NCBI RefSeq assembly: GCF_002209355.2
Contig: NZ_CP106855.1
Span: 2,728,001 to 2,792,000, forward strand
DNA length: 64,000 nt
Source: Bdellovibrio sp. SKB1291214
GTDB taxonomy: Bacteria; Bdellovibrionota; Bdellovibrionia; Bdellovibrionales; Bdellovibrionaceae
Direction: 5' to 3'
The notes beneath the pieces were generated by a model. The model searched no databases, was not told the origin of the DNA, and saw only the letters and a program-made list of their open reading frames with translations. Numbering within the stretch: position 1 is the stretch's first letter; every line of letters starts with the position of its first letter. This document shows, piece after piece, positions 1 through 64,000 of the stretch. A program made the position numbers and the translations under genes.

Positions 1-32
1 TCCTAAAAACTTCGCCTGGCGGATTTTCCTGC

Positions 33-83
33 AAGCCGGAGAAAAAGGAAAAGGCTTCTTTCTCTAAAAGGTGTCTCCGGCTT
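33..83 (+). repeat. Inverted repeat with CTCCGGC-type stem
   Basis: A 10-bp perfect inverted repeat (AAGCCGGAGA at 33-42, TCTCCGGCTT at 74-83) separated by 31 bases and followed by a short T run. It could be the terminator of a gene lying before the window. Its core heptamer is the same as in the tight hairpins at 10953-10969 and 49336-49352. The wide loop makes it weaker than those two. Confidence 0.5.
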
Positions 84-133
84 TTGATACACGTGGCGTT
101 GCAAAAAACCGGCAGGCACCTTATTTTTTAAGG

Positions 134-694
134 ATGATCGCTCAAAGACCACTTCCTTCGCGTTTATTGGGGCCCCGTTTAATACTTCAAAAGCACCCGT
201 TGTCATTGGCATCTGAAATGTTTGCGATGATAGACGCCAATCGCGAGCACTTAAAGCACATGCCATGGACTCAGCTTACAAACTCCGTTGAGGATTCAAA
301 AAATTGGATCAATGCAACCCACAATGAATGGGATAATCTGGCGTTGTTCGATTACGGCATTTATGTCGACCAGAAATACATTGGCAGTTGCGGTGTTCAC
401 TCGATCAATTGGGAGTTTAAACATTGCGAGCTTGGATACTGGATCGGTCAAGAGTTTGAAGGCAAAGGTTATATCAGCGAGGCGGTAAAGCTTTTAGAAA
501 ATGAATGCTTCAAAGCGGGCTTTCACAGAGTGGAAATTCGCTGTGCTTCCTTCAATGAAGCCTCCGCTCGTGTGGCTTTAAAAAATGGATATAAATTAGA
601 AGGGGAGCTTCGCGAAGATTCTATTGTTAACGGAGAATATCGCAGCACTAAGGTTTTTGGAAAACTTCGCCGTGAGTGGAATGCCTTGGCATAA
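134..694 (+). CDS. GNAT-family N-acetyltransferase (RimJ/RimL-like)
   Basis: The product is a 186-aa single-domain acetyltransferase that would move the acetyl group of acetyl-CoA to an amine, in the cytoplasm. Seen: the RimJ-like opening (leucine-rich 'R..LGPRLIL'), a central 'CELGYWIGQEFEGKGYISEAV' type block, which is the acetyl-CoA pyrophosphate loop of this family, and the late 'NEASARVALKNGYKLEGELRE' type block typical of ribosomal-protein acetyltransferases. I chose ATG 134 because the longer frame back to GTG 71 would run through the inverted repeat at 33-83. The substrate cannot be told from sequence; a ribosomal protein N-terminus or a small amine are both possible. Confidence 0.8.
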   Translation: MIAQRPLPSRLLGPRLILQKHPLSLASEMFAMIDANREHLKHMPWTQLTNSVEDSKNWINATHNEWDNLALFDYGIYVDQKYIGSCGVHSINWEFKHCELGYWIGQEFEGKGYISEAVKLLENECFKAGFHRVEIRCASFNEASARVALKNGYKLEGELREDSIVNGEYRSTKVFGKLRREWNALA

Positions 695-852
695 AATTAA
701 TATAAAGAAGATTTTCCTATCAAATTTTCACGAGTTTTTCTGAAGCTGTATTTAATTTTTTCTGGGGGGATTTTAACGTTTCTTTTATTTGAGAATTCTT
801 TCCGGTTTGTGCAGGTTGCGCTCACAGCAAATCTCACAAAAGGAGAATTTAA

Positions 853-1329
853 ATGAAACAAATATTAATGTCCGTGTTCGCTCTACTTATCGCGCAATCT
901 GCGTCAGCAATGATCACTCAGAATTCATCTTGGGAAGAAATTTTAGCAGCAAAGGGTCCCTATGTTCTTCACTCTCCTGTGATTTACATGGGCCGAGCCA
1001 TCGATTATACATTCGTGTGTCGTGATGGTGGAATGCTTCGTACCCAGGCTCCGGTTGATATCGTTTATGCGATTCAAGAGGGCGCCGGTAAAACTGTCTT
1101 TCAAACCGTTGGCAGAGAAGTCCTTTCTACACCCATCAACTATGTTCAGAAGGAGGATTTCTGTGACACTGGTTCAAATCGCACGGTTTGCAAACCAGTT
1201 ACCTACACTGGCACATACCCTATGACGGTAAATATTCAGATTGGACGTCGTTTGAACAACGGCTTAGAAGTCTACTTGTTCACGAAGTCCTACACAGTTC
1301 CGACTTGTGAAAATGTCGTGGCCGATTAG
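853..1329 (+). CDS. Small secreted protein, unknown function
   Basis: 158 aa with a clear Sec signal peptide (lysine near the N-terminus, hydrophobic core, SASA ending at about residue 19). A good ribosome site (AGGAG) lies about 8 bases before the ATG. The mature part is about 139 residues with several cysteines (around residues 56, 104, 113 and 152) that could form disulfides in the periplasm. I recognise no domain. It stands alone after a 158-bp spacer in which I see no other signal, and it ends 22 bp from the convergent gene that follows. Confidence 0.7.
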   Translation: MKQILMSVFALLIAQSASAMITQNSSWEEILAAKGPYVLHSPVIYMGRAIDYTFVCRDGGMLRTQAPVDIVYAIQEGAGKTVFQTVGREVLSTPINYVQKEDFCDTGSNRTVCKPVTYTGTYPMTVNIQIGRRLNNGLEVYLFTKSYTVPTCENVVAD

Positions 1330-1351
1330 GAAGTACTCGGCCCCTTTGTAA

Positions 1352-2875
1352 TTAGGCAGCTTGAAGGCCTTTGATGAACTCGTTGGAAAGCTTTTCAGCA
1401 AGGTTCAAAGAGGCCTTGTTGTAAGCTGATTTTTCAGCCAAGCCCATCAACATTCCTACCAATTTTTCATTGATAATGATGGGCGTGATTGTCACGTGAT
1501 CAGGGATTGTTCCTTGGTTCCATTGTTCAAAGAAGTTCTCGTTCAGATCGTTCAAAGAGATGTAACCGTGGAAAGGTTTTTGAGTCGCAGCCACGATGTT
1601 AAAGATGCTAGGAGTCTTCAAAGGAATGCGCATCGACGTGTCTTTGATGTCTTGGAAGTTTTCGTCCCAGGCAAACGCAGTCACTTGTGATTCTTGTTCG
1701 TCCAGAGTCAAAATCATGGATTTTTCAAAGTGTGATTTCATTTCTGAAAGAACACGTTTTACTTTGTCGGCAATAACGCCGCTGTTTTTCTTTTTTAATT
1801 TTTCAAGTGCGAAACTGCCGCTCGCAACCGGATTCATTGTCGGTTTTGCGATTCCTGTTGGACGAGTCACAACAGGAATTGGCTTATTGCCAAAGCTTTC
1901 CTCACTCAAGTCAGGCAATTCATCCTTAGGAGGAGGCGGTGGGCCGCCCGCTTTGGAAGCTGCCGGAGCTGGTGCAGAGTTCGGTGTTAACGCTGGAGTC
2001 GCCGCCGCGACTGTTGTTTCAGCTTTTTTCTCAAGAACAGGATCAACTTTCGCCAAAGTAGGGCGAGCATCAACCACAGTTCTATCGAAAGTTTTTTCAA
2101 CATCTGAAGCGGATGCTGAAGTATTTAAAATTTGATCAACGGGAGTCAATTCGCGAGCCGCTTCCTGAGCTGGAGCCGCTTCTGCTGAAGCTTCGCTATT
2201 TGCGATAGATTGAAGTTTAACAACGGGTGTGTCGAACAGACCTTCAAGTCCACCCATTTCTTCACCAGCAGATTCGCTGTGTCCTTCGGAAGATTCACCT
2301 TCCTCTGAAGAAGCAGAGGCATCCGATGCCTCAGGGAATTCACCAAGGTCTTCGAATGAAAAACTGTCACCCGATTTTTTAGCAGGCGCGATCACAGTGG
2401 CTGCTTCAAAACCCTCAGGTAAACTTGAATCAAGTGCTACAGGTTTTGTCGGAGCTGACGCCGGAATTTTAGCTGTTTGAGACTGCCAAGAATTCCAGCA
2501 TTGTTCTAAGGCCTCCTGAGGAGCTAGAACAAATACGCATGTTGGGTTGGAAGGGAAATCCTGCGGCGGTTGCAGACATGCCACTACAAGAATGCCATCC
2601 CACTCCGCCACAGGCAGACACTCCACCGTCCATGAGTAATGAGTCGCCCACTTAGCTAACATTTCTTTGCGAGGAGGAGTTTCTGTAAAAAATCTTGCCT
2701 GAAGACGAGGTAGTTTATAATGAGCCATCGCCCAAGGAAAATATTCCTCAGGTGTAAGTTGGTTTTCCTTCAAAGCATAGGCAAGAAGGCTCAAAGGCGA
2801 TCCACCTGCCGTATGGGATTCGGTAAGTCCTTGAAGTTTATGTTTAAAATGCTCAAACCATTCAGTAGTGCTCAT
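1352..2875 (-). CDS. Multidomain protein with Pro/Ala/Ser-rich linker, unknown function
   Basis: 507 aa without signal peptide or membrane segment. Three parts are visible: an N-terminal folded region (about residues 1-135, rich in tryptophan and aromatics), a long low-complexity linker (about 135-345) of Ala, Pro, Glu and Ser including a GGPPPPPKDELP run, and a C-terminal folded region (about 355-505) with alternating strands and helices that recalls a GAF or similar sensor fold ('TITPIIINEKLVGMLMGLAE'). The fold of the last part is an inference. The gene stands alone and is transcribed away from the cysteine desulfurase operon, with 142 bp between the two starts for both promoters. Confidence 0.6.
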   Translation of the reverse strand: MSTTEWFEHFKHKLQGLTESHTAGGSPLSLLAYALKENQLTPEEYFPWAMAHYKLPRLQARFFTETPPRKEMLAKWATHYSWTVECLPVAEWDGILVVACLQPPQDFPSNPTCVFVLAPQEALEQCWNSWQSQTAKIPASAPTKPVALDSSLPEGFEAATVIAPAKKSGDSFSFEDLGEFPEASDASASSEEGESSEGHSESAGEEMGGLEGLFDTPVVKLQSIANSEASAEAAPAQEAARELTPVDQILNTSASASDVEKTFDRTVVDARPTLAKVDPVLEKKAETTVAAATPALTPNSAPAPAASKAGGPPPPPKDELPDLSEESFGNKPIPVVTRPTGIAKPTMNPVASGSFALEKLKKKNSGVIADKVKRVLSEMKSHFEKSMILTLDEQESQVTAFAWDENFQDIKDTSMRIPLKTPSIFNIVAATQKPFHGYISLNDLNENFFEQWNQGTIPDHVTITPIIINEKLVGMLMGLAEKSAYNKASLNLAEKLSNEFIKGLQAA

Positions 2876-3017
2876 TGTGTTGTTTATCGGCCTAAAAGGG
2901 TGAAAACCTGAGTCTAGGTCTAGGAGGCCTGAATAAATTGCAGCATTGCGTACAGGTTAGACGGTAAAAAGATAGAGGTTTTCAATACTTAGCAAGTGTG
3001 GTAGTCTCCGCCCACTT

Positions 3018-4223
3018 ATGCTTCAGACCAAAATCCTTCACTATTTCGATCACAATGCGACCACACCCGTGTGTGCTGAAGTGATCGCCGCATTGCCTGA
3101 GTTTGCTGCCGCTGGTGGTAATCCGAGTTCTATTCATTGGGGTGGCAGACAACCTAAGAATTTGATTCGTGATGCGCGCAAGGCAATTTCTGATGCATTG
3201 AATATCTCACCACTCGAAATCGTATTTACATCGGGTGGCAGTGAAGCCAACAACACCGTTCTTAAAGGTCTTTTTGATTACTATCACACGGCTCAATTTA
3301 TAACTCCGGAACAACGTCGTCGCACACACTTCATGTGCTCCGCCGTTGAACATCCAAGCATTATGAAAACCATGGCGCATCTTGAAGCGATGGGCGCGCG
3401 TGTTTCGTACATTCCGGTGAGCCGAGAAGGTGTAATTGATTTGAAGTTCTATCAAGAACACTTAAGTGAAGAGACCGCATTGGTGTCGGTGATGTTTGCG
3501 AATAATGAAACGGGCACTTTGTTTCCAATCAAACAAATGGCCGAGATGGCTCACGCGAAGGGCGCTTTGTTTCACACCGACGCTGTTCAAGGTTTTGGTA
3601 AAGCACCTTTGAATTTGAAAGAGCTCAATGTCGATTTCGCATCGATCTCGGGTCATAAGTTTTATTCCATCAAAGGTACGGGAGTGCTTTACATGAAAAA
3701 AGGCATGAATGTGAGTCCTTTGATTCACGGGGGCGCACAAGAGCGCCATCGTCGTGGTGGTACTGAAAACACATTGGGTATTGCGTGCTTGGGTTTGATG
3801 GCGCAAAGGGCTCCACTGGTTGCTGATAAAGCATTCGAAGTGAGCAAGCTTCGCGATCACATGGAAGCTCGTATCTTGGCGGAAATTCCAGAAGTCACAA
3901 TCACCGCTGTTGAAACTCCGCGCTTAAGCAACACAAGTTCTCTTGTGATCAAGGGTGCGGATGGGGAAACAATGTTGATGTCTTTGGATATCAAGGGTTA
4001 CGCCGTCAGCACAGGGGCTGCTTGTTCGAGTGGGAATCCAGAACCAAGTCCGGTGTTGCTGGCGATGGGGCTTTCTCGTCAAGAGGCGCAAAATAGTTTG
4101 CGCGTGAGCTTGGGTTGGGAAACGACTTTAGCGGAAGTAGATGGATTTGTTGAAGCATTAAAGGCGGTCGTGACTCGTTTGCGATCGATTGAACATGAAG
4201 AGGGAGAGACATATCATGTCTAA
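3018..4223 (+). CDS. Cysteine desulfurase (NifS/IscS family)
   Basis: A 401-aa PLP enzyme that takes sulfur from cysteine as a persulfide. Seen: HNATTP near the N-terminus, 'TSGGSEANN' cofactor loop, HTDAVQ, the PLP lysine in '[10 protein letters not shown]' (about residue 216), 'RRGGTEN', and the catalytic cysteine in '[14 protein letters not shown]' (about residue 336), which is the group I (IscS/NifS) arrangement. The stop overlaps the mnmA start by 8 bases, so the obvious client is MnmA, the tRNA 2-thiolase. It may also feed Fe-S cluster assembly, but no scaffold gene is adjacent. The ribosome site before ATG 3018 is weak. Confidence 0.93.
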
Positions 4224-5298
4224 GGGACGAGTACTTGTTGCTATGAGCGGAGGCGTGGACAGTTCCGCCGCGGCTGCGCTGTTAGTGGAACAGGGCTATG
4301 AAGTTATCGGGGCCACAATGCAAGTTTGGGATTACTCAACTTGTGATATCGAAGAAGGAAACGGCACGTGCTGTTCATCGATCGATGTGGATGATGCGCG
4401 CTCAGTGGCGGATCGTTTGGGCATTCCGTTTTACGTACTGAATTGCGAGGCGAAATTTCGCGCCGCTGTTATTGATCCTTTCTTGAAAGCGTATCTTGAA
4501 GGACAAACACCACTACCGTGTGTGAACTGTAACACGTACTTAAAGTTTGACCATCTGGTGAAAAAGATGAAAGAGCTTGAATGTGATTACTTGGCCACGG
4601 GTCACTACGCAAAAATCGTAACAGATGAAAACGGCAAGTCTTCAATCCATACATCGACCGATGACTGGAAAGACCAAACGTATTTCTTGTTCACGATTGA
4701 TCCAGAGCTTGTGCCAAAACTTTTATTCCCGATTGGCGATATGAAAAAGCCCCAGGTGCGTGAGTACTCTGAGAAAATGGGATTGGTCACAGCTAAGAAA
4801 AAAGACTCTCAAGGTATTTGCTTTGTGGGTGGAATTGGTTACCAAAACTTTATCAAAGGCCAAGTACCAAAAGCGGTTTTGGATTCTAAAAAAGGTTTGT
4901 TGAAACGCTATCCGACGGGCGAAGTGATGGCTAAGCATGAAGGTATTCATAACTACACTTACGGTCAAAGTAAGGGTCTAGGTATGGATCATCACGAAAA
5001 ACTATTCGTGATCAAAATTGATGCTGCAGACAATACGGTTTGGGTTGGTGACGAGAAGTACTTGTTCGCTCATGAAGTTGATGTTGTTGATCCTCACATG
5101 TTGGGTGATTTGCAAGACGGCGAGTTGATGAACGTTAAAATCCGTTATCAACACAAAGGCTCTCCGGCCTTGGTTTATAAAACCGATACTGGATTTAAAT
5201 TGAAATTCAAAGAACCTCAGCGTGCAGTGACTCCGGGTCAAGCGGCTGTGTTTTATCGCGAGCGCGAACTTGTAGGAGGCGGATGGATCACTCTGTAG
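4216..5298 (+). CDS. mnmA: tRNA-specific 2-thiouridylase MnmA
   Basis: A 360-aa ATP-dependent enzyme that puts sulfur on U34 of Lys, Glu and Gln tRNAs. The PP-loop '[11 protein letters not shown]' sits near residue 10. The two family cysteines are present in '[13 protein letters not shown]' and 'SQGICFVG', and 'GHYAK' and 'WKDQTYFL' are typical. I start at ATG 4216 (MSKGRVLV) rather than the upstream in-frame ATG at 4189, because it lies just after GGGAGAGA and matches the usual family start. It overlaps the desulfurase stop, consistent with translational coupling of sulfur donor and acceptor. Confidence 0.95.
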
Positions 5299-6662
5299 AA
5301 ACACCCGTGCCTAGCCAAGTGAACCGCGATGTGAAATATCAGGTTCATACTTTTGGTTGTAAGGTGAACACTTACGATGCAGGTCTTATTCAAAAGAACC
5401 TGAATGCGAATGGCTTTGCTCCGGTCATCCGTGGCGAAAAGGATGCACGCATTCATGTCTTGAATACGTGTGCGGTGACAGCAGAAGCGACGAAAGAAGC
5501 GGTTCGCTATATTCGTCGTTTAAAGGTGAAAGATCCATTCTGTACGATCGTGGTCACAGGCTGTGCTGCGCAGGTTGATACGGGTTCATTCTCGTCGCTT
5601 CCGGGTGCTGATTTGATCGTGGCGAATTCACATAAAGGAAACCTGCCGGATTTGTTGAATAAACATTTCCGTGGTGAGCTGACTGAGAAAGTCTTTAAAT
5701 CCAACATCTTTAAAAAAGAAGATTTGGAAATGGGTGGGGGGATCGAAAAACACCACACTCGCACTTTTTTAAAGATCCAAGACGGTTGCAACAGCTTCTG
5801 TACTTACTGCATTATTCCTTATGCTCGCGGTAAGTCGCGTTCCATTTCGATTGCGAATTTGGTACACCGTATTAATGATCTTTATGCTGAGGGTTCTCGT
5901 GAAGTCGTTTTGACTGGTGTTCATATCGGTGACTACGAAGACGAAATCAACGGCCAACAGATGGTGATGGAAGATCTGATTGAAAATCTTTTGGCGAGAA
6001 CTAAAATGCCTCGCTTCCGCTTGTCTTCTTTAGAGCCGGTTGAAGTCTCTGAAAGATTATTGGATCTTTATTCTGATTCTCGTTTGTGTCCTCATTTCCA
6101 TATGAGTATCCAAAGTGCGAATACAGATGTGCTTCACCATATGAAACGCAAATACACGCAAGACGATGTTCGTAAGTCTTTGCTGGCGATTGAAAAGCGC
6201 GTTCCAAACTCTTTCGTGGGTATGGACGTGATTACTGGATTCCCAACAGAAACCAAAGAGCAGTTCGAAGACACTGCAAAATGCTTAGCAGAACTTCCTT
6301 GGACGAAATTGCACGTATTCCCGTATAGCGAGCGACAAGGTACTCGTGCGGCGGCATTAGATGTTTCAGTCTATCCTCACGTGCGTGCTGAACGCGCGGC
6401 TGTTTTGCGTGAGCTAAGTATTGAGCGTTATACTCAACAGGCAAATCTTCAAATTGGCACAACTAAAAAAGTTCTGGTTTTGAAGAATGCTGCTAAGGGT
6501 GGTCAAGGTTTAAGCCATGATTACTGGCCCGTGGATATTGCCGGAGCTGAAAGCTTCTTGAGTCATTGGGCGGGTCAAGAAATCGACGTCAAAATTACTG
6601 GTTATGATCATTCCAATAAATCTCATATGGAAGGTCATTTGATCGGGGAGGTTCTGTCATGA
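5283..6662 (+). CDS. mtaB: tRNA methylthiotransferase, MtaB-like radical SAM enzyme
   Basis: 459 aa. Three domains are seen: an N-terminal UPF0004 cluster domain with cysteines in 'TFGCKVN', 'NTCAVTAEA' and 'TGCAAQ'; a radical-SAM core with the CX3CX2C motif in '[17 protein letters not shown]' (about residue 170); and a C-terminal TRAM-like tail. The layout is that of the MiaB/RimO/MtaB family. The 'CKVN' and 'IIPYARG' signatures favour MtaB, which methylthiolates t6A37 of tRNA. The ATG follows GGAGG and overlaps the mnmA end by 16 bases. With the two preceding genes it forms a tRNA sulfur-modification unit. Confidence 0.88.
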
Positions 6663-7348
6663 ACTCGCTCGAAATGCGTTTAGGTTATAAATTTAAAAAC
6701 ACTGCTTTGCTGGCTCGTGCTCTTACGCACAAGAGTTACGCAAACGAACTTAAGAACCATACTGAGCACAATGAAAAGCTTGAGTTCTTGGGCGACGCTG
6801 TTTTGGATCTGGTTGTGGGGGAGTTTCTTTACGAAAAATACCCGCAGGATACAGAAGGTGGATTGTCTAAGAAACGTGCCTCGATTGTGAATGAAGAGGT
6901 TTTGTTTGAACTTGCTCGGGATATGGAGCTGAACAAAATTCTTCAACTTGGTAAAGGGGAAGCGCAAACCGGGGGCGCATTGAAACCTCGTCTCTTGGCT
7001 TCTTCATTGGAAGCTATCGTAGGGGCGATGTATCTGGATGGCGGCTTTGCCGCTGCTCAAACCTTCGTTCGTAAAGAGTTCTTACCACTTTGTGATAAGA
7101 CCTGCTGTAACGAAGATTTTGAAAGAGACTATAAAACGCGATTGCAGGAACTTGTGCAAAAGGCGCAGAAAGAAACGCCTAAGTACGAAGTCCTGGCAGA
7201 GGAAGGTCCTCCGCATGATCGTCAGTTTGTAGTGTGTGTAAAAGTTAAAGATGAAATCTGGTCCAAGGGGCGCGGACGCAGTAAAAAAAATGCCGAGCAA
7301 GATGCGGCGAAAAGCGCTTTAGATGCAAAGTTTAAGGAGACGAAATAG
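6659..7348 (+). CDS. rnc: Ribonuclease III
   Basis: A 229-aa double-strand-specific endoribonuclease acting in rRNA maturation and mRNA turnover. The family signature 'HNEKLEFLGDAVLDLVVGEF' holds the metal-binding Glu and Asp residues (about 38-56), with the second acidic site in 'LASSLEAIVGAMYLDGG' (about 118). A C-terminal dsRNA-binding domain (about 155-225) ends in 'GRGRSKKNAEQDAAKSAL'. The ATGA overlap with mtaB and the GGGGAGG ribosome site fix the start. The order rnc-era is conserved in many bacteria. Confidence 0.95.
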   Translation: MNSLEMRLGYKFKNTALLARALTHKSYANELKNHTEHNEKLEFLGDAVLDLVVGEFLYEKYPQDTEGGLSKKRASIVNEEVLFELARDMELNKILQLGKGEAQTGGALKPRLLASSLEAIVGAMYLDGGFAAAQTFVRKEFLPLCDKTCCNEDFERDYKTRLQELVQKAQKETPKYEVLAEEGPPHDRQFVVCVKVKDEIWSKGRGRSKKNAEQDAAKSALDAKFKETK

Positions 7349-7350
7349 TT

Positions 7351-8259
7351 ATGAGTTATAAGGCAGGATTTTTAGGATTAATCGGGCAGCCTAATGCCGG
7401 GAAGAGCACATTGATGAACTTCCTTGTGGACGAAAAGGTATCCATCGTCTCCGCAAAGCCGCAGACAACACGCCGTCGTATTTTGGGGATGTGGTCCTCT
7501 GATGCGGGTCAAGTTGTGTTCGTAGATGCTCCAGGTTTGATCAAAGCTGATAAAGGTTTGAATGCATTCTTGGCCAAAGAAGCTGAGGAAGTGATCAGAA
7601 ATTCTGATGCTTTGTTGGCTGTCGTGAGTGTGGATGAAGCAAAAGCTGATGACGCTGAAAAGATCATCAACCTTGTTGCTGCATCAAAAAAACCTTGGAT
7701 TGGTATCGTTACTAAGACGGATATCGAAGACAAAGCTCACCGCGTTTTGATTTTGAAAAAAATGATCGAAGAAAAAGGTGGTAAAGCTCTTTCTGTCTCT
7801 GCAAAAACATATGCAAACGACCTCGAAGAGCGCGAAGCGATCTTGATTGATTGCTTGTCTATTTTGCCGGAATCTCCAGCTCCACTTTATGATGCCGAGC
7901 TTTTCACGAATGAAAACGTTCGTGATATGGTTTGTGAAATTATCCGTGAAAGATGTTTCGACAATCTTCACCATGAAGTTCCATACCACATTGCTGTGCG
8001 TATCATAAAATTTGATGAGACCGGTGTTATGCCAAAAATCTACGCTGAGATTTTGGTAGGACGCGAAAGCCAAAAAGCGATCGTGATCGGTAAGGGCGCA
8101 ACAGTTATCAAGCAAATTGGTATGGAGTCTCGTAAAGAGATCGAAAAACTGATGGGCGGTAAAGTGTTCTTGGACTTGAAAGTTCAAGCGAAGCCAGAGT
8201 GGTTTGATAACAAGCGTATTATGAAGGAGTTGGGTTATGTCACAGAATCAGAAGACTGA
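7351..8259 (+). CDS. era: GTPase Era
   Basis: A 302-aa GTPase that binds the 3' end of 16S rRNA and helps 30S assembly. Seen: G1 'GQPNAGKST' (residues 12-20), the threonine-rich switch 'KPQTTRRRI', G3 'DAPG', G4 'TKTD', and a C-terminal KH domain with 'AEILVGRESQKAIVIGKGA' and 'KEIEKLMGGKVFLDLKVQ'. RBS AAGGAGA precedes the ATG, and only 2 bases separate it from the rnc stop. Its last 23 bases overlap the start of der. Confidence 0.96.
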   Translation: MSYKAGFLGLIGQPNAGKSTLMNFLVDEKVSIVSAKPQTTRRRILGMWSSDAGQVVFVDAPGLIKADKGLNAFLAKEAEEVIRNSDALLAVVSVDEAKADDAEKIINLVAASKKPWIGIVTKTDIEDKAHRVLILKKMIEEKGGKALSVSAKTYANDLEEREAILIDCLSILPESPAPLYDAELFTNENVRDMVCEIIRERCFDNLHHEVPYHIAVRIIKFDETGVMPKIYAEILVGRESQKAIVIGKGATVIKQIGMESRKEIEKLMGGKVFLDLKVQAKPEWFDNKRIMKELGYVTESED

Positions 8260-9586
8260 GTTTGCCCCAAAGGTGGCGATCATTGGTCGTCCCAACGTAG
8301 GTAAATCTACTTTATTTAATATTATCACTGAAACTCGTAAAGCCGTGGTAAAGAACCAATCTGGTGTTACTCGCGATATCATGATCGAACCGGTCGATAT
8401 CTGGGGTAAGCAATTTGATTTGATCGATACAGGTGGTATTACGGAAGCAGGGGATTTGTTCTCTCGTTTGATCAAAGAGCAAGTTTCTGAGTTCCTGCAC
8501 TCTGTGGATTACATCATTGCGGTGATGGACGGTCGTGCTGGTTTGATCCCCGAAGATCGCGACATCATCCGTGTGGCAAAGCAAACAGGTAAACCGTTCT
8601 TGTTGGTCATCAATAAGGTGGATAGTTCTCAAGACGAAGAAATGGCGAAAACGGATTTCTATGAATTCGGTGTCGATATTATTTCTGCCGCGTTTGAACA
8701 ACGTCGTGGTATCGGTCAGATCCTTGAGTGGATTGTGGATCAAATTCCGGAGCAGGAATTTACTTACGATAAAGGGATGAAGATCGCGATCGTTGGTAAA
8801 CCGAACGTTGGTAAGAGTTCTATTTGCAATCGTATCTTGGGTGTAAACCGCATGTTGGTTTCTGACGTTGCGGGGACTACGATCGATGCGGTGGATTCTC
8901 CATTCGTCTATAACGAAAAGAATTATACTTTAGTGGATACGGCAGGTCTTCGTAAATCACGTCGTCGTGAAGAAGATCTTGAGATTATCTCCGCATTTAA
9001 ATCTCAAGAGTCTATTCGTCGTGCAGATTTAATTTTGCTGATGATTGACGGAACTCAAGGTCCGACAGATCAAGATGCGCGTATCATGCAGTCCATTTTG
9101 GAAGATCATAAAGGCGTTATCGTTGTTGCCAACAAATCAGATATTGGTGGCGCGGAAATTCCAGAATACCGCAAAACATTCCGTGAGCAATGTGAGCGCG
9201 TATTCCACTTTTTCACCGACGTAAATATCGTGTTTACAAGTGCGAAGTCGGGCCAAGGTATTGATGACTTGTTTGAGATGATCGAGAAAGTTTCCGAACA
9301 AATCAATTTCCGTATCCCAACTCGCGATATGAATGAGTTCTTCTTTGAAACGATTCGTAAAACTCCAGCTCCGGTATGGGGAACTACGAATGTGAAGTTT
9401 TATTACGTGACTCAAACTTATCAACGTCCACCGGCATTCATCGCATTTGCGAATCACCCGGATGGCGTGACGAATTCGTACCGTCGTTTCTTGATTAAGC
9501 ATATCAAAGAGAAATGGGATCTTCATGGATTGCCAATTCGGATCTTCTGTATGAAATCTCGCCGTGGTGCGAACATCGAGGAATAA
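8237..9586 (+). CDS. der: GTPase Der (EngA)
   Basis: A 449-aa double GTPase for 50S subunit assembly. The first G domain has 'GRPNVGKST' (residue about 17), 'DTGG' and 'NKVD'. The second has 'GKPNVGKSS' (about 190), 'DTAGLRKSRRREEDLE', and an 'NKSD' site. A KH-like C-terminal domain ends in 'PIRIFCMKSRR'. The length is usual for the family. The start lies inside era after AAGGAG, and the stop TAA shares its last base with the ATG of the next gene, so the two are translationally coupled. Confidence 0.96.
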   Translation: MSQNQKTEFAPKVAIIGRPNVGKSTLFNIITETRKAVVKNQSGVTRDIMIEPVDIWGKQFDLIDTGGITEAGDLFSRLIKEQVSEFLHSVDYIIAVMDGRAGLIPEDRDIIRVAKQTGKPFLLVINKVDSSQDEEMAKTDFYEFGVDIISAAFEQRRGIGQILEWIVDQIPEQEFTYDKGMKIAIVGKPNVGKSSICNRILGVNRMLVSDVAGTTIDAVDSPFVYNEKNYTLVDTAGLRKSRRREEDLEIISAFKSQESIRRADLILLMIDGTQGPTDQDARIMQSILEDHKGVIVVANKSDIGGAEIPEYRKTFREQCERVFHFFTDVNIVFTSAKSGQGIDDLFEMIEKVSEQINFRIPTRDMNEFFFETIRKTPAPVWGTTNVKFYYVTQTYQRPPAFIAFANHPDGVTNSYRRFLIKHIKEKWDLHGLPIRIFCMKSRRGANIEE

Positions 9587-10947
9587 TGCTTAAACGCGGC
9601 TCGTGGAGAACACGTTTTGGATTTTACCTGTTGGCCGTAGGCTCTGCCTGCGGTCTGGGGAATCTGTGGCGTTTTCCCTATGTCGTAGGGGAAAATGGGG
9701 GAGGAGCTTTCATCCTCCTTTATGTTTTTCTGTCGTTTGCCGTGGGTGCTCCGATGTTGATCGCAGAATTGATGCTGGGTAAAAACACCCGCCGTTCGGT
9801 GATCGTGGCCACAGATATGATGGGCCAAGAGGCCAAGCGCAACTTCCGTTGGGTGGGGCGTTTGGCAGTATTGGTCAGTGTCGTTGTGTTTTCTTATTAT
9901 GCGGTGATTAGTGGTTGGGTTTTGCACTTTATGACCCAATTCTTTATCTCTCTATTTTTAGATGTCGAGGGGGCAGCCAATAAGACCAATCTTGCGGCAT
10001 TAATGTCGAATGGTTGGTTGCAAGTGATGCTTGCTTCCGCGCATATCTTAATCACGGTTGTTGTGGTTTTAAAAGGCGTGCAAGAGGGTTTGGAAAAGTG
10101 GATCAGTTATATGATGCCGCTATTTGCAGTCTTAGTTGCGATTTTGCTTTTTAAGTCATTCTCATTGCCTTCCACTCCCGAAGTTATGCGTTTCTTGTTT
10201 TATCCAGATTTTTCTAAGTTGACGTTTTCGTCTTTAGGCCATGCTTTGGGGCACGTGTTCTTTACGCTTTCTGTGGGTTTTGGAACGATGGTGACGTTTG
10301 GGTCTTATCTGCGTGAGGAGGATCACGTTCCAACAGCAGGATTTCGTGTGGCTTTCGTTGACACATTGATCTCGTTGCTGGCGGTGGTTATGATCTTTCC
10401 GGTAGCGTTTCAGGCTTCTAATGTGCCATTGACGGACCCTGCGTTGATGTTTGAGGTCTTGCCTCGCTATCTTTTGGGTATTCCTGGTGGCGCCCTGTTT
10501 GGATTGGCTTTCTTTGTTTGTCTGTATTTGGCTGCGTTGAATGCCAGTATTGGTTTGCTTGAAGTCGTTGTATCGAATCTGGTGGATCGTAATAAGAAAA
10601 TGGAGCGTGGACTTGCCACGTGGATTTCCGGAGCGTCTGCTTTGTTGTTGGCAATTTTGCCAGCGCTATCAAGTTCAGTGCTTAAATACGTGCGCATCAA
10701 TGGCCGTTCACTGATCGAATCACTGGACTCGTTGTTGATCAACTGGCTATTGCCTTTAGTCGCCCTAGGGATCTTGTGGACCTTTTACAAGGGCACCTCT
10801 GAAAAAGAAAAGGAAACTAGCTTTATCGATCGCGATAAGTTTGTGAGTTATTCCATGTATTCGCATTGGATTGTGATTTTGAAGTGGGTAGCACCTGCAG
10901 TGATCCTGATTGGCTTCTTTCTGCAGGTGTTCGCATTGTTCGAGTAG
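9586..10947 (+). CDS. Sodium-dependent transporter, NSS (SNF) family
   Basis: A 453-aa inner-membrane symporter with about 11-12 hydrophobic segments. TM1 carries the neurotransmitter:sodium symporter signature 'GSACGLGNLWRFPYVVGENG' (residues about 19-38), whose unwound Gly/Asn region binds sodium and substrate in the LeuT family. The likely substrate is an amino acid, but which one cannot be read from sequence. ATG 9586 overlaps the der stop (TAATG); the longer in-frame extension to 9514 would lie within der and is unlikely. It is the last gene of the operon and is followed by a hairpin at 10953-10969. Confidence 0.92.
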   Translation: MLKRGSWRTRFGFYLLAVGSACGLGNLWRFPYVVGENGGGAFILLYVFLSFAVGAPMLIAELMLGKNTRRSVIVATDMMGQEAKRNFRWVGRLAVLVSVVVFSYYAVISGWVLHFMTQFFISLFLDVEGAANKTNLAALMSNGWLQVMLASAHILITVVVVLKGVQEGLEKWISYMMPLFAVLVAILLFKSFSLPSTPEVMRFLFYPDFSKLTFSSLGHALGHVFFTLSVGFGTMVTFGSYLREEDHVPTAGFRVAFVDTLISLLAVVMIFPVAFQASNVPLTDPALMFEVLPRYLLGIPGGALFGLAFFVCLYLAALNASIGLLEVVVSNLVDRNKKMERGLATWISGASALLLAILPALSSSVLKYVRINGRSLIESLDSLLINWLLPLVALGILWTFYKGTSEKEKETSFIDRDKFVSYSMYSHWIVILKWVAPAVILIGFFLQVFALFE

Positions 10948-10952
10948 CTACA

Positions 10953-10969
10953 CTCCGGCGGCGCCGGAG
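10953..10969. terminator. Tight GC-rich hairpin between convergent genes
   Basis: Perfect 7-bp stem CTCCGGC/GCCGGAG with the three-base loop GGC, placed in the 31-bp gap between the symporter stop and the stop of the convergent barrel gene. There is no T run on either side, so if it ends transcription it would not be a textbook intrinsic terminator. The same stem recurs at 49336-49352. Confidence 0.5.
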
Positions 10970-10978
10970 CTGGTCTCG

Positions 10979-11761
10979 TTAGAAGTTCATCCCAAGGATA
11001 AATAAGAAGTCGTACAAGTCACCGGAAAGATTCTTTTCCAATTTCTCAGTTCCTTGAACATAAGATTTGCTCTCGTCAGAGAAATTTACGTAGTGATATG
11101 CTGCTTGCAATCCTAAGTAAGCTTTCTTGCGCATCAAGGGAATCTCAACACCCGCGCCAACGTCAAAACCCATTGTCGAGTCACGAGAGTAAGAGTCGAT
11201 ACCCGAAATTGTATACGTTCGATAGAACTGACCCAGACCACCCAAGATGTACGGATTAAGATCAGCCAAACCGCGTGTTACGTTTTGCGTGTTCAAGTAG
11301 TACTTCAAGTCGAAGTTGATCGAAGTCATTGATACGTTACCAGTGTAGTTAGTCACGTTACCCGCATTCAAAGTCGAAAACTTAACGGCATGGTCACCAG
11401 TTTGGAAGCCCAAGTGAAGAGCCAGACGAAGATCGAAGAAGTAGCTCAGGAACAAACCAAATGATGGGGCCGCTGAATATTGATCCGCAAAGTTCCCCGT
11501 AAAGCCGCGATAACCACCAGCTAAGCCGACGGTGAAGAAGCGACCATTGCGGAAGAAGTTCACGTCAGCTTCTTCATCAGAGTCCTCATCGAATTCAGAA
11601 TAATCAGAGAATGGGTCGAAGGCCTCGTCTGGATCATTTTGTGCGATAAGATAATGTTTTTGATCAGAGCTTTGTGCATGCGACAAAGAAGGCAAAAGCA
11701 TTCCCGCAGCCAACACCAAAGCCAGAAGGCCAGAATGTAGAATAGTTCCGGTGGTTTTCAC
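10979..11761 (-). CDS. Outer-membrane beta-barrel-like protein
   Basis: 260 aa. A Sec signal peptide (about residues 1-29, ending SHAQS) is followed by an acidic stretch (about 40-68, with many Asp and Glu) and then alternating amphipathic strands from 'FFTVGLAGGYRGF' to the terminal 'DFLFILGMNF', whose last residue is phenylalanine as is usual for BamA-assembled barrels. Many strands are rich in Tyr and Gly. About eight strands would fit the length, but this is a visual estimate. Translation starts at GTG 11761 after GGGGGAAC. It may be a structural porin-like protein or an adhesin; nothing shows a ligand. Confidence 0.72.
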   Translation of the reverse strand: MKTTGTILHSGLLALVLAAGMLLPSLSHAQSSDQKHYLIAQNDPDEAFDPFSDYSEFDEDSDEEADVNFFRNGRFFTVGLAGGYRGFTGNFADQYSAAPSFGLFLSYFFDLRLALHLGFQTGDHAVKFSTLNAGNVTNYTGNVSMTSINFDLKYYLNTQNVTRGLADLNPYILGGLGQFYRTYTISGIDSYSRDSTMGFDVGAGVEIPLMRKKAYLGLQAAYHYVNFSDESKSYVQGTEKLEKNLSGDLYDFLFILGMNF

Positions 11762-11870
11762 AGTTCCCCCTGTTGTTATTATCGAGTGAAATTGTCAAAA
11801 ACTTCAGGGAAAATTAAGATTTTACCCCAATGCGCATGACAGTGTCTCAGATTGAAACGCTGTCATTCTT

Positions 11871-12482
11871 TTAGAGAGGCTCTGCCAGGGCTTTTTCAAT
11901 CGCATTTACTATTTTGTCAGAGGAAGGTTTGGTAATCGAAGTCCAGCGATCCACAACTTGCCCTTTGCGATTCACCAAAAACTTCTCAAAATTCCAACTT
12001 ACATCTTTAAAAATCAGCCCCGGCTTTTGCTCCGTCAGGAACTGATAAACAGGCTGCTTGTTGGGTCCTGTGACGGGTGCCTTGTCAAAGAAAGGGAACG
12101 TGCATCCATATTCTTTCTTGGCAAAACTTTGCACCTCAGTGTTGTCGCCTTTTTCCTGCTTAAAATCATTTGAAGGAAATGCCAAAACCACAAACCCACG
12201 TTCTGAATACTTTTTGTAAAGCCCCTCAAGATCTTTCAACTGCGGCGTAAATCCACACTGCGAAGCCGTATTAACAACCAAAACCACTTTCCCACGATAA
12301 GAAGAAAAATGAACCTTCTTTCCCGAAATATCATTCGCAGAAAGCTCATAGAAACTACGAGGCTTAGAATCCGAACTCGAAACCTCAGACGAAGTTTTCT
12401 CCTCAGCAAAGCCCACCGACGAACTCAACAAACCCAAAAACAACGAACTTACCACCAACACTTTAGCGGAAATCTTAAGCAT
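11871..12482 (-). CDS. Periplasmic glutathione peroxidase-like thiol peroxidase
   Basis: 203 aa with a Sec signal peptide (about 1-26, ending GFAEE). The thioredoxin-like peroxidase fold is marked by 'VNTASQCGFTPQL' with the peroxidatic cysteine, 'FPSNDFKQE', and 'DVSWNFEKFLVNRKG' with the conserved Trp and Asn. Cys replaces selenocysteine, as is usual in bacteria. In most relatives the middle motif reads F-P-x-N-Q-F; here Gln is Asp, so one member of the catalytic tetrad is changed. A further cysteine in 'KEYGCTFPFF' could act in resolving. It probably reduces hydroperoxides in the periplasm with a thioredoxin-like donor. It stands alone. Confidence 0.85.
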   Translation of the reverse strand: MLKISAKVLVVSSLFLGLLSSSVGFAEEKTSSEVSSSDSKPRSFYELSANDISGKKVHFSSYRGKVVLVVNTASQCGFTPQLKDLEGLYKKYSERGFVVLAFPSNDFKQEKGDNTEVQSFAKKEYGCTFPFFDKAPVTGPNKQPVYQFLTEQKPGLIFKDVSWNFEKFLVNRKGQVVDRWTSITKPSSDKIVNAIEKALAEPL

Positions 12483-12871
12483 AACCTCTCCATCAAGCTG
12501 AGATGTTCAACGAACTAAAAAATCATCCTCCTATCGCGAGGGAAAAACAACTCCAATGAAGCATCCGCCATAGATGAAAACTGCCTAAGAACAAAGCACT
12601 CCGTAGGGCTGAGAGGTGGTAGAACCTGCACCCAGCGACCTCCGTCGGCGCCGGACAAAAATAGCAGGATGCTATTTTTGCGCGTCAGCCCGAAGGGTAA
12701 AGGGCAGGAGCCCTTTGCTTCCGCGAACCGGCAAAGCCGGCGGCGGTGAGGCATGGATGCCGTGAGATCGAAAGGCATTTTTCCTCTATGTCGCGGTGCG
12801 AATCTTTGACTTGGATGATGGATGAATTTCTAATTAATTTGAATATCTTAGCTACGATTTGGGGTGAGTAG
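12483..12871. other. Gene-free stretch with an array of hairpins
   Basis: This 389-bp gap holds a run of perfect inverted repeats: GGGCTGA (12606-12612) with TCAGCCC (12685-12691) enclosing an 11-bp stem with 3-base loop (12656-12680, arm CAAAAATAGCA); AAAGGGC/GCCCTTT (12699-12716); CCGGC-AAA-GCCGG (12728-12740); and GGCAT-GG-ATGCC (12750-12761). An imperfect CTCCGTCGGCGCCGGA element lies near 12641. Together they could fold into a branched structure of about 160 nt. The open frames here are short and unsupported. It may be a structured RNA, a REP-like dispersed element or two back-to-back terminators; the promoter of the next operon should lie at 12770-12870. Confidence 0.55.
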
Positions 12872-14173
12872 ATGGAGCTTCGCAGTCCCATAGTTATTGT
12901 TTCTGCTTTTGGGAGAGGCCATTGGTTGGCTGCCGCGCTTTCGCGCGAGGGGATCAAGACGACCGTCTTGGATGTTTCATCCAAACTTGGCGTTTGGCCC
13001 TCAGAAGATCTTGAAGGGCCCTTTGGTTTTTTCCGTAACGAGAAAATTTCAGAATCGCAGATGGAGCGCTTGTACTCCGATGATTCTTTCGAAGAGTTGC
13101 ACAATGGCTTTACATTGTGGCTGCCTGAAGGTCCTCTTGAGTGCAAAGGTCCTTTGACGAAATTTAAAATCGACAACTCGGGGCTCGCTCCACAAGTTAA
13201 AGAAGCTCTGCTGCCAAGCGCCTCTGATAAGCTACAAAAAACTGTGGGTCGTAATGTGACGAGTTTTGATTTTGATCAAAGCTGGCTTTTGCATTTCGCT
13301 CATCAGTGGGCGGGAACTACTTTTAAACCGAATGCATTGGCGGCGACCGAAGGTGCATCTCTTCCGATCTTTTCTTCGTTTCTAGTTCGTCAAGCGACCC
13401 GCGATGGTTTGGAAAAATCATTTGCCTGGTTGCGAAGCAAAGGCGTTGAAGTTATCAAGCCACAAAAAATCGTGGATGCGTCCTTTGGTGCGGGCAAGAC
13501 GGTGACGGGTCTTGAGATCGCTGGTGAAAACCAAGGTCTATTGAAACTTGAACAGCTCGTCTGGATGCTTTCCAGTGAAGAGACGTATTTCTTAAATGAG
13601 CGTTTGGGAAAATATCTTTTCAACGAAGGCCCTCTTGAGTCAGAGTGGTGCTGGGTTCGTTACCGTGTGTCGTTGCAGGCTTGTACAGAGCGCGATGCGC
13701 TTCCGTTGCACACGGTTCTTTTGGATGATGTGAGTTCTCCCTGGACCCATGAAAACATGATGGTCATTCAACGGACCTCCTCCGCAGAACAATTCGATGT
13801 GTGGATGCGTATGCCGACAGTTCAGCGTTTCAACAAAGAATATCTAACTAGCCGTAGCAAGCGCATGAAAGACATTTTGCTTCGTCGCATGTCTTTGGCT
13901 CAGCCGGAAGTTCTAAGCTTCCCGCAAGAGTATTATTACACTTATGCCCAATTGGGAGCTCCGCGCTTTCCAGTTTTTTCGGCAAAACACAATTCACGTC
14001 GTGGACGTGTGGCTTATGGAAACCTTCACTTGGATGGGCCCGAGGTATGGCCTCACTTTGCGTGGACAGCGATGTTCGCGAAAAACGAAATCTCTCAGAT
14101 GCACATCCAAAACTGGTGGAGAGAAAAACTTTTGAAAGAGCAAAAAGAGAAACGAAAGGAAGCCGGTCAGTGA
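12872..14173 (+). CDS. Putative nucleotide-cofactor-binding protein (Rossmann-type N-terminus)
   Basis: 433 aa, no signal peptide. The N-terminus 'PIVIVSAFGRGHWLAAALSR' followed by 'TTVLDVSSKLG' has the strand, glycine loop, helix, strand and acidic end of a dinucleotide-binding Rossmann fold, and the later pattern ('LRSKGVEVI...', 'VTGLEIA') resembles FAD-dependent oxidoreductases of the amine-oxidase or phytoene-desaturase group. The glycine loop (AFGRGHWLA) departs from GxGxxG, so cofactor binding is not assured. It is the first gene of the purB operon; its TGA overlaps the purB GTG. I cannot name a reaction. Confidence 0.55.
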   Translation: MELRSPIVIVSAFGRGHWLAAALSREGIKTTVLDVSSKLGVWPSEDLEGPFGFFRNEKISESQMERLYSDDSFEELHNGFTLWLPEGPLECKGPLTKFKIDNSGLAPQVKEALLPSASDKLQKTVGRNVTSFDFDQSWLLHFAHQWAGTTFKPNALAATEGASLPIFSSFLVRQATRDGLEKSFAWLRSKGVEVIKPQKIVDASFGAGKTVTGLEIAGENQGLLKLEQLVWMLSSEETYFLNERLGKYLFNEGPLESEWCWVRYRVSLQACTERDALPLHTVLLDDVSSPWTHENMMVIQRTSSAEQFDVWMRMPTVQRFNKEYLTSRSKRMKDILLRRMSLAQPEVLSFPQEYYYTYAQLGAPRFPVFSAKHNSRRGRVAYGNLHLDGPEVWPHFAWTAMFAKNEISQMHIQNWWREKLLKEQKEKRKEAGQ

Positions 14174-15459
14174 TCGAACGTTACACGCGCCCAGAGATGG
14201 GTCTTATTTGGGATGCAGATCAACGATTTGGCAAGATGATGCAAGTTGAAATCACAGTGGCACAGGTTCAAGCTCAGCTGGGTTTGATTCCGAAAGTGGC
14301 TGCAAAGGCGATCGCACAAAAGTCGCGCTTTAATGTGAAACGCATTTCTGAAATTGAAAAAGAAACGAAACATGACGTTATCGCCTTTGTTAGCAACTTG
14401 GCTGAAAACGTGGGACCCCATGGAAAATTCATCCACTTCGGAATGACCTCTTCGGATGTTCTAGATACTGCTTTCAGCTTGCAGGTCCGCGAAGCCGGTC
14501 AAGTTTTGATGAGTTCAATCGTTCGCATGGAAAAATCTTTGCAGGCCTTGGTCGATAAACATGCAGAGACAATGTGTGCGGGACGTACTCACGGAATGTT
14601 CGCAGAACCCACAACATTCGGTTTTAAAATGGCAGGTTTCTTGACCGAGCTTCGTCGTAATAAAAAACGTGTCAAAGAGGCTTTAGAAAACATGAACATC
14701 TGCAAACTCAGCGGTGCGGTTGGTACATTTTCTAGCCAGTCTCCAAAAGTGGAAGCGATGGTGGCTCGTAAACTGGGTTTGAAACCAGAACCTATTGCGA
14801 CACAAGTTATTCCTCGTGACCGTCATGCGGAAATGATGTTGTCGCTGGCGATGATAGGAACAGGGCTTGAGCGCTTGGCCGTGGAGCTTCGTCATTTGCA
14901 ACGCAGTGATGTGGCGGAAGTGACTGAGGGATTTACCAAAGGCCAAAAAGGTTCCTCGGCAATGCCTCATAAGAAAAATCCCATCAGTGCAGAAAACATC
15001 ACAGGCCTTTCTCGTTTGCTGCGTGGTTATGCTGTCGCGGCAATGGAAGACGTGGCTTTGTGGCATGAACGCGATATCAGCCATTCCTCGGTTGAGCGCG
15101 TGATCTTCCCTGATGCCTTTATTGTGGCTGACTATGGCATTCACCGTATGAGCGTTTTGTTGGACGGTTTGGAAGTAAATAAAAAACGCATGCTGGACAA
15201 TATCGAAAGTTCCCAAGGGCAGTTGTTCAGTTCCCATGTGTTGTTGGCGTTGGTTGGTAAAGGAATGCGTCGTGAAGATGCCTACGCGTTGGTTCAGCGT
15301 CTTTGTCATACATTGGGTTACGGCGAACACTTAAAAGATAAATTGATGGGCAGCGATGAAGCTCGCGCTCTTTTAAAACCGAAAGAGATCGAAGAGATTT
15401 TTACGGGTAAGAAACACAAGAAAACGATCAAAGAAATTATCAAGAGAGCGAAAGCGTAA
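14170..15459 (+). CDS. purB: Adenylosuccinate lyase
   Basis: A 429-aa cytoplasmic enzyme that releases fumarate from SAICAR and from adenylosuccinate in purine and AMP synthesis. The fumarase/lyase superfamily signature 'GSSAMPHKKNP' is at about residue 260, the catalytic 'RTHGMFAEPTTFGFK' and 'HFGMTSSDVLDTAF' blocks are present, and the size is normal. The GTG start at 14170 overlaps the previous stop (GTGA) after AAGGAAG; the in-frame ATG at 14047 lies deep in the neighbour and is not credible. The stop overlaps the next ATG (TAATG). Confidence 0.95.
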   Translation: MIERYTRPEMGLIWDADQRFGKMMQVEITVAQVQAQLGLIPKVAAKAIAQKSRFNVKRISEIEKETKHDVIAFVSNLAENVGPHGKFIHFGMTSSDVLDTAFSLQVREAGQVLMSSIVRMEKSLQALVDKHAETMCAGRTHGMFAEPTTFGFKMAGFLTELRRNKKRVKEALENMNICKLSGAVGTFSSQSPKVEAMVARKLGLKPEPIATQVIPRDRHAEMMLSLAMIGTGLERLAVELRHLQRSDVAEVTEGFTKGQKGSSAMPHKKNPISAENITGLSRLLRGYAVAAMEDVALWHERDISHSSVERVIFPDAFIVADYGIHRMSVLLDGLEVNKKRMLDNIESSQGQLFSSHVLLALVGKGMRREDAYALVQRLCHTLGYGEHLKDKLMGSDEARALLKPKEIEEIFTGKKHKKTIKEIIKRAKA

Positions 15460-16391
15460 TGACACGTTGGAAGTTTTTTAAAGAAGGCGACATTGTCGAT
15501 GTGGTAGCTCCGGGTTACCCATCTCAGCCCCACGAGGTGGATGGTTCTCGCGATTTTCTTTTGAAATGGAATTTGGTTCCACGTATTCCAAAAGGTTTGA
15601 TCAAGCCGCATTTTCTGCATGCCAATGAAGATGAGGCTCGATTTGAGTTTTTGAAAAATGCGATTCAGTCTAAGGATTCTAGTGTGATTTGGTGCATGCG
15701 TGGTGGTTACGGCAGTAATCGTTTGGTGCCGATGCTTGCAAAACTTAAAAAACCAAAAGAACCGAAGCTTTTGATCGGTATCAGCGACATTACGTCGTTA
15801 CATACTTTCCTGACTCAGGAATGGGGTTGGAGCACTTTACATGCGCCGCTATTGGATCGTTTGGGTCGCGGCTTGGTTGCTTCCAAGTTTGAAAAAGAAT
15901 TACACGGAATTCTTTTTGGCCAAGAAACAGATGTTGAGTTTAAAAAACTCAAACCTCTGAATGATCAGGCACGTAACATAAAACTTTTAAAATCCCGTGT
16001 TGTCGGGGGAAACCTGGCTGTTTTGCAAACGACATTGGGCACTCCGTGGCAGATTGATGCTAAGAAGTCTTTGTTGTTTTTGGAAGACACGGGGGAGCGT
16101 GGCTACCGCGTTGATAAGATGTTGGAACATATGCGCCAGGCGGGCGTGTTTAAACAGTGTCACGGGTTGATTCTGGGTGATTTCATTGGGGGCAATGAAC
16201 CGGGGTCAGATCAAAGCAAATTAAAACAAGTCTTTAAACGTTGGTCCGAAGATTTAGATCTTCCAATCTTTCAAGGGTTGGAAGCGGGCCATGATGTGAT
16301 TCAGAGACCGGTGCCTTTAAACACTTCATGCGTTCTTTCACAAAAGAACGGCAAGGTGCTGCTCAATATCGATACAGGAGGAAAAGCGTAA
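15459..16391 (+). CDS. ldcA: LD-carboxypeptidase, S66 family
   Basis: 310 aa, no signal peptide, so cytoplasmic. S66 peptidases cut the terminal D-alanine from muropeptide tetrapeptides. The catalytic triad positions are visible: Ser in 'GISDITSLH' (about residue 108), Glu in 'LFLEDTGERGYR' (about 207) and His in 'GLEAGHD' (about 278). 'MRGGYGSNRL' and 'VGGNLAVLQTTLGTPW' are also family blocks. The nearby mpl makes the recycling role likely; the other family function, microcin C7 immunity (MccF), is less likely. Start and stop both overlap neighbouring genes by one base. Confidence 0.9.
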   Translation: MTRWKFFKEGDIVDVVAPGYPSQPHEVDGSRDFLLKWNLVPRIPKGLIKPHFLHANEDEARFEFLKNAIQSKDSSVIWCMRGGYGSNRLVPMLAKLKKPKEPKLLIGISDITSLHTFLTQEWGWSTLHAPLLDRLGRGLVASKFEKELHGILFGQETDVEFKKLKPLNDQARNIKLLKSRVVGGNLAVLQTTLGTPWQIDAKKSLLFLEDTGERGYRVDKMLEHMRQAGVFKQCHGLILGDFIGGNEPGSDQSKLKQVFKRWSEDLDLPIFQGLEAGHDVIQRPVPLNTSCVLSQKNGKVLLNIDTGGKA

Positions 16392-17452
16392 TGAAATTTT
16401 CTGTTCTAGAAAAGAATCTGATTTCGCAACTAGAGGATCGTATCCGCGATACCACTCCAGGTGTGATGGTGCGTGCTTACCAGGGCGGACGTATCATTTG
16501 CGACGTTTCTGTAGGCAATACTTACGCTTATTATGATCTAGCAAGTGTGACGAAGGTGATCTTTACCCAGCAAGCGATGATGTACGCTTATGAATTGGGG
16601 AAATGGAATTTTGAGACGAAGGTTTCGGAATTTTTGCCATGGTTTCCTTCCAAAGAAACTAAAATTACAGAGTTATTGACTCACAGTTCGGGGCTACCGT
16701 GGTGGATGCCATTTTATCAAGAAATCAATCAGAACTTGTCCCGTGAAAAGCGCCGCGATCAATTGCGTGAAATCATCCAGGGTTTGAAGCTTGAGAAGTC
16801 AGAGACAGCGGTTTATTCCGATGTTGGTTTCCTGGTTTTAGGTTATGTGCTTGAAGTGATTTTTGAAAAACCACTTTTGGATGTTTGGACGGATACAAAA
16901 AATAAGTTCTACGCAGGAACGACTTTAGAGTTCCACGCCGATAATAAAACGTCGACCAAGATTTCCTTATTTGCTCCAACAGAAGAATGCCCGGTTCGTA
17001 AAAAGCTTGTTCAAGGTGAAGTTCATGATTTGAACTGCTGGTCCTTAGGGGGCGTTTCTACGCACGCCGGTTTGTTCGGCAGCATCGACGATTTAGGTTG
17101 GTATTCGCTTCATTTGCGCTCTCAGCTTTTGGGGATTGCAAGATACAGCATTCGTCAAAAGACGGCACAATTGTTTGCTAAGCGCGCCCTTCCAGAAGGA
17201 AAAGGCGACTGGGCTATGGGTTATATGATGCCAACGCCGGGCTCTGCAAGTTGCGGAAATTATTTCTCGTTAGATTCAATTGGTCACACGGGGTTCACTG
17301 GAACGTCGATTTGGTATGATCCTAAGATGGATATGAGCGTGAACATCCTGTCGAATCGAGTTTTGTATGGATCCGAGAACAAGGCCTTTGCAAAATTGCG
17401 TTCCGAGATTCACAATTGGATTGTTGAAAATTACAGAAGATCTGGAGTGTAA
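16391..17452 (+). CDS. Serine hydrolase of the beta-lactamase / DD-peptidase fold
   Basis: 353 aa with no signal peptide. Seen: the SxxK motif 'SVTK' (residues 52-55) with the nucleophile Ser, a tyrosine motif 'YSDVG' (about 142, in the place of YxN) and the third-strand 'HTG' in 'IGHTGFTGTS' (about 299). This is the class C beta-lactamase/esterase family. Being cytoplasmic and between ldcA and mpl, it is unlikely to be an antibiotic-resistance enzyme; a muropeptide amidase, DD-peptidase or esterase is a reasonable inference. ATG 16391 overlaps the ldcA stop after GGAGG; the longer frame from 16328 lies within ldcA. Confidence 0.85.
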   Translation: MKFSVLEKNLISQLEDRIRDTTPGVMVRAYQGGRIICDVSVGNTYAYYDLASVTKVIFTQQAMMYAYELGKWNFETKVSEFLPWFPSKETKITELLTHSSGLPWWMPFYQEINQNLSREKRRDQLREIIQGLKLEKSETAVYSDVGFLVLGYVLEVIFEKPLLDVWTDTKNKFYAGTTLEFHADNKTSTKISLFAPTEECPVRKKLVQGEVHDLNCWSLGGVSTHAGLFGSIDDLGWYSLHLRSQLLGIARYSIRQKTAQLFAKRALPEGKGDWAMGYMMPTPGSASCGNYFSLDSIGHTGFTGTSIWYDPKMDMSVNILSNRVLYGSENKAFAKLRSEIHNWIVENYRRSGV

Positions 17453-17480
17453 GCGGTACTACCGCTTTCAGGAGTAATAA

Positions 17481-18890
17481 ATGGATTTAAAACCTGGTAG
17501 TCATATTCATTTGATGGGGATCTGCGGGACCGCAATGGCGTCGATGGCGGGTCTATTGAAAGATCGCGGATTTAAAATCACAGGCAGTGATATGAACCCG
17601 TACCCACCCATGTCCACTCAGCTTGAAAGTTTGGGTATCACTATTCAAAAAGGATACAAAGCTGAGAACTTGAATCCGAAGCCTGATTTCGTGATCGTCG
17701 GAAACGTGATTTCTGCGAATAACGAAGAAGCTCAAGAGTTGATGAAACTAGGAATTCCATACACGTCTTTGCCAAAAGCAATGGGTGAATTCATTATCGC
17801 TGATCGCGAAAGTGTTGTGATCTCTGGAACTCACGGAAAAACAACGACAACATCGATGATGTCGTGGGTCGCAGAAAACGCTGGCAAGAAACCAGGGTTC
17901 TTGATCGGTGGTATTCCGAAAAACTTCTCGCAAAGCTTTAAGAATCCGGAAGGTAACTTGTTCGTTATTGAAGGTGACGAATACGACACGGCTTTCTTTG
18001 ATAAAGTTCCTAAATTTATCCACTACAAGCCAAAGCATGTGATTTTAACTTCCGTGGAATTTGATCACGCGGATATCTATAAAGATCTTCAGGCCGTGAA
18101 AGATTCTTTTGCTAAACTCATGCATTTGATCCCGGCAGATGGAACTTTGCTGGCTTGTGCTGAAGATAAAAACGTAATGGAGCTTCGCAAGCTATGCAAA
18201 GCGAAGAACAACTTCACTTACGGATTCGGCGCGGATGCTGATTTCAGAGCAAAAGTTCTTTTCCAAAACGAAAAAGGTATTGGTTTTGAAGTTCACCATA
18301 AAGGTGAAATCTTGGGCCCCTACAACATGCAAATCACGGGTGACTATAACATCTTAAACGCCACAGCTGTGGTTGCTATGTCTAAGTGCCTGGGTTTCTC
18401 TGAAAACAGAATTCAAATCGCTCTAGAGTCCTTTGAGGGCGTTAAGCGCCGTCAAGAGATCCTGGGTGAGCCCAATGGCATTCTTGTGATCGAAGACTTT
18501 GCCCACCATCCAACAGCGGTGCGTGAGACAGTAAAAGGTATTCAAAAGAAATACCCAGGTCGTAAGGTGTTCTCGATCTTTGAACCAAGATCTGCGACAT
18601 CTCGTCGTAAGGTCTTCCAAAAAGACTACGTAGAGGCCTTTAAAGGCTCTCACGAAGTGATGCTTGCAAAGGCTTTTGACCAATCGAAAATCGACGAAGA
18701 AAATCGTTTTTCTTCTCACGAGTTGGTCGCAGATCTTAAAACTTCCGGCGTCACAGCGGAAGACTTCGATTCTGCAGATCAAATCGTAGCGGCCTTAAAA
18801 TCCCGCGCGAAACGCGGCGACGTGATTTTGATCATGTCGAATGGGGGCTTCGACGGCATCTACACAAAACTCATGAAAGCTCTTGAGTAG
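17481..18890 (+). CDS. mpl: UDP-MurNAc:tripeptide ligase Mpl
   Basis: A 469-aa Mur-ligase family enzyme that re-attaches recovered L-Ala-gamma-D-Glu-meso-DAP to UDP-MurNAc. The opening 'HLMGICGTAMASMAGLLK' and 'GSDMNPYPPMSTQLESLGI' distinguish Mpl from MurC. The ATP site 'GTHGKTTTTSMM' is near residue 116, and 'DFAHHPTAVRET' is in the last domain. RBS AGGAG lies before the ATG, 28 bp after the previous stop. With ldcA upstream, it makes the tripeptide from tetrapeptide and then loads it, the two central steps of peptidoglycan recycling. A terminator follows at 18896-18927. Confidence 0.93.
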   Translation: MDLKPGSHIHLMGICGTAMASMAGLLKDRGFKITGSDMNPYPPMSTQLESLGITIQKGYKAENLNPKPDFVIVGNVISANNEEAQELMKLGIPYTSLPKAMGEFIIADRESVVISGTHGKTTTTSMMSWVAENAGKKPGFLIGGIPKNFSQSFKNPEGNLFVIEGDEYDTAFFDKVPKFIHYKPKHVILTSVEFDHADIYKDLQAVKDSFAKLMHLIPADGTLLACAEDKNVMELRKLCKAKNNFTYGFGADADFRAKVLFQNEKGIGFEVHHKGEILGPYNMQITGDYNILNATAVVAMSKCLGFSENRIQIALESFEGVKRRQEILGEPNGILVIEDFAHHPTAVRETVKGIQKKYPGRKVFSIFEPRSATSRRKVFQKDYVEAFKGSHEVMLAKAFDQSKIDEENRFSSHELVADLKTSGVTAEDFDSADQIVAALKSRAKRGDVILIMSNGGFDGIYTKLMKALE

Positions 18891-18895
18891 CAAAA

Positions 18896-18927
18896 CAAAA
18901 AAGCCCGGTTCAACCCAGGCTTTTTTA
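18896..18927. terminator. Bidirectional intrinsic terminator
   Basis: An A-rich run, AAGCCCGG, a short loop and CCCAGGC followed by six T give a stem that reads as a terminator for mpl and, in reverse, for the convergent regulator whose stop codon it overlaps. Confidence 0.8.
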
Positions 18928-20019
18928 TTCCATTAACTTCACAGTGATATTCGTTGGTAGGTAATACCCCTTGCGGTCGCGTAGGATATAAGATGGCGTA
19001 TTCGGATCTGGTTCCAATAAAGTGCGCAGACGCTTGATTGAAACATAAATGATATTGTCATGAACAGCGGGGTCGTAAGCATAACCCCAAATTTTTTCCA
19101 CCAGGTAAGATTTTGTAAATCGCGAACCTTGATTCTGTGCAAACAGTTTTAACAAATCAAAAAGGATGTGTTGGTTTTTGAAATCTACCTCACCCTTTGA
19201 ACCTGATTTAACTTTGAAGTTTGTCGAATCAATTGAGAGATCGGCCTCGGGTGACACTTGATTTTCTTTCGCAAGCTGCGCTTTAACCGAGCGTAGACGA
19301 GCAGAGAGTTCTCCGTCCATACCCTTCATCGCTAGTGAACGATAGATAGCCGCTTCATTGCGTTTGCCTTGGGCTTCATAGACTGCTGCCATTTGTACCA
19401 AGATGTAAACGATCAAATAGTGCAATGAATTTTGCTGAGCTTTTTCGTAAGCTTTCCAAATAGCATCTAAAGCATCATCCGCACGTTTTTCATCTAGAAA
19501 AACATGGCTTTTTACGACCAGGCAGCTTGTGTGAATTTCTTCGAGTTTCAACTCTTGGGTTAGCAGCAAAGCTTTATCTAGGTACTTCAAGGCCTCGATC
19601 GGATTTGCTTTCATCGTCACCATGGCAAGCTCTTGCAACAAGCGCGCAACGGTTTCTAAATCCTGTGCTGATGTGCATTCATCCAAAGCTTGAACGAAAT
19701 AGTCTTTCGCCAAAACGTTTTCACCTTGAGCCATTCTCCACAAACCAATGTTGTGCAAAATACGACCGTGAATTTCCGAGTCAGGATTTTCTTTTTCGTA
19801 TGTTAGCAGTTTATTGAAGTGCTTTTTGAAATGGTCCAGTTTGCCAAGTTCAGAACTGGCTTGGATGAGAAAGCGAATGCCGTAGAGCCAGTTCTGCAAA
19901 TCACCAATCGCCTCGGATTCGGTACATATGCGCACAGAATTATCACAGGCATCTTGATAATGACCCCGCTGATAGTTCAATTTGGCTAGATTGATGTTGG
20001 AACTCAGCTCACTCAACAT
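18925..20019 (-). CDS. TPR-repeat protein with C-terminal winged-helix DNA-binding domain
   Basis: 364 aa, cytoplasmic. Residues about 1-245 are helix pairs of TPR type (for example 'GRILHNIGLWRMAQGENVLA' and 'VARLLQELAMVTMKANP'). Residues about 265-360 are a winged helix of OmpR/PhoB type: 'LFDLLKLFAQNQGSRFTKSY', 'VEKIWG', 'HDNIIYVSIKRLRTLLEPD' as recognition helix, and 'ILRDRKGYYL' as the wing. It is probably a transcription regulator whose TPR part senses a peptide or protein partner. It shares this layout with the protein at 32382-33500. It is transcribed away from the chemoreceptor gene, which could be a target; this is not shown. Confidence 0.8.
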   Translation of the reverse strand: MLSELSSNINLAKLNYQRGHYQDACDNSVRICTESEAIGDLQNWLYGIRFLIQASSELGKLDHFKKHFNKLLTYEKENPDSEIHGRILHNIGLWRMAQGENVLAKDYFVQALDECTSAQDLETVARLLQELAMVTMKANPIEALKYLDKALLLTQELKLEEIHTSCLVVKSHVFLDEKRADDALDAIWKAYEKAQQNSLHYLIVYILVQMAAVYEAQGKRNEAAIYRSLAMKGMDGELSARLRSVKAQLAKENQVSPEADLSIDSTNFKVKSGSKGEVDFKNQHILFDLLKLFAQNQGSRFTKSYLVEKIWGYAYDPAVHDNIIYVSIKRLRTLLEPDPNTPSYILRDRKGYYLPTNITVKLME

Positions 20020-20213
20020 GGTGATTTAAATAGAATTTCGTTGGGAACTCGTCAACATCTTACAGAAAGTGAAACGAGGATTTAATGGTAAGGCGACGTA
20101 ACATAAGCGTGGCGTCATAGGGGAAGTGTCTCACTTCGAGGCGCAAAGTCCTCACATTCATCTTACGATCAAGAAATCCCGATAACTGAGTTGATATGTT
20201 AATGGGGTGAAAC

Positions 20214-21893
20214 ATGGGGTCGTGGTTTAAGGGGATCAAAGGGAAATTGTTAGTGGCTGCGTTGTGGCCTCCCGTAGGTTTTGTAGTTCTTGGTTTTGTT
20301 GCATTCATGGGTTTGTCTTCTGTCAGTGGTATGCTGAATAAGTCGTACACTGAAATCATTCCGAATGTGGATGCTTTAGGTCAAATAGAAGGTGGTCGGG
20401 CCCGCATTGGTCAATACCTGTGGGGTGCGATCGCGAATTTGAATTTTGAAAAGCGTCGCAATGTTTACATTGAAAAACTCGAGGGTGCACTTAAAGAGTA
20501 CAACGATGCTGTCGCTAAGTACGAATCTGCTCCTGACATGGAAGGCGAGCAAGAGATCTATAAGCCGATGAAAGATAATCATCAGAATTATGTGACTCAT
20601 GTGAAAGAGTTCATTGATCTGTTAAAAGTTCCTACTCCTGAAAATTATGAAAAAGTTCGTGCTGCTGCAGCTGAGGGGGCTTATCAATCCGAATCGGTGC
20701 AAATCAAAGGTACGACTGTTAAACTCATGGCCATGTATACGGCTGCGGTAAAGCACAACGATGAGTTGCGCCAAGCAGAGGTTGATAAAATATTTAAATG
20801 GTTGGTGGGTATCGGCATTGCCTGTGGAACGGGTGTGTTCTTGGTATTGATGTTTATCGCGTCACGCTTAAGCAGAAACGTTTCTGAGGTTGTTAATCAA
20901 CTTTCAGATTCTTGCAGTCAAGTCAACTCGGCCATCAACCAATTGACGGAGGCTGGTCAAAGCTTGTCTCAATCTTCCACAACGTCTGCGGCTTCCCTTG
21001 AGGAAACTGTGGCGGCGTTAGAAGAAATGACCTCGATGGTGTCTATGAACTCTGACAATGCGAAACAGGCGGCAAGTCTGTCGACGGCATCTCGCTCGGC
21101 TGCTGAAGACGGCGAACAAGAAATGCAAAAACTTGTGACGTCTATGCATGGGATCTCTCAGTCTTCTAAGAAAATTGAAGAGATCATCAACGTCATTGAT
21201 GATATCGCTTTCCAAACGAATTTATTGGCACTGAATGCGGCGGTGGAAGCAGCACGTGCGGGTGAGCAAGGGAAAGGTTTTGCGGTTGTCGCGGAAGCGG
21301 TTCGTGCCTTGGCACAAAGATCTGCAGTGGCGGCGAAAGATATCAATGGCTTGATTAAAGACTCAGTGGTTCAAGTGGACGAAGGTTCTCGCATCGCTGA
21401 CAAAGCGGGTGATGTACTTAAAAACATAGTAACTTCCATTAAGAAAGTTTCTGACTTAAACAATGAAATCTCTGCCGCAAGCTCTGAACAAACGACGGGA
21501 ATTCAGCAGATCAGTAAAGCGATGAATCAGTTGGATCAAAGCTCTCAGGCTAATGCAGCTTCTTCGGAAGAGATCGCAGCCACATCTGAAGAGATGTCTT
21601 CGCAATCAAAACAAATGTACAATGTCGTGGTAACACTTTCTAAAGTGGTGATCGGTGCAAACGCAGAGGACTCTGGTTCTCCGGAGGAGCATCAACCCGT
21701 TGTTACGGAGAAAAAGGCGACTTTCAAACCTGCGGCAAAAGCCTATACGGCGCCTAAAAAAGTAGCAGCCACAAATGTCGTGAAATTTAAGCCAGCGGCC
21801 AAGGCGTCGGCAAAATCCGAAGACGTCAAGCCATCTGAGTTAATTCCGTTTGACGACGATACGCGAAAAGTCGGTTCTACAGACGGTTTTTAG
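20214..21893 (+). CDS. Methyl-accepting chemotaxis protein
   Basis: 559 aa. Seen: TM1 (about residues 12-35), a periplasmic four-helix-bundle-like region (about 36-195, 4HB_MCP type), TM2 (about 196-220), and a cytoplasmic signalling domain whose hairpin tip is 'IDDIAFQTNLLALNAAVEAA' with 'GKGFAVVAEAVRALAQRSA'. Glutamine/glutamate pairs flank the tip as methylation sites. The tail after about residue 480 is Ala/Lys/Pro-rich and ends without an NWETF-like CheR tether. A CCGATAA match to the sigma-28 minus-10 element lies about 30 bp upstream, but I see no good minus-35. The ligand is unknown. Confidence 0.92.
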   Translation: MGSWFKGIKGKLLVAALWPPVGFVVLGFVAFMGLSSVSGMLNKSYTEIIPNVDALGQIEGGRARIGQYLWGAIANLNFEKRRNVYIEKLEGALKEYNDAVAKYESAPDMEGEQEIYKPMKDNHQNYVTHVKEFIDLLKVPTPENYEKVRAAAAEGAYQSESVQIKGTTVKLMAMYTAAVKHNDELRQAEVDKIFKWLVGIGIACGTGVFLVLMFIASRLSRNVSEVVNQLSDSCSQVNSAINQLTEAGQSLSQSSTTSAASLEETVAALEEMTSMVSMNSDNAKQAASLSTASRSAAEDGEQEMQKLVTSMHGISQSSKKIEEIINVIDDIAFQTNLLALNAAVEAARAGEQGKGFAVVAEAVRALAQRSAVAAKDINGLIKDSVVQVDEGSRIADKAGDVLKNIVTSIKKVSDLNNEISAASSEQTTGIQQISKAMNQLDQSSQANAASSEEIAATSEEMSSQSKQMYNVVVTLSKVVIGANAEDSGSPEEHQPVVTEKKATFKPAAKAYTAPKKVAATNVVKFKPAAKASAKSEDVKPSELIPFDDDTRKVGSTDGF

Positions 21894-21921
21894 GGAATAA
21901 TGCTGTTTTAAAAGCAAAATA

Positions 21922-21948
21922 AAGGGGAGTCGAAAGGCTCCCTTTTTT
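21922..21948 (+). terminator. Intrinsic terminator after the chemoreceptor gene
   Basis: The stem GGGGAG/CTCCC with a GAAA-containing loop, followed by six T, lies 29 bp after the stop codon. Confidence 0.85.
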
Positions 21949-22022
21949 ATTTCCAAACAAGCGGTGCGTTAATCAGTTTTTGTGAGTGAAACGGGCGGTC
22001 GAGTTCGGTACTTTTTTCGCCT

Positions 22023-24548
22023 ATGTCAGCGAATCTAACTCCACTCATGAAGCAGTACTGGGACATTAAATCTGTCCATCAAGATAAAGTTCTCCTCTTC
22101 CGCATGGGCGACTTTTTTGAAATGTTCTTTGATGATGCGGTCAAGGCAGCGCCAGTTCTTGGAATTGCTCTGACTCAAAGAAATAAAAAATCAGCCGACG
22201 AAACTCCAATGTGCGGTATGCCTCACCACTCTGTGGCGGGTCCTATCAATAAACTTCTGGCGCATGGTTTTAAAGTTGCGATCTGTGATCAGCTTGAAGA
22301 TCCAAAAACTGCGAAGGGGATTGTCAAGCGCGGGGTGACTCGTGTTCTGACTCCGGGAATGGTTTATGACTCTGACACATTGGATGGCACGAAACCACAT
22401 TACTTGGTGAGTGTTGATCAAGATTCTATCAGTTTCTTAGATTCAACAACGGGTGAAGCATTCTTTTTTAAGTCTAAAAACTCTCAAGAACTTTTGCGTT
22501 TTGTTCAATTGTTGCCGGTGGCAGAGATTGTAATCGCAAAGGAACACGAGGCTTTGTTGTCAGGTCTTGAGAACATTTTGATTTCTCATCACGAAGAATT
22601 GATGGAATTAGAAAATGATCTTTTGAAAAATGGCGCTCCGGCTTCTGCAGCTCGATTGTTAAGTTATGTTCGTCAATTGTCGGGTGAAGAGTCTTTGAAA
22701 ACTCTTTCTCCTTTTGTAGAGCGTGATCTTGAGCATCGTTTGGAAATTTCCAGCACGACTTTGCGTCACCTGGAAGTATTCTCGACATACAAAGGCGAAG
22801 GTCTTGGAAGTTTGTTCCATGCGATCAATCGCACGCAAACTTCAGCTGGCAGTCGTATGCTTCGCCAATGGTTAAGCTTTCCACTTCGCGATATTAAAGC
22901 GATTGAAAATCGTTTGAACTCGGTAGAATTCTGGCGCACCCACATGATGGAGCTTAAACGCACTCGTCAGATTTTGGGGCAAATGGGCGACATCGAACGT
23001 CGCTTGGGTAAAATTTCTCAACCCCAGTGCAATGGTCGTGATCTATTGGCATTAGCGTGCAGTGTGCACGCTGGTATCAGTGCGCTTGAGGTGTTTGTTC
23101 ACGCGAGTGGTTCGACAGCGAACTTCGATAGTTTGCGTGACCTTGCTTATAAAATTGAAAGAACTTTGGTCGAAGATCCGCCTTTGACAACGAAACAAGG
23201 TTACTTGATTCGCACAGGCGTGAATTCAGAGCTTGATGAATTGATCGAGCTTTCGACAAATGCGCAGGCGATGGTTGCGCGCATGGAAGCTGAAGAAAAA
23301 GAAAAAACGGGTATTACTTCATTGAAGATCCGTTACAACAATGTCTTTGGTTACTACATCGAAATTACAAATACGCATAAAGACAAAGTTCCAGCGACGT
23401 ATCAACGTAAGCAAACTTTGACGAATGCGGAACGCTATTGCACAGACGAATTGGTTGAGCTTGAAAGAAAAGTTCTTTCAGCGAATACAAAACGTGCAGA
23501 TCTTGAATTTGAGTTCTTTGAATCTCTTCGTAAAGAAATCTTGGCTCAATGCCCAGGCTTGCTAACGCTTGCGCATGAGTGCAGTGAGATGGATGTTCTT
23601 TCAAGCCTTGCTTGGCTAAGTCTTGAAGAAAAATATGCTCGGCCGCAATTCACAGAAAATGGTTCGTTGAGTCTGAAAGCATCTCGCCACCCCGTGGTTG
23701 AGCAAACTGTGAAAACAAACTTCGTTGCAAACGATATCGAGCTTCACCCACATTCTTGCTTGTTGTTAACAGGCCCGAATATGGCCGGTAAGTCGACTTT
23801 GATGCGTCAAGTGGCGCTGAATGCGATCATGGCACAAATGGGTTCTTACGTTCCAGCGGACGAAGCAAAGCTTCCGATCTTTGATGCGATTTTCACGCGC
23901 ATTGGTGCCAGCGACCAATTGTCTGAAGGTCTTTCTACATTCATGGTCGAGATGACGGAAACGTCAGCGATGCTTAAGAACGCCACGAAAGATTCTTTGG
24001 TTATTCTGGATGAGGTCGGCCGTGGAACAAGCACATTCGATGGCATGTGCTTGGCGCAATCCATCCTTGAGCATTTGTTGAGTGAAGTGAAGGCCTTGAC
24101 GTTCTTTGCAACTCACTATCACGAATTGACAAGTTTGGATCAAAGCTATGGCCAAATCACAAACTCACACATGACAGTGACTGAGCGTAATGGCGAAATC
24201 CGTTTCCTTCATACCTTGGTGAAAGGTCCAGCTTTGAAATCCTATGGGGTTCAAGTGGCGGAACTTGCTGGTTTGCCTGCGACGGTTACTAAACGTGCGA
24301 AAAGCCTTCTTCGTGAAATCGAATCTAAACGCGTTCAAGCCAGCAGTCAGTTGTCTTTGCTGGACCATGTGGACGATGCGGCTCCAATGGTTGAAACGGT
24401 TTCGGTTGAAGTTCCGGTTATTCCTGATTCAGTGAAGTCGCTCATGGGCGAGCTTCAGAAATTCCCATTGATGCAAACAAGTCCACTTGAAGTGATGAGC
24501 CAGGTTGCTAAATGGAAGGAAATCGCTGAAAACACCAGCTTGCAATAG
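22023..24548 (+). CDS. mutS: DNA mismatch repair protein MutS
   Basis: An 841-aa mismatch-recognition ATPase. The N-terminal 'KVLLFRMGDFFEMFFDDA' holds the Phe-x-Glu mismatch-reading motif in 'GDFFEMF' (about residue 32). The core and clamp domains follow. The C-terminal ATPase has Walker A 'TGPNMAGKSTLMRQ' (about 584), 'SEGLSTFMVEM', Walker B 'SLVILDEVGRGTSTFDGM' and 'FFATHYHEL'. A beta-clamp-like tail is not obvious. The length is normal. The ribosome site is weak. It probably forms a transcription unit with the glnD gene 27 bp downstream. Confidence 0.97.
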   Translation: MSANLTPLMKQYWDIKSVHQDKVLLFRMGDFFEMFFDDAVKAAPVLGIALTQRNKKSADETPMCGMPHHSVAGPINKLLAHGFKVAICDQLEDPKTAKGIVKRGVTRVLTPGMVYDSDTLDGTKPHYLVSVDQDSISFLDSTTGEAFFFKSKNSQELLRFVQLLPVAEIVIAKEHEALLSGLENILISHHEELMELENDLLKNGAPASAARLLSYVRQLSGEESLKTLSPFVERDLEHRLEISSTTLRHLEVFSTYKGEGLGSLFHAINRTQTSAGSRMLRQWLSFPLRDIKAIENRLNSVEFWRTHMMELKRTRQILGQMGDIERRLGKISQPQCNGRDLLALACSVHAGISALEVFVHASGSTANFDSLRDLAYKIERTLVEDPPLTTKQGYLIRTGVNSELDELIELSTNAQAMVARMEAEEKEKTGITSLKIRYNNVFGYYIEITNTHKDKVPATYQRKQTLTNAERYCTDELVELERKVLSANTKRADLEFEFFESLRKEILAQCPGLLTLAHECSEMDVLSSLAWLSLEEKYARPQFTENGSLSLKASRHPVVEQTVKTNFVANDIELHPHSCLLLTGPNMAGKSTLMRQVALNAIMAQMGSYVPADEAKLPIFDAIFTRIGASDQLSEGLSTFMVEMTETSAMLKNATKDSLVILDEVGRGTSTFDGMCLAQSILEHLLSEVKALTFFATHYHELTSLDQSYGQITNSHMTVTERNGEIRFLHTLVKGPALKSYGVQVAELAGLPATVTKRAKSLLREIESKRVQASSQLSLLDHVDDAAPMVETVSVEVPVIPDSVKSLMGELQKFPLMQTSPLEVMSQVAKWKEIAENTSLQ

Positions 24549-24575
24549 ACCTCAAATTGGCTGATCATTTTAATT

Positions 24576-26888
24576 ATGGCAGCCAAGACGTTTCTATCGA
24601 GTGAGCAGCTTGTACAAGCTCAAGAAATTCTAAATCCACCTTTAATGACACCTGATGGGAATGTCCGTCAGGTGTTTTGTTTTTCCAGCCAGAGTTTTTC
24701 ATTTTGGTTAGGCGCAAAGCTTGAAGAATCTTTAAAAAACAATCCTCTTTGGCGTGAAACCCATCCGATTATTTTGGGCTCTTGGGCCCGTGGTGAATTG
24801 AGCCCGAAATCTGATATCGATATTTTATTCTGTGGCGACGAAGATAAGGTTCGTGAATTCACCAATCAACTTCAGGAACAGGGTTTAAAACTTCGCTACC
24901 GCATGCCTGCGAATACAGAAGATTGGACCGAGGGTGTGGAGGCCTTTGATGTTTTGGCATTGTTAAAAGCAAAGCCATTGACCCCGGAAGGTGCTCGTAA
25001 ATTATTTGAACAGCAAAAAAGCATTTGGGCCAAAAAAAACATGTGGCGCAAAGTTTTGCTGAAAGCCGTTAAGGAAGAACGCAAGACTCGCGAAAAGCGT
25101 TTCGATTCTATCACTAATTACTTGGAACCCAATTTGAAGTACGGTCCGGGCGGCTTGCGTGATCTAGAGCAAGGTTTGCAGATTTACGAACTCTTTTCGG
25201 AAAGATTCACAAACCCTGGCTATGCACTGAATGTTTTAAATTACTACCGTGACTACTTATTAAGCCTTCGTCAGAAACTTCATCTGGAAGGTCACAGTGA
25301 TATTTTATCCAGTTCAGCGCAGTTTGATCTGGGTAAATGGATGGGCTTTAAATCTCATAAGGATTTCATGCGCAGTCTGCAAAGAGGTTTGTCGCGGGTG
25401 AATTTCTATTCGGACTGGATCATTGCTGTTGCGGATGCTCCAGAGGAAGTTTTAAAGAAAATCGAACGCCAAGAGTTTTATAAACCGAGCGATCTGTTTT
25501 CTGCCTTAGAGAAAAACTCCAGTGTTTTGATGCAAAAGAAAGTTCGCGAAGAGTTAGATCATCTTTTGCCTAAAGAGGGTTTGAAAAAACTCGGCAAGCT
25601 TCGTGGTCAAGAATTAGAGCAAGTTCTAAGCGTGAAAGCTAAGGACGAATTCATTTACAGTATTTTTCGATCACGTTTAATTGATAAGCTCGTCCCAGAG
25701 ATCACTCGGCTTGTGGGATACGTTCAACATGACCAGTATCACCGCTACACGGCTGATTCGCATATCCTGCAGGCATGTCGTGAAATTAAACGCGTCTTTG
25801 CAAAGCCGAAAGAGTTAGGTCCTTTGCAAACCGTCGCCAAAGAGCTCTCTGCCTATGACTGGCAAGTCCTGTCTTGGACTTGTATGTATCACGATCTTGC
25901 AAAAGGCCTAGAGAGTGGAGATCACGCTGAAGTTGGAACTGATATCGTCGTTCGTGATTTTAAAAACTTCGGCTTTAAAAAAACTTTCACGGATGACGTT
26001 AAATGGATGGTGAAAAATCACCTGGAGCTTTCTCAAGCCGCTTTCCGTAAAAACTCCAAGGACCCACGTGTGTGGCAAGAACTTCGGGAGAAGGGTGTCG
26101 AGAAAGATGCATTAAAGCGCCTCGCGATCTTTACAGCGGTTGATATCCGAGCCACCAATCCTGAAGCTTGGAACGAGTGGAAAGCGCGCCTATTGGCAGA
26201 GCTGGTTCAAAATCTAGAAAGTAAGAAGGCACAAGACTATTTCACATTCAGAACTTTAAAAGCAAAAAAGCATCTGCATATCTCTGAAGAGATCTATGAA
26301 GAGTTAGGTCCAGTATTGGTCGAGAGTCTTTCAATGACTGATTTGGTAGAAGATCTAAAAAAGGCAGAGTCATCAACAGACTCTTTACCTCCGAAAATCA
26401 TGCAAACCAAACAAGGTGAAATCTGGATTCGTCTGCATCAAAAGCGTGACCGCAAAGGGATCTTGGCGGATTACGTTGGGCAGTTTTACTCTTTAGGTTT
26501 GGGTATTCGCCATGCATCTATTCATACGCTTCCGAAGGTGGGAGTTTATGACTGGTTCCAAGTGACGACCCAAAAGAATATCAAAATGTTAGAAGCTCTT
26601 TTGAAGTCTTCGCAATTAAAAGAAAAAGAAATTCCCCAAGTCCGTTTCGACGAAATTCAACTGATGAGTGCCCACGATAAAGAATGGGTCATCAGCTTCC
26701 GTGGTCCTGACCAAGCCGGGTTATTGGCATCTGCTGCAAAGGCCCTGAGTGATTTGAATGTCAGCGTGAAATCCGCACGTGTTCACACATGGGGACGTCA
26801 AGTGGACGATATCTTTATGTTGAAAGCCGAAGGCGATCCGCAAGAGTTGATCAAGTCTTTGCAAGCGCGATTTAAATTGGCGAACTAA
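24576..26888 (+). CDS. glnD: GlnD-like PII uridylyltransferase / uridylyl-removing enzyme
   Basis: 770 aa. In order: a nucleotidyltransferase domain with 'LGSWARGELSPKSDIDILF' (residues about 67-85, both catalytic Asp present); a helical GlnD linker region; an HD hydrolase domain with 'MYHDLAKG' (about 437) and 'KNHLELSQAAF'; and two ACT domains (about 612-665 and 698-770, the last with 'RGPDQAGLLASAAKAL'). This is the complete GlnD order, which adds UMP to PII when glutamine is low and removes it when high. It is about 120 residues shorter than the E. coli protein. No PII gene is in this window. Confidence 0.9.
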   Translation: MAAKTFLSSEQLVQAQEILNPPLMTPDGNVRQVFCFSSQSFSFWLGAKLEESLKNNPLWRETHPIILGSWARGELSPKSDIDILFCGDEDKVREFTNQLQEQGLKLRYRMPANTEDWTEGVEAFDVLALLKAKPLTPEGARKLFEQQKSIWAKKNMWRKVLLKAVKEERKTREKRFDSITNYLEPNLKYGPGGLRDLEQGLQIYELFSERFTNPGYALNVLNYYRDYLLSLRQKLHLEGHSDILSSSAQFDLGKWMGFKSHKDFMRSLQRGLSRVNFYSDWIIAVADAPEEVLKKIERQEFYKPSDLFSALEKNSSVLMQKKVREELDHLLPKEGLKKLGKLRGQELEQVLSVKAKDEFIYSIFRSRLIDKLVPEITRLVGYVQHDQYHRYTADSHILQACREIKRVFAKPKELGPLQTVAKELSAYDWQVLSWTCMYHDLAKGLESGDHAEVGTDIVVRDFKNFGFKKTFTDDVKWMVKNHLELSQAAFRKNSKDPRVWQELREKGVEKDALKRLAIFTAVDIRATNPEAWNEWKARLLAELVQNLESKKAQDYFTFRTLKAKKHLHISEEIYEELGPVLVESLSMTDLVEDLKKAESSTDSLPPKIMQTKQGEIWIRLHQKRDRKGILADYVGQFYSLGLGIRHASIHTLPKVGVYDWFQVTTQKNIKMLEALLKSSQLKEKEIPQVRFDEIQLMSAHDKEWVISFRGPDQAGLLASAAKALSDLNVSVKSARVHTWGRQVDDIFMLKAEGDPQELIKSLQARFKLAN

Positions 26889-26928
26889 TTAATTTAGAAA
26901 CAAACGAGGGGTCTTTGTTTGTTTCTAT

Positions 26929-27720
26929 GTGCAGAGATTTATCGACGACTGTCCAAGATCCTATACACATTTAAATGGAAAACGTCGCGAAACCCTGTGC
27001 TCTGTTTTTGCATTGCAGTTACTTATGCAGAAAAATCCCGCCCAAAATATTAAGGTGCAGCGCACAGTTCTGTCTCTTGTTTCAGGAAAAACCTGGTCTC
27101 ATTTTGAGACGGCATTTCGTGGCTGTCTGGTTCGCCAGTGCCACAGCCTAGAAGCTTTAAAGATTCAGCTTAAAGAAAACCAGCGGGCCCTGCTTCTGCT
27201 TGAGTTTGAGCACTGCACAGCTCGTCATATCGAGGCTTTTTTGTCTTTAGTGCCAGTAAGACCTAAAAATAGAAATGGTCAGCAAGTCCGTATGATTATG
27301 TTGGCTAAGAGTATGGAAATGGCTGCTTTTCAAAAGTATGGACGGCATCCAGACCTGTTGCTGATTTTAAAATCAGATCTGGTAAAGGCTTACTATCTAA
27401 CAAGTAAATTCTTGCATGGGGATCAGGTTTATATGCGTTCCTCGGTACGACAGGCGACGAGTTCGCCGGTGGTTGTGAAAAGTACGAACTGGATCAGTCA
27501 GGAAAACCTGTCGCAACGTAAAGGCCGCTTCCTGGATTTTGCCAAACAGGGGGCAAGGCTCTACTTGCCGCAAAGAACTTTTAAAACCAAAGACTTCGTT
27601 TCAGTTTTATATCAATTAGAAAATCAAGATTGGATCACAGTGGAGTGTCAGCTACGTTGGGAAGAGGCCACAACAGACGGTGGTCAAATGATCGGTGTGC
27701 AGTTCTTGGCGATCGCTTAA
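26929..27720 (+). CDS. Protein with PilZ-like C-terminal domain
   Basis: 263 aa. The first about 185 residues are helical and unrecognised. The last about 75 look like a PilZ barrel: 'RKGRFLDFAKQGARLYLPQR' stands where PilZ proteins have D/NxSxxG, followed by strands with 'VECQLRWEE' and 'MIGVQFLAIA'. The serine of DxSxxG is Ala, and the paired arginines are not in the usual place, so c-di-GMP binding is doubtful. GTG 26929 is a weak start choice. The stop shares TTAA with the stop of the convergent MFS gene. Confidence 0.6.
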   Translation: MQRFIDDCPRSYTHLNGKRRETLCSVFALQLLMQKNPAQNIKVQRTVLSLVSGKTWSHFETAFRGCLVRQCHSLEALKIQLKENQRALLLLEFEHCTARHIEAFLSLVPVRPKNRNGQQVRMIMLAKSMEMAAFQKYGRHPDLLLILKSDLVKAYYLTSKFLHGDQVYMRSSVRQATSSPVVVKSTNWISQENLSQRKGRFLDFAKQGARLYLPQRTFKTKDFVSVLYQLENQDWITVECQLRWEEATTDGGQMIGVQFLAIA

Positions 27721-28910
27721 GAAGCTTTCGCCTTTTTCTTGCCACCCATAACGAAGGCCACAGTTGCCAACAAAGTTCCCACGGACAATACGATGCAAAC
27801 CCCAGTCCATTGACCCGCATTCCATGCGTACGATCCAATCAAAGAACCCAATGCTCCGCCCATGAAATAAGAAAACATATAGACTGTGTTTAAGCGGCTG
27901 CGGGCGTCCTCGCGCAAAGCAAACACTCGAGTTTGATTGCTGATATGAGTCGCTTGAATACCAAAGTCCAAAATGAAAATCCCAACGATCAAGCCAATCA
28001 AGCTGGTCGCGGATCCCCACAAAATTAAAACAGACAGAGCCAGAACAGTTAAACCAATCGCAACACCTGTGCGAGCTCCCTTTTTATCAGAGATTCTGCC
28101 AACAACCGGTGCTGCCATAGCCCCCGCAGCCCCCAACAATCCAAACAAACCCACCTCTTTTGCACCCATTGAAAAGTGGGGAGTGGACAGTAAGAAAATT
28201 AAAGTCGCCCAGATAGAACTAAAAACTCCAAAGATCATAGCGCCCACAACCGCAGATTCACGCAGCGTGGGTTCTTCTTTCACCAAAGTGCCGATGGATT
28301 TAATCAAACCAAAGTAAGAACCCTTATAAGTCACTTCACTCGCAGGTAGTGCGAACCACAAGCACACAGCCAAAACGATCATCAATCCTGCGGCAGAATA
28401 AAATACAACTCTCCAGCCAAAAGCATCGCCGATAAATCCCGCAACAGTGCGCGAACATAATATTCCGATCAACAAGCCGCTCATGATGATGCCAATGACT
28501 TTTCCACGATTTTCATTACTCGCTAAATGCGCAGCAAACGGAATGATCAGCTGAGGTACCATTGTGAATAAACCAATCAACAAACTTGCAGCGATCATCA
28601 TCCATAAACTGGTCGCAGTGGCTGCCATCAGCAATGCCGCCGTCACCAAAAACGAAGTGATCACAATCAGCTTGCGACGTTCAAACATGTCACCCATCGG
28701 AACCAAGAACAGCATCCCCAACGCATATCCCACTTGAGTCAGAGTAGGGATAATTCCGATCTCTTTCACAGAGACCCCGAATTCTTTTTGTAGCTCTGCC
28801 AGCAAAGGTTGGTTGTAATAAAGATTAGCGACGCTTAGACCCGTGGCGATAGCCATGATCCAAACGGTGGTCGAAGATACTTTATTGGAATGAGATTGAT
28901 GCTGATTCAT
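27717..28910 (-). CDS. MFS transporter
   Basis: A 397-aa inner-membrane carrier with about 12 hydrophobic segments in two halves. The loop between TM2 and TM3 carries 'GDMFERRK', the motif A of drug:proton antiporters. The substrate is unknown; a multidrug or metabolite exporter is the usual role of such sequences. I chose ATG 28910 (MNQHQSHSNK) instead of the longer frame to 28976, since the extension overlaps the terminator at 28969-28992. The 3' end overlaps the PilZ-like gene by 4 bases. Confidence 0.88.
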   Translation of the reverse strand: MNQHQSHSNKVSSTTVWIMAIATGLSVANLYYNQPLLAELQKEFGVSVKEIGIIPTLTQVGYALGMLFLVPMGDMFERRKLIVITSFLVTAALLMAATATSLWMMIAASLLIGLFTMVPQLIIPFAAHLASNENRGKVIGIIMSGLLIGILCSRTVAGFIGDAFGWRVVFYSAAGLMIVLAVCLWFALPASEVTYKGSYFGLIKSIGTLVKEEPTLRESAVVGAMIFGVFSSIWATLIFLLSTPHFSMGAKEVGLFGLLGAAGAMAAPVVGRISDKKGARTGVAIGLTVLALSVLILWGSATSLIGLIVGIFILDFGIQATHISNQTRVFALREDARSRLNTVYMFSYFMGGALGSLIGSYAWNAGQWTGVCIVLSVGTLLATVAFVMGGKKKAKAS

Positions 28911-28968
28911 AGATGAAATTTCCGAGCTACGTGCGCTCCACGTAAGTTGAAGCACGGGAAGAAAGAAA

Positions 28969-28992
28969 AAACCCACTTTTTAGAGTGGGTTT
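28969..28992 (-). terminator. Intrinsic terminator of the 64-aa protein gene
   Basis: On the minus strand AAACCCACT and AGTGGGTTT form a 9-bp stem with a short A/T loop, followed by a T-rich run. It starts 8 bases after the stop of the gene at 29000-29194. Confidence 0.85.
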
Positions 28993-28999
28993 GAAGAAC

Positions 29000-29194
29000 T
29001 TAGTTCGTCGTTTTTTTCTTAGCGCCTGTAATACCAGTGTGGTTGCGCCAGTTGTATGTAGGGTCCGTCTTAGTTCTGTTATGCCAAGCTTCCCATTTTT
29101 TCTTAGGAAGTTTGTGGGACACATTGCCCTTTTCATCAAAGATATCTGGGTCTTTACCAGTTAGGAATTCAAGTACGGATTTCATGATACCCAT
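29000..29194 (-). CDS. Small basic protein, unknown function
   Basis: 64 aa, no signal peptide or membrane segment, lysine- and tryptophan-rich ('KKKWEAWHNRTKTDP', ending GAKKKTTN). An ideal ribosome site (AAGGAG, 7 bases before the ATG) and a strong terminator directly after the stop argue that it is real. I recognise no family. The basic tail could bind nucleic acid, but that is only a guess. Confidence 0.7.
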   Translation of the reverse strand: MGIMKSVLEFLTGKDPDIFDEKGNVSHKLPKKKWEAWHNRTKTDPTYNWRNHTGITGAKKKTTN

Positions 29195-29326
29195 GAGGCG
29201 GCTCCTTCAAAATTAATACAGAGCCAGTATAAAGCAGGTCAGCCCACGGGGGAATAGGAAAACCTGCTGCGATGCGGTGTTTAATGGCATAGCAATACTA
29301 TCTAAAACCTACATTCAATTATTCAA

Positions 29327-29590
29327 TTAAGAGCGTGGGTTGGCGCAAACGTCGATAATATCAAGACCGCGGTCCTCGGAAACTTTACCAGCACCTTTGT
29401 AGTGATTAAAGCATTGTTGAGCCGCGACTCTATAGGCGTCGTCATAGCTTGCCGCTTGTTTTTTGATCTCCAGAGTTTCGCCCGAAAGCTTATATTTAAA
29501 CGTATATTCCTTTTGAACCGCGTCTTTAGAAATCCAAGCGAATGAACTGCAAGAGTAGGCAAGTACGAAGATAGTTAAAAGTGCTTTCAT
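29327..29590 (-). CDS. Small secreted protein, unknown function
   Basis: 87 aa with a Sec signal peptide (about 1-18, 'LTIFVLAYSCSSFA'). The mature part has two cysteines (in 'AAQQCFNHY' and 'IIDVCANPRS') that could form one disulfide. RBS GGGGA lies 7 bases upstream. It is divergent from the APP1-type gene, with 222 bp between the two starts. Confidence 0.68.
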   Translation of the reverse strand: MKALLTIFVLAYSCSSFAWISKDAVQKEYTFKYKLSGETLEIKKQAASYDDAYRVAAQQCFNHYKGAGKVSEDRGLDIIDVCANPRS

Positions 29591-29688
29591 GTAATCCCCT
29601 TTTGAAAACGAATTGGTTCGTTATAGATAGGTAAAGCACGGGGCGTGCCATAAATTCTTGCAATGCTCCTAAAAAGTTCTTTGTAAGT

Positions 29689-29807
29689 CCCTGTAATTGC
29701 TGGTCTAATCGGTCTCAATTTGAACCACTCAATATCCCTGTTTGCTTCTGAGACAGGTGACGTGAATGGTGCAACCCCTGTCGAGGGATTAGACAGGTCT
29801 GGAGGGG
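29689..29807 (+). promoter_or_regulatory. Possible alternating-hairpin leader of the APP1-type gene
   Basis: The leader holds CCTGT (29690-29694), CCTGT (29737-29741), GACAGG (29752-29757), CCTGTC (29777-29782) and GACAGG (29792-29797), the last lying just before the ribosome site GGAGGGG (29801-29807). CCTGTC can pair either with the GACAGG before it or with the one after it, so two exclusive folds are possible, one of which would crowd the ribosome site. No known riboswitch is recognised. Confidence 0.35.
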
Positions 29808-29812
29808 AATCC

Positions 29813-30616
29813 ATGAGAATGTTTCTAAGAAACTCTATAGCTTCTTTCGTTCTGTTATTCGTGAGTTTTGCGGCCTCAGCGCAAACGATTGTGGTAAGCG
29901 ATATCGACGATACCATCCGGCCTCAATACGTGCAGGACCTTTCAGACTCGGCCAAATATGTCTTCGACAAGGACAGCTTGTTTATGGGTATGAGTGAGCT
30001 TTTGAATGTCATTGTTCAAGATAACAACGCGCGTATGTTTTATTTATCCCGTGCCCCTGAGTGGTTGATGGGCAATACGCACCGAGAAGCCCTAGAACGC
30101 GGCAAATTCCCTTATGGGGTCTATTTCCCCCGTACGGTCTATTCCAAGGATGAGCACAAGATTAAGACTCTTCAAGAAATCATCGACAAAGTGAAACCCG
30201 CCGACGTGATCTTGCTTGGGGATAACGGCGAGGTGGATGCTTCGGTTTACAACTATATCTCAAACATGTACCCGGGAATCCGTTTCCATCAGTTCATTCG
30301 TGATGCCTACAATACGCCCGCTCACGGTGGTGAGGGTTCCTCGATTTACCCTGGGCAGCAGTTCTTCGTGACGCCGATTGAGGTTGCTCTTGAGTTGCAG
30401 AGACAGGGATTTTTGAAAAATTCTTCAGTCCGTCTCTTAGTTGATTACCTTGTACCGCTAATTGTGGCAGAAAAGGGGAAACCTAAGCGAGGAGTGATGG
30501 CCTTCCCCTACTTTGTGGAATGCCGCGATTTCAACTGGTCATGGGATCAGGAGATTTCGGTCTATCCTTTGCTTGATAAACTCAAAGCGAAGATCGAAAA
30601 ACGCTGCTCGAAATAA
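29813..30616 (+). CDS. Secreted APP1/DUF2183-type HAD phosphatase
   Basis: 267 aa with a Sec signal peptide (about 1-23, ending ASAQT). The HAD-type motifs are in order: 'VSDIDDTIRPQ' (nucleophile Asp, about residue 29), 'FYLSRAPEWL' (Ser), 'DEHKIKTLQEII' (Lys) and 'LLGDNGEVDASVY' (acidic metal site). This set is typical of the APP1 phosphatidate-phosphatase catalytic domain. It would dephosphorylate a phospholipid or other phosphoester in the periplasm. ATG 29813 follows GGAGGGG; the upstream frame to 29720 runs through the leader. The stop overlaps the next ATG (TAATG). Confidence 0.85.
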   Translation: MRMFLRNSIASFVLLFVSFAASAQTIVVSDIDDTIRPQYVQDLSDSAKYVFDKDSLFMGMSELLNVIVQDNNARMFYLSRAPEWLMGNTHREALERGKFPYGVYFPRTVYSKDEHKIKTLQEIIDKVKPADVILLGDNGEVDASVYNYISNMYPGIRFHQFIRDAYNTPAHGGEGSSIYPGQQFFVTPIEVALELQRQGFLKNSSVRLLVDYLVPLIVAEKGKPKRGVMAFPYFVECRDFNWSWDQEISVYPLLDKLKAKIEKRCSK

Positions 30617-31428
30617 TGATTTTAAAATACCAGCTCCCGCAAGTTTATCAAAAGCTACTTCCCCGCGAAGTCCTGGAATTCGAGCCCCGGGAAACAAAAG
30701 CAACCTGTGATACTTGCGCGATGTCTCGTCCTCGCGAAAAGGGTAAAATCCATTATCGCGAGGATTTGAAATGCTGCACATTTCACCCGTTTATTCCAAA
30801 TTTCATGGTGGGCGCTATTTTTAATGATCCTACAGCGACCGAAGCTCATCGTATTTTTCGCTCTAAAATGGCCAACCGCGAATACGCTTTGCCGATCGGT
30901 ATGGTGGCTCCCGTAAAGTTCCAGGTTGCTTTCAATAACCGCGAGGAGGGCGACTTTGGTCAACGTGAAGAGTGGCTTTGCCCGTACTATAATAAAGAAA
31001 AATCGAATTGCAACGTATGGAGAAACCGCGGTGTGGTTTGCACAACATTTTTCTGCAAAAGCTCTTACGGCGATCGAGGTATTGAGTTCTGGGATCATCT
31101 GAATAATTATCTGTGGTACGTGGAACTAGCGTTGTTAGAAGAAGCTTTGGTGATGCTTGATTTCTCTCCTCGTCAAACGATGCAGTTGTTGGATTATCAC
31201 AATCGCACCGATGGTACGGCTGCCGAGAAAAAGTCGTGGAGTATGGACGCTAAGAAGCATAAAGAGCTTTGGAACGGTTATCACGAAGATCAAGAGGGCT
31301 TTTACAAAAAATGCTTTGAGATCGTGTCAAACTTAGATAAAAAAGCCTTCCACGAAATGATAGGGGAGCAAGGTCAGTCCTTAGAGGAAACTTTGTTCGA
31401 AATCCTGCCAACGTTGAAAGTGATTTAA
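30616..31428 (+). CDS. Cysteine-cluster protein, unknown function
   Basis: 270 aa, no signal peptide. Eight cysteines fall into two groups: CxxC (31, 34) and CC (53, 54) near the N-terminus, then four in the block 'LCPYYNKEKSNCNVWRNRG' to 'VVCTTFFCKSS' (about 123-150). The spacing recalls the YkgJ/UPF0153 cysteine-cluster proteins and suggests a zinc or Fe-S site. The rest is helical. It starts inside the stop of the phosphatase gene and ends 1 base before sufE, so an Fe-S link is attractive but not proven. Confidence 0.65.
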   Translation: MILKYQLPQVYQKLLPREVLEFEPRETKATCDTCAMSRPREKGKIHYREDLKCCTFHPFIPNFMVGAIFNDPTATEAHRIFRSKMANREYALPIGMVAPVKFQVAFNNREEGDFGQREEWLCPYYNKEKSNCNVWRNRGVVCTTFFCKSSYGDRGIEFWDHLNNYLWYVELALLEEALVMLDFSPRQTMQLLDYHNRTDGTAAEKKSWSMDAKKHKELWNGYHEDQEGFYKKCFEIVSNLDKKAFHEMIGEQGQSLEETLFEILPTLKVI

Positions 31429-31429
31429 G

Positions 31430-31867
31430 ATGTCTACAATTCAAGAACGCCAAGCCAAAATCATCTCTGACTTTTCCGCTTTCACGGATTGGGAAGATCG
31501 CTACAAGAAAATCATCGAAATGGGTAAAACTCTGCCAGCAATGCCGCAAGAGTTAAAAACTGAACAGAATATCGTTAAGGGTTGTCAGTCTCAGGTATGG
31601 CTTCACGCTGCGATGTCTGATGATGGCAAGATGATGTTGGTTGGCGATAGCGACGCATTGATCGTTAAAGGCCTTGTGGCGCTGTTGTTGAAGGTCTACT
31701 CAGGCTCAACGCCTAATGAAGTTCTAATGACGCCACCGGAGTTTTTAAGAGCTCTGGGGTTTGAGGGGAATCTATCACCAAGTCGCGCGAACGGTCTTCA
31801 CTCAATGTTAAAGCAAATCAAACTTTACGCGACGGCCTTCGACTATATGTTGAAGCTTAAAAAGTAG
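31430..31867 (+). CDS. sufE: SufE-family sulfur acceptor
   Basis: A 145-aa protein that takes persulfide sulfur from a SufS-type desulfurase and passes it on for Fe-S assembly. The acceptor cysteine is Cys52 in 'NIVKGCQSQVWL', and 'LSPSRANGL' is a family block. The length is normal and the gene is complete. No sufS, sufB, sufC or sufD is in the window. A strong terminator follows at 31907-31935. A second copy of everything from residue 35 through this terminator is present at 36204-36614. Confidence 0.93.
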   Translation: MSTIQERQAKIISDFSAFTDWEDRYKKIIEMGKTLPAMPQELKTEQNIVKGCQSQVWLHAAMSDDGKMMLVGDSDALIVKGLVALLLKVYSGSTPNEVLMTPPEFLRALGFEGNLSPSRANGLHSMLKQIKLYATAFDYMLKLKK

Positions 31868-31942
31868 TTAGCTACTTCGATACGAAATTCATCAAAGACA
31901 AAACTTCGGCTGCTTTATCAAAGCAGCCGTTTTTATTTCCAC
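31532..31942 (+). repeat. sufE-3' repeat, copy A
   Basis: The intact sufE from codon 35 to its stop plus about 75 bp of downstream sequence and terminator recur at 36204-36614. By hand alignment the shared coding part differs at about 20 of 327 positions, and only one difference changes an amino acid (Gln40 here, Glu in copy B). The non-coding part diverges more but keeps the terminator. Confidence 0.9.
31907..31935 (+). terminator. Intrinsic terminator after sufE
   Basis: Perfect 10-bp stem CGGCTGCTTT/AAAGCAGCCG with a 3-base loop, followed by TTTTTAT. Confidence 0.92.
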
Positions 31943-31947
31943 AAACC

Positions 31948-32268
31948 CTAAAGATTCAAAATTGCTTCTGCGAGTTCCATATCGGAATTTGATAATTTTG
32001 GATTTACTTTTCGAATAAGCTCAAAGGCGCGCAGTACTTTAACACCGCGAATTTGGCCTTCGGAGGCTAGGAATATAGCTGCATCATCTTTTGAATCAAT
32101 TAAGACCTTATATGCTTGTGAATTCAAACTATCTGCAGTTGTGATAAACGGTCCAGAAACTGTCAGTAGCGGTGACATTATGATTGCTGCTGAGGCCATC
32201 TTAGGATCATTCGCAAAAGAAATAGACGCCGCAAAAATGAAAGAGATCAATAAGGATAATTTTAACAT
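31948..32268 (-). CDS. Small secreted protein, unknown function
   Basis: 106 aa with a Sec signal peptide (about 1-19, ending ISFAND). The mature protein is about 87 residues without cysteine; it opens with a hydrophobic stretch 'MASAAIIMSPLLTVSGPF', then a mixed helix/strand region. GGAGAACCTC lies just before the ATG as ribosome site. I recognise no family. It lies inside the segment bounded by the two sufE copies. Confidence 0.65.
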   Translation of the reverse strand: MLKLSLLISFIFAASISFANDPKMASAAIIMSPLLTVSGPFITTADSLNSQAYKVLIDSKDDAAIFLASEGQIRGVKVLRAFELIRKVNPKLSNSDMELAEAILNL

Positions 32269-32381
32269 GAGGTTCTCCTTAAGTTTGGTTTAAACTTTAA
32301 GGCGCAACTTACAAATAAAACTAACGGAATGGCAGTTACGAATACCTACGGAAATAAATCAGTGATTACGGCAAGTTGAAT

Positions 32382-33500
32382 TTAGTTGCGGATATCCAGT
32401 GTTTCTTTCAATGAATACTTCTTTCCATCAAATACAACGAGCTCGCCTAATTTATGATTGATGCGATTTACAAGGCGATAAAATCGAGATTCAAGCACTC
32501 CGTCTTCGGCATGATCTGGCCAAAGTGATTCGCAAAGCATATTGCGATTTTTAGGACCGTTCTTAAGGATCTTTAAGAGCTGGCCTTCAAGGGAGTTAAT
32601 TTTAATTCGGCCCTTAAGTGTTCCTGATTTATCGTAAATCATTCCCGACCTAGCAATGAAGCGCCACGATTTGGACTCATTCTTTTTAAGTGAATTTCCA
32701 GAGTACTTGCGAAACCTTTTGAGCCAATATGGATTAATATTATCAAAAGCAGAAAGATCCAAATGTCTGGCAAAGATTTTACTTTGGATGTAGCTCAAAG
32801 GAAAGGCGACGCGGCTATCTACCTCCGCAGGAATTTTGGAGATAACATCCTTCGCTAACTTTATTTTACCGATCTCTATCAAACAATCTGCCAGATGAAT
32901 ATATGCTAGATGCAAATCAGAAAGAACACCCAGCTTTGCAAATAGATCTGCAGCAGCTTGCGCTTGCTTCTCTGCTTTTATGAAATTCTCGTTGTCGAAA
33001 CATATATTCGATAACTGGCGCAAGCAAAGTGCTTGCACACGTAAAACATGATGATCAAGAGCTTCCTGATGAAGCGTCTCAAAATCACCAGATAAGTCCT
33101 CTGAAGAAAGAAATGCTTTTGCCAGGATATAGTTAAATCGCGCAAGCAGCGCTTTATCGTAATTGTCATAAACGGAATGACACTCGCTAGAACTTAAAAA
33201 CTCTTTTTGCGCATTTTCAAATTCATTCTGGTGCATAAAAAACATTCCGCGAACTGAATGCACGTCACCTTTAAGGTCAGGTGAAACAATGCCGTTGCAA
33301 GAAAGAGTGGAAACATCTATCGCTTCGGAGTTGTTTTTAAGTGCCAGTCTGAAACTGAGAGCTTTTTGCTCCATCATGGTTTCAAAACTAACGGAGGCCG
33401 CAGAGCGAATAGATTTAATATAATCAAGAACAGATTGATTATGACCTGACATCATCTCGTTCAGAGCTGAGTTATAAGAGGCGCCCAATTTTAAGTTCAT
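32382..33500 (-). CDS. TPR-like regulator with C-terminal winged-helix domain
   Basis: 372 aa, cytoplasmic. Residues about 1-270 are helix pairs of TPR type ('HSVRGMFFMHQNEFENAQKE', 'LHLAYIHLADCLIEIGKIKL'). The C-terminal about 90 residues are a winged helix: 'LEGQLLKILKNGPKNRNMLC', 'ESLWPD', 'LESRFYRLVNRINHKLGELV' as recognition helix and 'VFDGKKYSL' as wing. I start at ATG 33500, which overlaps the stop of the upstream protease gene (ATGA), rather than at 33563 within it. Coupling suggests a regulator dedicated to the protease or to genes responding to it. The layout matches 18925-20019. Confidence 0.78.
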   Translation of the reverse strand: MNLKLGASYNSALNEMMSGHNQSVLDYIKSIRSAASVSFETMMEQKALSFRLALKNNSEAIDVSTLSCNGIVSPDLKGDVHSVRGMFFMHQNEFENAQKEFLSSSECHSVYDNYDKALLARFNYILAKAFLSSEDLSGDFETLHQEALDHHVLRVQALCLRQLSNICFDNENFIKAEKQAQAAADLFAKLGVLSDLHLAYIHLADCLIEIGKIKLAKDVISKIPAEVDSRVAFPLSYIQSKIFARHLDLSAFDNINPYWLKRFRKYSGNSLKKNESKSWRFIARSGMIYDKSGTLKGRIKINSLEGQLLKILKNGPKNRNMLCESLWPDHAEDGVLESRFYRLVNRINHKLGELVVFDGKKYSLKETLDIRN

Positions 33501-35539
33501 GGCGCACCCTCGTAAACTGAGAACTCGTCCAGCCACGGATCCATCTGGTGGCCTTGAAGGCAATCTTCAGAGATAGACAAGATATCAAGTCGAAATAGTC
33601 GGTCTTTGGAATCTAGATTAATTTCAGCCTTGATCTTTTCATCATTGATGTGAAGCTTCCACGGATTCGCGACAATCAGGTTGTTCTTTGAAAGATCGAT
33701 GATGCATTTACCGCCGATATTGACCTGACCCTTGAATGATTTAGCAGACTTATAATCAATGTTTAATTGAACATTGGGGAGGGAAATCAGATTCCCATCA
33801 TAGCCCATCGAGGTAAAGCCATTTTTAAATTTTAGCTTTTTTGCATCCAAGCTAATGGACATAGTCTTTAGGTCTTGATCGCACTGAATATAGTTTTTCC
33901 CAGGCTTGTCAGTCAAAGTGCCGACCGCTTTCGCCACGGCAAAGTGATGCCCTATAACCGCTTTGCTGGCGCCATCGAAATAACGGATTCTTTTATCTGC
34001 AAAAAGAGCAGAGCGACAAACAAGGGAAGCCTCTGCATTTTCCACGAAGGAAGCTCCTCTTAAGATCTCGCTTATTCTATCTGATCTTTTTTGGATTGAG
34101 CCTTTTCCGATTTCGTAATTAAGATCATTGATGTCTCCGATCTTGTGGCCAAGACCTTTTTGGTCGAAGTAGCCCACAAGTGTTTTGCCATTTAAGATCG
34201 TGACACCAGATTGCTTACAAAATTCGTTATTCTTGTAGGCCGCTGTGTAGCCATTAATTTCTTTACCGCTATCATTAAAGATATTAAACTGACTATTTCC
34301 AGGGACAAACAGAGCCCCTCCGCTTTCGCCGTAATCTCCACCACCCAGGTTCATCACATCACGGGGAGATATTTTAGGTGTGTCACCGGAAGGTGTGATC
34401 GAGCGGTTGTTCTGTTTCACAGCCTTTTCTAATAATTCAGAAAGCAAGACATCGCCTGCGCCATATTTGTAGAATTCTGTCGCTGCATCTGTCGATGTCC
34501 ATGAGCTAGATTCTTGATAGGATTTGTCACAGGAATCATAAGCGACAAATTTGGATCCATCTGCATTCTTTTGCACCAATATCGGGTGTCGATTTAGCTG
34601 ACCATTGCTTTGATAATACTCATAACTTAAAGTAGGGCGATCTCCGTCTAATAGGAAAGACTTTTTCAGAGAAACATATCCCCGTATGACGTCGTCGATG
34701 GATATCGCAAGGGATCTCATACCAACGTGATCCGTACGTGTGATCATTCCAGCAACGTAATTACCATAATTCATAGCTATATAACCTGGAACACTCGTGC
34801 CTTGTGATGGCGTTACAACTAAGGGAACGCCCGAAAGACCTGGATGAATTGCTAGAGTTTCCATCACTAACAAATCAAAAGATCCATAAGGTGCAAAGTT
34901 CTTTTTACTCGCAAATCCGGGCAGAGGTGACAAGTCAATCACGGACTGATTGCCTTCGATCATTCGCTTTGTCTCTGTTTCTGAGCCCGCGGTAATATAG
35001 GGATAAGACCATCTGTTTTTCGTAGATTTTTCGATCCATGATTTATTCATTAAGAACGAATGATCAGGATAAGCATCTTTGGGGTAATCCTTGCGATCCT
35101 TAAACACGATCAGAGGTGCCAGATGATTTGATTTCTGAAGAGTTTTAAATACGGTCCCTTGTTCCTTAAGAATCGCCAAATCCATATTTGGCGATTGGGC
35201 CGAAACCTTCGCTGGGACAATAGCATCTGCACATTGAATTAAAATTTGGGTGGCATCAGTAACAACATGGGCGGGCGTGATAACTTCAAGTTGACCTTCT
35301 GAAGATTCAACAATCCAGCCTACGCCTGCCTGATAAAAGCTTGTGCCCTGAAACTTAGTCAGAGAATGCACTGTTACCAGTATGCAGACGTCTGGGGATT
35401 TTCCCAAAAGTCCCGCGCCAATAACAGGAGTATTGGGTAATGTTTGTGCCCAAGCAGAACTGTCGAATAAACAGACAGTCATGCCTATTAATACACTGAT
35501 CATGAGTTTAAAAATGCGCTTGTTAGAGTTAAAGATCAT
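33497..35539 (-). CDS. Large secreted trypsin-like serine protease
   Basis: 680 aa with a Sec signal peptide (about 1-31, ending SAWAQ). An S1-type domain is seen in the first about 290 residues: His91 in 'VITPAHVVTDA', Asp120 in 'SPNMDLAIL' and Ser236 in 'HPGLSGVPL', followed by the usual strand 'NYVAGMITR'. The remaining about 390 residues are unrecognised and include a second serine motif-like site, 'YGESGGALF' (Ser407). The enzyme is probably exported to the periplasm or prey and may be autoprocessed. It is first in a two-gene unit with the TPR regulator. The sequence seems richer in A and T than the housekeeping operons. Confidence 0.82.
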   Translation of the reverse strand: MIFNSNKRIFKLMISVLIGMTVCLFDSSAWAQTLPNTPVIGAGLLGKSPDVCILVTVHSLTKFQGTSFYQAGVGWIVESSEGQLEVITPAHVVTDATQILIQCADAIVPAKVSAQSPNMDLAILKEQGTVFKTLQKSNHLAPLIVFKDRKDYPKDAYPDHSFLMNKSWIEKSTKNRWSYPYITAGSETETKRMIEGNQSVIDLSPLPGFASKKNFAPYGSFDLLVMETLAIHPGLSGVPLVVTPSQGTSVPGYIAMNYGNYVAGMITRTDHVGMRSLAISIDDVIRGYVSLKKSFLLDGDRPTLSYEYYQSNGQLNRHPILVQKNADGSKFVAYDSCDKSYQESSSWTSTDAATEFYKYGAGDVLLSELLEKAVKQNNRSITPSGDTPKISPRDVMNLGGGDYGESGGALFVPGNSQFNIFNDSGKEINGYTAAYKNNEFCKQSGVTILNGKTLVGYFDQKGLGHKIGDINDLNYEIGKGSIQKRSDRISEILRGASFVENAEASLVCRSALFADKRIRYFDGASKAVIGHHFAVAKAVGTLTDKPGKNYIQCDQDLKTMSISLDAKKLKFKNGFTSMGYDGNLISLPNVQLNIDYKSAKSFKGQVNIGGKCIIDLSKNNLIVANPWKLHINDEKIKAEINLDSKDRLFRLDILSISEDCLQGHQMDPWLDEFSVYEGAP

Positions 35540-35695
35540 GGGCGCTAGTTAGCAATTCCGATGCCAGTAAATTCTTATATAATTTACAAATATATGTAAC
35601 CACTGGGCTTTCTTCGTATGTATTCGTCCCTACTTTTACTTCTCTTTCGGTCGTAATTTGTGCGTGCTACATTCACTCAAACAAAAGGAAATGCT

Positions 35696-36136
35696 ATGAA
35701 GAAGTTCTTTATTTTAAAAACATTTATCTCGGGTTTTTTGTCTCTGTCACTTTTTTCAAGTGTGGCATTGGCTGAAACTAAAATGAAAATTAAAACTCCC
35801 GCAGCCGATGCGAAAAAACTAACGTTTTGTTTTAGTAAATACGAACCAGGTCCTGTTGTTAATTTCGTAAACGATAAAATGATCAAAATTATTTACGGCG
35901 ACACGAAAGCTGATTTGAAAGTTCTTTCGAAAAAAACTCGAACAAGTACGCCTGAAGTAGGAATCAAAGTCGATATCGTAGAATATAAAGTTCTTGATCT
36001 TGCAGAAAAAGTTAAGTGGCTTATGAAAATCAGCTCGTACAAGCAAGACAAGCAGCTCTTCATTACCATTTTCGGTGAACAACAATTCTTTGGAAGTCTT
36101 TCAGGCTGCTCATCCCTAACGAGAATCGACGAATAG
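35696..36136 (+). CDS. Small secreted protein, unknown function
   Basis: 146 aa with a Sec signal peptide (about 1-27, 'SLFSSVALAETK'). The mature part is lysine-rich with mostly strand pattern and two cysteines (in 'LTFCFSKYE' and 'SLSGCSSLTR') far apart, perhaps one disulfide linking both ends of a small beta fold. AAAAGGAAA precedes ATG 35696; the frame open back to 35660 has no better start. The broken ORF at 36146 follows after 9 bases, so both were probably one operon. Confidence 0.7.
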   Translation: MKKFFILKTFISGFLSLSLFSSVALAETKMKIKTPAADAKKLTFCFSKYEPGPVVNFVNDKMIKIIYGDTKADLKVLSKKTRTSTPEVGIKVDIVEYKVLDLAEKVKWLMKISSYKQDKQLFITIFGEQQFFGSLSGCSSLTRIDE

Positions 36137-36145
36137 GTGAGTGCC

Positions 36146-36235
36146 ATGAAATTAAATCTTCTGGCTTGTCTTTCAGCTGTATTTCTTGCCGGGCCAGATG
36201 CTGCTGCCAGCAATGCCGGAAGAGTTAAAAACTGA
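36146..36235 (+). pseudogene. Truncated secreted-protein gene joined to sufE repeat
   Basis: An ATG with a good ribosome site (AGGTGAG) opens a 29-codon frame that begins with a convincing signal peptide ('MKLNLLACLSAVFLAGPDAA') and then runs, out of frame, into the copied sufE sequence and stops. It looks like the 5' end of a secreted-protein gene cut at the recombination junction near 36204. What the full gene encoded is unknown. Confidence 0.6.
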
Positions 36236-36539
36236 ACAGAATATCGTTAAGGGTTGTCAGTCTCAGGTATGGCTTCACGCTGCGATGTCTGACGATGGCA
36301 AGATGATGTTGGTTGGCGATAGCGACGCATTGATTGTTAAAGGCCTTGTGGCGCTGTTGTTAAAGGTCTACTCAGGCTCAACGCCTAATGAGGTTTTGAT
36401 GACGCCGCCGGAGTTTTTAAGAGCTCTAGGCTTTGAGGGGAATTTGTCGCCAAGTCGCGCGAATGGTCTTCACTCGATGTTAAAGCAAATCAAACTCTAC
36501 GCGACGGCTTTTGATTATATGTTGAAGCTTAAGAAGTAG
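36204..36539 (+). pseudogene. 5'-truncated second copy of sufE
   Basis: The frame matches sufE from Leu35 to the stop, with one amino-acid change (Gln to Glu), and keeps the acceptor cysteine in 'IVKGCQSQVW'. The first 34 residues are missing. In-frame ATGs at 36198 and 36213 lack a ribosome site, so it is probably not translated well. Because nearly all of the about 20 differences from the intact copy are silent, this copy was a working gene for most of its separate history. Confidence 0.85.
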
Positions 36540-36576
36540 TTAGTTACTTCGATACAAAGTTCATTAAAAAACAGTA

Positions 36577-36604
36577 CGGCTGCTCTCTCAAAGCGGCCGT
36601 TTTT
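36577..36604 (+). terminator. Intrinsic terminator, copy B
   Basis: CGGCTGCT...AAAGCGGCCG with a T run; the counterpart of the sufE terminator at 31907-31935. One arm change turns an A-T pair into a tolerated G-T pair. Confidence 0.85.
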
Positions 36605-36614
36605 GCTTCCACCG

Positions 36615-36992
36615 AAATTGTATCGAAAAGAGAATTCATCCTTTATCCGCATAAAAAATAGTAAACCTGGATTTTTTATTTACGAAATAACTCGTTTGTT
36701 TGTCTTAATATCGAACAGACTACAGAGTGCAAAATCGAAGTCAAAGTGCTTGATACCTCCGCATAAGAACGGCATTCCAAGTAGGCGTTGTTCCTCGATA
36801 TTTCCCCCTATTCACGATTAAAAAAAATCCCTCAGCGAATTCTGTTGGATCGCTTTGTTTGTCACAAAGATCTTCAATTTCTCTAACCTCTTGATTGCTT
36901 GGTCGTGCTGCTGGACCATAAGTATGGTGAAGATCAGTTCAATCTGATCGGGGTGAGTTTTTTTGTAGCCTCTATTTACAAAAGGATGATCA
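36615..36992. other. Gene-free A/T-rich stretch before the tailspike-like gene
   Basis: About 380 bp without a credible gene. It holds a small inverted repeat GATCAG/CTGATC (36932-36949) about 45 bp before the following ATG, which could be an operator or leader hairpin, and presumably the promoter of that gene. I see no integrase site, tRNA or further repeat copy. Confidence 0.45.
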
Positions 36993-38825
36993 ATGAAAAG
37001 AAGACAAGTTTTGCAATCCGCTGCCTCCTCTTTTGTCGCTGCTCTTTCTGTCGGTGCTATTTCCAACCGTGCGGAAGCAGCTGCTTTGCCAGCAAGTTAT
37101 GCCCAGGGGGATATCGGGTCTGTCATTGAGTTGCGTTCTACACGCCCTTCTGTTAATGGCGCTAAGATGACAGTAAGAAGTTACCATTCAGGTCTTAACG
37201 TTGGTGGTGGCGACTTTATCGGTTACTTGTCGAGTGGAACAGATGATGGCGGGACTGTCTTTGCCGGCAATGGTTACCATTGGCGTCGCGTGATCACTGA
37301 TCCCAACAGTCTGACAATAGTTGATTTCGGTGCTAAACCCGACGGTAAAACGGATTCAGCAGCTGCGATGAAAGCGATGTTTGCTTGGTCGCAAGCGAAC
37401 TATCCGACCATTGGTATTCAGTTACCTGGGGGTAAATTCTTCGTATCTCAGGTGGATATGGGAACGGCCGAGTTGCCATTCTTCCGTGTTGCGGGGGGGG
37501 CGGTAAATTTCGGTTACTTCCCGTCGACTAATTTGGTCTCGGATGGGCAGAAAAGTCCTTTGTTTAAAGTAGTTGCACGCAGAGCCGAGATTTCAAATCT
37601 GGTCTTTAATGGACAGACTAATGTAAAAACAAATTACCAAGGGTTCTTTACGAATACTTGTACTGGCGGTCAGTTTTTCCGCGGGGCATGTTTACGCTTT
37701 CAATATGTCGGTGGTGCTTCTTTAAGTCTTTTAGACACACTAGATTGCAAAATTGACCAATTTTATGCCAATAACTGTACGAATGATATTGTTAGAGCTG
37801 GTTGGTCTGGTAGAGCAGCCGGAGTTTGGGATCACAGCACGGCGATTGAGCTTTCCAACTTCAATATTCAAAATTGTAAAAGCGGAAAAGTATTTAACTT
37901 GCCTCGCTGTACTCAGTCGATCATGCATAACGGGTGGATCGAGCACTGTACTAATCCAGGAGATATCTCTAACGGACAATGGATTCTCGATGCATTAAGT
38001 CTTGAAGACTGTACGAACCCGTTGAACGCGCGTTACTCTCGCTTGAATCAGCGTCAGACTAATTTGCAATCTGGAAGCTCGATTGACAATTCAAACACCG
38101 GCACAGACCCTAGCCGCTGGCTGAGTGCATGGGAGATGGGTTCAACGAGAATTGAGTCCTTTGGTTCCGACCTTGGCGGCAGTTTGAGATACGGTCACAT
38201 CAATTCGCAGTACAGGCTGAGCAACAATGTCGGTACGGCGGAATGGTTTGAGTTAGGCAATTTCTTTACTCCTACTATGGGGGACAACTGGGAAATCGAA
38301 TTATTTGGTCAAACACAGTATAATGCCGGTAGCACTAATCAGCCTTTAACGAATCTGATTAGCGGGAAAACCACTGGGGGAAAAGCTACAATTCATTTGC
38401 AACGCAAAGGGGATAACAAGGCTGAAGCGACTTGGTTTGGAGAAGGCAGTTGTCCTGTGTTAGCTGTGCGAATTGAGCCACGGTCCGCTACAGATACTAA
38501 AGTATTCGTTAAGATTAATAACTGGACGCCAACGATTATCGTACTTTTGAAAAGTAACGGTAAGGATCGCTTTCTGGCAGGGCAGTGCTTACGTTTCGAC
38601 CCCGTGATGGAGAAGGGAGCACCAGGTAGTGCCACTGAAAATGCTCCAGCGCGCTTCAGTCTGCACAATGGACAAGCCGGAATCGGTGGTAATGAGGAGG
38701 GTGACTTGTTGCTTGCTACACGACTTGTAGCCGCTTCTTCCGTCGACACTTCAAAAGCCAAAGGTTATATCCATGTGGTGATTAACGGTGAAACGGTTGC
38801 AATGCCGTATTTTAATATCAAGTAA
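36993..38825 (+). CDS. Tat-exported tailspike-like polysaccharide depolymerase candidate
   Basis: 610 aa. The N-terminus 'MKRRQVLQSAASSF' with a mild hydrophobic stretch to 'NRAEAAALP' looks like a twin-arginine signal. Next is a region (about 45-105) with the pattern of phage tailspike head-proximal domains: 'VRSYHSGLNVGGGDFIGYL', 'TDDGGTVFAGNGYHWRRV'. It is followed by the pectate-lyase-3/beta-helix entry 'VDFGAKPDGKTDSAAAMKAM' and a long strand-rich region typical of right-handed beta-helices, with a distinct C-terminal module (about 440-610). Probable role: binding or cutting a surface polysaccharide. RBS AAAGGA lies upstream and a strong terminator follows. Catalytic residues cannot be assigned by eye. 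Confidence 0.75.
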   Translation: MKRRQVLQSAASSFVAALSVGAISNRAEAAALPASYAQGDIGSVIELRSTRPSVNGAKMTVRSYHSGLNVGGGDFIGYLSSGTDDGGTVFAGNGYHWRRVITDPNSLTIVDFGAKPDGKTDSAAAMKAMFAWSQANYPTIGIQLPGGKFFVSQVDMGTAELPFFRVAGGAVNFGYFPSTNLVSDGQKSPLFKVVARRAEISNLVFNGQTNVKTNYQGFFTNTCTGGQFFRGACLRFQYVGGASLSLLDTLDCKIDQFYANNCTNDIVRAGWSGRAAGVWDHSTAIELSNFNIQNCKSGKVFNLPRCTQSIMHNGWIEHCTNPGDISNGQWILDALSLEDCTNPLNARYSRLNQRQTNLQSGSSIDNSNTGTDPSRWLSAWEMGSTRIESFGSDLGGSLRYGHINSQYRLSNNVGTAEWFELGNFFTPTMGDNWEIELFGQTQYNAGSTNQPLTNLISGKTTGGKATIHLQRKGDNKAEATWFGEGSCPVLAVRIEPRSATDTKVFVKINNWTPTIIVLLKSNGKDRFLAGQCLRFDPVMEKGAPGSATENAPARFSLHNGQAGIGGNEEGDLLLATRLVAASSVDTSKAKGYIHVVINGETVAMPYFNIK

Positions 38826-38847
38826 TCGGGTATTAGTCGCTACAAAT

Positions 38848-38882
38848 AAAAAAAGGCAGGAGATGTGATCCTGCCTTTTTTC
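38848..38882. terminator. Strong bidirectional terminator
   Basis: AAAAAAGGCAGGA and TCCTGCCTTTTTT form a 13-bp perfect stem with a 7-base loop. It serves the tailspike-like gene and, on the other strand, the small secreted-protein gene at 38903. Confidence 0.93.
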
Positions 38883-38902
38883 TTTTCTCGTTCGGAAAGA
38901 AG

Positions 38903-39169
38903 CTATTTTTTCTTTTCTTCTTTTTTCATTTTGCAAGCTTCGATATCAGAAGTAGCAACAGTTACGCCAGCAACTGATTTGCCTTCCATCACTGGATCAA
39001 CACAGTCTTTCCAAAGACCTTTTTTATCTTTGTGAGCTCCTTGTTTAAAGCCCGCAGCTTCGCAAGCCGCTTTTACTTTTGCACAAGGATGATCTTTGCC
39101 ACCGTGACCATCGTTCGCGAATGCAGAAACAGAACCCATAAGTACAAGAGCCATAACTAGAGATTTCAT
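38903..39169 (-). CDS. Small cysteine-containing secreted protein
   Basis: 88 aa with a Sec signal peptide (about 1-19, 'ALVLMGSVSAFAND'). The mature part is about 69 residues, with cysteines in 'DHPCAKVKAACEAAGF', 'LWKDCVDP' and 'IEACKMKKEEKKK', so two disulfides or a metal site are possible. AGGAGG lies 5 bases before the ATG, which decides this start over the longer frame to 39298. The function is unknown. Confidence 0.75.
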   Translation of the reverse strand: MKSLVMALVLMGSVSAFANDGHGGKDHPCAKVKAACEAAGFKQGAHKDKKGLWKDCVDPVMEGKSVAGVTVATSDIEACKMKKEEKKK

Positions 39170-39244
39170 GATTCCTCCTGGAAATCTTTGTTGATTTAAT
39201 GCTACCGAATTAATCGCACTTCGTGTGACGAAGTATCCCATAAT

Positions 39245-39273
39245 AAAAAACCGGAAGATCGCTCTTCCGGTTT
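39245..39273 (-). terminator. Intrinsic terminator after yebC
   Basis: An 11-bp perfect stem AAACCGGAAGA/TCTTCCGGTTT with a 4-base loop; on the minus strand it is followed by a T run. Confidence 0.9.
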
Positions 39274-39298
39274 GGTGGTTTCGGTCGTGTAAAAACAA

Positions 39299-40000
39299 CT
39301 AGATAGTTGCATGCACTCTATGAGTGTCATCCATATCATCTAGGTAGTTCAAAAATTTTTCAACGTCTTTTCTTTGCTCATCAGAAAGTTCCGTGATGTT
39401 TTTCGCTTTGTATGAAAGCTCGGCCTTCGTCACTTTCCAGCCACGTTTTGTCAATGCATCACGAACCGCATCTAGATCTGTGGAACCTGTGAAGAACTCG
39501 TAAGAGCCATCATCATTTTTTGAAACTTCGTTGGCACCTGCTTCGATGGCTTCTTCGTCTGGATCGAATGTTCCGGGTTTAGTACCTTCTAACAAACCTA
39601 CGTGATCAAACATCCAAGCAACGGAGCCTGTTTCACCCATATTGCCTTCATGAGATTTGAAAGCATGGCGCATATCTGGAGCTGTTCTGTGTTTGTTGTC
39701 TGTTTGGCATTCGACGATGACGCCAACACCGTGGGGGCCGTAACCTTCGTACATCAACTCTTCGATCACTTTACCGTCATCAAGAAGTCCTGCACCCTTT
39801 TTGATCGCGCGATCAATCGTATCGTTCGGGCATGATTCTTTTTTAGCGGCTTCAATCGCCATACGAAGACGTGCGTTTGCTGCCGGATCAGGGCCTCCCA
39901 CTTTCGCCGCGACTTGAATCTCGCGCGCGAGCTTTGTGAATATTTGACCCTTTTGTTGGGCTTTCTCTACTTTACCTGCGTTTTTCCATGATTTTCCCAT
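39299..40000 (-). CDS. yebC: YebC/PmpR-family protein
   Basis: 233 aa. 'MGKSWKNAGKVEKAQQKG' is a variant of the family opening, followed by 'FTKLAREIQVAAK', 'ARLRMAIEAAKKESCPNDTI' and 'YEGYGPHGVGVIVECQTDNK', which define the family. Members act as DNA-binding regulators in some species, and more recent work ties the family to relieving ribosome stalling; either role fits. It is a single gene with its own terminator, divergent from the DUF455 gene. Confidence 0.95.
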   Translation of the reverse strand: MGKSWKNAGKVEKAQQKGQIFTKLAREIQVAAKVGGPDPAANARLRMAIEAAKKESCPNDTIDRAIKKGAGLLDDGKVIEELMYEGYGPHGVGVIVECQTDNKHRTAPDMRHAFKSHEGNMGETGSVAWMFDHVGLLEGTKPGTFDPDEEAIEAGANEVSKNDDGSYEFFTGSTDLDAVRDALTKRGWKVTKAELSYKAKNITELSDEQRKDVEKFLNYLDDMDDTHRVHATI

Positions 40001-40064
40001 AACGGAATTTCACCAAATCACGAAGTATTTGGCAAGTGGAGGAGCTGCATGTAAAACGCTTCCT

Positions 40065-40862
40065 ATGTTGACCTTTGAAATCGCCGATGTTTGGACCAAA
40101 ATTGATCAGATTGAGCAGTCTTGTGAGGAAGCCTTCAAGTTAAAGACTCCTTATTTGGCTCCCAAGGATCCGAATCGCGATATTGACTTGCTGCATCCAA
40201 AATATCATCCACCTAAAAAAGGTTTTTCTACCATCGAAGGCCAAGCGCGCATGCTACATGATTTGGCTAGTATCGAACTTCAGGCCATGGAGTTAGGGGT
40301 CAGAACTTTATCTGAGTTCCCGGATGCTCCTGAGGGCTTCAAAGAGGAATTGGTCGCAGTGACGGTGTCCGAAGCTCAACATCTACGCATGTGTCTTGAG
40401 GGGATCGAAAAGCTGGGTTTTAAGTGGGGTGACTGGCCTGTGCACGCAGCGCTTTGGTATGCCGTGGCTCCTGAAGATACCTTGTTGGATCGGATCTTGA
40501 TCGTGCATCGTTATTTGGAAGGCAGTGGTCTTGATGCTGGTGACACCTTGATTCGTCGCTTAGAGGGCACTTCTGGAAAAGAAACAATTCAAAAGATTGT
40601 GAAGCAGATTAACTTTGAGGAAATTGGTCACGTCGATTTTGGTTCTCGTTGGTATCGCGAAATATGCCGTCAGGAAAAAATTGATCACACACTGGATTTC
40701 CCAAAACGTATGGACGATCTTCGTTATCGCCTCCCAAAACGTGTCGAACCCATCAATCGCATCTTGCGTGGTAAAGCTGGATTTACTGATGAAGAAATCC
40801 AGTATTATGAAAACCTTCGCTTAGATTTTATCAATCCTCTTTCGTCTATATCTCAAAAGTAA
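40065..40862 (+). CDS. DUF455 ferritin-like protein
   Basis: 265 aa from ATG 40065. The helical sequence has likely di-iron ligands: Glu in 'LHDLASIELQAMELG', the ExxH in 'VSEAQHLRMCLEG', a Glu in 'VHRYLEGSGLDAG' and the ExxH in 'INFEEIGHVDFG'. This is the DUF455 family, related to the tRNA hydroxylase MiaE. The reaction of this group is not settled. The only strong GGAGGAG is about 22 bases upstream of ATG 40065, so the exact start is uncertain (TTG 40029 is also in frame). Confidence 0.8.
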   Translation: MLTFEIADVWTKIDQIEQSCEEAFKLKTPYLAPKDPNRDIDLLHPKYHPPKKGFSTIEGQARMLHDLASIELQAMELGVRTLSEFPDAPEGFKEELVAVTVSEAQHLRMCLEGIEKLGFKWGDWPVHAALWYAVAPEDTLLDRILIVHRYLEGSGLDAGDTLIRRLEGTSGKETIQKIVKQINFEEIGHVDFGSRWYREICRQEKIDHTLDFPKRMDDLRYRLPKRVEPINRILRGKAGFTDEEIQYYENLRLDFINPLSSISQK

Positions 40863-40952
40863 CAACAATCCTTTCGTGAGGAAACACTTTCGGCTGGACT
40901 CGGAATCGACTGTTCTTTGACTTCCTTGTCCACCGTTGGATACGCTACCAAC

Positions 40953-41762
40953 ATGTTTCTGATTCAAGCTTTGTTAGTGATCTTTACGGTTCCAAGCGTA
41001 CAAGCGCAGGACTCGCTGTTACCCAGTGATACAAGTTGTGAGAAACGTTATGTGGTCGCCTTTCAAGACGATCCACCTGGATTCTTTGTTGATGGCAACA
41101 ATAAAAAAAATGGCACTGCTTACGAGCTCTTGATGGAAGTCGTTCGTCGTTTGGGCTGTAAGTCGACAGAGCAAGTGACGTCCTATCTGACTTTGCGAGA
41201 AAACTTTATTAGAAATAAATCAGATATCTATGCCCTGACTTCCCAGGATCCTGAAATGGATAAGGTCGCTGAATTTGTGGAGATGTTTAGTTTTCCGCGA
41301 ATGATGGTTGTAAGCAGAAAGTTTTCTAGTTCCAAAGATACGATCCCAGAAGTTCTAAAGAATCCAAAAATCACTGTCGGGAATGTTTTGGGTGGACGAT
41401 TATTTATTCAAGAATCTGAACAGGTTGAGTTGATAACAGCGCACCGTCTGCGTGACTTCCCTGGACCTACTGGAGTATTTAAAGCCCTTTTGGAGGGACG
41501 AATTCAAGCGACTTTTAGTTCGCCCGCGTTTACCAATTACTTTATAACTCGGCAAAGTAAAATGGATGATTTCCGCTCCATTCCCGACAAAAGTGGCAAG
41601 GTCTACAGTGGGGGATTTTATCTCTCTAAAAAGCGGTTAACGGACGCAGAACGTGAAAAAATCCGTAAAGCCATCCTAGAGATTCGCGCTGATGGAACGT
41701 TGGCGCGTCTGTATAAGAAGTATGTTAACGAAGAAGATCTGAAGTATTATCTGCCTCAATAA
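40953..41762 (+). CDS. Periplasmic solute-binding protein, family 3 (amino-acid type)
   Basis: 269 aa from ATG 40953, with a signal peptide ('LVIFTVPSVQAQD'). The fold is read from 'YVVAFQDDPPGFFVDGNN', 'GTAYELLMEVVRRLGC' and the C-terminal 'EREKIRKAILEIRADGTLARLYKKY', which is typical of SBP_bac_3 proteins. Such stand-alone copies in predatory and other delta-like bacteria often lack a permease, as here. It could bind an amino acid or act as a sensor input. TTG 40917 is an alternative start that would lengthen the signal region by 12 residues. Confidence 0.82.
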   Translation: MFLIQALLVIFTVPSVQAQDSLLPSDTSCEKRYVVAFQDDPPGFFVDGNNKKNGTAYELLMEVVRRLGCKSTEQVTSYLTLRENFIRNKSDIYALTSQDPEMDKVAEFVEMFSFPRMMVVSRKFSSSKDTIPEVLKNPKITVGNVLGGRLFIQESEQVELITAHRLRDFPGPTGVFKALLEGRIQATFSSPAFTNYFITRQSKMDDFRSIPDKSGKVYSGGFYLSKKRLTDAEREKIRKAILEIRADGTLARLYKKYVNEEDLKYYLPQ

Positions 41763-41831
41763 AAAACATATTAGCATTTAATGATGGTTGTTTCATCAAG
41801 AGACAGGTAACATTTTGTTATTGGAGAAATC

Positions 41832-42461
41832 ATGAGGCTGTCATCGCTTGCGATATACATCGTTATCTTGTTTTCATTCGCGGCCAGCGCGAAAGAACAA
41901 GAACGTGCTTCGCTTGAGGTTGACGATAAAATGTTCTTAGGCGACGTCGTCGTTAAAAAAGGCACCCTTAAAAAAGACCAGCTTGAAGTTCGTGGTTTCA
42001 AGATCCAAGAATCATCTGTCGACGAAGTCGCAAAAAAGTATAAAGCCAAAGTTTACGAAACCGGCGAGGGTGATGACGCTCTTTACCTGGTTTGTTTGAT
42101 TGGTAGCGATAATGCCATCCTCGAGTACACTTCGGGTGAGATGGGTGGAACGGAAAATACCCTTTTGACCGTCAGCCTTCATAAGAACACGGTCAAATAC
42201 ACCTATAAAAAACATTGCACGAAGGTGGATAAAGCTTTCATGAAGCAACGAGTGGCCGGCTTGAAGATCGGCATGAAAGAAGATGCCATCGTTAAGCATC
42301 TCGGCGAACCAAGTAAAAAGACGCCTACGATGGTTCTTTATTATTACGAAGATAAGAAAAAGATCAAGGGTGTGGACTTTCAGATCAATTCCGTAATCCA
42401 CACTCGACTGTCTAACGGAAAAATCATTTCGATCTCCGTTACTCAGGTAATGAATTATTAG
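41832..42461 (+). CDS. Secreted protein with BamE/SmpA-like C-terminal motif
   Basis: 209 aa with a Sec signal peptide (about 1-20, ending ASAKE). The C-terminal 'VAGLKIGMKEDAIVKHLGEP' resembles the 'iGMskdeVl..lGeP' motif of small outer-membrane BamE/SmpA and beta-lactamase-inhibitor-like folds, but there is no lipobox cysteine. The N-terminal half is strand-rich and charged. Function unknown. Its stop codon overlaps that of the convergent caspase-like gene. Confidence 0.65.
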   Translation: MRLSSLAIYIVILFSFAASAKEQERASLEVDDKMFLGDVVVKKGTLKKDQLEVRGFKIQESSVDEVAKKYKAKVYETGEGDDALYLVCLIGSDNAILEYTSGEMGGTENTLLTVSLHKNTVKYTYKKHCTKVDKAFMKQRVAGLKIGMKEDAIVKHLGEPSKKTPTMVLYYYEDKKKIKGVDFQINSVIHTRLSNGKIISISVTQVMNY

Positions 42462-44200
42462 TAGCCGTACATATCACGATTTGTGCAATTCCAGATGTTC
42501 TTCATCTGATTGCCGCGAATTTTAAAAGTCTCTGCTGATAAGTAACATTCAGGGCGAGAGTTTAACAAGCGTTGCTTGTTGTTGCTCCAACAGTACCAGC
42601 GCATGTCATCGGCGTTTTCCGGATCAGGATTGCGATTTGCGAAGTAGTCACAGACGTCCGGAGACAGGTCCATTTTATTATCAGTCAAGCAGCCCCATTC
42701 TTTGCCAAGACTGTATTCGCTTCTGGATTCTGCATTAAACACGCAGGCTGGCAGTCCTGGAGCATTTAAAAGCGAGAATTTGTACTGGCTTAAGATATTG
42801 CGGGCACTGATGAAGATGCGAGCTCTTAAAAGTGGATCTGCTGTTCTGATTGTTACTTCCAAGAACTTCATATCTTCTTGGTTCCAGAATTTTCTCATTA
42901 TATACAATGCGATGGTTCTTTCGTGCTCTTTGTCTGGCATCGCGATTTTGCTAAGCAAAAAATCTCTCATATCGTTATTGATTTTATCATAACAGCTCAA
43001 GGATAACATAAAGTACGGAGATCGTTTTGTAAGATCCTGCAAGCGCATGAATGTCATGTTTTGAAAGCCTGGTTCTTCACGGATAATACCGCAGATCTGA
43101 CGAATCTTTGCGTAAGTCATGTTCTGATCATAGGCTTGGTCCAACAACATACGAACTTGCATATCGCGAGAAAATGAATCGATTATTCCCAAACTTGAAC
43201 TCACTCGCATCACATCATGTTGAATTGTAACTAGCTGGCTATTCTTGTTTTTAATCTTATTCAAAGACTGAGTGATAATATCTTTTGTGGTTTTATCGAT
43301 TTGCCCAGCGATGTTGTCGCCAAATGATAGCTGACTTGCCAAGGAATCAAAGTACGAGACGACTTTGTTTTCTTGAGCGATTTGTTTCACGGCCTGAATT
43401 TGAGTGTTTTTGTCATTGGAGCGAAGCGCGCAGTACAAGCCGCGAGCATCAGCCGGAACTGTTTTCGCTGGATTTGTTTCGCGGAAAGACTGCCCTGTGA
43501 AGGCCGCTTTGATTTTAGTATTTGGAGCGTCCGACAAACCTTCTAAGTGAGTGTTGTAATTCCCAACGCTTTTTAGATAACGATTCAAAATAGGAGCTGC
43601 ATATTTACCTAGGGGGCCTGTACTGAAGAATCCGTAAATTTTTGGGGTATTAGGGAAGATAGAGGCAAAGCGTTTTTCAAGGCTGAAGCCTTGTTGTGAA
43701 TAGCGAGACGCCACAACCTGCTCCGCAAGGTCTAAAGGAATACCGTCGTTCAATAAAACATTCGTATACTGTTCAATCGTGCGGTGATCAGGGCTTTGGG
43801 AGGCTAGGGTATTGCAACCCATCAGGAAGACTTCTTTAGGATTTTTCAAAATGCCTGGGCAAGAGTTATCACAGCTCGCTTTTTCCATTTGAGCCATGTC
43901 GATCGTTTGCGAAGTGCCTTCGCCAAAGAACAAACCGCCAAAGTGACCAGAGATCAGAAGCACATCACATTGAATGCCACTTTTACAAGCCTGTTGGAAC
44001 CAACGGGGGTCCTTGTTTTGAGGAACAAGTTCGATAAAGTTAAAACCCTGACTGGTTAAGTTCGCTGCGAAAGTGTTTAGTTCGTCACTGGAGTTTAAGG
44101 TCATGCTACAAAACGTTTTCGCCATCACGGGTTGCGAAGCGAAAAGGCCAAGGCCCAGAGCAAGTGCTATAATTTTAGAGAAGTAATGACCTGTCTTCAT
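42458..44200 (-). CDS. Secreted caspase/CHAT-like (clan CD) protease candidate
   Basis: 580 aa from ATG 44200, with a Sec signal peptide (about 1-27, 'LGLFASQPVMAK'). The first about 200 mature residues look like a clan CD peptidase: the strand-His-Gly block 'DVLLISGHFGGLFFGEGT' (His86), then 43 residues later the strand-Cys block 'EVFLMGCNTLASQ' (Cys129), the His/Cys dyad order of caspases and CHAT proteases. The remaining about 380 residues are helical and unrecognised. Six or more extra cysteines suit an exported disulfide protein. ATG 44200 was chosen because the signal peptide starts there; the frame extends to 44296. Confidence 0.65.
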   Translation of the reverse strand: MKTGHYFSKIIALALGLGLFASQPVMAKTFCSMTLNSSDELNTFAANLTSQGFNFIELVPQNKDPRWFQQACKSGIQCDVLLISGHFGGLFFGEGTSQTIDMAQMEKASCDNSCPGILKNPKEVFLMGCNTLASQSPDHRTIEQYTNVLLNDGIPLDLAEQVVASRYSQQGFSLEKRFASIFPNTPKIYGFFSTGPLGKYAAPILNRYLKSVGNYNTHLEGLSDAPNTKIKAAFTGQSFRETNPAKTVPADARGLYCALRSNDKNTQIQAVKQIAQENKVVSYFDSLASQLSFGDNIAGQIDKTTKDIITQSLNKIKNKNSQLVTIQHDVMRVSSSLGIIDSFSRDMQVRMLLDQAYDQNMTYAKIRQICGIIREEPGFQNMTFMRLQDLTKRSPYFMLSLSCYDKINNDMRDFLLSKIAMPDKEHERTIALYIMRKFWNQEDMKFLEVTIRTADPLLRARIFISARNILSQYKFSLLNAPGLPACVFNAESRSEYSLGKEWGCLTDNKMDLSPDVCDYFANRNPDPENADDMRWYCWSNNKQRLLNSRPECYLSAETFKIRGNQMKNIWNCTNRDMYGY

Positions 44201-44345
44201 AATCCACTTATACCCGATAGTTGTTCCACCGCTTACGTTGTTGCAAACTCGATGCTGATCCTGCGGGGAATAAGTTGGAATTGGCTGTATCTTCACTGTC
44301 TAGGATGCCCTTTATAGGCACCCTAAAATCTGTAATCCGTGACTT

Positions 44346-45086
44346 CTAATCAAGGGACTCATCATCCTCTAGGAAACGCCATTTGCCTTCGGGGAGTTTT
44401 CCTAGGCGGATGTTTCCGATGCGCACGCGTTTAAGGCCCGTGACCTTTAGGCCCACAGCCTCACACATGCGACGGATTTGGCGTTTCTTTCCTTCTTTAA
44501 GGACGAAACGTAATTGATCGTCATTGATCCATTCAACACCGGCAGGCTTCAGCTCCTTACCGTCTAAAGTCAAACCATGGCGTAGGAGCTTTAATTTATC
44601 GTCAGGCAAGTGACCTTGAACACGAACGATATATTCTTTCTCGAGCTTCGTTTCTTCGTTGATGATCTTTTTAGCGATTCGACCATCCTGTGTGAACAAT
44701 AACAACCCTTGAGAATCGATATCCAGGCGTCCTGCGACTGCGATCCCTTTCAGGTGTTCTGGTTTTAAGCGCTGCTTGGATTCACCGAATTGGTTCTCTG
44801 GTGTGATTAAACGAATAGCAGGGGTGTATTGAGGCTCTGGTTGCGCAGATACGTATCCCACTGGCTTATTCAAAAGAATTGTCGCCAGACGTTTTTGCTG
44901 CTTTAAGGCTTCCGCTTCCAAGGTGATCTTTACATCAGGATCTACTTTCGTTCCCAATTGATCGATTTTTTGACCATTCACCATCACCAATCCACGAGAG
45001 ATGTAATCATCAGCCTCACGGCGAGAGCAAATGCCTCTTTCAGCCATTAATTTCGACAGGCGTACTTTTTCTTTTTCTTCACTCAT
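44346..45086 (-). CDS. Pseudouridine synthase, RsuA/RluB/RluE/RluF family
   Basis: 246 aa. It has an N-terminal S4 RNA-binding domain ('[20 protein letters not shown]', about 8-70), then the synthase core with the catalytic Asp in '[17 protein letters not shown]' and the late '[20 protein letters not shown]' block. It converts a specific uridine in rRNA to pseudouridine; RluB- or RluF-type 23S sites are most likely, but the exact site cannot be told. ATG 45086 overlaps the queD stop (ATGA), which decides it over the frame to 45104. Confidence 0.9.
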
Positions 45087-45472
45087 GGCTGAATCTCCGT
45101 CCAAAGGTCACTAGTTTCATACAATTTGATGTGGGCGATTTTATTCGCAGGCACATGCTCTTTTAATTTTTCCTGAAAATACAAAGCGATATTTTCAGTG
45201 GTGGGAATCTTAGTTTTAAACTCCGGGATCACAAAGTTTAAGTGCTCGTGATCTAAAACTGCCGTCAAACTTTTTAAAAGCGCTTTATACTCTTCAAGCT
45301 TTACTTGAAGCTCGCCTTCGGTCAGATGAAAACCTACTTCAAGTGTGTAATTATGCCCATGACCGTGTTCCGTAAAACATCTGCCGAAGTTCTTGAGGTT
45401 TTCCTCTGAACTCCATAAAGGCTGATGATAAAGATGCGCGCTGGAAAAGCCGCTTTTTAAAGTTAAAATCAT
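45083..45472 (-). CDS. queD: QueD-like 6-carboxytetrahydropterin synthase
   Basis: 129 aa of the PTPS/QueD family. Zinc-binding histidines are seen in 'GFSSAHLY' and in '[15 protein letters not shown]', with the catalytic Cys just before ('[14 protein letters not shown]'); 'LDHEHLN' and '[12 protein letters not shown]' follow. It makes the pterin precursor of queuosine (preQ0 pathway); a pyruvoyl-tetrahydropterin synthase role is the alternative. It overlaps genes on both sides by ATGA junctions. No queC or queE is in the window. Confidence 0.88.
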
Positions 45473-46215
45473 GCGTTCGTAATTCCCCCGTCAATTGCTA
45501 AGGTAGCTCCTGTTGTCCAGCTGGACTCGGGGCTGCCAAGGAAGTAAATTGCTTTCGCAATTTCTTCTGCCGTCCCAATGCGACCCAGCGGCTGCATAGG
45601 ATTCATCGTAGCGATCGCTTCTTGGCGTTTTGATTCTTCTAAAGCATGGAAAGAGTGGATAGGAGTATCCACAATACCTGGTGCTACACAGTTCACACGA
45701 ATATTAAAAGCACCGCCTTCAAGGGAATTGCTTTGAGTCATGTTAATCATCGCAGCCTTCATCGCGGAATAAGCGGATGTTGCCGCTGTGGGTTTCAGTC
45801 CCAACGATGACGAAACGTTGATGATCGAACCGCCGCCATGTTGTTTAAAGTACGGGAAAAAGGCGCGAGTCAAGCGAACGGCACTCATTAAGTTAACTTC
45901 AAATTCTTTTTGCCACAGTTCATCCGAGCCTTCTTCGGTGGAGTGTACATCAAAGATTCCAGCGTTGTTGACCAAGACTTCAACTTTATGAATTGTTGTG
46001 GACGTGATTTCGCCGATGCGTTTGTTAAGGGCAGGGACGTCGGTTAGATCGCAACTCATCAATGAAGCGCCTGCGCGACATTGGACGGCGACCTCTGCCA
46101 AGCGATCCTTATTGCGGCCCATAAGGTAAACGAAGTAGCCGTTTCTGCCAAACTGAATAGCTGTCGCAGCTCCAATCCCTGAGGATGCACCTGTGATAAC
46201 GACCGCTTTTTTCAT
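45469..46215 (-). CDS. Short-chain dehydrogenase/reductase
   Basis: A 248-aa NAD(P)-dependent oxidoreductase of the classical SDR type: 'TGASSGIGAATAIQFG' (cofactor loop, about 6-21), 'VNNAGIF' (about 86), the Ser-Tyr-Lys catalytic set in 'INVSSSLGLKP' and 'SAYSAMKAA', and the C-terminal 'GATLAIDGGI'. The basic residue in 'MGRNKDR' after strand 2 suggests NADP preference. The substrate is unknown; it heads the queD-pseudouridine synthase unit but need not share their pathway. Confidence 0.9.
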   Translation of the reverse strand: MKKAVVITGASSGIGAATAIQFGRNGYFVYLMGRNKDRLAEVAVQCRAGASLMSCDLTDVPALNKRIGEITSTTIHKVEVLVNNAGIFDVHSTEEGSDELWQKEFEVNLMSAVRLTRAFFPYFKQHGGGSIINVSSSLGLKPTAATSAYSAMKAAMINMTQSNSLEGGAFNIRVNCVAPGIVDTPIHSFHALEESKRQEAIATMNPMQPLGRIGTAEEIAKAIYFLGSPESSWTTGATLAIDGGITNA

Positions 46216-46336
46216 AAAATCACCTCTGACTCAATTTTGGACTCATGCTAACAAAGGTCCTGTCCGATAGGAAGTCATGTCATTGCGCGAAGCTGCTACT
46301 ATCGGTTTAAAATACTTCATTTTCGGGACAGCTATC

Positions 46337-47545
46337 TTAGTGGCCTTTTACGGACATTTTTAGACTCACTCCAGGATTGTACTCTGAGTAGGCAATACTC
46401 TTAGCAAACGCTCTAAAGTAATCGTCATACATGTGGTAATAGCCATCGTCACCTGAGGCTGTACCCCAACTGTTTTTAATTTTCCATTTTAAGATCTTAC
46501 CTGTTTGTGGGTCACGCTCATATCCAACGATCTGCACGGCATGACCGCCATCGTTTTTGTCAAATTGCTCCCGCAAAGTACGCGTTAAAGGTTTTGCATA
46601 GGAGGGCGTATAGAATGCACGGATGGATAAAATGCCCGATGGTTTGTCGACATACTCCGCATGATGCTCATAAGCTAAGTAAACCATTTGCCCGCGATCA
46701 ATCAGTAGGGCTGCGGTCGCTTCCACCGTGTTTAAGTCGGTGTAAACCTTCGTGTCTGACTTGACTTGTTCTGCATATGGCATTCCTTTGCGATTTGCCA
46801 GAACAATCATTTGTTTTTGCGGACCTTCAAAGAACGAGAAATATTCCTTTGCAAATTCTTGTGGAGTCCATTGTTGACCTTTCCAATTAAATTTCGAAGG
46901 CAGTTCACCGACGAAATCATTGAACAAGGATCTAAGTTGTTCCTCGCCGTGCGCTAGGGCTTTTTGTTTTTCCTCCGGACTCTGCGCCTTTGCTACATAA
47001 GATTTGGTGCGTGCGATGATATTTTCAAAATACTCTTTCATCTTTTGCGCCGTCGGATTTTTATAAAACTCTGTCTTAGGGGTCCAAACGCTTTCGGGGA
47101 TCACGCCGAATTCCAAAATGCTGTCGCGAGAATTGAAGGGGCCCGCTCCCAAATCAATATCAGCCCGATTTACAGAGTCAGGGCTATTATCATTCATTTG
47201 CATCAATGAGCGAGTTAACAATTGCTTGGCGCTGAGATAATGGTTTGACAGAGGCATGACATCACCCGTGCGACGAGTGTAGGTCTTTTCAATAGAGGCA
47301 AGCCAGGAGTGCAAATGGCATGTACCAAGATTGCATTGGTTCTTTACTTCCACCTCTTGCGGAATTTCTTTGGTGTAGTGTGTGTTGTGTTTGAAGTCGG
47401 AGCGAAGTGAACCCCAGGGTGTTCCGGAGAACACATGTGCGCAAACCGGGGGCTGCGCATTTACGGCAGAGAGTTGACCATATGTTAGACATAGGAATAA
47501 CCCCAAAGCCGCCGTTAAATGATTTGCGCCCAATTTCCAATTCAT
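46337..47545 (-). CDS. Secreted papain-like cysteine protease (C1 family)
   Basis: 402 aa from ATG 47545, with a signal peptide (about 1-30, 'GLFLCLTYGQLSAVNAQP'). The papain set is complete: the oxyanion Gln and nucleophile Cys in 'VKNQCNLGTCHLHSW' with the usual six-residue spacing, His in 'DGGHAVQIVGYERD' and Asn in 'WKIKNSWGTASGDDGYYHM'. About 200 residues between Cys and His are longer than in papain and resemble the insertions of bacterial C1 proteases. It would act in the periplasm or prey. I chose ATG 47545 because the frame to 47665 overlaps the terminator at 47599. Confidence 0.85.
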   Translation of the reverse strand: MNWKLGANHLTAALGLFLCLTYGQLSAVNAQPPVCAHVFSGTPWGSLRSDFKHNTHYTKEIPQEVEVKNQCNLGTCHLHSWLASIEKTYTRRTGDVMPLSNHYLSAKQLLTRSLMQMNDNSPDSVNRADIDLGAGPFNSRDSILEFGVIPESVWTPKTEFYKNPTAQKMKEYFENIIARTKSYVAKAQSPEEKQKALAHGEEQLRSLFNDFVGELPSKFNWKGQQWTPQEFAKEYFSFFEGPQKQMIVLANRKGMPYAEQVKSDTKVYTDLNTVEATAALLIDRGQMVYLAYEHHAEYVDKPSGILSIRAFYTPSYAKPLTRTLREQFDKNDGGHAVQIVGYERDPQTGKILKWKIKNSWGTASGDDGYYHMYDDYFRAFAKSIAYSEYNPGVSLKMSVKGH

Positions 47546-47598
47546 GGGATTTTGAAAGAGCAAGGGCAGGGCCACCAGATTTGTATCAAATTGAGAAA

Positions 47599-47630
47599 TA
47601 AAAAAAAGCCAGGATGGGAGTCCTGGCTTT
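47599..47630 (-). terminator. Intrinsic terminator of the zinc-knuckle gene
   Basis: On the minus strand AAAGCCAGGA and TCCTGGCTTT form a 10-bp stem with a 6-base loop, followed by eight T. It lies about 70 bp after the stop of the gene at 47701 and just upstream of the papain-like gene. Confidence 0.9.
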
Positions 47631-47668
47631 AACGGATTTGGAATTCGAAATAGTAACGAGTTCAATAT

Positions 47669-47688
47669 ACTCCGACGGAGATCGGAGT
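47669..47688 (-). other. Second hairpin downstream of the zinc-knuckle gene
   Basis: ACTCCGA/TCGGAGT 7-bp stem with a 6-base loop, 13 bp after the stop codon and without a T run. It may protect the 3' end of the mRNA ahead of the real terminator at 47599-47630. Confidence 0.5.
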
Positions 47689-47700
47689 TTAAAAAATAAA

Positions 47701-47919
47701 TTAAGCGGCTTTACGAGCTACGAACTGGTAGTACTTCTTATCGAAGTCTGCAGCTTTCGCGCCTTCTTTAGTAATCAAACCTTCTTTGAACCACATGAAG
47801 TGTTCAGCGCAGAAGCTAGCTTTTTCAGCTTTCTTTTTGCAGCCTTCGCCGCAGCATTTTTCAGCAGCAAGAGATACTACGTTATTTGGAATTTGTTTTT
47901 CAAACTTTTTGTCAGCCAT
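47701..47919 (-). CDS. Small Cys/His-rich protein, probable zinc knuckle
   Basis: 72 aa, cytoplasmic. 'KCCGEGCKKKAEKASFCAEH' gives four Cys and one His within 20 residues, enough for one zinc site, followed by an aromatic segment 'FMWFKEGL' and a basic tail. I start at ATG 47919 (MADKKFEK) after GGGGG; the frame to 48036 has no supporting start. Two hairpins follow the stop. The function is unknown; a small regulatory or ribosome-associated zinc protein is possible. Confidence 0.72.
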   Translation of the reverse strand: MADKKFEKQIPNNVVSLAAEKCCGEGCKKKAEKASFCAEHFMWFKEGLITKEGAKAADFDKKYYQFVARKAA

Positions 47920-48113
47920 CTGAGTGACCCCCGTTGTAAATCTTAAGCTGGTTAAATGTCTTAAGACATAGTGCTTATCGGCGTTGGTCTTATCGACTTG
48001 AGTCGACCTAGAAGAAAGTTCTAATTTCTGGACCATGGTATTACGTGATCTCAGAATGAGACGCTGAAATACGATGAGAAACAGCTGGCGAATATTTTGC
48101 TAAGTCATAAAGT

Positions 48114-49310
48114 ATGAAGTGGTTTTCGCTCATCATCTCTATCTTAATGGCATTGCCTGCATTTGCTGACCTAGAACGTTGGCAAAAATGGGAAGTCGAG
48201 CGCAATGACTTACAGTCAAACGAACAACTCTATCATAAGCTTCCTAATATTCAGGAATTAAAGGCGTATCAAACTAAGACACTTTATATGGTGGAAGTTG
48301 AACCTCGATTTGTGGATTTTATTCATGCTCCCGGTTTGGAGGGAGTTCCCAATGAGCTTAGATCTGCTGATGGCAAAATTAAATTTTTCATTCACCCATC
48401 ATCCTTGCATCTTTTCAATGAGCTCATTTCCCACGGAAAGCTTACTAAGGTTGAAGCAAAGCCAACTACTTCCCCACGAACGTTTTTTGTGAGCGATCTG
48501 CTGGTGAAAGTTTCGTTGTCAGATAAAATCAACGGCGCGATCCGAACCGTATACCCTCTGCAAATGCAACGAGCAACCGCCGTCAGTTCTGAATTATCAA
48601 AAATTCCAGAGGCACTTCAAAAAGAGCACTCTTTTGGTTTTTTACAAGAGCCTTTAGGTGTTTTCGATAAAACACCCAACAGTCCCTTTGGCTTTTTAAT
48701 TAGAAAAATCCCCCAAGATATTAAAAACGGACAAAACACGTTGGTACCCCTGTTGTCCTATGTCGCTAAAAACCAAGGCGAATCACTGTTAGAGCAAGAT
48801 GCAAAATCTCAAGGGAAGTCTTCCTTAGAGATTGTTGAAAAATCCCTGATACCCGCTCTGACAAAGAGCTACGCTTTCGCCGTATCAGAAGGTGTCGTGA
48901 TCGAGGCTCATCAACAAAATACTTTGTTAGAACTTGATTCCAAAGGTCAGTTCACCGGACGAGTTTTTTATCGAGATCTGGATGGCGCAAGAATTGACTT
49001 TGAATTAAGAAAAAAGATGGGGCTATCAACTGATCTTTTAAAGTTACAAGATAGTGGATGGATCTTTGACTTAGAAAACTTGCAGAAAATCCGTGAAACA
49101 ACAACCGTTCCGAAAGGTCGTCCTGAAATATGGTCGCCCGTTGCCGAGAAAGCGTTTCAAATGTATCTATTAGGATCTTCGGTGTATTTGCTTAAAAAAG
49201 CCGTCGAAAGCCAAAAAGGCTATTCGCCATTTAAAATAGATAAGATCATTGATGAGGAGCTTCAAAGAATTCCTCATTCTGTAAACAGTTGTCGATCCGT
49301 ATTTCGTTAA
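48114..49310 (+). CDS. Secreted protein with IucA/IucC-like core
   Basis: 398 aa with a Sec signal peptide (about 1-18, 'LIISILMALPAFADL'). Parts of the body match the pattern of NIS siderophore synthetases: 'FFIHPSSLHLF' (about 90), 'SPRTFFVSDLLVKVSLSDKI' followed by 'RTV' (about 123-145), 'VVIEAHQQNTLLEL' (about 263) and 'YRDLDGARI' (about 288). These correspond to the ATP and substrate blocks of IucA/IucC. Cytosolic relatives are about 580-620 residues and lack a signal peptide, so this is short and exported. It may be a relative that lost synthetase activity. It stands alone. Confidence 0.65.
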   Translation: MKWFSLIISILMALPAFADLERWQKWEVERNDLQSNEQLYHKLPNIQELKAYQTKTLYMVEVEPRFVDFIHAPGLEGVPNELRSADGKIKFFIHPSSLHLFNELISHGKLTKVEAKPTTSPRTFFVSDLLVKVSLSDKINGAIRTVYPLQMQRATAVSSELSKIPEALQKEHSFGFLQEPLGVFDKTPNSPFGFLIRKIPQDIKNGQNTLVPLLSYVAKNQGESLLEQDAKSQGKSSLEIVEKSLIPALTKSYAFAVSEGVVIEAHQQNTLLELDSKGQFTGRVFYRDLDGARIDFELRKKMGLSTDLLKLQDSGWIFDLENLQKIRETTTVPKGRPEIWSPVAEKAFQMYLLGSSVYLLKKAVESQKGYSPFKIDKIIDEELQRIPHSVNSCRSVFR

Positions 49311-49335
49311 AGAAGCATAATGCATCAGCGCGCTA

Positions 49336-49352
49336 CTCCGGCACTGCCGGAG
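49336..49352. terminator. Tight GC-rich hairpin between convergent genes
   Basis: Perfect CTCCGGC/GCCGGAG stem with loop ACT in the 51-bp gap between two convergent stops, with no T run. Same stem as at 10953-10969. Confidence 0.5.
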
Positions 49353-49361
49353 GGTGTAAAG

Positions 49362-50567
49362 CTAAATGAGTTGCATAAACGCAAAGTGATCCACTGGTTT
49401 GGAAAACAAATACCCTTGGCCATACTGCGCACCCAAAGTTTCAATAACCAGGGCTTCGTCTTGGTGTTCGATACCTTCTGCGATAATTTCAAAAGACAAT
49501 TCACGAGCCAAATAAATAATACCACTGACGACGGCTTTAGATTTTGGATCACTTAAAACTTTCATCACGAAGGATCGATCGATTTTAAGATAGGTGATCG
49601 GCATTTGAGTTAAATACTGCAAGCTTGAAAATCCCGTACCGAAATCATCGATAGAAATCGCGTAGCCATGTTGACGGCATTTATGAAGAGTTTCCAGGGC
49701 CAGAACCCCATCCATCATCACACGCTCTGTCACTTCCAGTTTGATGTTCTTAGCATCCAATCCTTGTTTTTCACGAAGATCTTCCAAGTTCTCAAGAAAG
49801 TCTGAGTGAGTAAACTGACGTCCCGAGATATTGATACTCATCATGAACTCATCAGCTTCTTTGATTTTACCCTTAGCCTTCAGATGCTCTTGGATAATTT
49901 TAAGTTCTTTCAAAGCCGCATTGATAATCCAGTGGCCGATAGGGATCACCATGGAAGAGTTTTCGATCACATCGATAAAAACATTCGGGGCGATTAAGCC
50001 GCGAGTGGGACTTTTCCAGCGAAGCAAAGCTTCACAGCCTTTTATTTTTCGAGTTTTAAGTTCAACGATGGGTTGAAAGAACAATTCAAATTCTTTGTTT
50101 TGAAAGGCTTGGAATATTTCGTTTTCCAATTTGATCTGTTGAAGTGCATCAGCAGCGCCTTCATCGCTTCCCATCATGCTTTCAATCTGCATGTCGGCAA
50201 TTTTTAGTCCGCTGTTTAAATTGGCAGTGGTGTTACGACGAAGTCTTTTTAATAAAACACGCATGAGCAATTGCACGACAGTGTCGGCCATTGAAATACG
50301 CTCTAAAAGCTGCTGTTTAGTAACGATACTTAAACGGACATCTTCAAGGGCTCTAACGGAAGCGGAGCGATCTTGGTTGTCGATCAGTGACATCTCGCCG
50401 AAAATTTCTCCTTCGCCCAAAATAGAAATCGGAATTTCATCTTGATCTTTGGAAAGGTAAACAAGTACACGACCTTTTTCGATGATGTAAGCGCAGTCGC
50501 CTGCGTCGCCCTCATTAAAAACGACCTGATCTTTCAGAATATCAACTGATTGAGGTAACAATGTCAT
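49362..50567 (-). CDS. cNMP-binding / EAL c-di-GMP phosphodiesterase (Bd1971-like)
   Basis: 401 aa. The N-terminal cyclic-nucleotide-binding domain (about 1-110) has 'GDAGDCAYIIEKGRVLVYL' and the phosphate cassette 'GEGEIFGEMSLIDNQDRSAS'. The C-terminal EAL domain (about 150-400) keeps the catalytic set: 'CEALLRW', 'NISGRQF', 'EVTERVMM', 'SIDDFGTGFSSL', 'LKIDRSFV', 'IAEGIE' and 'QGYLFSKP'. The layout equals that of Bd1971 of B. bacteriovorus, a cAMP-stimulated c-di-GMP phosphodiesterase. ATG 50567 lies 12 bases after the solute-binding gene stop, so the two are probably co-transcribed. Confidence 0.9.
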   Translation of the reverse strand: MTLLPQSVDILKDQVVFNEGDAGDCAYIIEKGRVLVYLSKDQDEIPISILGEGEIFGEMSLIDNQDRSASVRALEDVRLSIVTKQQLLERISMADTVVQLLMRVLLKRLRRNTTANLNSGLKIADMQIESMMGSDEGAADALQQIKLENEIFQAFQNKEFELFFQPIVELKTRKIKGCEALLRWKSPTRGLIAPNVFIDVIENSSMVIPIGHWIINAALKELKIIQEHLKAKGKIKEADEFMMSINISGRQFTHSDFLENLEDLREKQGLDAKNIKLEVTERVMMDGVLALETLHKCRQHGYAISIDDFGTGFSSLQYLTQMPITYLKIDRSFVMKVLSDPKSKAVVSGIIYLARELSFEIIAEGIEHQDEALVIETLGAQYGQGYLFSKPVDHFAFMQLI

Positions 50568-50578
50568 ATGGATACATA

Positions 50579-52069
50579 TTAAGGTCTTGGATGTAACTGC
50601 GACAAGTCCAGCTGATTCATTTGATTGAATTTCCACCCAACAAACTCGGGCTTGATCAGCATTGCAAAGTCAAAGGCTCCCAGTGGGATGATCAAGTTCC
50701 GATCCATTAAAAACTTTACGCCTGTGAGACATAATTTTTTTTGTTCGCTGGTTTTTGTGGCACTTCCCAATTGCTCAAGGATCTTATCGAACTCAGGGCT
50801 TCTTAGATCGATGTAATTTTCAGGAGAGTGACTGCCAAATGTTTCAAGTGCTGCTAAGCAAGTGGGGCGATCAGGAGCAATACCTTTGCGAAAAATTGCC
50901 GGAGGACTGGTTTGAAGCTCATTGAGGAAGACTTTGTTTTCCTTCATTTCTAAATGAAGACGAAGGCTGGCATTTTTCTGCCATTGAGCTTGCATCCACT
51001 CTGTAGCACGCTTGTGGTCTTCACCGCCTAATGATGAAAACATCAACGTGAATGTTTTATCGCTTTTTATTTTCTTCACCTTTTTTAAATCATAATCGAA
51101 ACAAGGAGCTTTTTCTGGAAACCACGAATCGGGAAGTCCAGCACAGCCAGGTCTGCCTTTGGAAGAAAAAAGCTTTTGAAGTTCTGGGTAGTTAAGGGAG
51201 TAAGTCAAAGCTTTACGAGAGTCCTCGTTTTTCTGCAGCTCCGGTCCAAATCCCAAATAATCAAAGCGTAAAACAGAAATCCAATGAAAGTCTGAACGGG
51301 ATTTGAATTTTGGAATGAACAGGGTTGGTAATCTGCGCAGCAGGTGCAATTGTCCTTTTTCATAAAGCTGCAAAGCCACAGTGTCTTCTTCGATAAATAG
51401 GAATTCGACGAGGGGTCTTTGTGGGTGACCCCCTTGATATTTAAAGTTTGGTTCAAGCACGATTTTTTGACCTTGCGACCACTCCTTAATTTTATAGGGA
51501 CCTGAGTAAACTTTTACGTCCTCTTTACTGGGAGCTATCAGGAAGCTTGCTAAATTAAATTCAAAGTCCGGAGCATTGCCTTGAAACTCAAATCGCAAAG
51601 TGAGTGGATCGGGTGCGATGACACCCAGAGTGTCGATCTCTTTAAGTCCTTTGTATATGTCTTCTGCATTTTTGATCTTAAACAATAAATCAGCGCGGGG
51701 GGCTGCAACTTTTGGATTTAGCATTCTTCTATAAGTACGTAAAAAATCTGCGGATGTGAGCGGGGAGCCATCACTCCATTGAAGGTCTTTCTTGAGCTTA
51801 CAGACCAAAGCATGAGATTTTTCGCGAGAGCAGGAGCCAAGATCTGGTACCAGTCCCTTCTCGTTGTCATAGATATAAATATTACGGAAAAGATTTGCTA
51901 ACAAATAGCTGGAGGCAGAGGACTTCTGGCGATTGGGGTCCATTTGATTGGGCTCACCAGCCAGATGCAGTCTAAAAACAAAAGGTGCTGACTTTGAATC
52001 AGCACCTTTGGCGTCTTTATAAATAGAAACAGAAACAAGAATTAAAAGTGCCGGAAGAATGCGTTTCAT
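50579..52069 (-). CDS. Periplasmic peptide-binding protein, family 5 (OppA-like)
   Basis: 496 aa with a Sec signal peptide (about 1-22, ending AKGAD). 'RLHLAGEPNQMDPNRQKSS', 'LKKDLQWSDGSPLTSADFL' and 'TYRRMLNP' are the SBP_bac_5 opening blocks that cradle peptides. No permease or ATPase genes adjoin it. It lies between an acyl-CoA dehydrogenase gene (25 bp upstream) and the cNMP/EAL gene, probably in one transcript with the latter. Prey-derived peptides are a plausible ligand. Confidence 0.87.
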   Translation of the reverse strand: MKRILPALLILVSVSIYKDAKGADSKSAPFVFRLHLAGEPNQMDPNRQKSSASSYLLANLFRNIYIYDNEKGLVPDLGSCSREKSHALVCKLKKDLQWSDGSPLTSADFLRTYRRMLNPKVAAPRADLLFKIKNAEDIYKGLKEIDTLGVIAPDPLTLRFEFQGNAPDFEFNLASFLIAPSKEDVKVYSGPYKIKEWSQGQKIVLEPNFKYQGGHPQRPLVEFLFIEEDTVALQLYEKGQLHLLRRLPTLFIPKFKSRSDFHWISVLRFDYLGFGPELQKNEDSRKALTYSLNYPELQKLFSSKGRPGCAGLPDSWFPEKAPCFDYDLKKVKKIKSDKTFTLMFSSLGGEDHKRATEWMQAQWQKNASLRLHLEMKENKVFLNELQTSPPAIFRKGIAPDRPTCLAALETFGSHSPENYIDLRSPEFDKILEQLGSATKTSEQKKLCLTGVKFLMDRNLIIPLGAFDFAMLIKPEFVGWKFNQMNQLDLSQLHPRP

Positions 52070-52093
52070 CCGACCATTTTGCGTCTCGCCGGA

Positions 52094-53260
52094 CTATTTG
52101 TCCAATTCCATTTTAGCGATCGTTTGAAGTTGCATATTCGTCGTACCTTCATAGATTTGACCGATTTTTGCATCTCTCCAGAACTTTTCAACTGGGTATT
52201 CTTTAGTGAATCCGTTACCGCCAAACAAATCGATCGCCTTAGAAGTGATCTTTTCAGCTGCACGTGAAGAGTATAGTTTTGCCATGGCTGCTGACTCGAT
52301 GAAATCAAGGCCTGCATCTTTCAAACGAGCGGCATTGTAAACCATCAAACGAGCGGCTTCCAATTCTGTGCGCATTTCTGCCAATTGGAATTGAACGCCT
52401 TGGAAATGAGCGATAGGTTTGCCGAATTGCTCACGACCTTTAACATAATTCAAAGCAGCTTCGTATGCGCCTTGAGCGATACCGATCATTTGGGCACCGA
52501 TACCAATACGACCTTCATTCAATGTTTCGATAGCAATTTTGTAGCCTTTGCCAACTTCGCCAAGGACGTTCTCTTTTGGTACTTCGCAGTTTTCAAACAA
52601 CAATTCGCAAGTCGAAGAAGCGCGGATGCCGAGCTTGTCTTCTTTTTTACCAACTTTGAAGCCTTTGAAAGATTTCTCTACGATGAACGCTGTGATGCCT
52701 TTGTAGCCTTTAGCAGTGTCGATGTTCGCAAAGCAGATGAATACGTCAGCTTCGTTACCGTTTGTGATCCATAGTTTTGAACCGTTCAAAACCCACTTAT
52801 CACCTTTATCTTCTGCTTTAAGTTTTAATGCGAATGCATCAGAACCAGAAGAAGATTCAGACAATGCGTAAGCGCCCACCCATTTTGAAGCCATGGCGCC
52901 TAGGTATTTTTCTTTTTGCGCTTCAGTACCCCATTTAAGGAATGCATTTGTAGTCAGAGTATTTTGTACGTCTACAAGAACAGAAACTGAACCGTCTACG
53001 CGACCGATTTCTTCAACAGCCAAGCAAGCCATTGTGAAAGTGGAACCTGCGCCGCCGTATTTTTCTGGAGTCTCGATACCCATCAAGCCCATTTCGAAAA
53101 GCTTTTTAAGGATGTCTTTGTTCATCTCAGCTTTTTCGTCCATGTGTGTCACATGGGGTTTGATTTCAGATTCTGCGAAGGCTCTCACAGCATCGCGGAA
53201 AGCTGTTTCGTCTTCAGATAGTGTTGTCAGAGCTGGACGTGCGTTAGTTACGTCAGACAT
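52094..53260 (-). CDS. Acyl-CoA dehydrogenase
   Basis: A 388-aa FAD enzyme that introduces the 2,3 double bond into acyl-CoA in fatty-acid or branched-chain amino-acid breakdown. Seen: 'TPEKYGGAGSTF', the FAD and substrate blocks 'YALSESSSGSDAFAL' and 'WVLNGSKLWITNG', 'EGRIGIGAQMIGIAQGAYEA', and the catalytic Glu in 'IGQIYEGTTNMQLQ'. The position of this Glu fits short/medium-chain rather than isovaleryl enzymes. It is a single gene with its own ribosome site (GAGGGAGAAACC before the ATG). Confidence 0.94.
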   Translation of the reverse strand: MSDVTNARPALTTLSEDETAFRDAVRAFAESEIKPHVTHMDEKAEMNKDILKKLFEMGLMGIETPEKYGGAGSTFTMACLAVEEIGRVDGSVSVLVDVQNTLTTNAFLKWGTEAQKEKYLGAMASKWVGAYALSESSSGSDAFALKLKAEDKGDKWVLNGSKLWITNGNEADVFICFANIDTAKGYKGITAFIVEKSFKGFKVGKKEDKLGIRASSTCELLFENCEVPKENVLGEVGKGYKIAIETLNEGRIGIGAQMIGIAQGAYEAALNYVKGREQFGKPIAHFQGVQFQLAEMRTELEAARLMVYNAARLKDAGLDFIESAAMAKLYSSRAAEKITSKAIDLFGGNGFTKEYPVEKFWRDAKIGQIYEGTTNMQLQTIAKMELDK

Positions 53261-53455
53261 GGTTTCTCCCTCATTCGTTATTTAACAAGTCCGAAGACCA
53301 TATCCAGATCATGATTTTTATTCAAGAGGCAGGGCGGAACGGAGCTTTTCTCTTAACGACGTGTGTTATGATGGTTGCACTTATTATGTGCAAATGACGT
53401 CTCACACTAGACAAGGGTCTAGGTTTGCCGTCTAATCCTATGAAGGTAGATATAT

Positions 53456-54121
53456 ATGGATATTGCAGAAATCGGCGCCAAGATTGGCATTTATTTTATC
53501 CCATTTCTTTTTGCATTGTGCTTTCACGAGTTCGCGCATGGTTGGGTTGCGCGTCTTCGCGGAGATAACACAGCAGAACAAATGGGTCGTCTATCAATGA
53601 ACCCCTTGGTTCATATGGATATGATAGGTACATTCATTTTGCCATTGGTGTCCATTGTATTGGCGACCCCGATTTTCTTTGGTTGGGCAAAACCAGTTCC
53701 CGTGAATTCTCGAAATCTTAAAAATCCCCGGGTCGATATGTTTTGGATCGCACTTGCGGGTCCCCTTTCAAACATCTTGTTAGCTATTATCGCAGCGTTT
53801 CTTATTGGATTCTTAGCGAAGTTCTACGCTGCGGGCATTTACTTCAAACCGGTGTTTGAAATTTTAAAAGCATTTTTGATGACAAATTTGTTCCTGGCGT
53901 TTTTCAATATGATCCCGCTTCATCCATTAGATGGCGGTAAAGTGCTCGCAAGATTTTTGCCAGCCCAATTGAATTACAAACTAGAACAGAACGAACAAAT
54001 CACCAGCATGATTTTGATGGGGTTGGTTCTAACGGGGGCGTTGCGAATTTTGGCAATCCCTGTTTTTTGGAGTGCACAGAATTTACTTACGTTGGCTCTG
54101 GCTGGTTTCGGAATTTCATAA
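53456..54121 (+). CDS. Membrane metalloprotease, M50 (site-2 protease) family
   Basis: 221 aa with about five membrane segments. The zinc site 'CFHEFAHGW' (His24, Glu25, His28) lies in the first segment, and the third ligand is in 'MIPLHPLDGGKVL' (about 160). The short form without PDZ domain is the YwhC/Rip3-like group, whose substrates are mostly unknown. It precedes scpA by 45 bp; the same order is common in other bacteria, so co-transcription with the condensin genes is likely. Confidence 0.9.
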   Translation: MDIAEIGAKIGIYFIPFLFALCFHEFAHGWVARLRGDNTAEQMGRLSMNPLVHMDMIGTFILPLVSIVLATPIFFGWAKPVPVNSRNLKNPRVDMFWIALAGPLSNILLAIIAAFLIGFLAKFYAAGIYFKPVFEILKAFLMTNLFLAFFNMIPLHPLDGGKVLARFLPAQLNYKLEQNEQITSMILMGLVLTGALRILAIPVFWSAQNLLTLALAGFGIS

Positions 54122-54166
54122 CAAGAAATTTCAATCATTCAGGACGTTTTAGAGGGGAACGGCTTC

Positions 54167-55504
54167 ATGAGTATTACAGTTCAATTGCCCAAGTTTGAAG
54201 GACCACTGGGCTTATTGCTTTATCTAATCCGTAAGGAGGAGATGGACATCATGGATATCAAAATCCATGAGATCACAAAGCAATACTTGGATTATATCCG
54301 CTTGATGAAAGAATTGGATTTGGAAGTGGCCGGCGAGTTCATCGCGATGGCATCTACTTTGATCCAGATCAAATCACGCATGCTTTTGCCTCAATACGAC
54401 GAAAATGGGGAAGTCGTAGAGGTGGAAGATCCGCGTAAAGAACTTGTTCAAAAACTTCTCGAATATCAAAAATATCAAGAGGCTGCGAAGCTTCTTTATG
54501 ATCGTCCACTTGTGGGCCGTGACGTTTGGTTGCGTGGAACTCGCGAGCGTTTGGATGAAAAAGAAGACGAAATCATTCTTGAAGACAACGCTTTGTTTTC
54601 TTTGATTTCTTCTTATCGCAAAGTTTTGCGCTCTATTAAAAAGAAAGTCCATGAGGTTAAAGCGAAAGCTCAATCTATTTCTAGCCGCGTGTTGGAATTG
54701 AAAGACTATCTTATCGTGGGCCGTAAAGTCACGATGATGGAGCTGGTAACAGCGACTGAAGATCGTGCGCGCCAAGCTTTGATTACGTTCTTGTCTTTGC
54801 TTGAACTTGGTAAAATGGGCTTTGTGGGTCTTTACCAGTCTGAAGTTTATGCAGATATCTGGGTGGATACTAAGAAGCCTATCGAAACAGACGTTTTGTC
54901 ACGCGTGGAAGAGTATGACTCTATGGGTGCTGACAGAATCGCTGAGCAGATGATGGCCGACGCTAAAAAAGCAGATCCAACCGAAGATCTATTAGATGAG
55001 AGTGCAGACGAGGCTCCTGCTGAGCAATCTGCACAAATGAGTTTCGGTGAAACACCAATGGATTTCACAGCTGGCATGTCTGATCTGACAGCAGAAATCG
55101 CCGGTATGGATGCTGAGCTGGACTTCTTGGAAAAAGAAGAAGGCACCGTAGAATTAGCATCTGATGAAGAAATCCTAGCGGCTGAGGGTGAATTGTTCGC
55201 TGAAACAGTTGAGACAGCAGTTGAAGAAATGACCGCAGAGTCAGAAGCAGTTGTTGCAATGAATGAGGAAGCTGTCGCGGAAGTTGAACTTCAAACCGAA
55301 GCGTTAGAATCACCGTTTGAGACAGTTGCGGAAACAATCTCTGAATCTTTTATTGAAACAGAAGCTCAAGAACAACTTGAAGAACAACTTGAAGTAGCGA
55401 CATTCGAACCCGCGGAAGCGGTGGCCGTAGTCGCTGCCGAAATGGTTGCGACATCTGAAGAAAATATTATTGATACTGATCCTAAGACCGAAGCTGAGGC
55501 GTAG
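54167..55504 (+). CDS. scpA: Condensin subunit ScpA with long acidic tail
   Basis: 445 aa. The kleisin core covers about residues 1-260: the SMC-neck-binding N-terminus 'LPKFEGPLGLLLYLIRKEEM', 'EFIAMASTLIQIKSRMLLP' and the C-terminal winged helix with 'TFLSLLELGKMGFVGLYQSE'. Usual ScpA is about 240-280 residues. The extra about 185 residues are almost wholly acidic and Ala/Glu-rich, with no clear fold. The partner SMC is not in the window. It overlaps nothing but lies 2 bases before scpB. Confidence 0.93.
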   Translation: MSITVQLPKFEGPLGLLLYLIRKEEMDIMDIKIHEITKQYLDYIRLMKELDLEVAGEFIAMASTLIQIKSRMLLPQYDENGEVVEVEDPRKELVQKLLEYQKYQEAAKLLYDRPLVGRDVWLRGTRERLDEKEDEIILEDNALFSLISSYRKVLRSIKKKVHEVKAKAQSISSRVLELKDYLIVGRKVTMMELVTATEDRARQALITFLSLLELGKMGFVGLYQSEVYADIWVDTKKPIETDVLSRVEEYDSMGADRIAEQMMADAKKADPTEDLLDESADEAPAEQSAQMSFGETPMDFTAGMSDLTAEIAGMDAELDFLEKEEGTVELASDEEILAAEGELFAETVETAVEEMTAESEAVVAMNEEAVAEVELQTEALESPFETVAETISESFIETEAQEQLEEQLEVATFEPAEAVAVVAAEMVATSEENIIDTDPKTEAEA

Positions 55505-55506
55505 AA

Positions 55507-57054
55507 ATGTCTAAGAAGAAAAAGAACTCCAAAAAGAATAAAGAAGTTTTAGACACAGAAGTGATGGAAAACGATGTTGCCGTGGCAACGGAAGTTGAAG
55601 CTGAAGAAGTCGCTTTCGAAATGGCGACTGAAGAAACAGCCGAGGCTTCTGCAGAAGGAATTTCTGAAGAAGCATCTGATGAGTTGAACGAACTTGACGG
55701 TATCGAAGCTGATGCTTCTATTTTCCTTCAAGAAGAGGAAGAGTCCGAAGGATTCTTGCCGGAAGCAACCGACGAAGAAACTGCAGAAATGGAAGCATCT
55801 GAAGAGACTTCAGATGACGTCTCTGTGGAAGGCACAGAGCTTGATGGTTTTGAATCTGCCGACATCGAGGAAGTAGAATTCGTCGACGAGGAACGTCTTG
55901 AGAGCATCGTTGAAAGCGTTCTGTTCGCTTCAGATCGTCCGGTTTCTTTGGCATCCTTGAAATTGCTATTCAAAGGCACCAATATCAAAGGCGACAAGCT
56001 TCGTCGTGTTCTTGATCAATTGGCTGTGGAATACGCGGGTGGTCGTCGTGGTGTTACTCTGGAAGAAGTTCCAGGTGGTTACCAACTTCGTACTAAAGTT
56101 GACAATATGGACTTCCTAAAACGTACTTTGAAAGCTCGTCAATTCAAGCTTTCTGGTCCCGCTTTGGAAACTCTTTCTATCGTGGCTTACAAGCAGCCAT
56201 GTGTGAAATCAGATGTGGATGAAATCCGCGGTGTCGAGTCTGGTCACTTGTTGCGCGCTTTGATGGAAAAAAATCTGGTAAGCTTTGAAGGTAAATCAGA
56301 CCTTCCAGGCCGTCCTATGCAATATGGTACAACTCGCAAATTCTTGGAAATCTTTGGTCTAAGATCATTGAAAGAGCTTCCAACTTTGTCACAAATTGAT
56401 GAATTGTTGCCAGAAGGTATGGATGAACAAATGGCGGAAGAAAAACCGACATTGGCGTCTATCACAGATTCATTGGTGGCTTCTGATGTTGAAAACGTTT
56501 CTTACTCTTCAGGAGAAGATGAATTGATGAAGATCTCTTCTCAACTTGAAGAAATCACGACGTCATCAAACTTCTTTGAAGAAGAAAAACGTCGCCAAGC
56601 TGAAAAACGTGATCTTGAGCGCGCACAAAATATCCGTGAAGCACTTGCGATGGATGAACCGGTACCAACACGCGATGCGAATTGGTTGAAAAAATACGAT
56701 GATGCTTTGGCGGCGGGAACGACTTTGGTACAAATCAAAGCAGCAGAAACTGCAGCTAAAATGGCAGCATTGAAAAACGGTTCCGCAAATTCCAGCGAGG
56801 GTGGAGCTGAGGATTCGGTAGCGGCTGAGAATACAGGGGCTACTGAGGAAATGTCTGCTGAAGCTGAGTTAGAAAATGAATTGACTGCAGCCGAAGAAGC
56901 TTTCGACAATGATGAAGACATCGAGATGGCTTCTGACGATCAAATTTATGCTGATAACGAAGAAGGGGAGTCATCTGATGAAGACGAACTACCGTTCTAC
57001 GGAGAGGCGGATGAGATCGATGGTGAAGGTGGAGAAACTGAGGCCGCTACTTAA
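55507..57054 (+). CDS. scpB: Condensin subunit ScpB with acidic N- and C-terminal extensions
   Basis: 515 aa. The double winged-helix core lies at about residues 130-310: 'LESIVESVLFASDRPVSLAS', 'YQLRTKVDNMDFLKR', 'LSGPALETLSIVAYKQP', 'VDEIRGVESGHLLRALMEKN' and 'PGRPMQYGTTRKFLEIFGL'. A lysine-rich start is followed by about 115 very acidic residues, and the core is followed by a helical region (about 365-430) and another acidic tail. Usual ScpB is about 180-200 residues, so more than half is extension. Both partners being acidified suggests a shared feature rather than an error. Confidence 0.92.
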   Translation: MSKKKKNSKKNKEVLDTEVMENDVAVATEVEAEEVAFEMATEETAEASAEGISEEASDELNELDGIEADASIFLQEEEESEGFLPEATDEETAEMEASEETSDDVSVEGTELDGFESADIEEVEFVDEERLESIVESVLFASDRPVSLASLKLLFKGTNIKGDKLRRVLDQLAVEYAGGRRGVTLEEVPGGYQLRTKVDNMDFLKRTLKARQFKLSGPALETLSIVAYKQPCVKSDVDEIRGVESGHLLRALMEKNLVSFEGKSDLPGRPMQYGTTRKFLEIFGLRSLKELPTLSQIDELLPEGMDEQMAEEKPTLASITDSLVASDVENVSYSSGEDELMKISSQLEEITTSSNFFEEEKRRQAEKRDLERAQNIREALAMDEPVPTRDANWLKKYDDALAAGTTLVQIKAAETAAKMAALKNGSANSSEGGAEDSVAAENTGATEEMSAEAELENELTAAEEAFDNDEDIEMASDDQIYADNEEGESSDEDELPFYGEADEIDGEGGETEAAT

Positions 57055-57589
57055 GATCCTGGCAAGTGTCTGGATCGTTTATAATATCTTTTCTTTGATG
57101 GTGATGCCCAACGTGAGTTCTTACTTTGGGCGTGTCACATCTAAATTTGTGGGGCCTTACGCGAATGTTGTGGGGCTTAATGTCGGCTGGAATTTCTTTT
57201 CTCCAGACCCAGCACAGCCCATGTATCTTAAAATCGTCGTGAATTATCCATCTCAAGAGGATGGGGGTTATCGCGAACCACTCATTACCTCGTATCCCGA
57301 TCCCGAAGAAGACGCGAAGGTTCCGGGACTGACTCGCAAAAGAGAATGGGCGGCGATGCGCTTTATGGTGATGGACCCGCGTCGCCTGACGCAAGTTTTC
57401 GGTCCATGGCTTTGCAAGAAGTATCCCGATGCCGAAAGCATCGACATGGAGCAAGTCGTAGATGTGCTGCCACTTCTGGATAACGCCGTCTTAAATAAAG
57501 AAGTCAATTTATTAGAAATGTCCCAAGAGCGTCGTTTCGCCAAAGCTTCTGTTCGTTGTGGCGTGGCGGGTGACGAGGAGATTCTATGA
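57011..57589 (+). CDS. Small membrane-anchored partner of the HTTM protein
   Basis: 192 aa from ATG 57011 (GGAG 6 bases upstream), overlapping the scpB end by 44 bases. One membrane segment is seen (about 12-32, 'ILASVWIVYNIFSLMVMP'), then 'NVGWNFFSPDPAQPMYLKIV', which recalls the 'NWNLFAPNP' motif of small proteins found beside HTTM-domain genes. The rest is soluble and mixed. Its stop overlaps the HTTM start (ATGA), so a complex of the two is likely. Confidence 0.7.
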   Translation: MRSMVKVEKLRPLLKILASVWIVYNIFSLMVMPNVSSYFGRVTSKFVGPYANVVGLNVGWNFFSPDPAQPMYLKIVVNYPSQEDGGYREPLITSYPDPEEDAKVPGLTRKREWAAMRFMVMDPRRLTQVFGPWLCKKYPDAESIDMEQVVDVLPLLDNAVLNKEVNLLEMSQERRFAKASVRCGVAGDEEIL

Positions 57590-58503
57590 AGCATCTTCAA
57601 TTCCAAATCAAACGAGCTTGGGCTTTGTGGGATGAGTTTTGGTTTGCTCCACAAAATCTTTTAGGTCTGGCATTTATGCGTGTCGTCTTGTGTGGAACTT
57701 TGTTCTACATGAGTTTTATGCGTTTTTTTAATATGTGGTTTTTCACCGATGCAAGTTGGGTCACAAAAGAAAAATCACTGCTGATTTTGCCAGAAATAGG
57801 TCGTCCGATGTGGGATTGGAATTTCTGGTCGGATGCTTACAACGTTCCAATCAACATCCTGGTTGTGATTCTGTTTGCTCTTTTGACTCTGGGAATCGGG
57901 GGCCGAATTTTAATGCTCCTTGCCTGGGTCATCAACATCGGCTTTATCTATCGCAATTATCCTGTTCATTTCGGTGCCGATGTTATCGCTTCATTGTTTT
58001 TGTTCTATATGTCTTTTACGAATTCCTGCGAGCGTTTAAGTGTGTTGAATTTGATTCGCAAAAAGAAATCATTCAAACCTTCTGACGCTTTGTCGAGTAT
58101 GATGATTCGTATGATGCAGGTTCAGATCATTGCGATTTACGCCTACACGGGTTGGGAAAAACTTAAGGGTGCCAGCTGGTGGGATGGAACCGCTATGTGG
58201 AGTGTCCTTGCAAACCCGCAAATGACCACGGTGGACTTCAGTTTCCTTAGGGACTTCCCCTGGATCCTTCCCATTATTGGCTATATGACGATTATTTTCG
58301 AAGTGTATTTCCCTCCGATGGTGATCTGGCATAAAAGCCGCCACGTGTGGCTTTTGATGGGCTTTGTTATGCATATGGGAATTGGTTTATTCATGGGGCT
58401 CATGCCCTTTGCGACTATAATGCTTTCCACTTACTTCTTGTTCCTAAGCCCCATCGCTTTGGAGCAAAAGGTTGTCTCAAAACTAGACTTTTCCAAGAAT
58501 TGA
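57586..58503 (+). CDS. HTTM-domain membrane protein (vitamin-K-carboxylase-like)
   Basis: 305 aa with six or more membrane segments. 'FMRVVLCGTLFYMSFMRFFN', the conserved 'YRNYPVHFGADVIASLFLFY', 'IYAYTGWEKLKGASWWDGTA' and 'FEVYFPPMVIW' match the horizontally transferred transmembrane domain related to gamma-glutamyl carboxylase. Eukaryotic relatives carboxylate glutamate using vitamin K; bacterial ones are largely uncharacterised. It is coupled to the preceding small protein and lies in the scp operon. Confidence 0.85.
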   Translation: MKHLQFQIKRAWALWDEFWFAPQNLLGLAFMRVVLCGTLFYMSFMRFFNMWFFTDASWVTKEKSLLILPEIGRPMWDWNFWSDAYNVPINILVVILFALLTLGIGGRILMLLAWVINIGFIYRNYPVHFGADVIASLFLFYMSFTNSCERLSVLNLIRKKKSFKPSDALSSMMIRMMQVQIIAIYAYTGWEKLKGASWWDGTAMWSVLANPQMTTVDFSFLRDFPWILPIIGYMTIIFEVYFPPMVIWHKSRHVWLLMGFVMHMGIGLFMGLMPFATIMLSTYFLFLSPIALEQKVVSKLDFSKN

Positions 58504-58553
58504 TTTAGTTCTGGTCGCTCCCTCGCTTATTCTAAAGGAACGGGGGAGTTTCT

Positions 58554-59045
58554 ATGAAGTCCGATTTATTCAAATTCGCGACCTGCTTCGCGATGATGGC
58601 GGTGCTGGCATCTTGCGCGCCAACATCGGATAATTCTCTTTTGACGGATGATCCATCAAATCCAAACTCTCATACTTTGAATACAGACCCTTCATCCACA
58701 GAGCTTCAGCTGGTGGCTGATACTTATAATCTGGGTACGATCACTTCCGCTCGCTACTTGGAGCTAAGTGGCGCTTGTTATGCTTCTACATTTCCTACTC
58801 ACAGAATCACGATCACAGTGAATAATGTGACGACGGCCGCTGCGAACTATTACGATATGAAAAGCACATTAACGACAGGCTATGGAACGTGCCGTAATGG
58901 TCGCTATAATATCGTGTTAAAGGGTTCAGCATTAAGCACGGGATCAAACACGATTGTTCTAACTTTAACGGGATATGATTCAAGCAACGTCGCTTCCACA
59001 AGCGGGAATGCTGTGTCCCGCTATGTCGTTATAAGATCAGATTAA
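58554..59045 (+). CDS. Lipoprotein, unknown function
   Basis: 163 aa. A type II signal peptide ends at the lipobox 'VLASCAPT' (Cys about 22), followed by a Ser/Thr/Asn-rich linker and a strand-rich domain of about 105 residues with two cysteines. The strand pattern resembles an Ig-like or Big domain, but this is tentative. GGGGGAG lies just before the ATG. The last 17 bases overlap the end of the convergent gene. Confidence 0.75.
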   Translation: MKSDLFKFATCFAMMAVLASCAPTSDNSLLTDDPSNPNSHTLNTDPSSTELQLVADTYNLGTITSARYLELSGACYASTFPTHRITITVNNVTTAAANYYDMKSTLTTGYGTCRNGRYNIVLKGSALSTGSNTIVLTLTGYDSSNVASTSGNAVSRYVVIRSD

Positions 59046-59997
59046 AATCATCTCTGAGCTTTTTAGTCGCTTCCAAATTCTTGGTGTTGATCAAGATGGT
59101 TCCTTTTAATTTCAATTCACGAATATGCGTTGCTCTTCTTTGCGGTGGCAGGGAAGGCGTTGTTAACTCCTGAAGGGTGCTGTTGAAAGGCGTTTTCATC
59201 AGGCTTTGTTCTTGTATTGAGTTCGCAGTTAAGGCCGTTAATATCTCTATAGACAATTCTTTTTTATCAGAGGCCTCTGGAATAGCGGCTCCCCACACCA
59301 ACAGGGCGCTCAAGTCATCCTGGATCGTTAGGTTAGAATTGCTTTCGTTCAAAGGAAGTTCGCTCGCACCTTCACGCTGTTCGTTAGTCACCAGGCGATC
59401 TAAGGGAAGCGTCAGGATCTTTTTTTGTTGAACCAAAGTTAATAAGCCTTTGTCCTGCCAGATTTGAAAATGGCTTAAAAGCAAATCTTCATCGTTCAAT
59501 AGAAACAGAGTTGTCGCTTTTTTATCTTTTAAAAACTCTTCGAAAGTTCCATTAGAGGCTGTTTTAAATCCTGTTTTCATCCAGTACAGCGGATAAAAAT
59601 ACAAACTGCGATTCGAAATAACAGGCGCCAGAAAATCAGGAGCAATTCTTTGAGAGAGGGAGTTTTCTGCAGAGATATGCAAAAGATTTTGCTGTTTTAA
59701 CGTATTGGCCCAGTACGAAGGCAATAGTAAAATATCTTGGGCCGGGCTTGCGATAACTTTTGCTTGGATGGAATTCCAATCACGCGTGACCGTGACCTCG
59801 AATTTGATCCGAAGATCGTTTTCAAGTTCTTCTTGGATGCTTTTTGGAAAAAGAGATTCGTCAGTGATCAGTACGCGAACCTTTGTAGGTCGCAGGACGT
59901 AGTCCCTAGAAATGCCTTGGGGCAGGTACCCGTGTAGGAAACCCACCCCCATGCATACTAAGAATAATACAACCCAAAGTAAATTAGAACGCCTCAT
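59029..59997 (-). CDS. Membrane-anchored or exported solute-binding-like protein
   Basis: 322 aa. The N-terminus has a positively charged start and a hydrophobic stretch (about 7-26) that may be an uncleaved anchor or signal. The body looks like a type II periplasmic binding protein: 'KVRVLITDESLFPKSIQEEL', 'KFEVTVTRDWNSIQ', 'AQDILLLPSYWANTL' and 'RSLYFYPLYWMKTGFK' have the strand/helix order of iron or polyamine binding proteins. No transporter genes adjoin it. Its start overlaps the nrdB stop by 14 bases, so it is probably the third gene of the nrd transcript. Confidence 0.68.
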   Translation of the reverse strand: MRRSNLLWVVLFLVCMGVGFLHGYLPQGISRDYVLRPTKVRVLITDESLFPKSIQEELENDLRIKFEVTVTRDWNSIQAKVIASPAQDILLLPSYWANTLKQQNLLHISAENSLSQRIAPDFLAPVISNRSLYFYPLYWMKTGFKTASNGTFEEFLKDKKATTLFLLNDEDLLLSHFQIWQDKGLLTLVQQKKILTLPLDRLVTNEQREGASELPLNESNSNLTIQDDLSALLVWGAAIPEASDKKELSIEILTALTANSIQEQSLMKTPFNSTLQELTTPSLPPQRRATHIRELKLKGTILINTKNLEATKKLRDDFNLIL

Positions 59998-60982
59998 CGA
60001 AAGTCACAGAGCCGCTGATACCAGTTTGGTAAGCTGATACACGTCTTTCGAAGAAGTTGGCAAGTTCTTGCATATCTTGCAGCTCCATGAAGCCAAACGG
60101 ATTTTTCACGTTATAGCGAGGAGCAATGCTCAAGCTTTCAAGGCGTTGGTCTGCGCAGTACTCAAGATACTGACGCATATCTTTCGGAGAAAGACCCGCG
60201 ACACCCAATTGCAAAACGTCATTCGCAAATTCCATTTCGCATTCGATAGCATCTTCAAGCATTTGAACAACCATGTCTTCCATTTGAGAGTTGAAAAGAT
60301 CTGGTTCTTCTTGGCGAGCTATTTTGATAACTTCGATGGCAAATGCCATGTGCATAGATTCATCACGGAATACCCAGTTTGTGCCAGATGCAAGACCTTG
60401 CAACAAACCTTTGGAACGCAAGAAGTACACGTAAGCGAACGCTGCATAGAAGAACAAGCCTTCAACGCAAGTTGCAAAGCAGATCAAATTCATCAGGAAA
60501 CGACGACGATCTTCTTTCGTGTTCAATTGCTCCAGTTCGTTAATAGAGTCGATCCATTTAAAGCAGAAATCTGCTTTCTTTTTGATGGAAGGAATGTTGT
60601 CGATCGCAGCAAATGCTTCCGCGCGCTCATCTGGATTTGGGATATAGTTATCCAACAAAGTCAGATAAAACTGAACGTGCAAAGCCTCTTCGTAAAGTTG
60701 ACGAGACAAGTACATGCGACCCTCTGGAGAGTTCACGTGTTTGTACAAGTTCAACACAAGGTTGTTGCCAACGATAGAATCACCTGTCGCAAAGAATGCC
60801 ACCAAGCGAGAGATCAAATGTCTTTCTGCCGGAGTCATTTTTGAATGAAGGTCGACCAAGTCTGTAGAGAAATCGATTTCATCCACAGTCCAAGTGTTCT
60901 TGATACCGTTTTTGTACATTTCGTACATAGTTGGGTATTTCATTGGACGAAGAGTTAAATTAAAGCCTGGATCTAGAATCAT
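59984..60982 (-). CDS. nrdB: Ribonucleotide reductase class Ia, beta (R2) subunit
   Basis: 332 aa. The di-iron ligands are visible: Asp in 'FFATGDSIVGNN', Glu and His in 'LYEEALHVQFY', Glu in 'TCVEGLFFYAAF' and Glu/His in 'VFRDESMHMAFAIE'. The radical tyrosine is present four residues after the first His ('HVQFY'), so this is a tyrosyl-radical enzyme rather than class Ic. The C-terminal tail 'SVTFDEAF' is the part that docks on NrdA. It follows nrdA after 99 bp of hairpin-rich spacer. Confidence 0.95.
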   Translation of the reverse strand: MILDPGFNLTLRPMKYPTMYEMYKNGIKNTWTVDEIDFSTDLVDLHSKMTPAERHLISRLVAFFATGDSIVGNNLVLNLYKHVNSPEGRMYLSRQLYEEALHVQFYLTLLDNYIPNPDERAEAFAAIDNIPSIKKKADFCFKWIDSINELEQLNTKEDRRRFLMNLICFATCVEGLFFYAAFAYVYFLRSKGLLQGLASGTNWVFRDESMHMAFAIEVIKIARQEEPDLFNSQMEDMVVQMLEDAIECEMEFANDVLQLGVAGLSPKDMRQYLEYCADQRLESLSIAPRYNVKNPFGFMELQDMQELANFFERRVSAYQTGISGSVTFDEAF

Positions 60983-61012
60983 AAAAAGTCCCTAAAAGTT
61001 TTTCCGGCGATC

Positions 61013-61080
61013 GGCACCGGTGCCCTTTTTAGAGCTGAAAGCCCCCCTCGGACTTTCAGCTCTGCTTAGCTTTCGCTAAG
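61013..61080 (-). other. Hairpins in the nrdA-nrdB spacer
   Basis: Read on the minus strand right after the nrdA stop: CTTAGC-GAAA-GCTAAG (a stem capped by a GNRA-type tetraloop, 61080-61065), then AGAGCTGAAAG/CTTTCAGCTCT (11-bp stem with an 11-base loop, 61063-61031), then the palindrome GGCACCGGTGCC (61024-61013). None is followed by a T run in the direction of transcription, so these look like mRNA stability or processing elements rather than terminators. Confidence 0.7.
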
Positions 61081-61081
61081 A

Positions 61082-63505
61082 TTACTGACAAGCTTCGCAA
61101 GCCTCTGGATTTTCCAAAGAGCAAGCGATTACTTCTGAGTCTGTGTAAGTCTTTTTCGGAGCTGCTGCTTCCTGAGTCGCCGCTGGAGCTGCATCCATTG
61201 TGTTTGCAGCGCTAGTCGCCAAGCCCATTCCGTTATTAGAAGCTTTCACAGTTGTTTTTGCGATTTTCGTCGCTGGACGAGAGCGCAAGTAATAAGTCGT
61301 TTTCACACCCTGTTTCCATGCATACATGTACATAGAAGACACTTTTCCGATTGTCGGACTTTCCATGAACAAGTTCAAAGATTGAGCTTGGTCAATGTAA
61401 GCGCCACGAGCCGCAGCCATTTCGATCAAGGACTTCATTGGAACTTCCCAAACCGTGCGGTACAATTCTTTCAATTGAGGTGGGATCGCCGCGATTTCAT
61501 CAATGGAACCATCGTTCAATTTGATTTCGTTGCGAAGATCTTCAGTCCAAAGGCCCATCGCTTTAAGATCTTGTACCAAGTACTTATTGATCTGCATGAA
61601 TTCACCAGAAAGTGTTTCACGTTTGAACAAGTTAGATACTTGAGGCTCGATCGCTTCGTAGCAACCTACGATAGAAGCGATAGTTGCTGTTGGCGCAATC
61701 GCGATCAACAAAGAGTTACGCAAGCCGTGTTGTTTGATCTTCGCTTTTAAAGCATTGAAACGCTCTGGTTGGGAAGGTGTCACACCCCAAAGATCGTATT
61801 GCAACAAACCTTTAGCTGCACGAGTTTGTTCGTAAGCACCGTGAGGACCGTGTTTTTCAGCGAGTTCACAAGAAGTCAAAAGAGCGTTGTAGTAGATCTC
61901 TTCTTGAATTTTCGCTGACAATTCACGAGCCGCTTGAGAGTCAAAAGGCAACTTCAATAAGAAGAAGGCATCTTGAAGACCCATCACACCCAAACCAACT
62001 GGACGCCATTTGTGGTTAGAGTCCTTAGCTGTTTCAATAGGGTAGAAGTTGATATCTACCACGCGGTCCAAGTATTTCACTGCTGTGCGAACAGTTTTCG
62101 CCAGTTTTTCAAAGTTGAATTGGCCATTTTCGACATGACGACCCAAGTTGACAGAACCCAAGTTACAAACTGCTGTTTCAGAGTTTGAAGTGACTTCCAG
62201 GATTTCTGTGCACAAGTTGGAAAGATGGATCACATTACCAGCTTCACCAGTTTGGTTGGCTTTCATGTTGGAAGCATCTTTAAATGTCATCCAGCCGTTA
62301 CCAGTCTGCGCAAGAGTTTTCATCATGCGAGAGTAAAGGTCGCGAGCTTTGATTTGTTTAGAGTACAATTTAGCGGCTTCCGCTTTTTCGTAAGCTGCTT
62401 CGAACTCTGGACCATAAATGTCTACAAAGTGAGGAACTACGCGCGGGTCAAACAAAGACCACATACCGTCCGTTTCAACACGTTTCATGAACAAATCTGG
62501 AACCCAGTTCGCCAAGTTCAAATTATGAGTACGTTTTGCCTCGTCACCTGTGTTGTCGCGAAGTTCAAGGAATTCCTCGATATCAGCATGCCAAGTTTCC
62601 AAGTACACGCAGGCAGCACCTTTACGTTTACCACCTTGGTTTACAGCGGAAACAGATGAATCCATTGTTTTCAACCAAGGAATGATACCATTAGAGTGAC
62701 CATTTGTCCCTTTGATCAAGGAACCACGAGAGCGGATGCGAGAGTAGGCAACACCAATACCGCCTGCGAATTTAGAAAGCAAAGCGATGTCTGTGTACTT
62801 ATTATAGATCGCTTGCAAGTCATCTTGTGGAGAATCCAAAAGATAGCAAGAAGACATCTGAGGGCGCAAAGTACCAGAGTTGAACAATGTTGGCGTCGAA
62901 GCCATATAATCGTGAGAAGAGATCAAACGATAGAACTCGACAGCTTCCTCAACTGTTTGAGCCAAACCACAAGCCACACGCATAAAGAAGTATTGAGGTG
63001 TTTCAAACACCTGACGTGTTGTTGGATTTTTCAACAAATAGCGATCGTAAACAGTTCTCAAACCGAAATATTCAAAACGGTCTGTGCGGTAAGGCTCGAT
63101 AGCCGCGCAAAGAGCTGCTTTGTTGGCTTCAACGAAATTTTTAGTATCTTCGGACAGCAAACCCGCTTGGAAACCAAAGTTTACAGAGTCTGCGAAAGAT
63201 TGGATTTTTTGAGAGCGAACTTCTTCGTCTACATATGTGCTCAAAAGGCGAGCCGCAAGGCGGGAGTACTCAGGCTCTTCACCGATCAACAAGGAAGCAG
63301 TGGAGATACAAAGGTTGTCGAGCTCATTTGTCGTCGCACCATCATAGAGACCACTGATAGCTTTCGTAGCTACGCGAAGCGGGTCCACTTGAGTTAGACC
63401 TTGGCAATTACGAGTCACACGTTCAACGATCTTCGTGACGTCGACTGGTTCAAGAGTTCCGTCTCTTTTCTTAACTCTCATGATGTGAGCTGTTGTTTCC
63501 AACAT
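61082..63505 (-). CDS. nrdA: Ribonucleotide reductase class Ia, alpha (R1) subunit
   Basis: 807 aa. It has an N-terminal ATP-cone (about 8-98) for dATP feedback, then the ten-stranded barrel with the three active-site cysteines: 'MSSCYLLDSPQDD', 'LSNLCTEILEV' (with the Asn and Glu partners) and 'ETAVCNLGSVNLG'. The C-terminal redox pair is in 'EACEACQ' at the very end, and the radical-path tyrosines lie in 'SMYMYAWKQGVKTTYYLRSR'. ATG 63505 follows AGAGGGG at 9 bases; the frame back to 63583 has no ribosome site. It makes all deoxynucleotides with NrdB. Confidence 0.96.
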   Translation of the reverse strand: MLETTAHIMRVKKRDGTLEPVDVTKIVERVTRNCQGLTQVDPLRVATKAISGLYDGATTNELDNLCISTASLLIGEEPEYSRLAARLLSTYVDEEVRSQKIQSFADSVNFGFQAGLLSEDTKNFVEANKAALCAAIEPYRTDRFEYFGLRTVYDRYLLKNPTTRQVFETPQYFFMRVACGLAQTVEEAVEFYRLISSHDYMASTPTLFNSGTLRPQMSSCYLLDSPQDDLQAIYNKYTDIALLSKFAGGIGVAYSRIRSRGSLIKGTNGHSNGIIPWLKTMDSSVSAVNQGGKRKGAACVYLETWHADIEEFLELRDNTGDEAKRTHNLNLANWVPDLFMKRVETDGMWSLFDPRVVPHFVDIYGPEFEAAYEKAEAAKLYSKQIKARDLYSRMMKTLAQTGNGWMTFKDASNMKANQTGEAGNVIHLSNLCTEILEVTSNSETAVCNLGSVNLGRHVENGQFNFEKLAKTVRTAVKYLDRVVDINFYPIETAKDSNHKWRPVGLGVMGLQDAFFLLKLPFDSQAARELSAKIQEEIYYNALLTSCELAEKHGPHGAYEQTRAAKGLLQYDLWGVTPSQPERFNALKAKIKQHGLRNSLLIAIAPTATIASIVGCYEAIEPQVSNLFKRETLSGEFMQINKYLVQDLKAMGLWTEDLRNEIKLNDGSIDEIAAIPPQLKELYRTVWEVPMKSLIEMAAARGAYIDQAQSLNLFMESPTIGKVSSMYMYAWKQGVKTTYYLRSRPATKIAKTTVKASNNGMGLATSAANTMDAAPAATQEAAAPKKTYTDSEVIACSLENPEACEACQ

Positions 63506-64000
63506 GTTGCAAATCCCCTCTGCCCAGTTCCTTTTGGGCAAAAAAATCCCCGCTAAATTTTGCCCCTCGCAAAAAATAGTCATGGTTTAAATATATAAAT
63601 ATGTAGATTGGTTGAGACTGAGTGCTAATCCTTAGCTTTGAGTCGTTGAAACATAATGTTTGCCTTTCGGCTCCCATTTCATTTCACAAAAACGTCTACT
63701 ACCTCCCTGTGTTACCCCTATATCTAGGGGCTGGTCCCGGGTGCCTCGTCAATAAGGCGGGTGTCGATCTCAATTCAACTTTGTAATTCTTTCGGTGAAG
63801 TTGCAAGAGTATTTTTTCAAATAACGCCAACTTTTTTGTGACGTTGCTCATCATTTAAGCAGATTTATCGCGGGTGTTGACTCGTCTGTCCTGCGAAAAA
63901 AGAGTGCAACTAGGCACCGTTTCCCGAGTGGAAAAGTAACGGATAGCGGTAAATGCCCGATTCCTCGTTGATCGACCTGTTATTTACCTGTCGTCATCTT
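63506..64000 (-). promoter_or_regulatory. nrdA upstream region
   Basis: No credible gene in these 495 bp. It holds the ribosome site, an A/T-rich stretch at 63587-63604 that could include a promoter, and the NrdR-box-like palindrome at 63715-63730. A TTGACT element on the plus strand near 63878 may belong to a gene outside the window. Confidence 0.5.
63715..63730. promoter_or_regulatory. NrdR-box-like palindrome
   Basis: CCCCTATATCTAGGGG. The central ten bases match the published NrdR-box core (CwAtATaTwG) at nine positions and the outer bases are a perfect C/G inverted repeat. It lies about 210 bp before the nrdA ATG. NrdR usually binds two boxes about 31-32 bp apart centre to centre; I find no good second box at that spacing, so binding is probable but not sure. 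nrdR itself is not in the window. Confidence 0.6.

Follow-up and report, generated by a model that had tools for sequence, protein, structure and literature searches.

In the window, the whole stretch of 64,000 nucleotides of Bdellovibrio sp. SKB1291214 that was analysed, an intact sufE gene (copy A) is separated by a block of cargo genes from the 5'-truncated 3' end of a second sufE allele (copy B). The arrangement is best read, with a probability of roughly 0.75, as cargo of a sister lineage that was joined by a homologous crossover at sufE on one side and by an illegitimate junction at 36203/36204 on the other. This reading starts from five direct observations: there are two alleles, the truncated one diverged by silent changes only, the junction is private to this genome, a cargo gene is cut at it, and the site is variable among relatives. 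The features are as follows.

31430-31867, + strand: sufE copy A, intact (145 aa); Pfam SufE, E 9e-47
31532-31942, + strand: left direct repeat, comprising sufE codons 35-145, 3'UTR and terminator; from repeat comparison and folding
31948-32268, - strand: cargo 1, small secreted DUF2388 protein; PF09498, E 2e-18
32382-33500, - strand: cargo 1, TPR protein, putative regulator; sub-threshold TPR matches
33497-35539, - strand: cargo 1, exported trypsin-like serine protease; weak Trypsin_2 and DegP matches
35696-36136, + strand: cargo 1, small secreted protein of no family; no Pfam match
36146-36235, + strand: cargo 1, 5' end of a secreted-protein gene, with signal peptide MKLNLLACLSAVFLAGPDAAAS; from translation
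36203/36204, no strand: proposed illegitimate junction between the cut gene and sufE codon 35; inter-repeat identity begins here
36204-36612, + strand: right direct repeat, sufE copy B, 5'-truncated, with its own terminator
36993-38825, + strand: cargo 2, secreted beta-helix-type protein like phage EPS depolymerases; PHROG 4250, E 5e-197
38844-39298, - strand: right border, with a terminator and a small conserved gene ahead of yebC; 38844-39205 aligns to G022 directly behind its sufE stop, so that the empty site of G022 rejoins here
39299-40021, - strand: yebC, conserved right flank

Copy B starts at sufE codon 35 and retains its stop codon and terminator. Positions 31532-31831 and 36204-36503 form a direct repeat with 95% identity and a spacing of 4,672 bp, in agreement with the preliminary description, which had placed an intact and a truncated sufE, both with a terminator, about 4.67 kb apart. 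The terminators (31900-31942 and 36570-36612, listed as a separate repeat family with a 2-nt shift) can both be folded into a hairpin followed by a T-run, with z values of -5.5 and -3.8. The homology has an abrupt left limit at 31532/36204 and ends on the right just past the terminator. It includes a 78-nt tail beyond the stop codon, which can be aligned between A and B and was recognisable in none of the relatives compared, being common to the two copies only. As a search of the whole genome returned exactly these two places, the repeat is not a chance match. In each of the 20 congeners covered by the regional comparison, copy A has an ortholog in a matching neighbourhood. A second sufE copy is absent from the 23 other congeners, so that one of the 24 genomes of the genus has one. 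Across the order, among 128 genomes with a sufE match, two others gave a double match and neither has a second copy: one of the double matches comes from a fragment at the end of a contig, the other from a single gene split into two matches.

Codon comparison of A and B over the 333 shared coding bases gave 20 differences, 19 of them synonymous, so that the earlier hand count was right. The sole replacement, at 31547 (Q in A, E in B), is derived in A, the ancestral base being kept by near relatives. When the changes were polarised by three near relatives, nine fell on A, nine on B and two were ambiguous. All nine changes on B are silent; were B dead, the probability of seeing no replacement would be 1e-6 to 3e-5, depending on the transition bias. 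From the counts of synonymous and replacement sites, about 28 replacements are expected in a copy dead for the whole separation. The silent-only pattern therefore indicates that B was a working gene while it diverged and lost its 5' part late, and the proposal that both copies spent their separate history as working genes is borne out. Assuming neutrality after truncation, a B that is dead now would have been dead during no more than about 11% of the time since A and B separated.

In the sufE tree, A and B are sisters with a support of 100/96. The path between them is 0.054, versus 0.078 between G012 and G022, two neighbouring species of the set, and 0.19 between A and G011. Differences per site are 0.060 overall and 0.15 at third positions between A and B; the corresponding values over sufE are 0.067 and 0.18 between G012 and G022. 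The A-B divergence is of about the order of that between these two species, and two sister-level lineages therefore appear to have met. The genome set is without a second genome of this species or of a sister species, and neither parental arrangement was seen in it. For want of a conspecific genome, the sisterhood of A and B cannot tell import from a sister lineage from an old duplication; the silent-only pattern together with the private junction can. The preliminary description had held that a simple old duplication would be the better reading if the copies were each other's closest relatives and the same junction occurred in all relatives. The copies are each other's closest relatives, and the junction was found in this genome only.

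Almost all of cargo 1 is absent from congeners or represented there only distantly, and the segment is private to this genome. Its G+C content, a check proposed at the outset, is 0.406 versus 0.44-0.45 for the flanks, and its GC3 is also lower. Paralogs of the DUF2388 protein are scattered in 12 of the 24 genus genomes. The TPR and protease genes overlap by 4 nt. The C-terminal region of the TPR protein is predicted, by eye, to be winged-helix-like; relatives of this protein occur in 5 other genomes of 141 and are adjacent to a protease gene in G010 and G035. In the protease, His91, Asp120 and Ser236 lie in motifs kept by distant homologs, as judged from motif positions and alignment. Its relatives are distant and occur in only 3 other genomes of the 141; comparison with plasmids gave no match, and comparison with solved structures gave only a weak DegP-like one. 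The order of the protease/TPR pair (32382-35539) is kept at unrelated sites in a few distant genomes (L134, L135, L168, L169, L172, L173). The pair seems to travel as a unit, and its recurrence in G010, G035 and probably G115 suggests a co-transferred two-gene unit. The small secreted protein at 35696-36136 is absent from the 23 congeners. The gene that starts at 36146 is broken after its signal peptide at the junction and enters sufE out of frame; neither this stretch nor an uncut parent gene has a copy in the 23 congeners. Neither an integrase or transposase nor phage genes could be recognised among the cargo genes of the segment, and no defence-system family was matched in the cargo.

The cargo 2 protein is 39-43% identical to its best matches among Xanthomonas and Erwinia phage proteins, which are tail spikes. 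This genome has one further paralog of it, at another site. The counterparts in G011, G012 and G022 also lie elsewhere, and the gene syntenic with them in this genome is at about 2.14 Mb. The gene after copy B is therefore also a newcomer at sufE, and each sufE tail is thus trailed by its own cargo. Capsules of prey, or biofilm, may be the target of the depolymerase-like protein. Among viral contigs, one partial relative of this protein was found, and no relative of sufE.

The site itself is variable. The left neighbour of sufE is the same gene (that at 30616) in all 20 congeners compared, and yebC lies on the right in most. Between sufE and yebC there are 669 bp in G022, 2,058 in G012, 2,870 in G011, 838 in G010 and 7,432 in the window, and the genes they contain are mostly unrelated. 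Gene content beside sufE, which was to be compared across strains, thus proved to turn over among close relatives. The site is empty in G022, where the terminator that the window has at 38844 follows directly on the sufE stop. In G012, the sister of G022, the interval is occupied by 1.45 kb of other genes. The inserts of the relatives contain no sufE repeat, and no displaced sufE end exists in the 23 other congeners. The lengths of about 43 intervals between neighbouring core genes were compared between the window and G011, G012 and G022. With the 7.4 kb of the window included, sufE-yebC ranged most widely in length, and four other intervals also varied by more than 1 kb. The interval is a variable site, though not a unique one, and the suggestion of a hot spot at sufE holds to that extent. 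In the empty site of G022, a unit of about 65 nt (AAAAGGTACGGACACACTTTCTCC...) recurs in tandem, almost without change, between the small gene and yebC (L114), and resembles a small dispersed repeat. In G009, a string of small phage-like genes, possibly a prophage, lies 2.4-8 kb past sufE (L130).

Gene-by-gene distances, from which rows near 0.7 were left out as frame errors of the quick alignment, place most core genes here nearer to G012, and the CxxCC gene and sufE slightly nearer to G011. They hint at a mixed ancestry. As a means of identifying the donor, the G011 and G012 distances gave a mixed signal and name none. The literature on recombination in Bdellovibrio yielded nothing on this locus.

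The arrangement probably arose as follows. Two lineages about as far apart as sister species would each have carried sufE with its own terminator and a different cargo. A fragment or a circle from one would have entered the chromosome of the other, with one homologous crossover within or just upstream of sufE. At the second end, an illegitimate join, non-homologous or by microhomology, would have linked the secreted-protein gene to sufE codon 35. The product would be a working sufE, then the DUF2388, TPR, protease and secreted-protein cargo, then the second allele reduced to its displaced 3' end, which keeps its terminator and is followed by the depolymerase-like gene. One end of the segment does lie within homologous sequence, the second sufE allele, a repeat diverged by 6%. 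That the right junction is illegitimate is indicated best by the gene at 36146, which is broken there. We infer a sister-lineage donor and a single event, by homology-facilitated illegitimate recombination or by integration of a circle; linear DNA and a circle carrying a sufE tail yield the same map. Genes for a ComEC-type channel and for DprA are present in the genome, which would be compatible with DNA uptake, and an E. coli control scores for both families too.

The preliminary description had proposed that DNA of a related strain recombined at sufE, bringing the left copy and the segment and leaving B as the native remnant. Import is well supported and one end is homologous. Recombination at sufE is not sufficient as the sole step, one illegitimate junction being needed as well, and the proposed assignment of donor and native parts is no likelier than its reverse, since the gene behind B is likewise new to the site; either copy may be the donor part. 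The longest run of identity between the repeats, 73 nt at 31548-31620, is near their 5' ends. The model predicts that RecA could use this perfect match to excise the cargo, with a single intact sufE remaining.

Of the 20 differences between A and B, only one falls within the first 89 nt of the repeat (P 0.0003-0.09 according to the yardstick used), a hint of something that the simplest version of the preferred explanation does not predict. This near-identity may be a conversion tract at the crossover, or an att-like core. Phages 21 and e14 integrate at icd, where the 3' end of the gene is replaced and the old end displaced. By analogy, an element whose attachment site was a substitute sufE 3' end could have been inserted by an integrase, since lost or acting in trans, with sufE rebuilt and its old 3' end displaced. 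The anatomy matches, with an intact gene, cargo and a silently differing displaced 3' end, and the near-identity is clustered where an att core would be expected. This route is unlikely, as no integrase is found among the cargo genes, no other genome of the genus has a displaced sufE end, and the inserts of relatives at the site are without a sufE repeat. We would regard as a long shot the broader idea that the sufE 3' end is a reusable exchange handle in this Bdellovibrio clade, whereby cargo with a sufE tail and terminator would enter by a crossover in sufE, stack before older cargo and be able to loop out, the tails being att-like and served by RecA without an integrase.

Slightly less credit still is due to an old duplication, in which the sufE 3' end was copied with the segment within one lineage and then drifted. 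It would explain why A and B are mutual closest known relatives and why their terminator is common to them alone, but the truncated copy should then carry the expected replacements where B has 0, and the arrangement is in no relative. Copy B could also be a functional shortened SufE under selection: an open frame of 113 aa runs from an in-frame ATG at 36198, the catalytic-cysteine loop (KGCQSQ) and the terminator are kept, B has no replacement and it still matches Pfam SufE at 3e-36. The product would be without the first 34 residues, however, no clear ribosome-binding site was seen upstream of this ATG, and such a gene is found in no relative. Late truncation is the simpler account of the silent-only pattern, and a functional B is the least probable of these readings.

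Import from a sister lineage through sufE, the preferred reading, has precedents. As with phages 21 and e14 at icd, an intact gene with a replaced 3' end is accompanied by the displaced old end; unlike them, the sufE segment has no integrase or phage genes. In the arrays of orphan immunity genes of Vibrio type VI secretion systems (T6SS), displaced 3' remnants result from homology-facilitated illegitimate recombination (PMC5361080). Here as there, the 5' anchor is constant, a new module comes in and the old 3' part is pushed downstream, and the copies are alleles of different strains, not duplicates. In Vibrio, however, a useful immunity gene is what gets displaced, and arrays are frequent, whereas at sufE a single case is seen, and the piece pushed aside is a housekeeping gene's end, for which no fitness role is claimed. 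Gene-exchange hotspots without mobile elements and flanked by core genes have been described (PMC5635113). At the sufE site, too, two conserved core genes enclose cargo that is unrelated from genome to genome, and no integrase or transposase is recognised in the segment; the comparison here is of a few genomes of different species, not of a population. Short accessory segments swapped at one locus are also a trait of small variable segments (PMC2884548), where replacement is typical; here both alleles and both cargos are retained in tandem. The sufE case is a fresh, clean example of a known process and no new system, and it leaves the understanding of such exchange unchanged. It is a legible trace of genes having been exchanged between closely related predatory bacteria, in which the two alleles point to lineages about a sister-species distance apart that met, and the silent-only changes to a recent join. 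The sufE-yebC interval is a place to seek strain-specific secreted proteases and depolymerases in Bdellovibrio.
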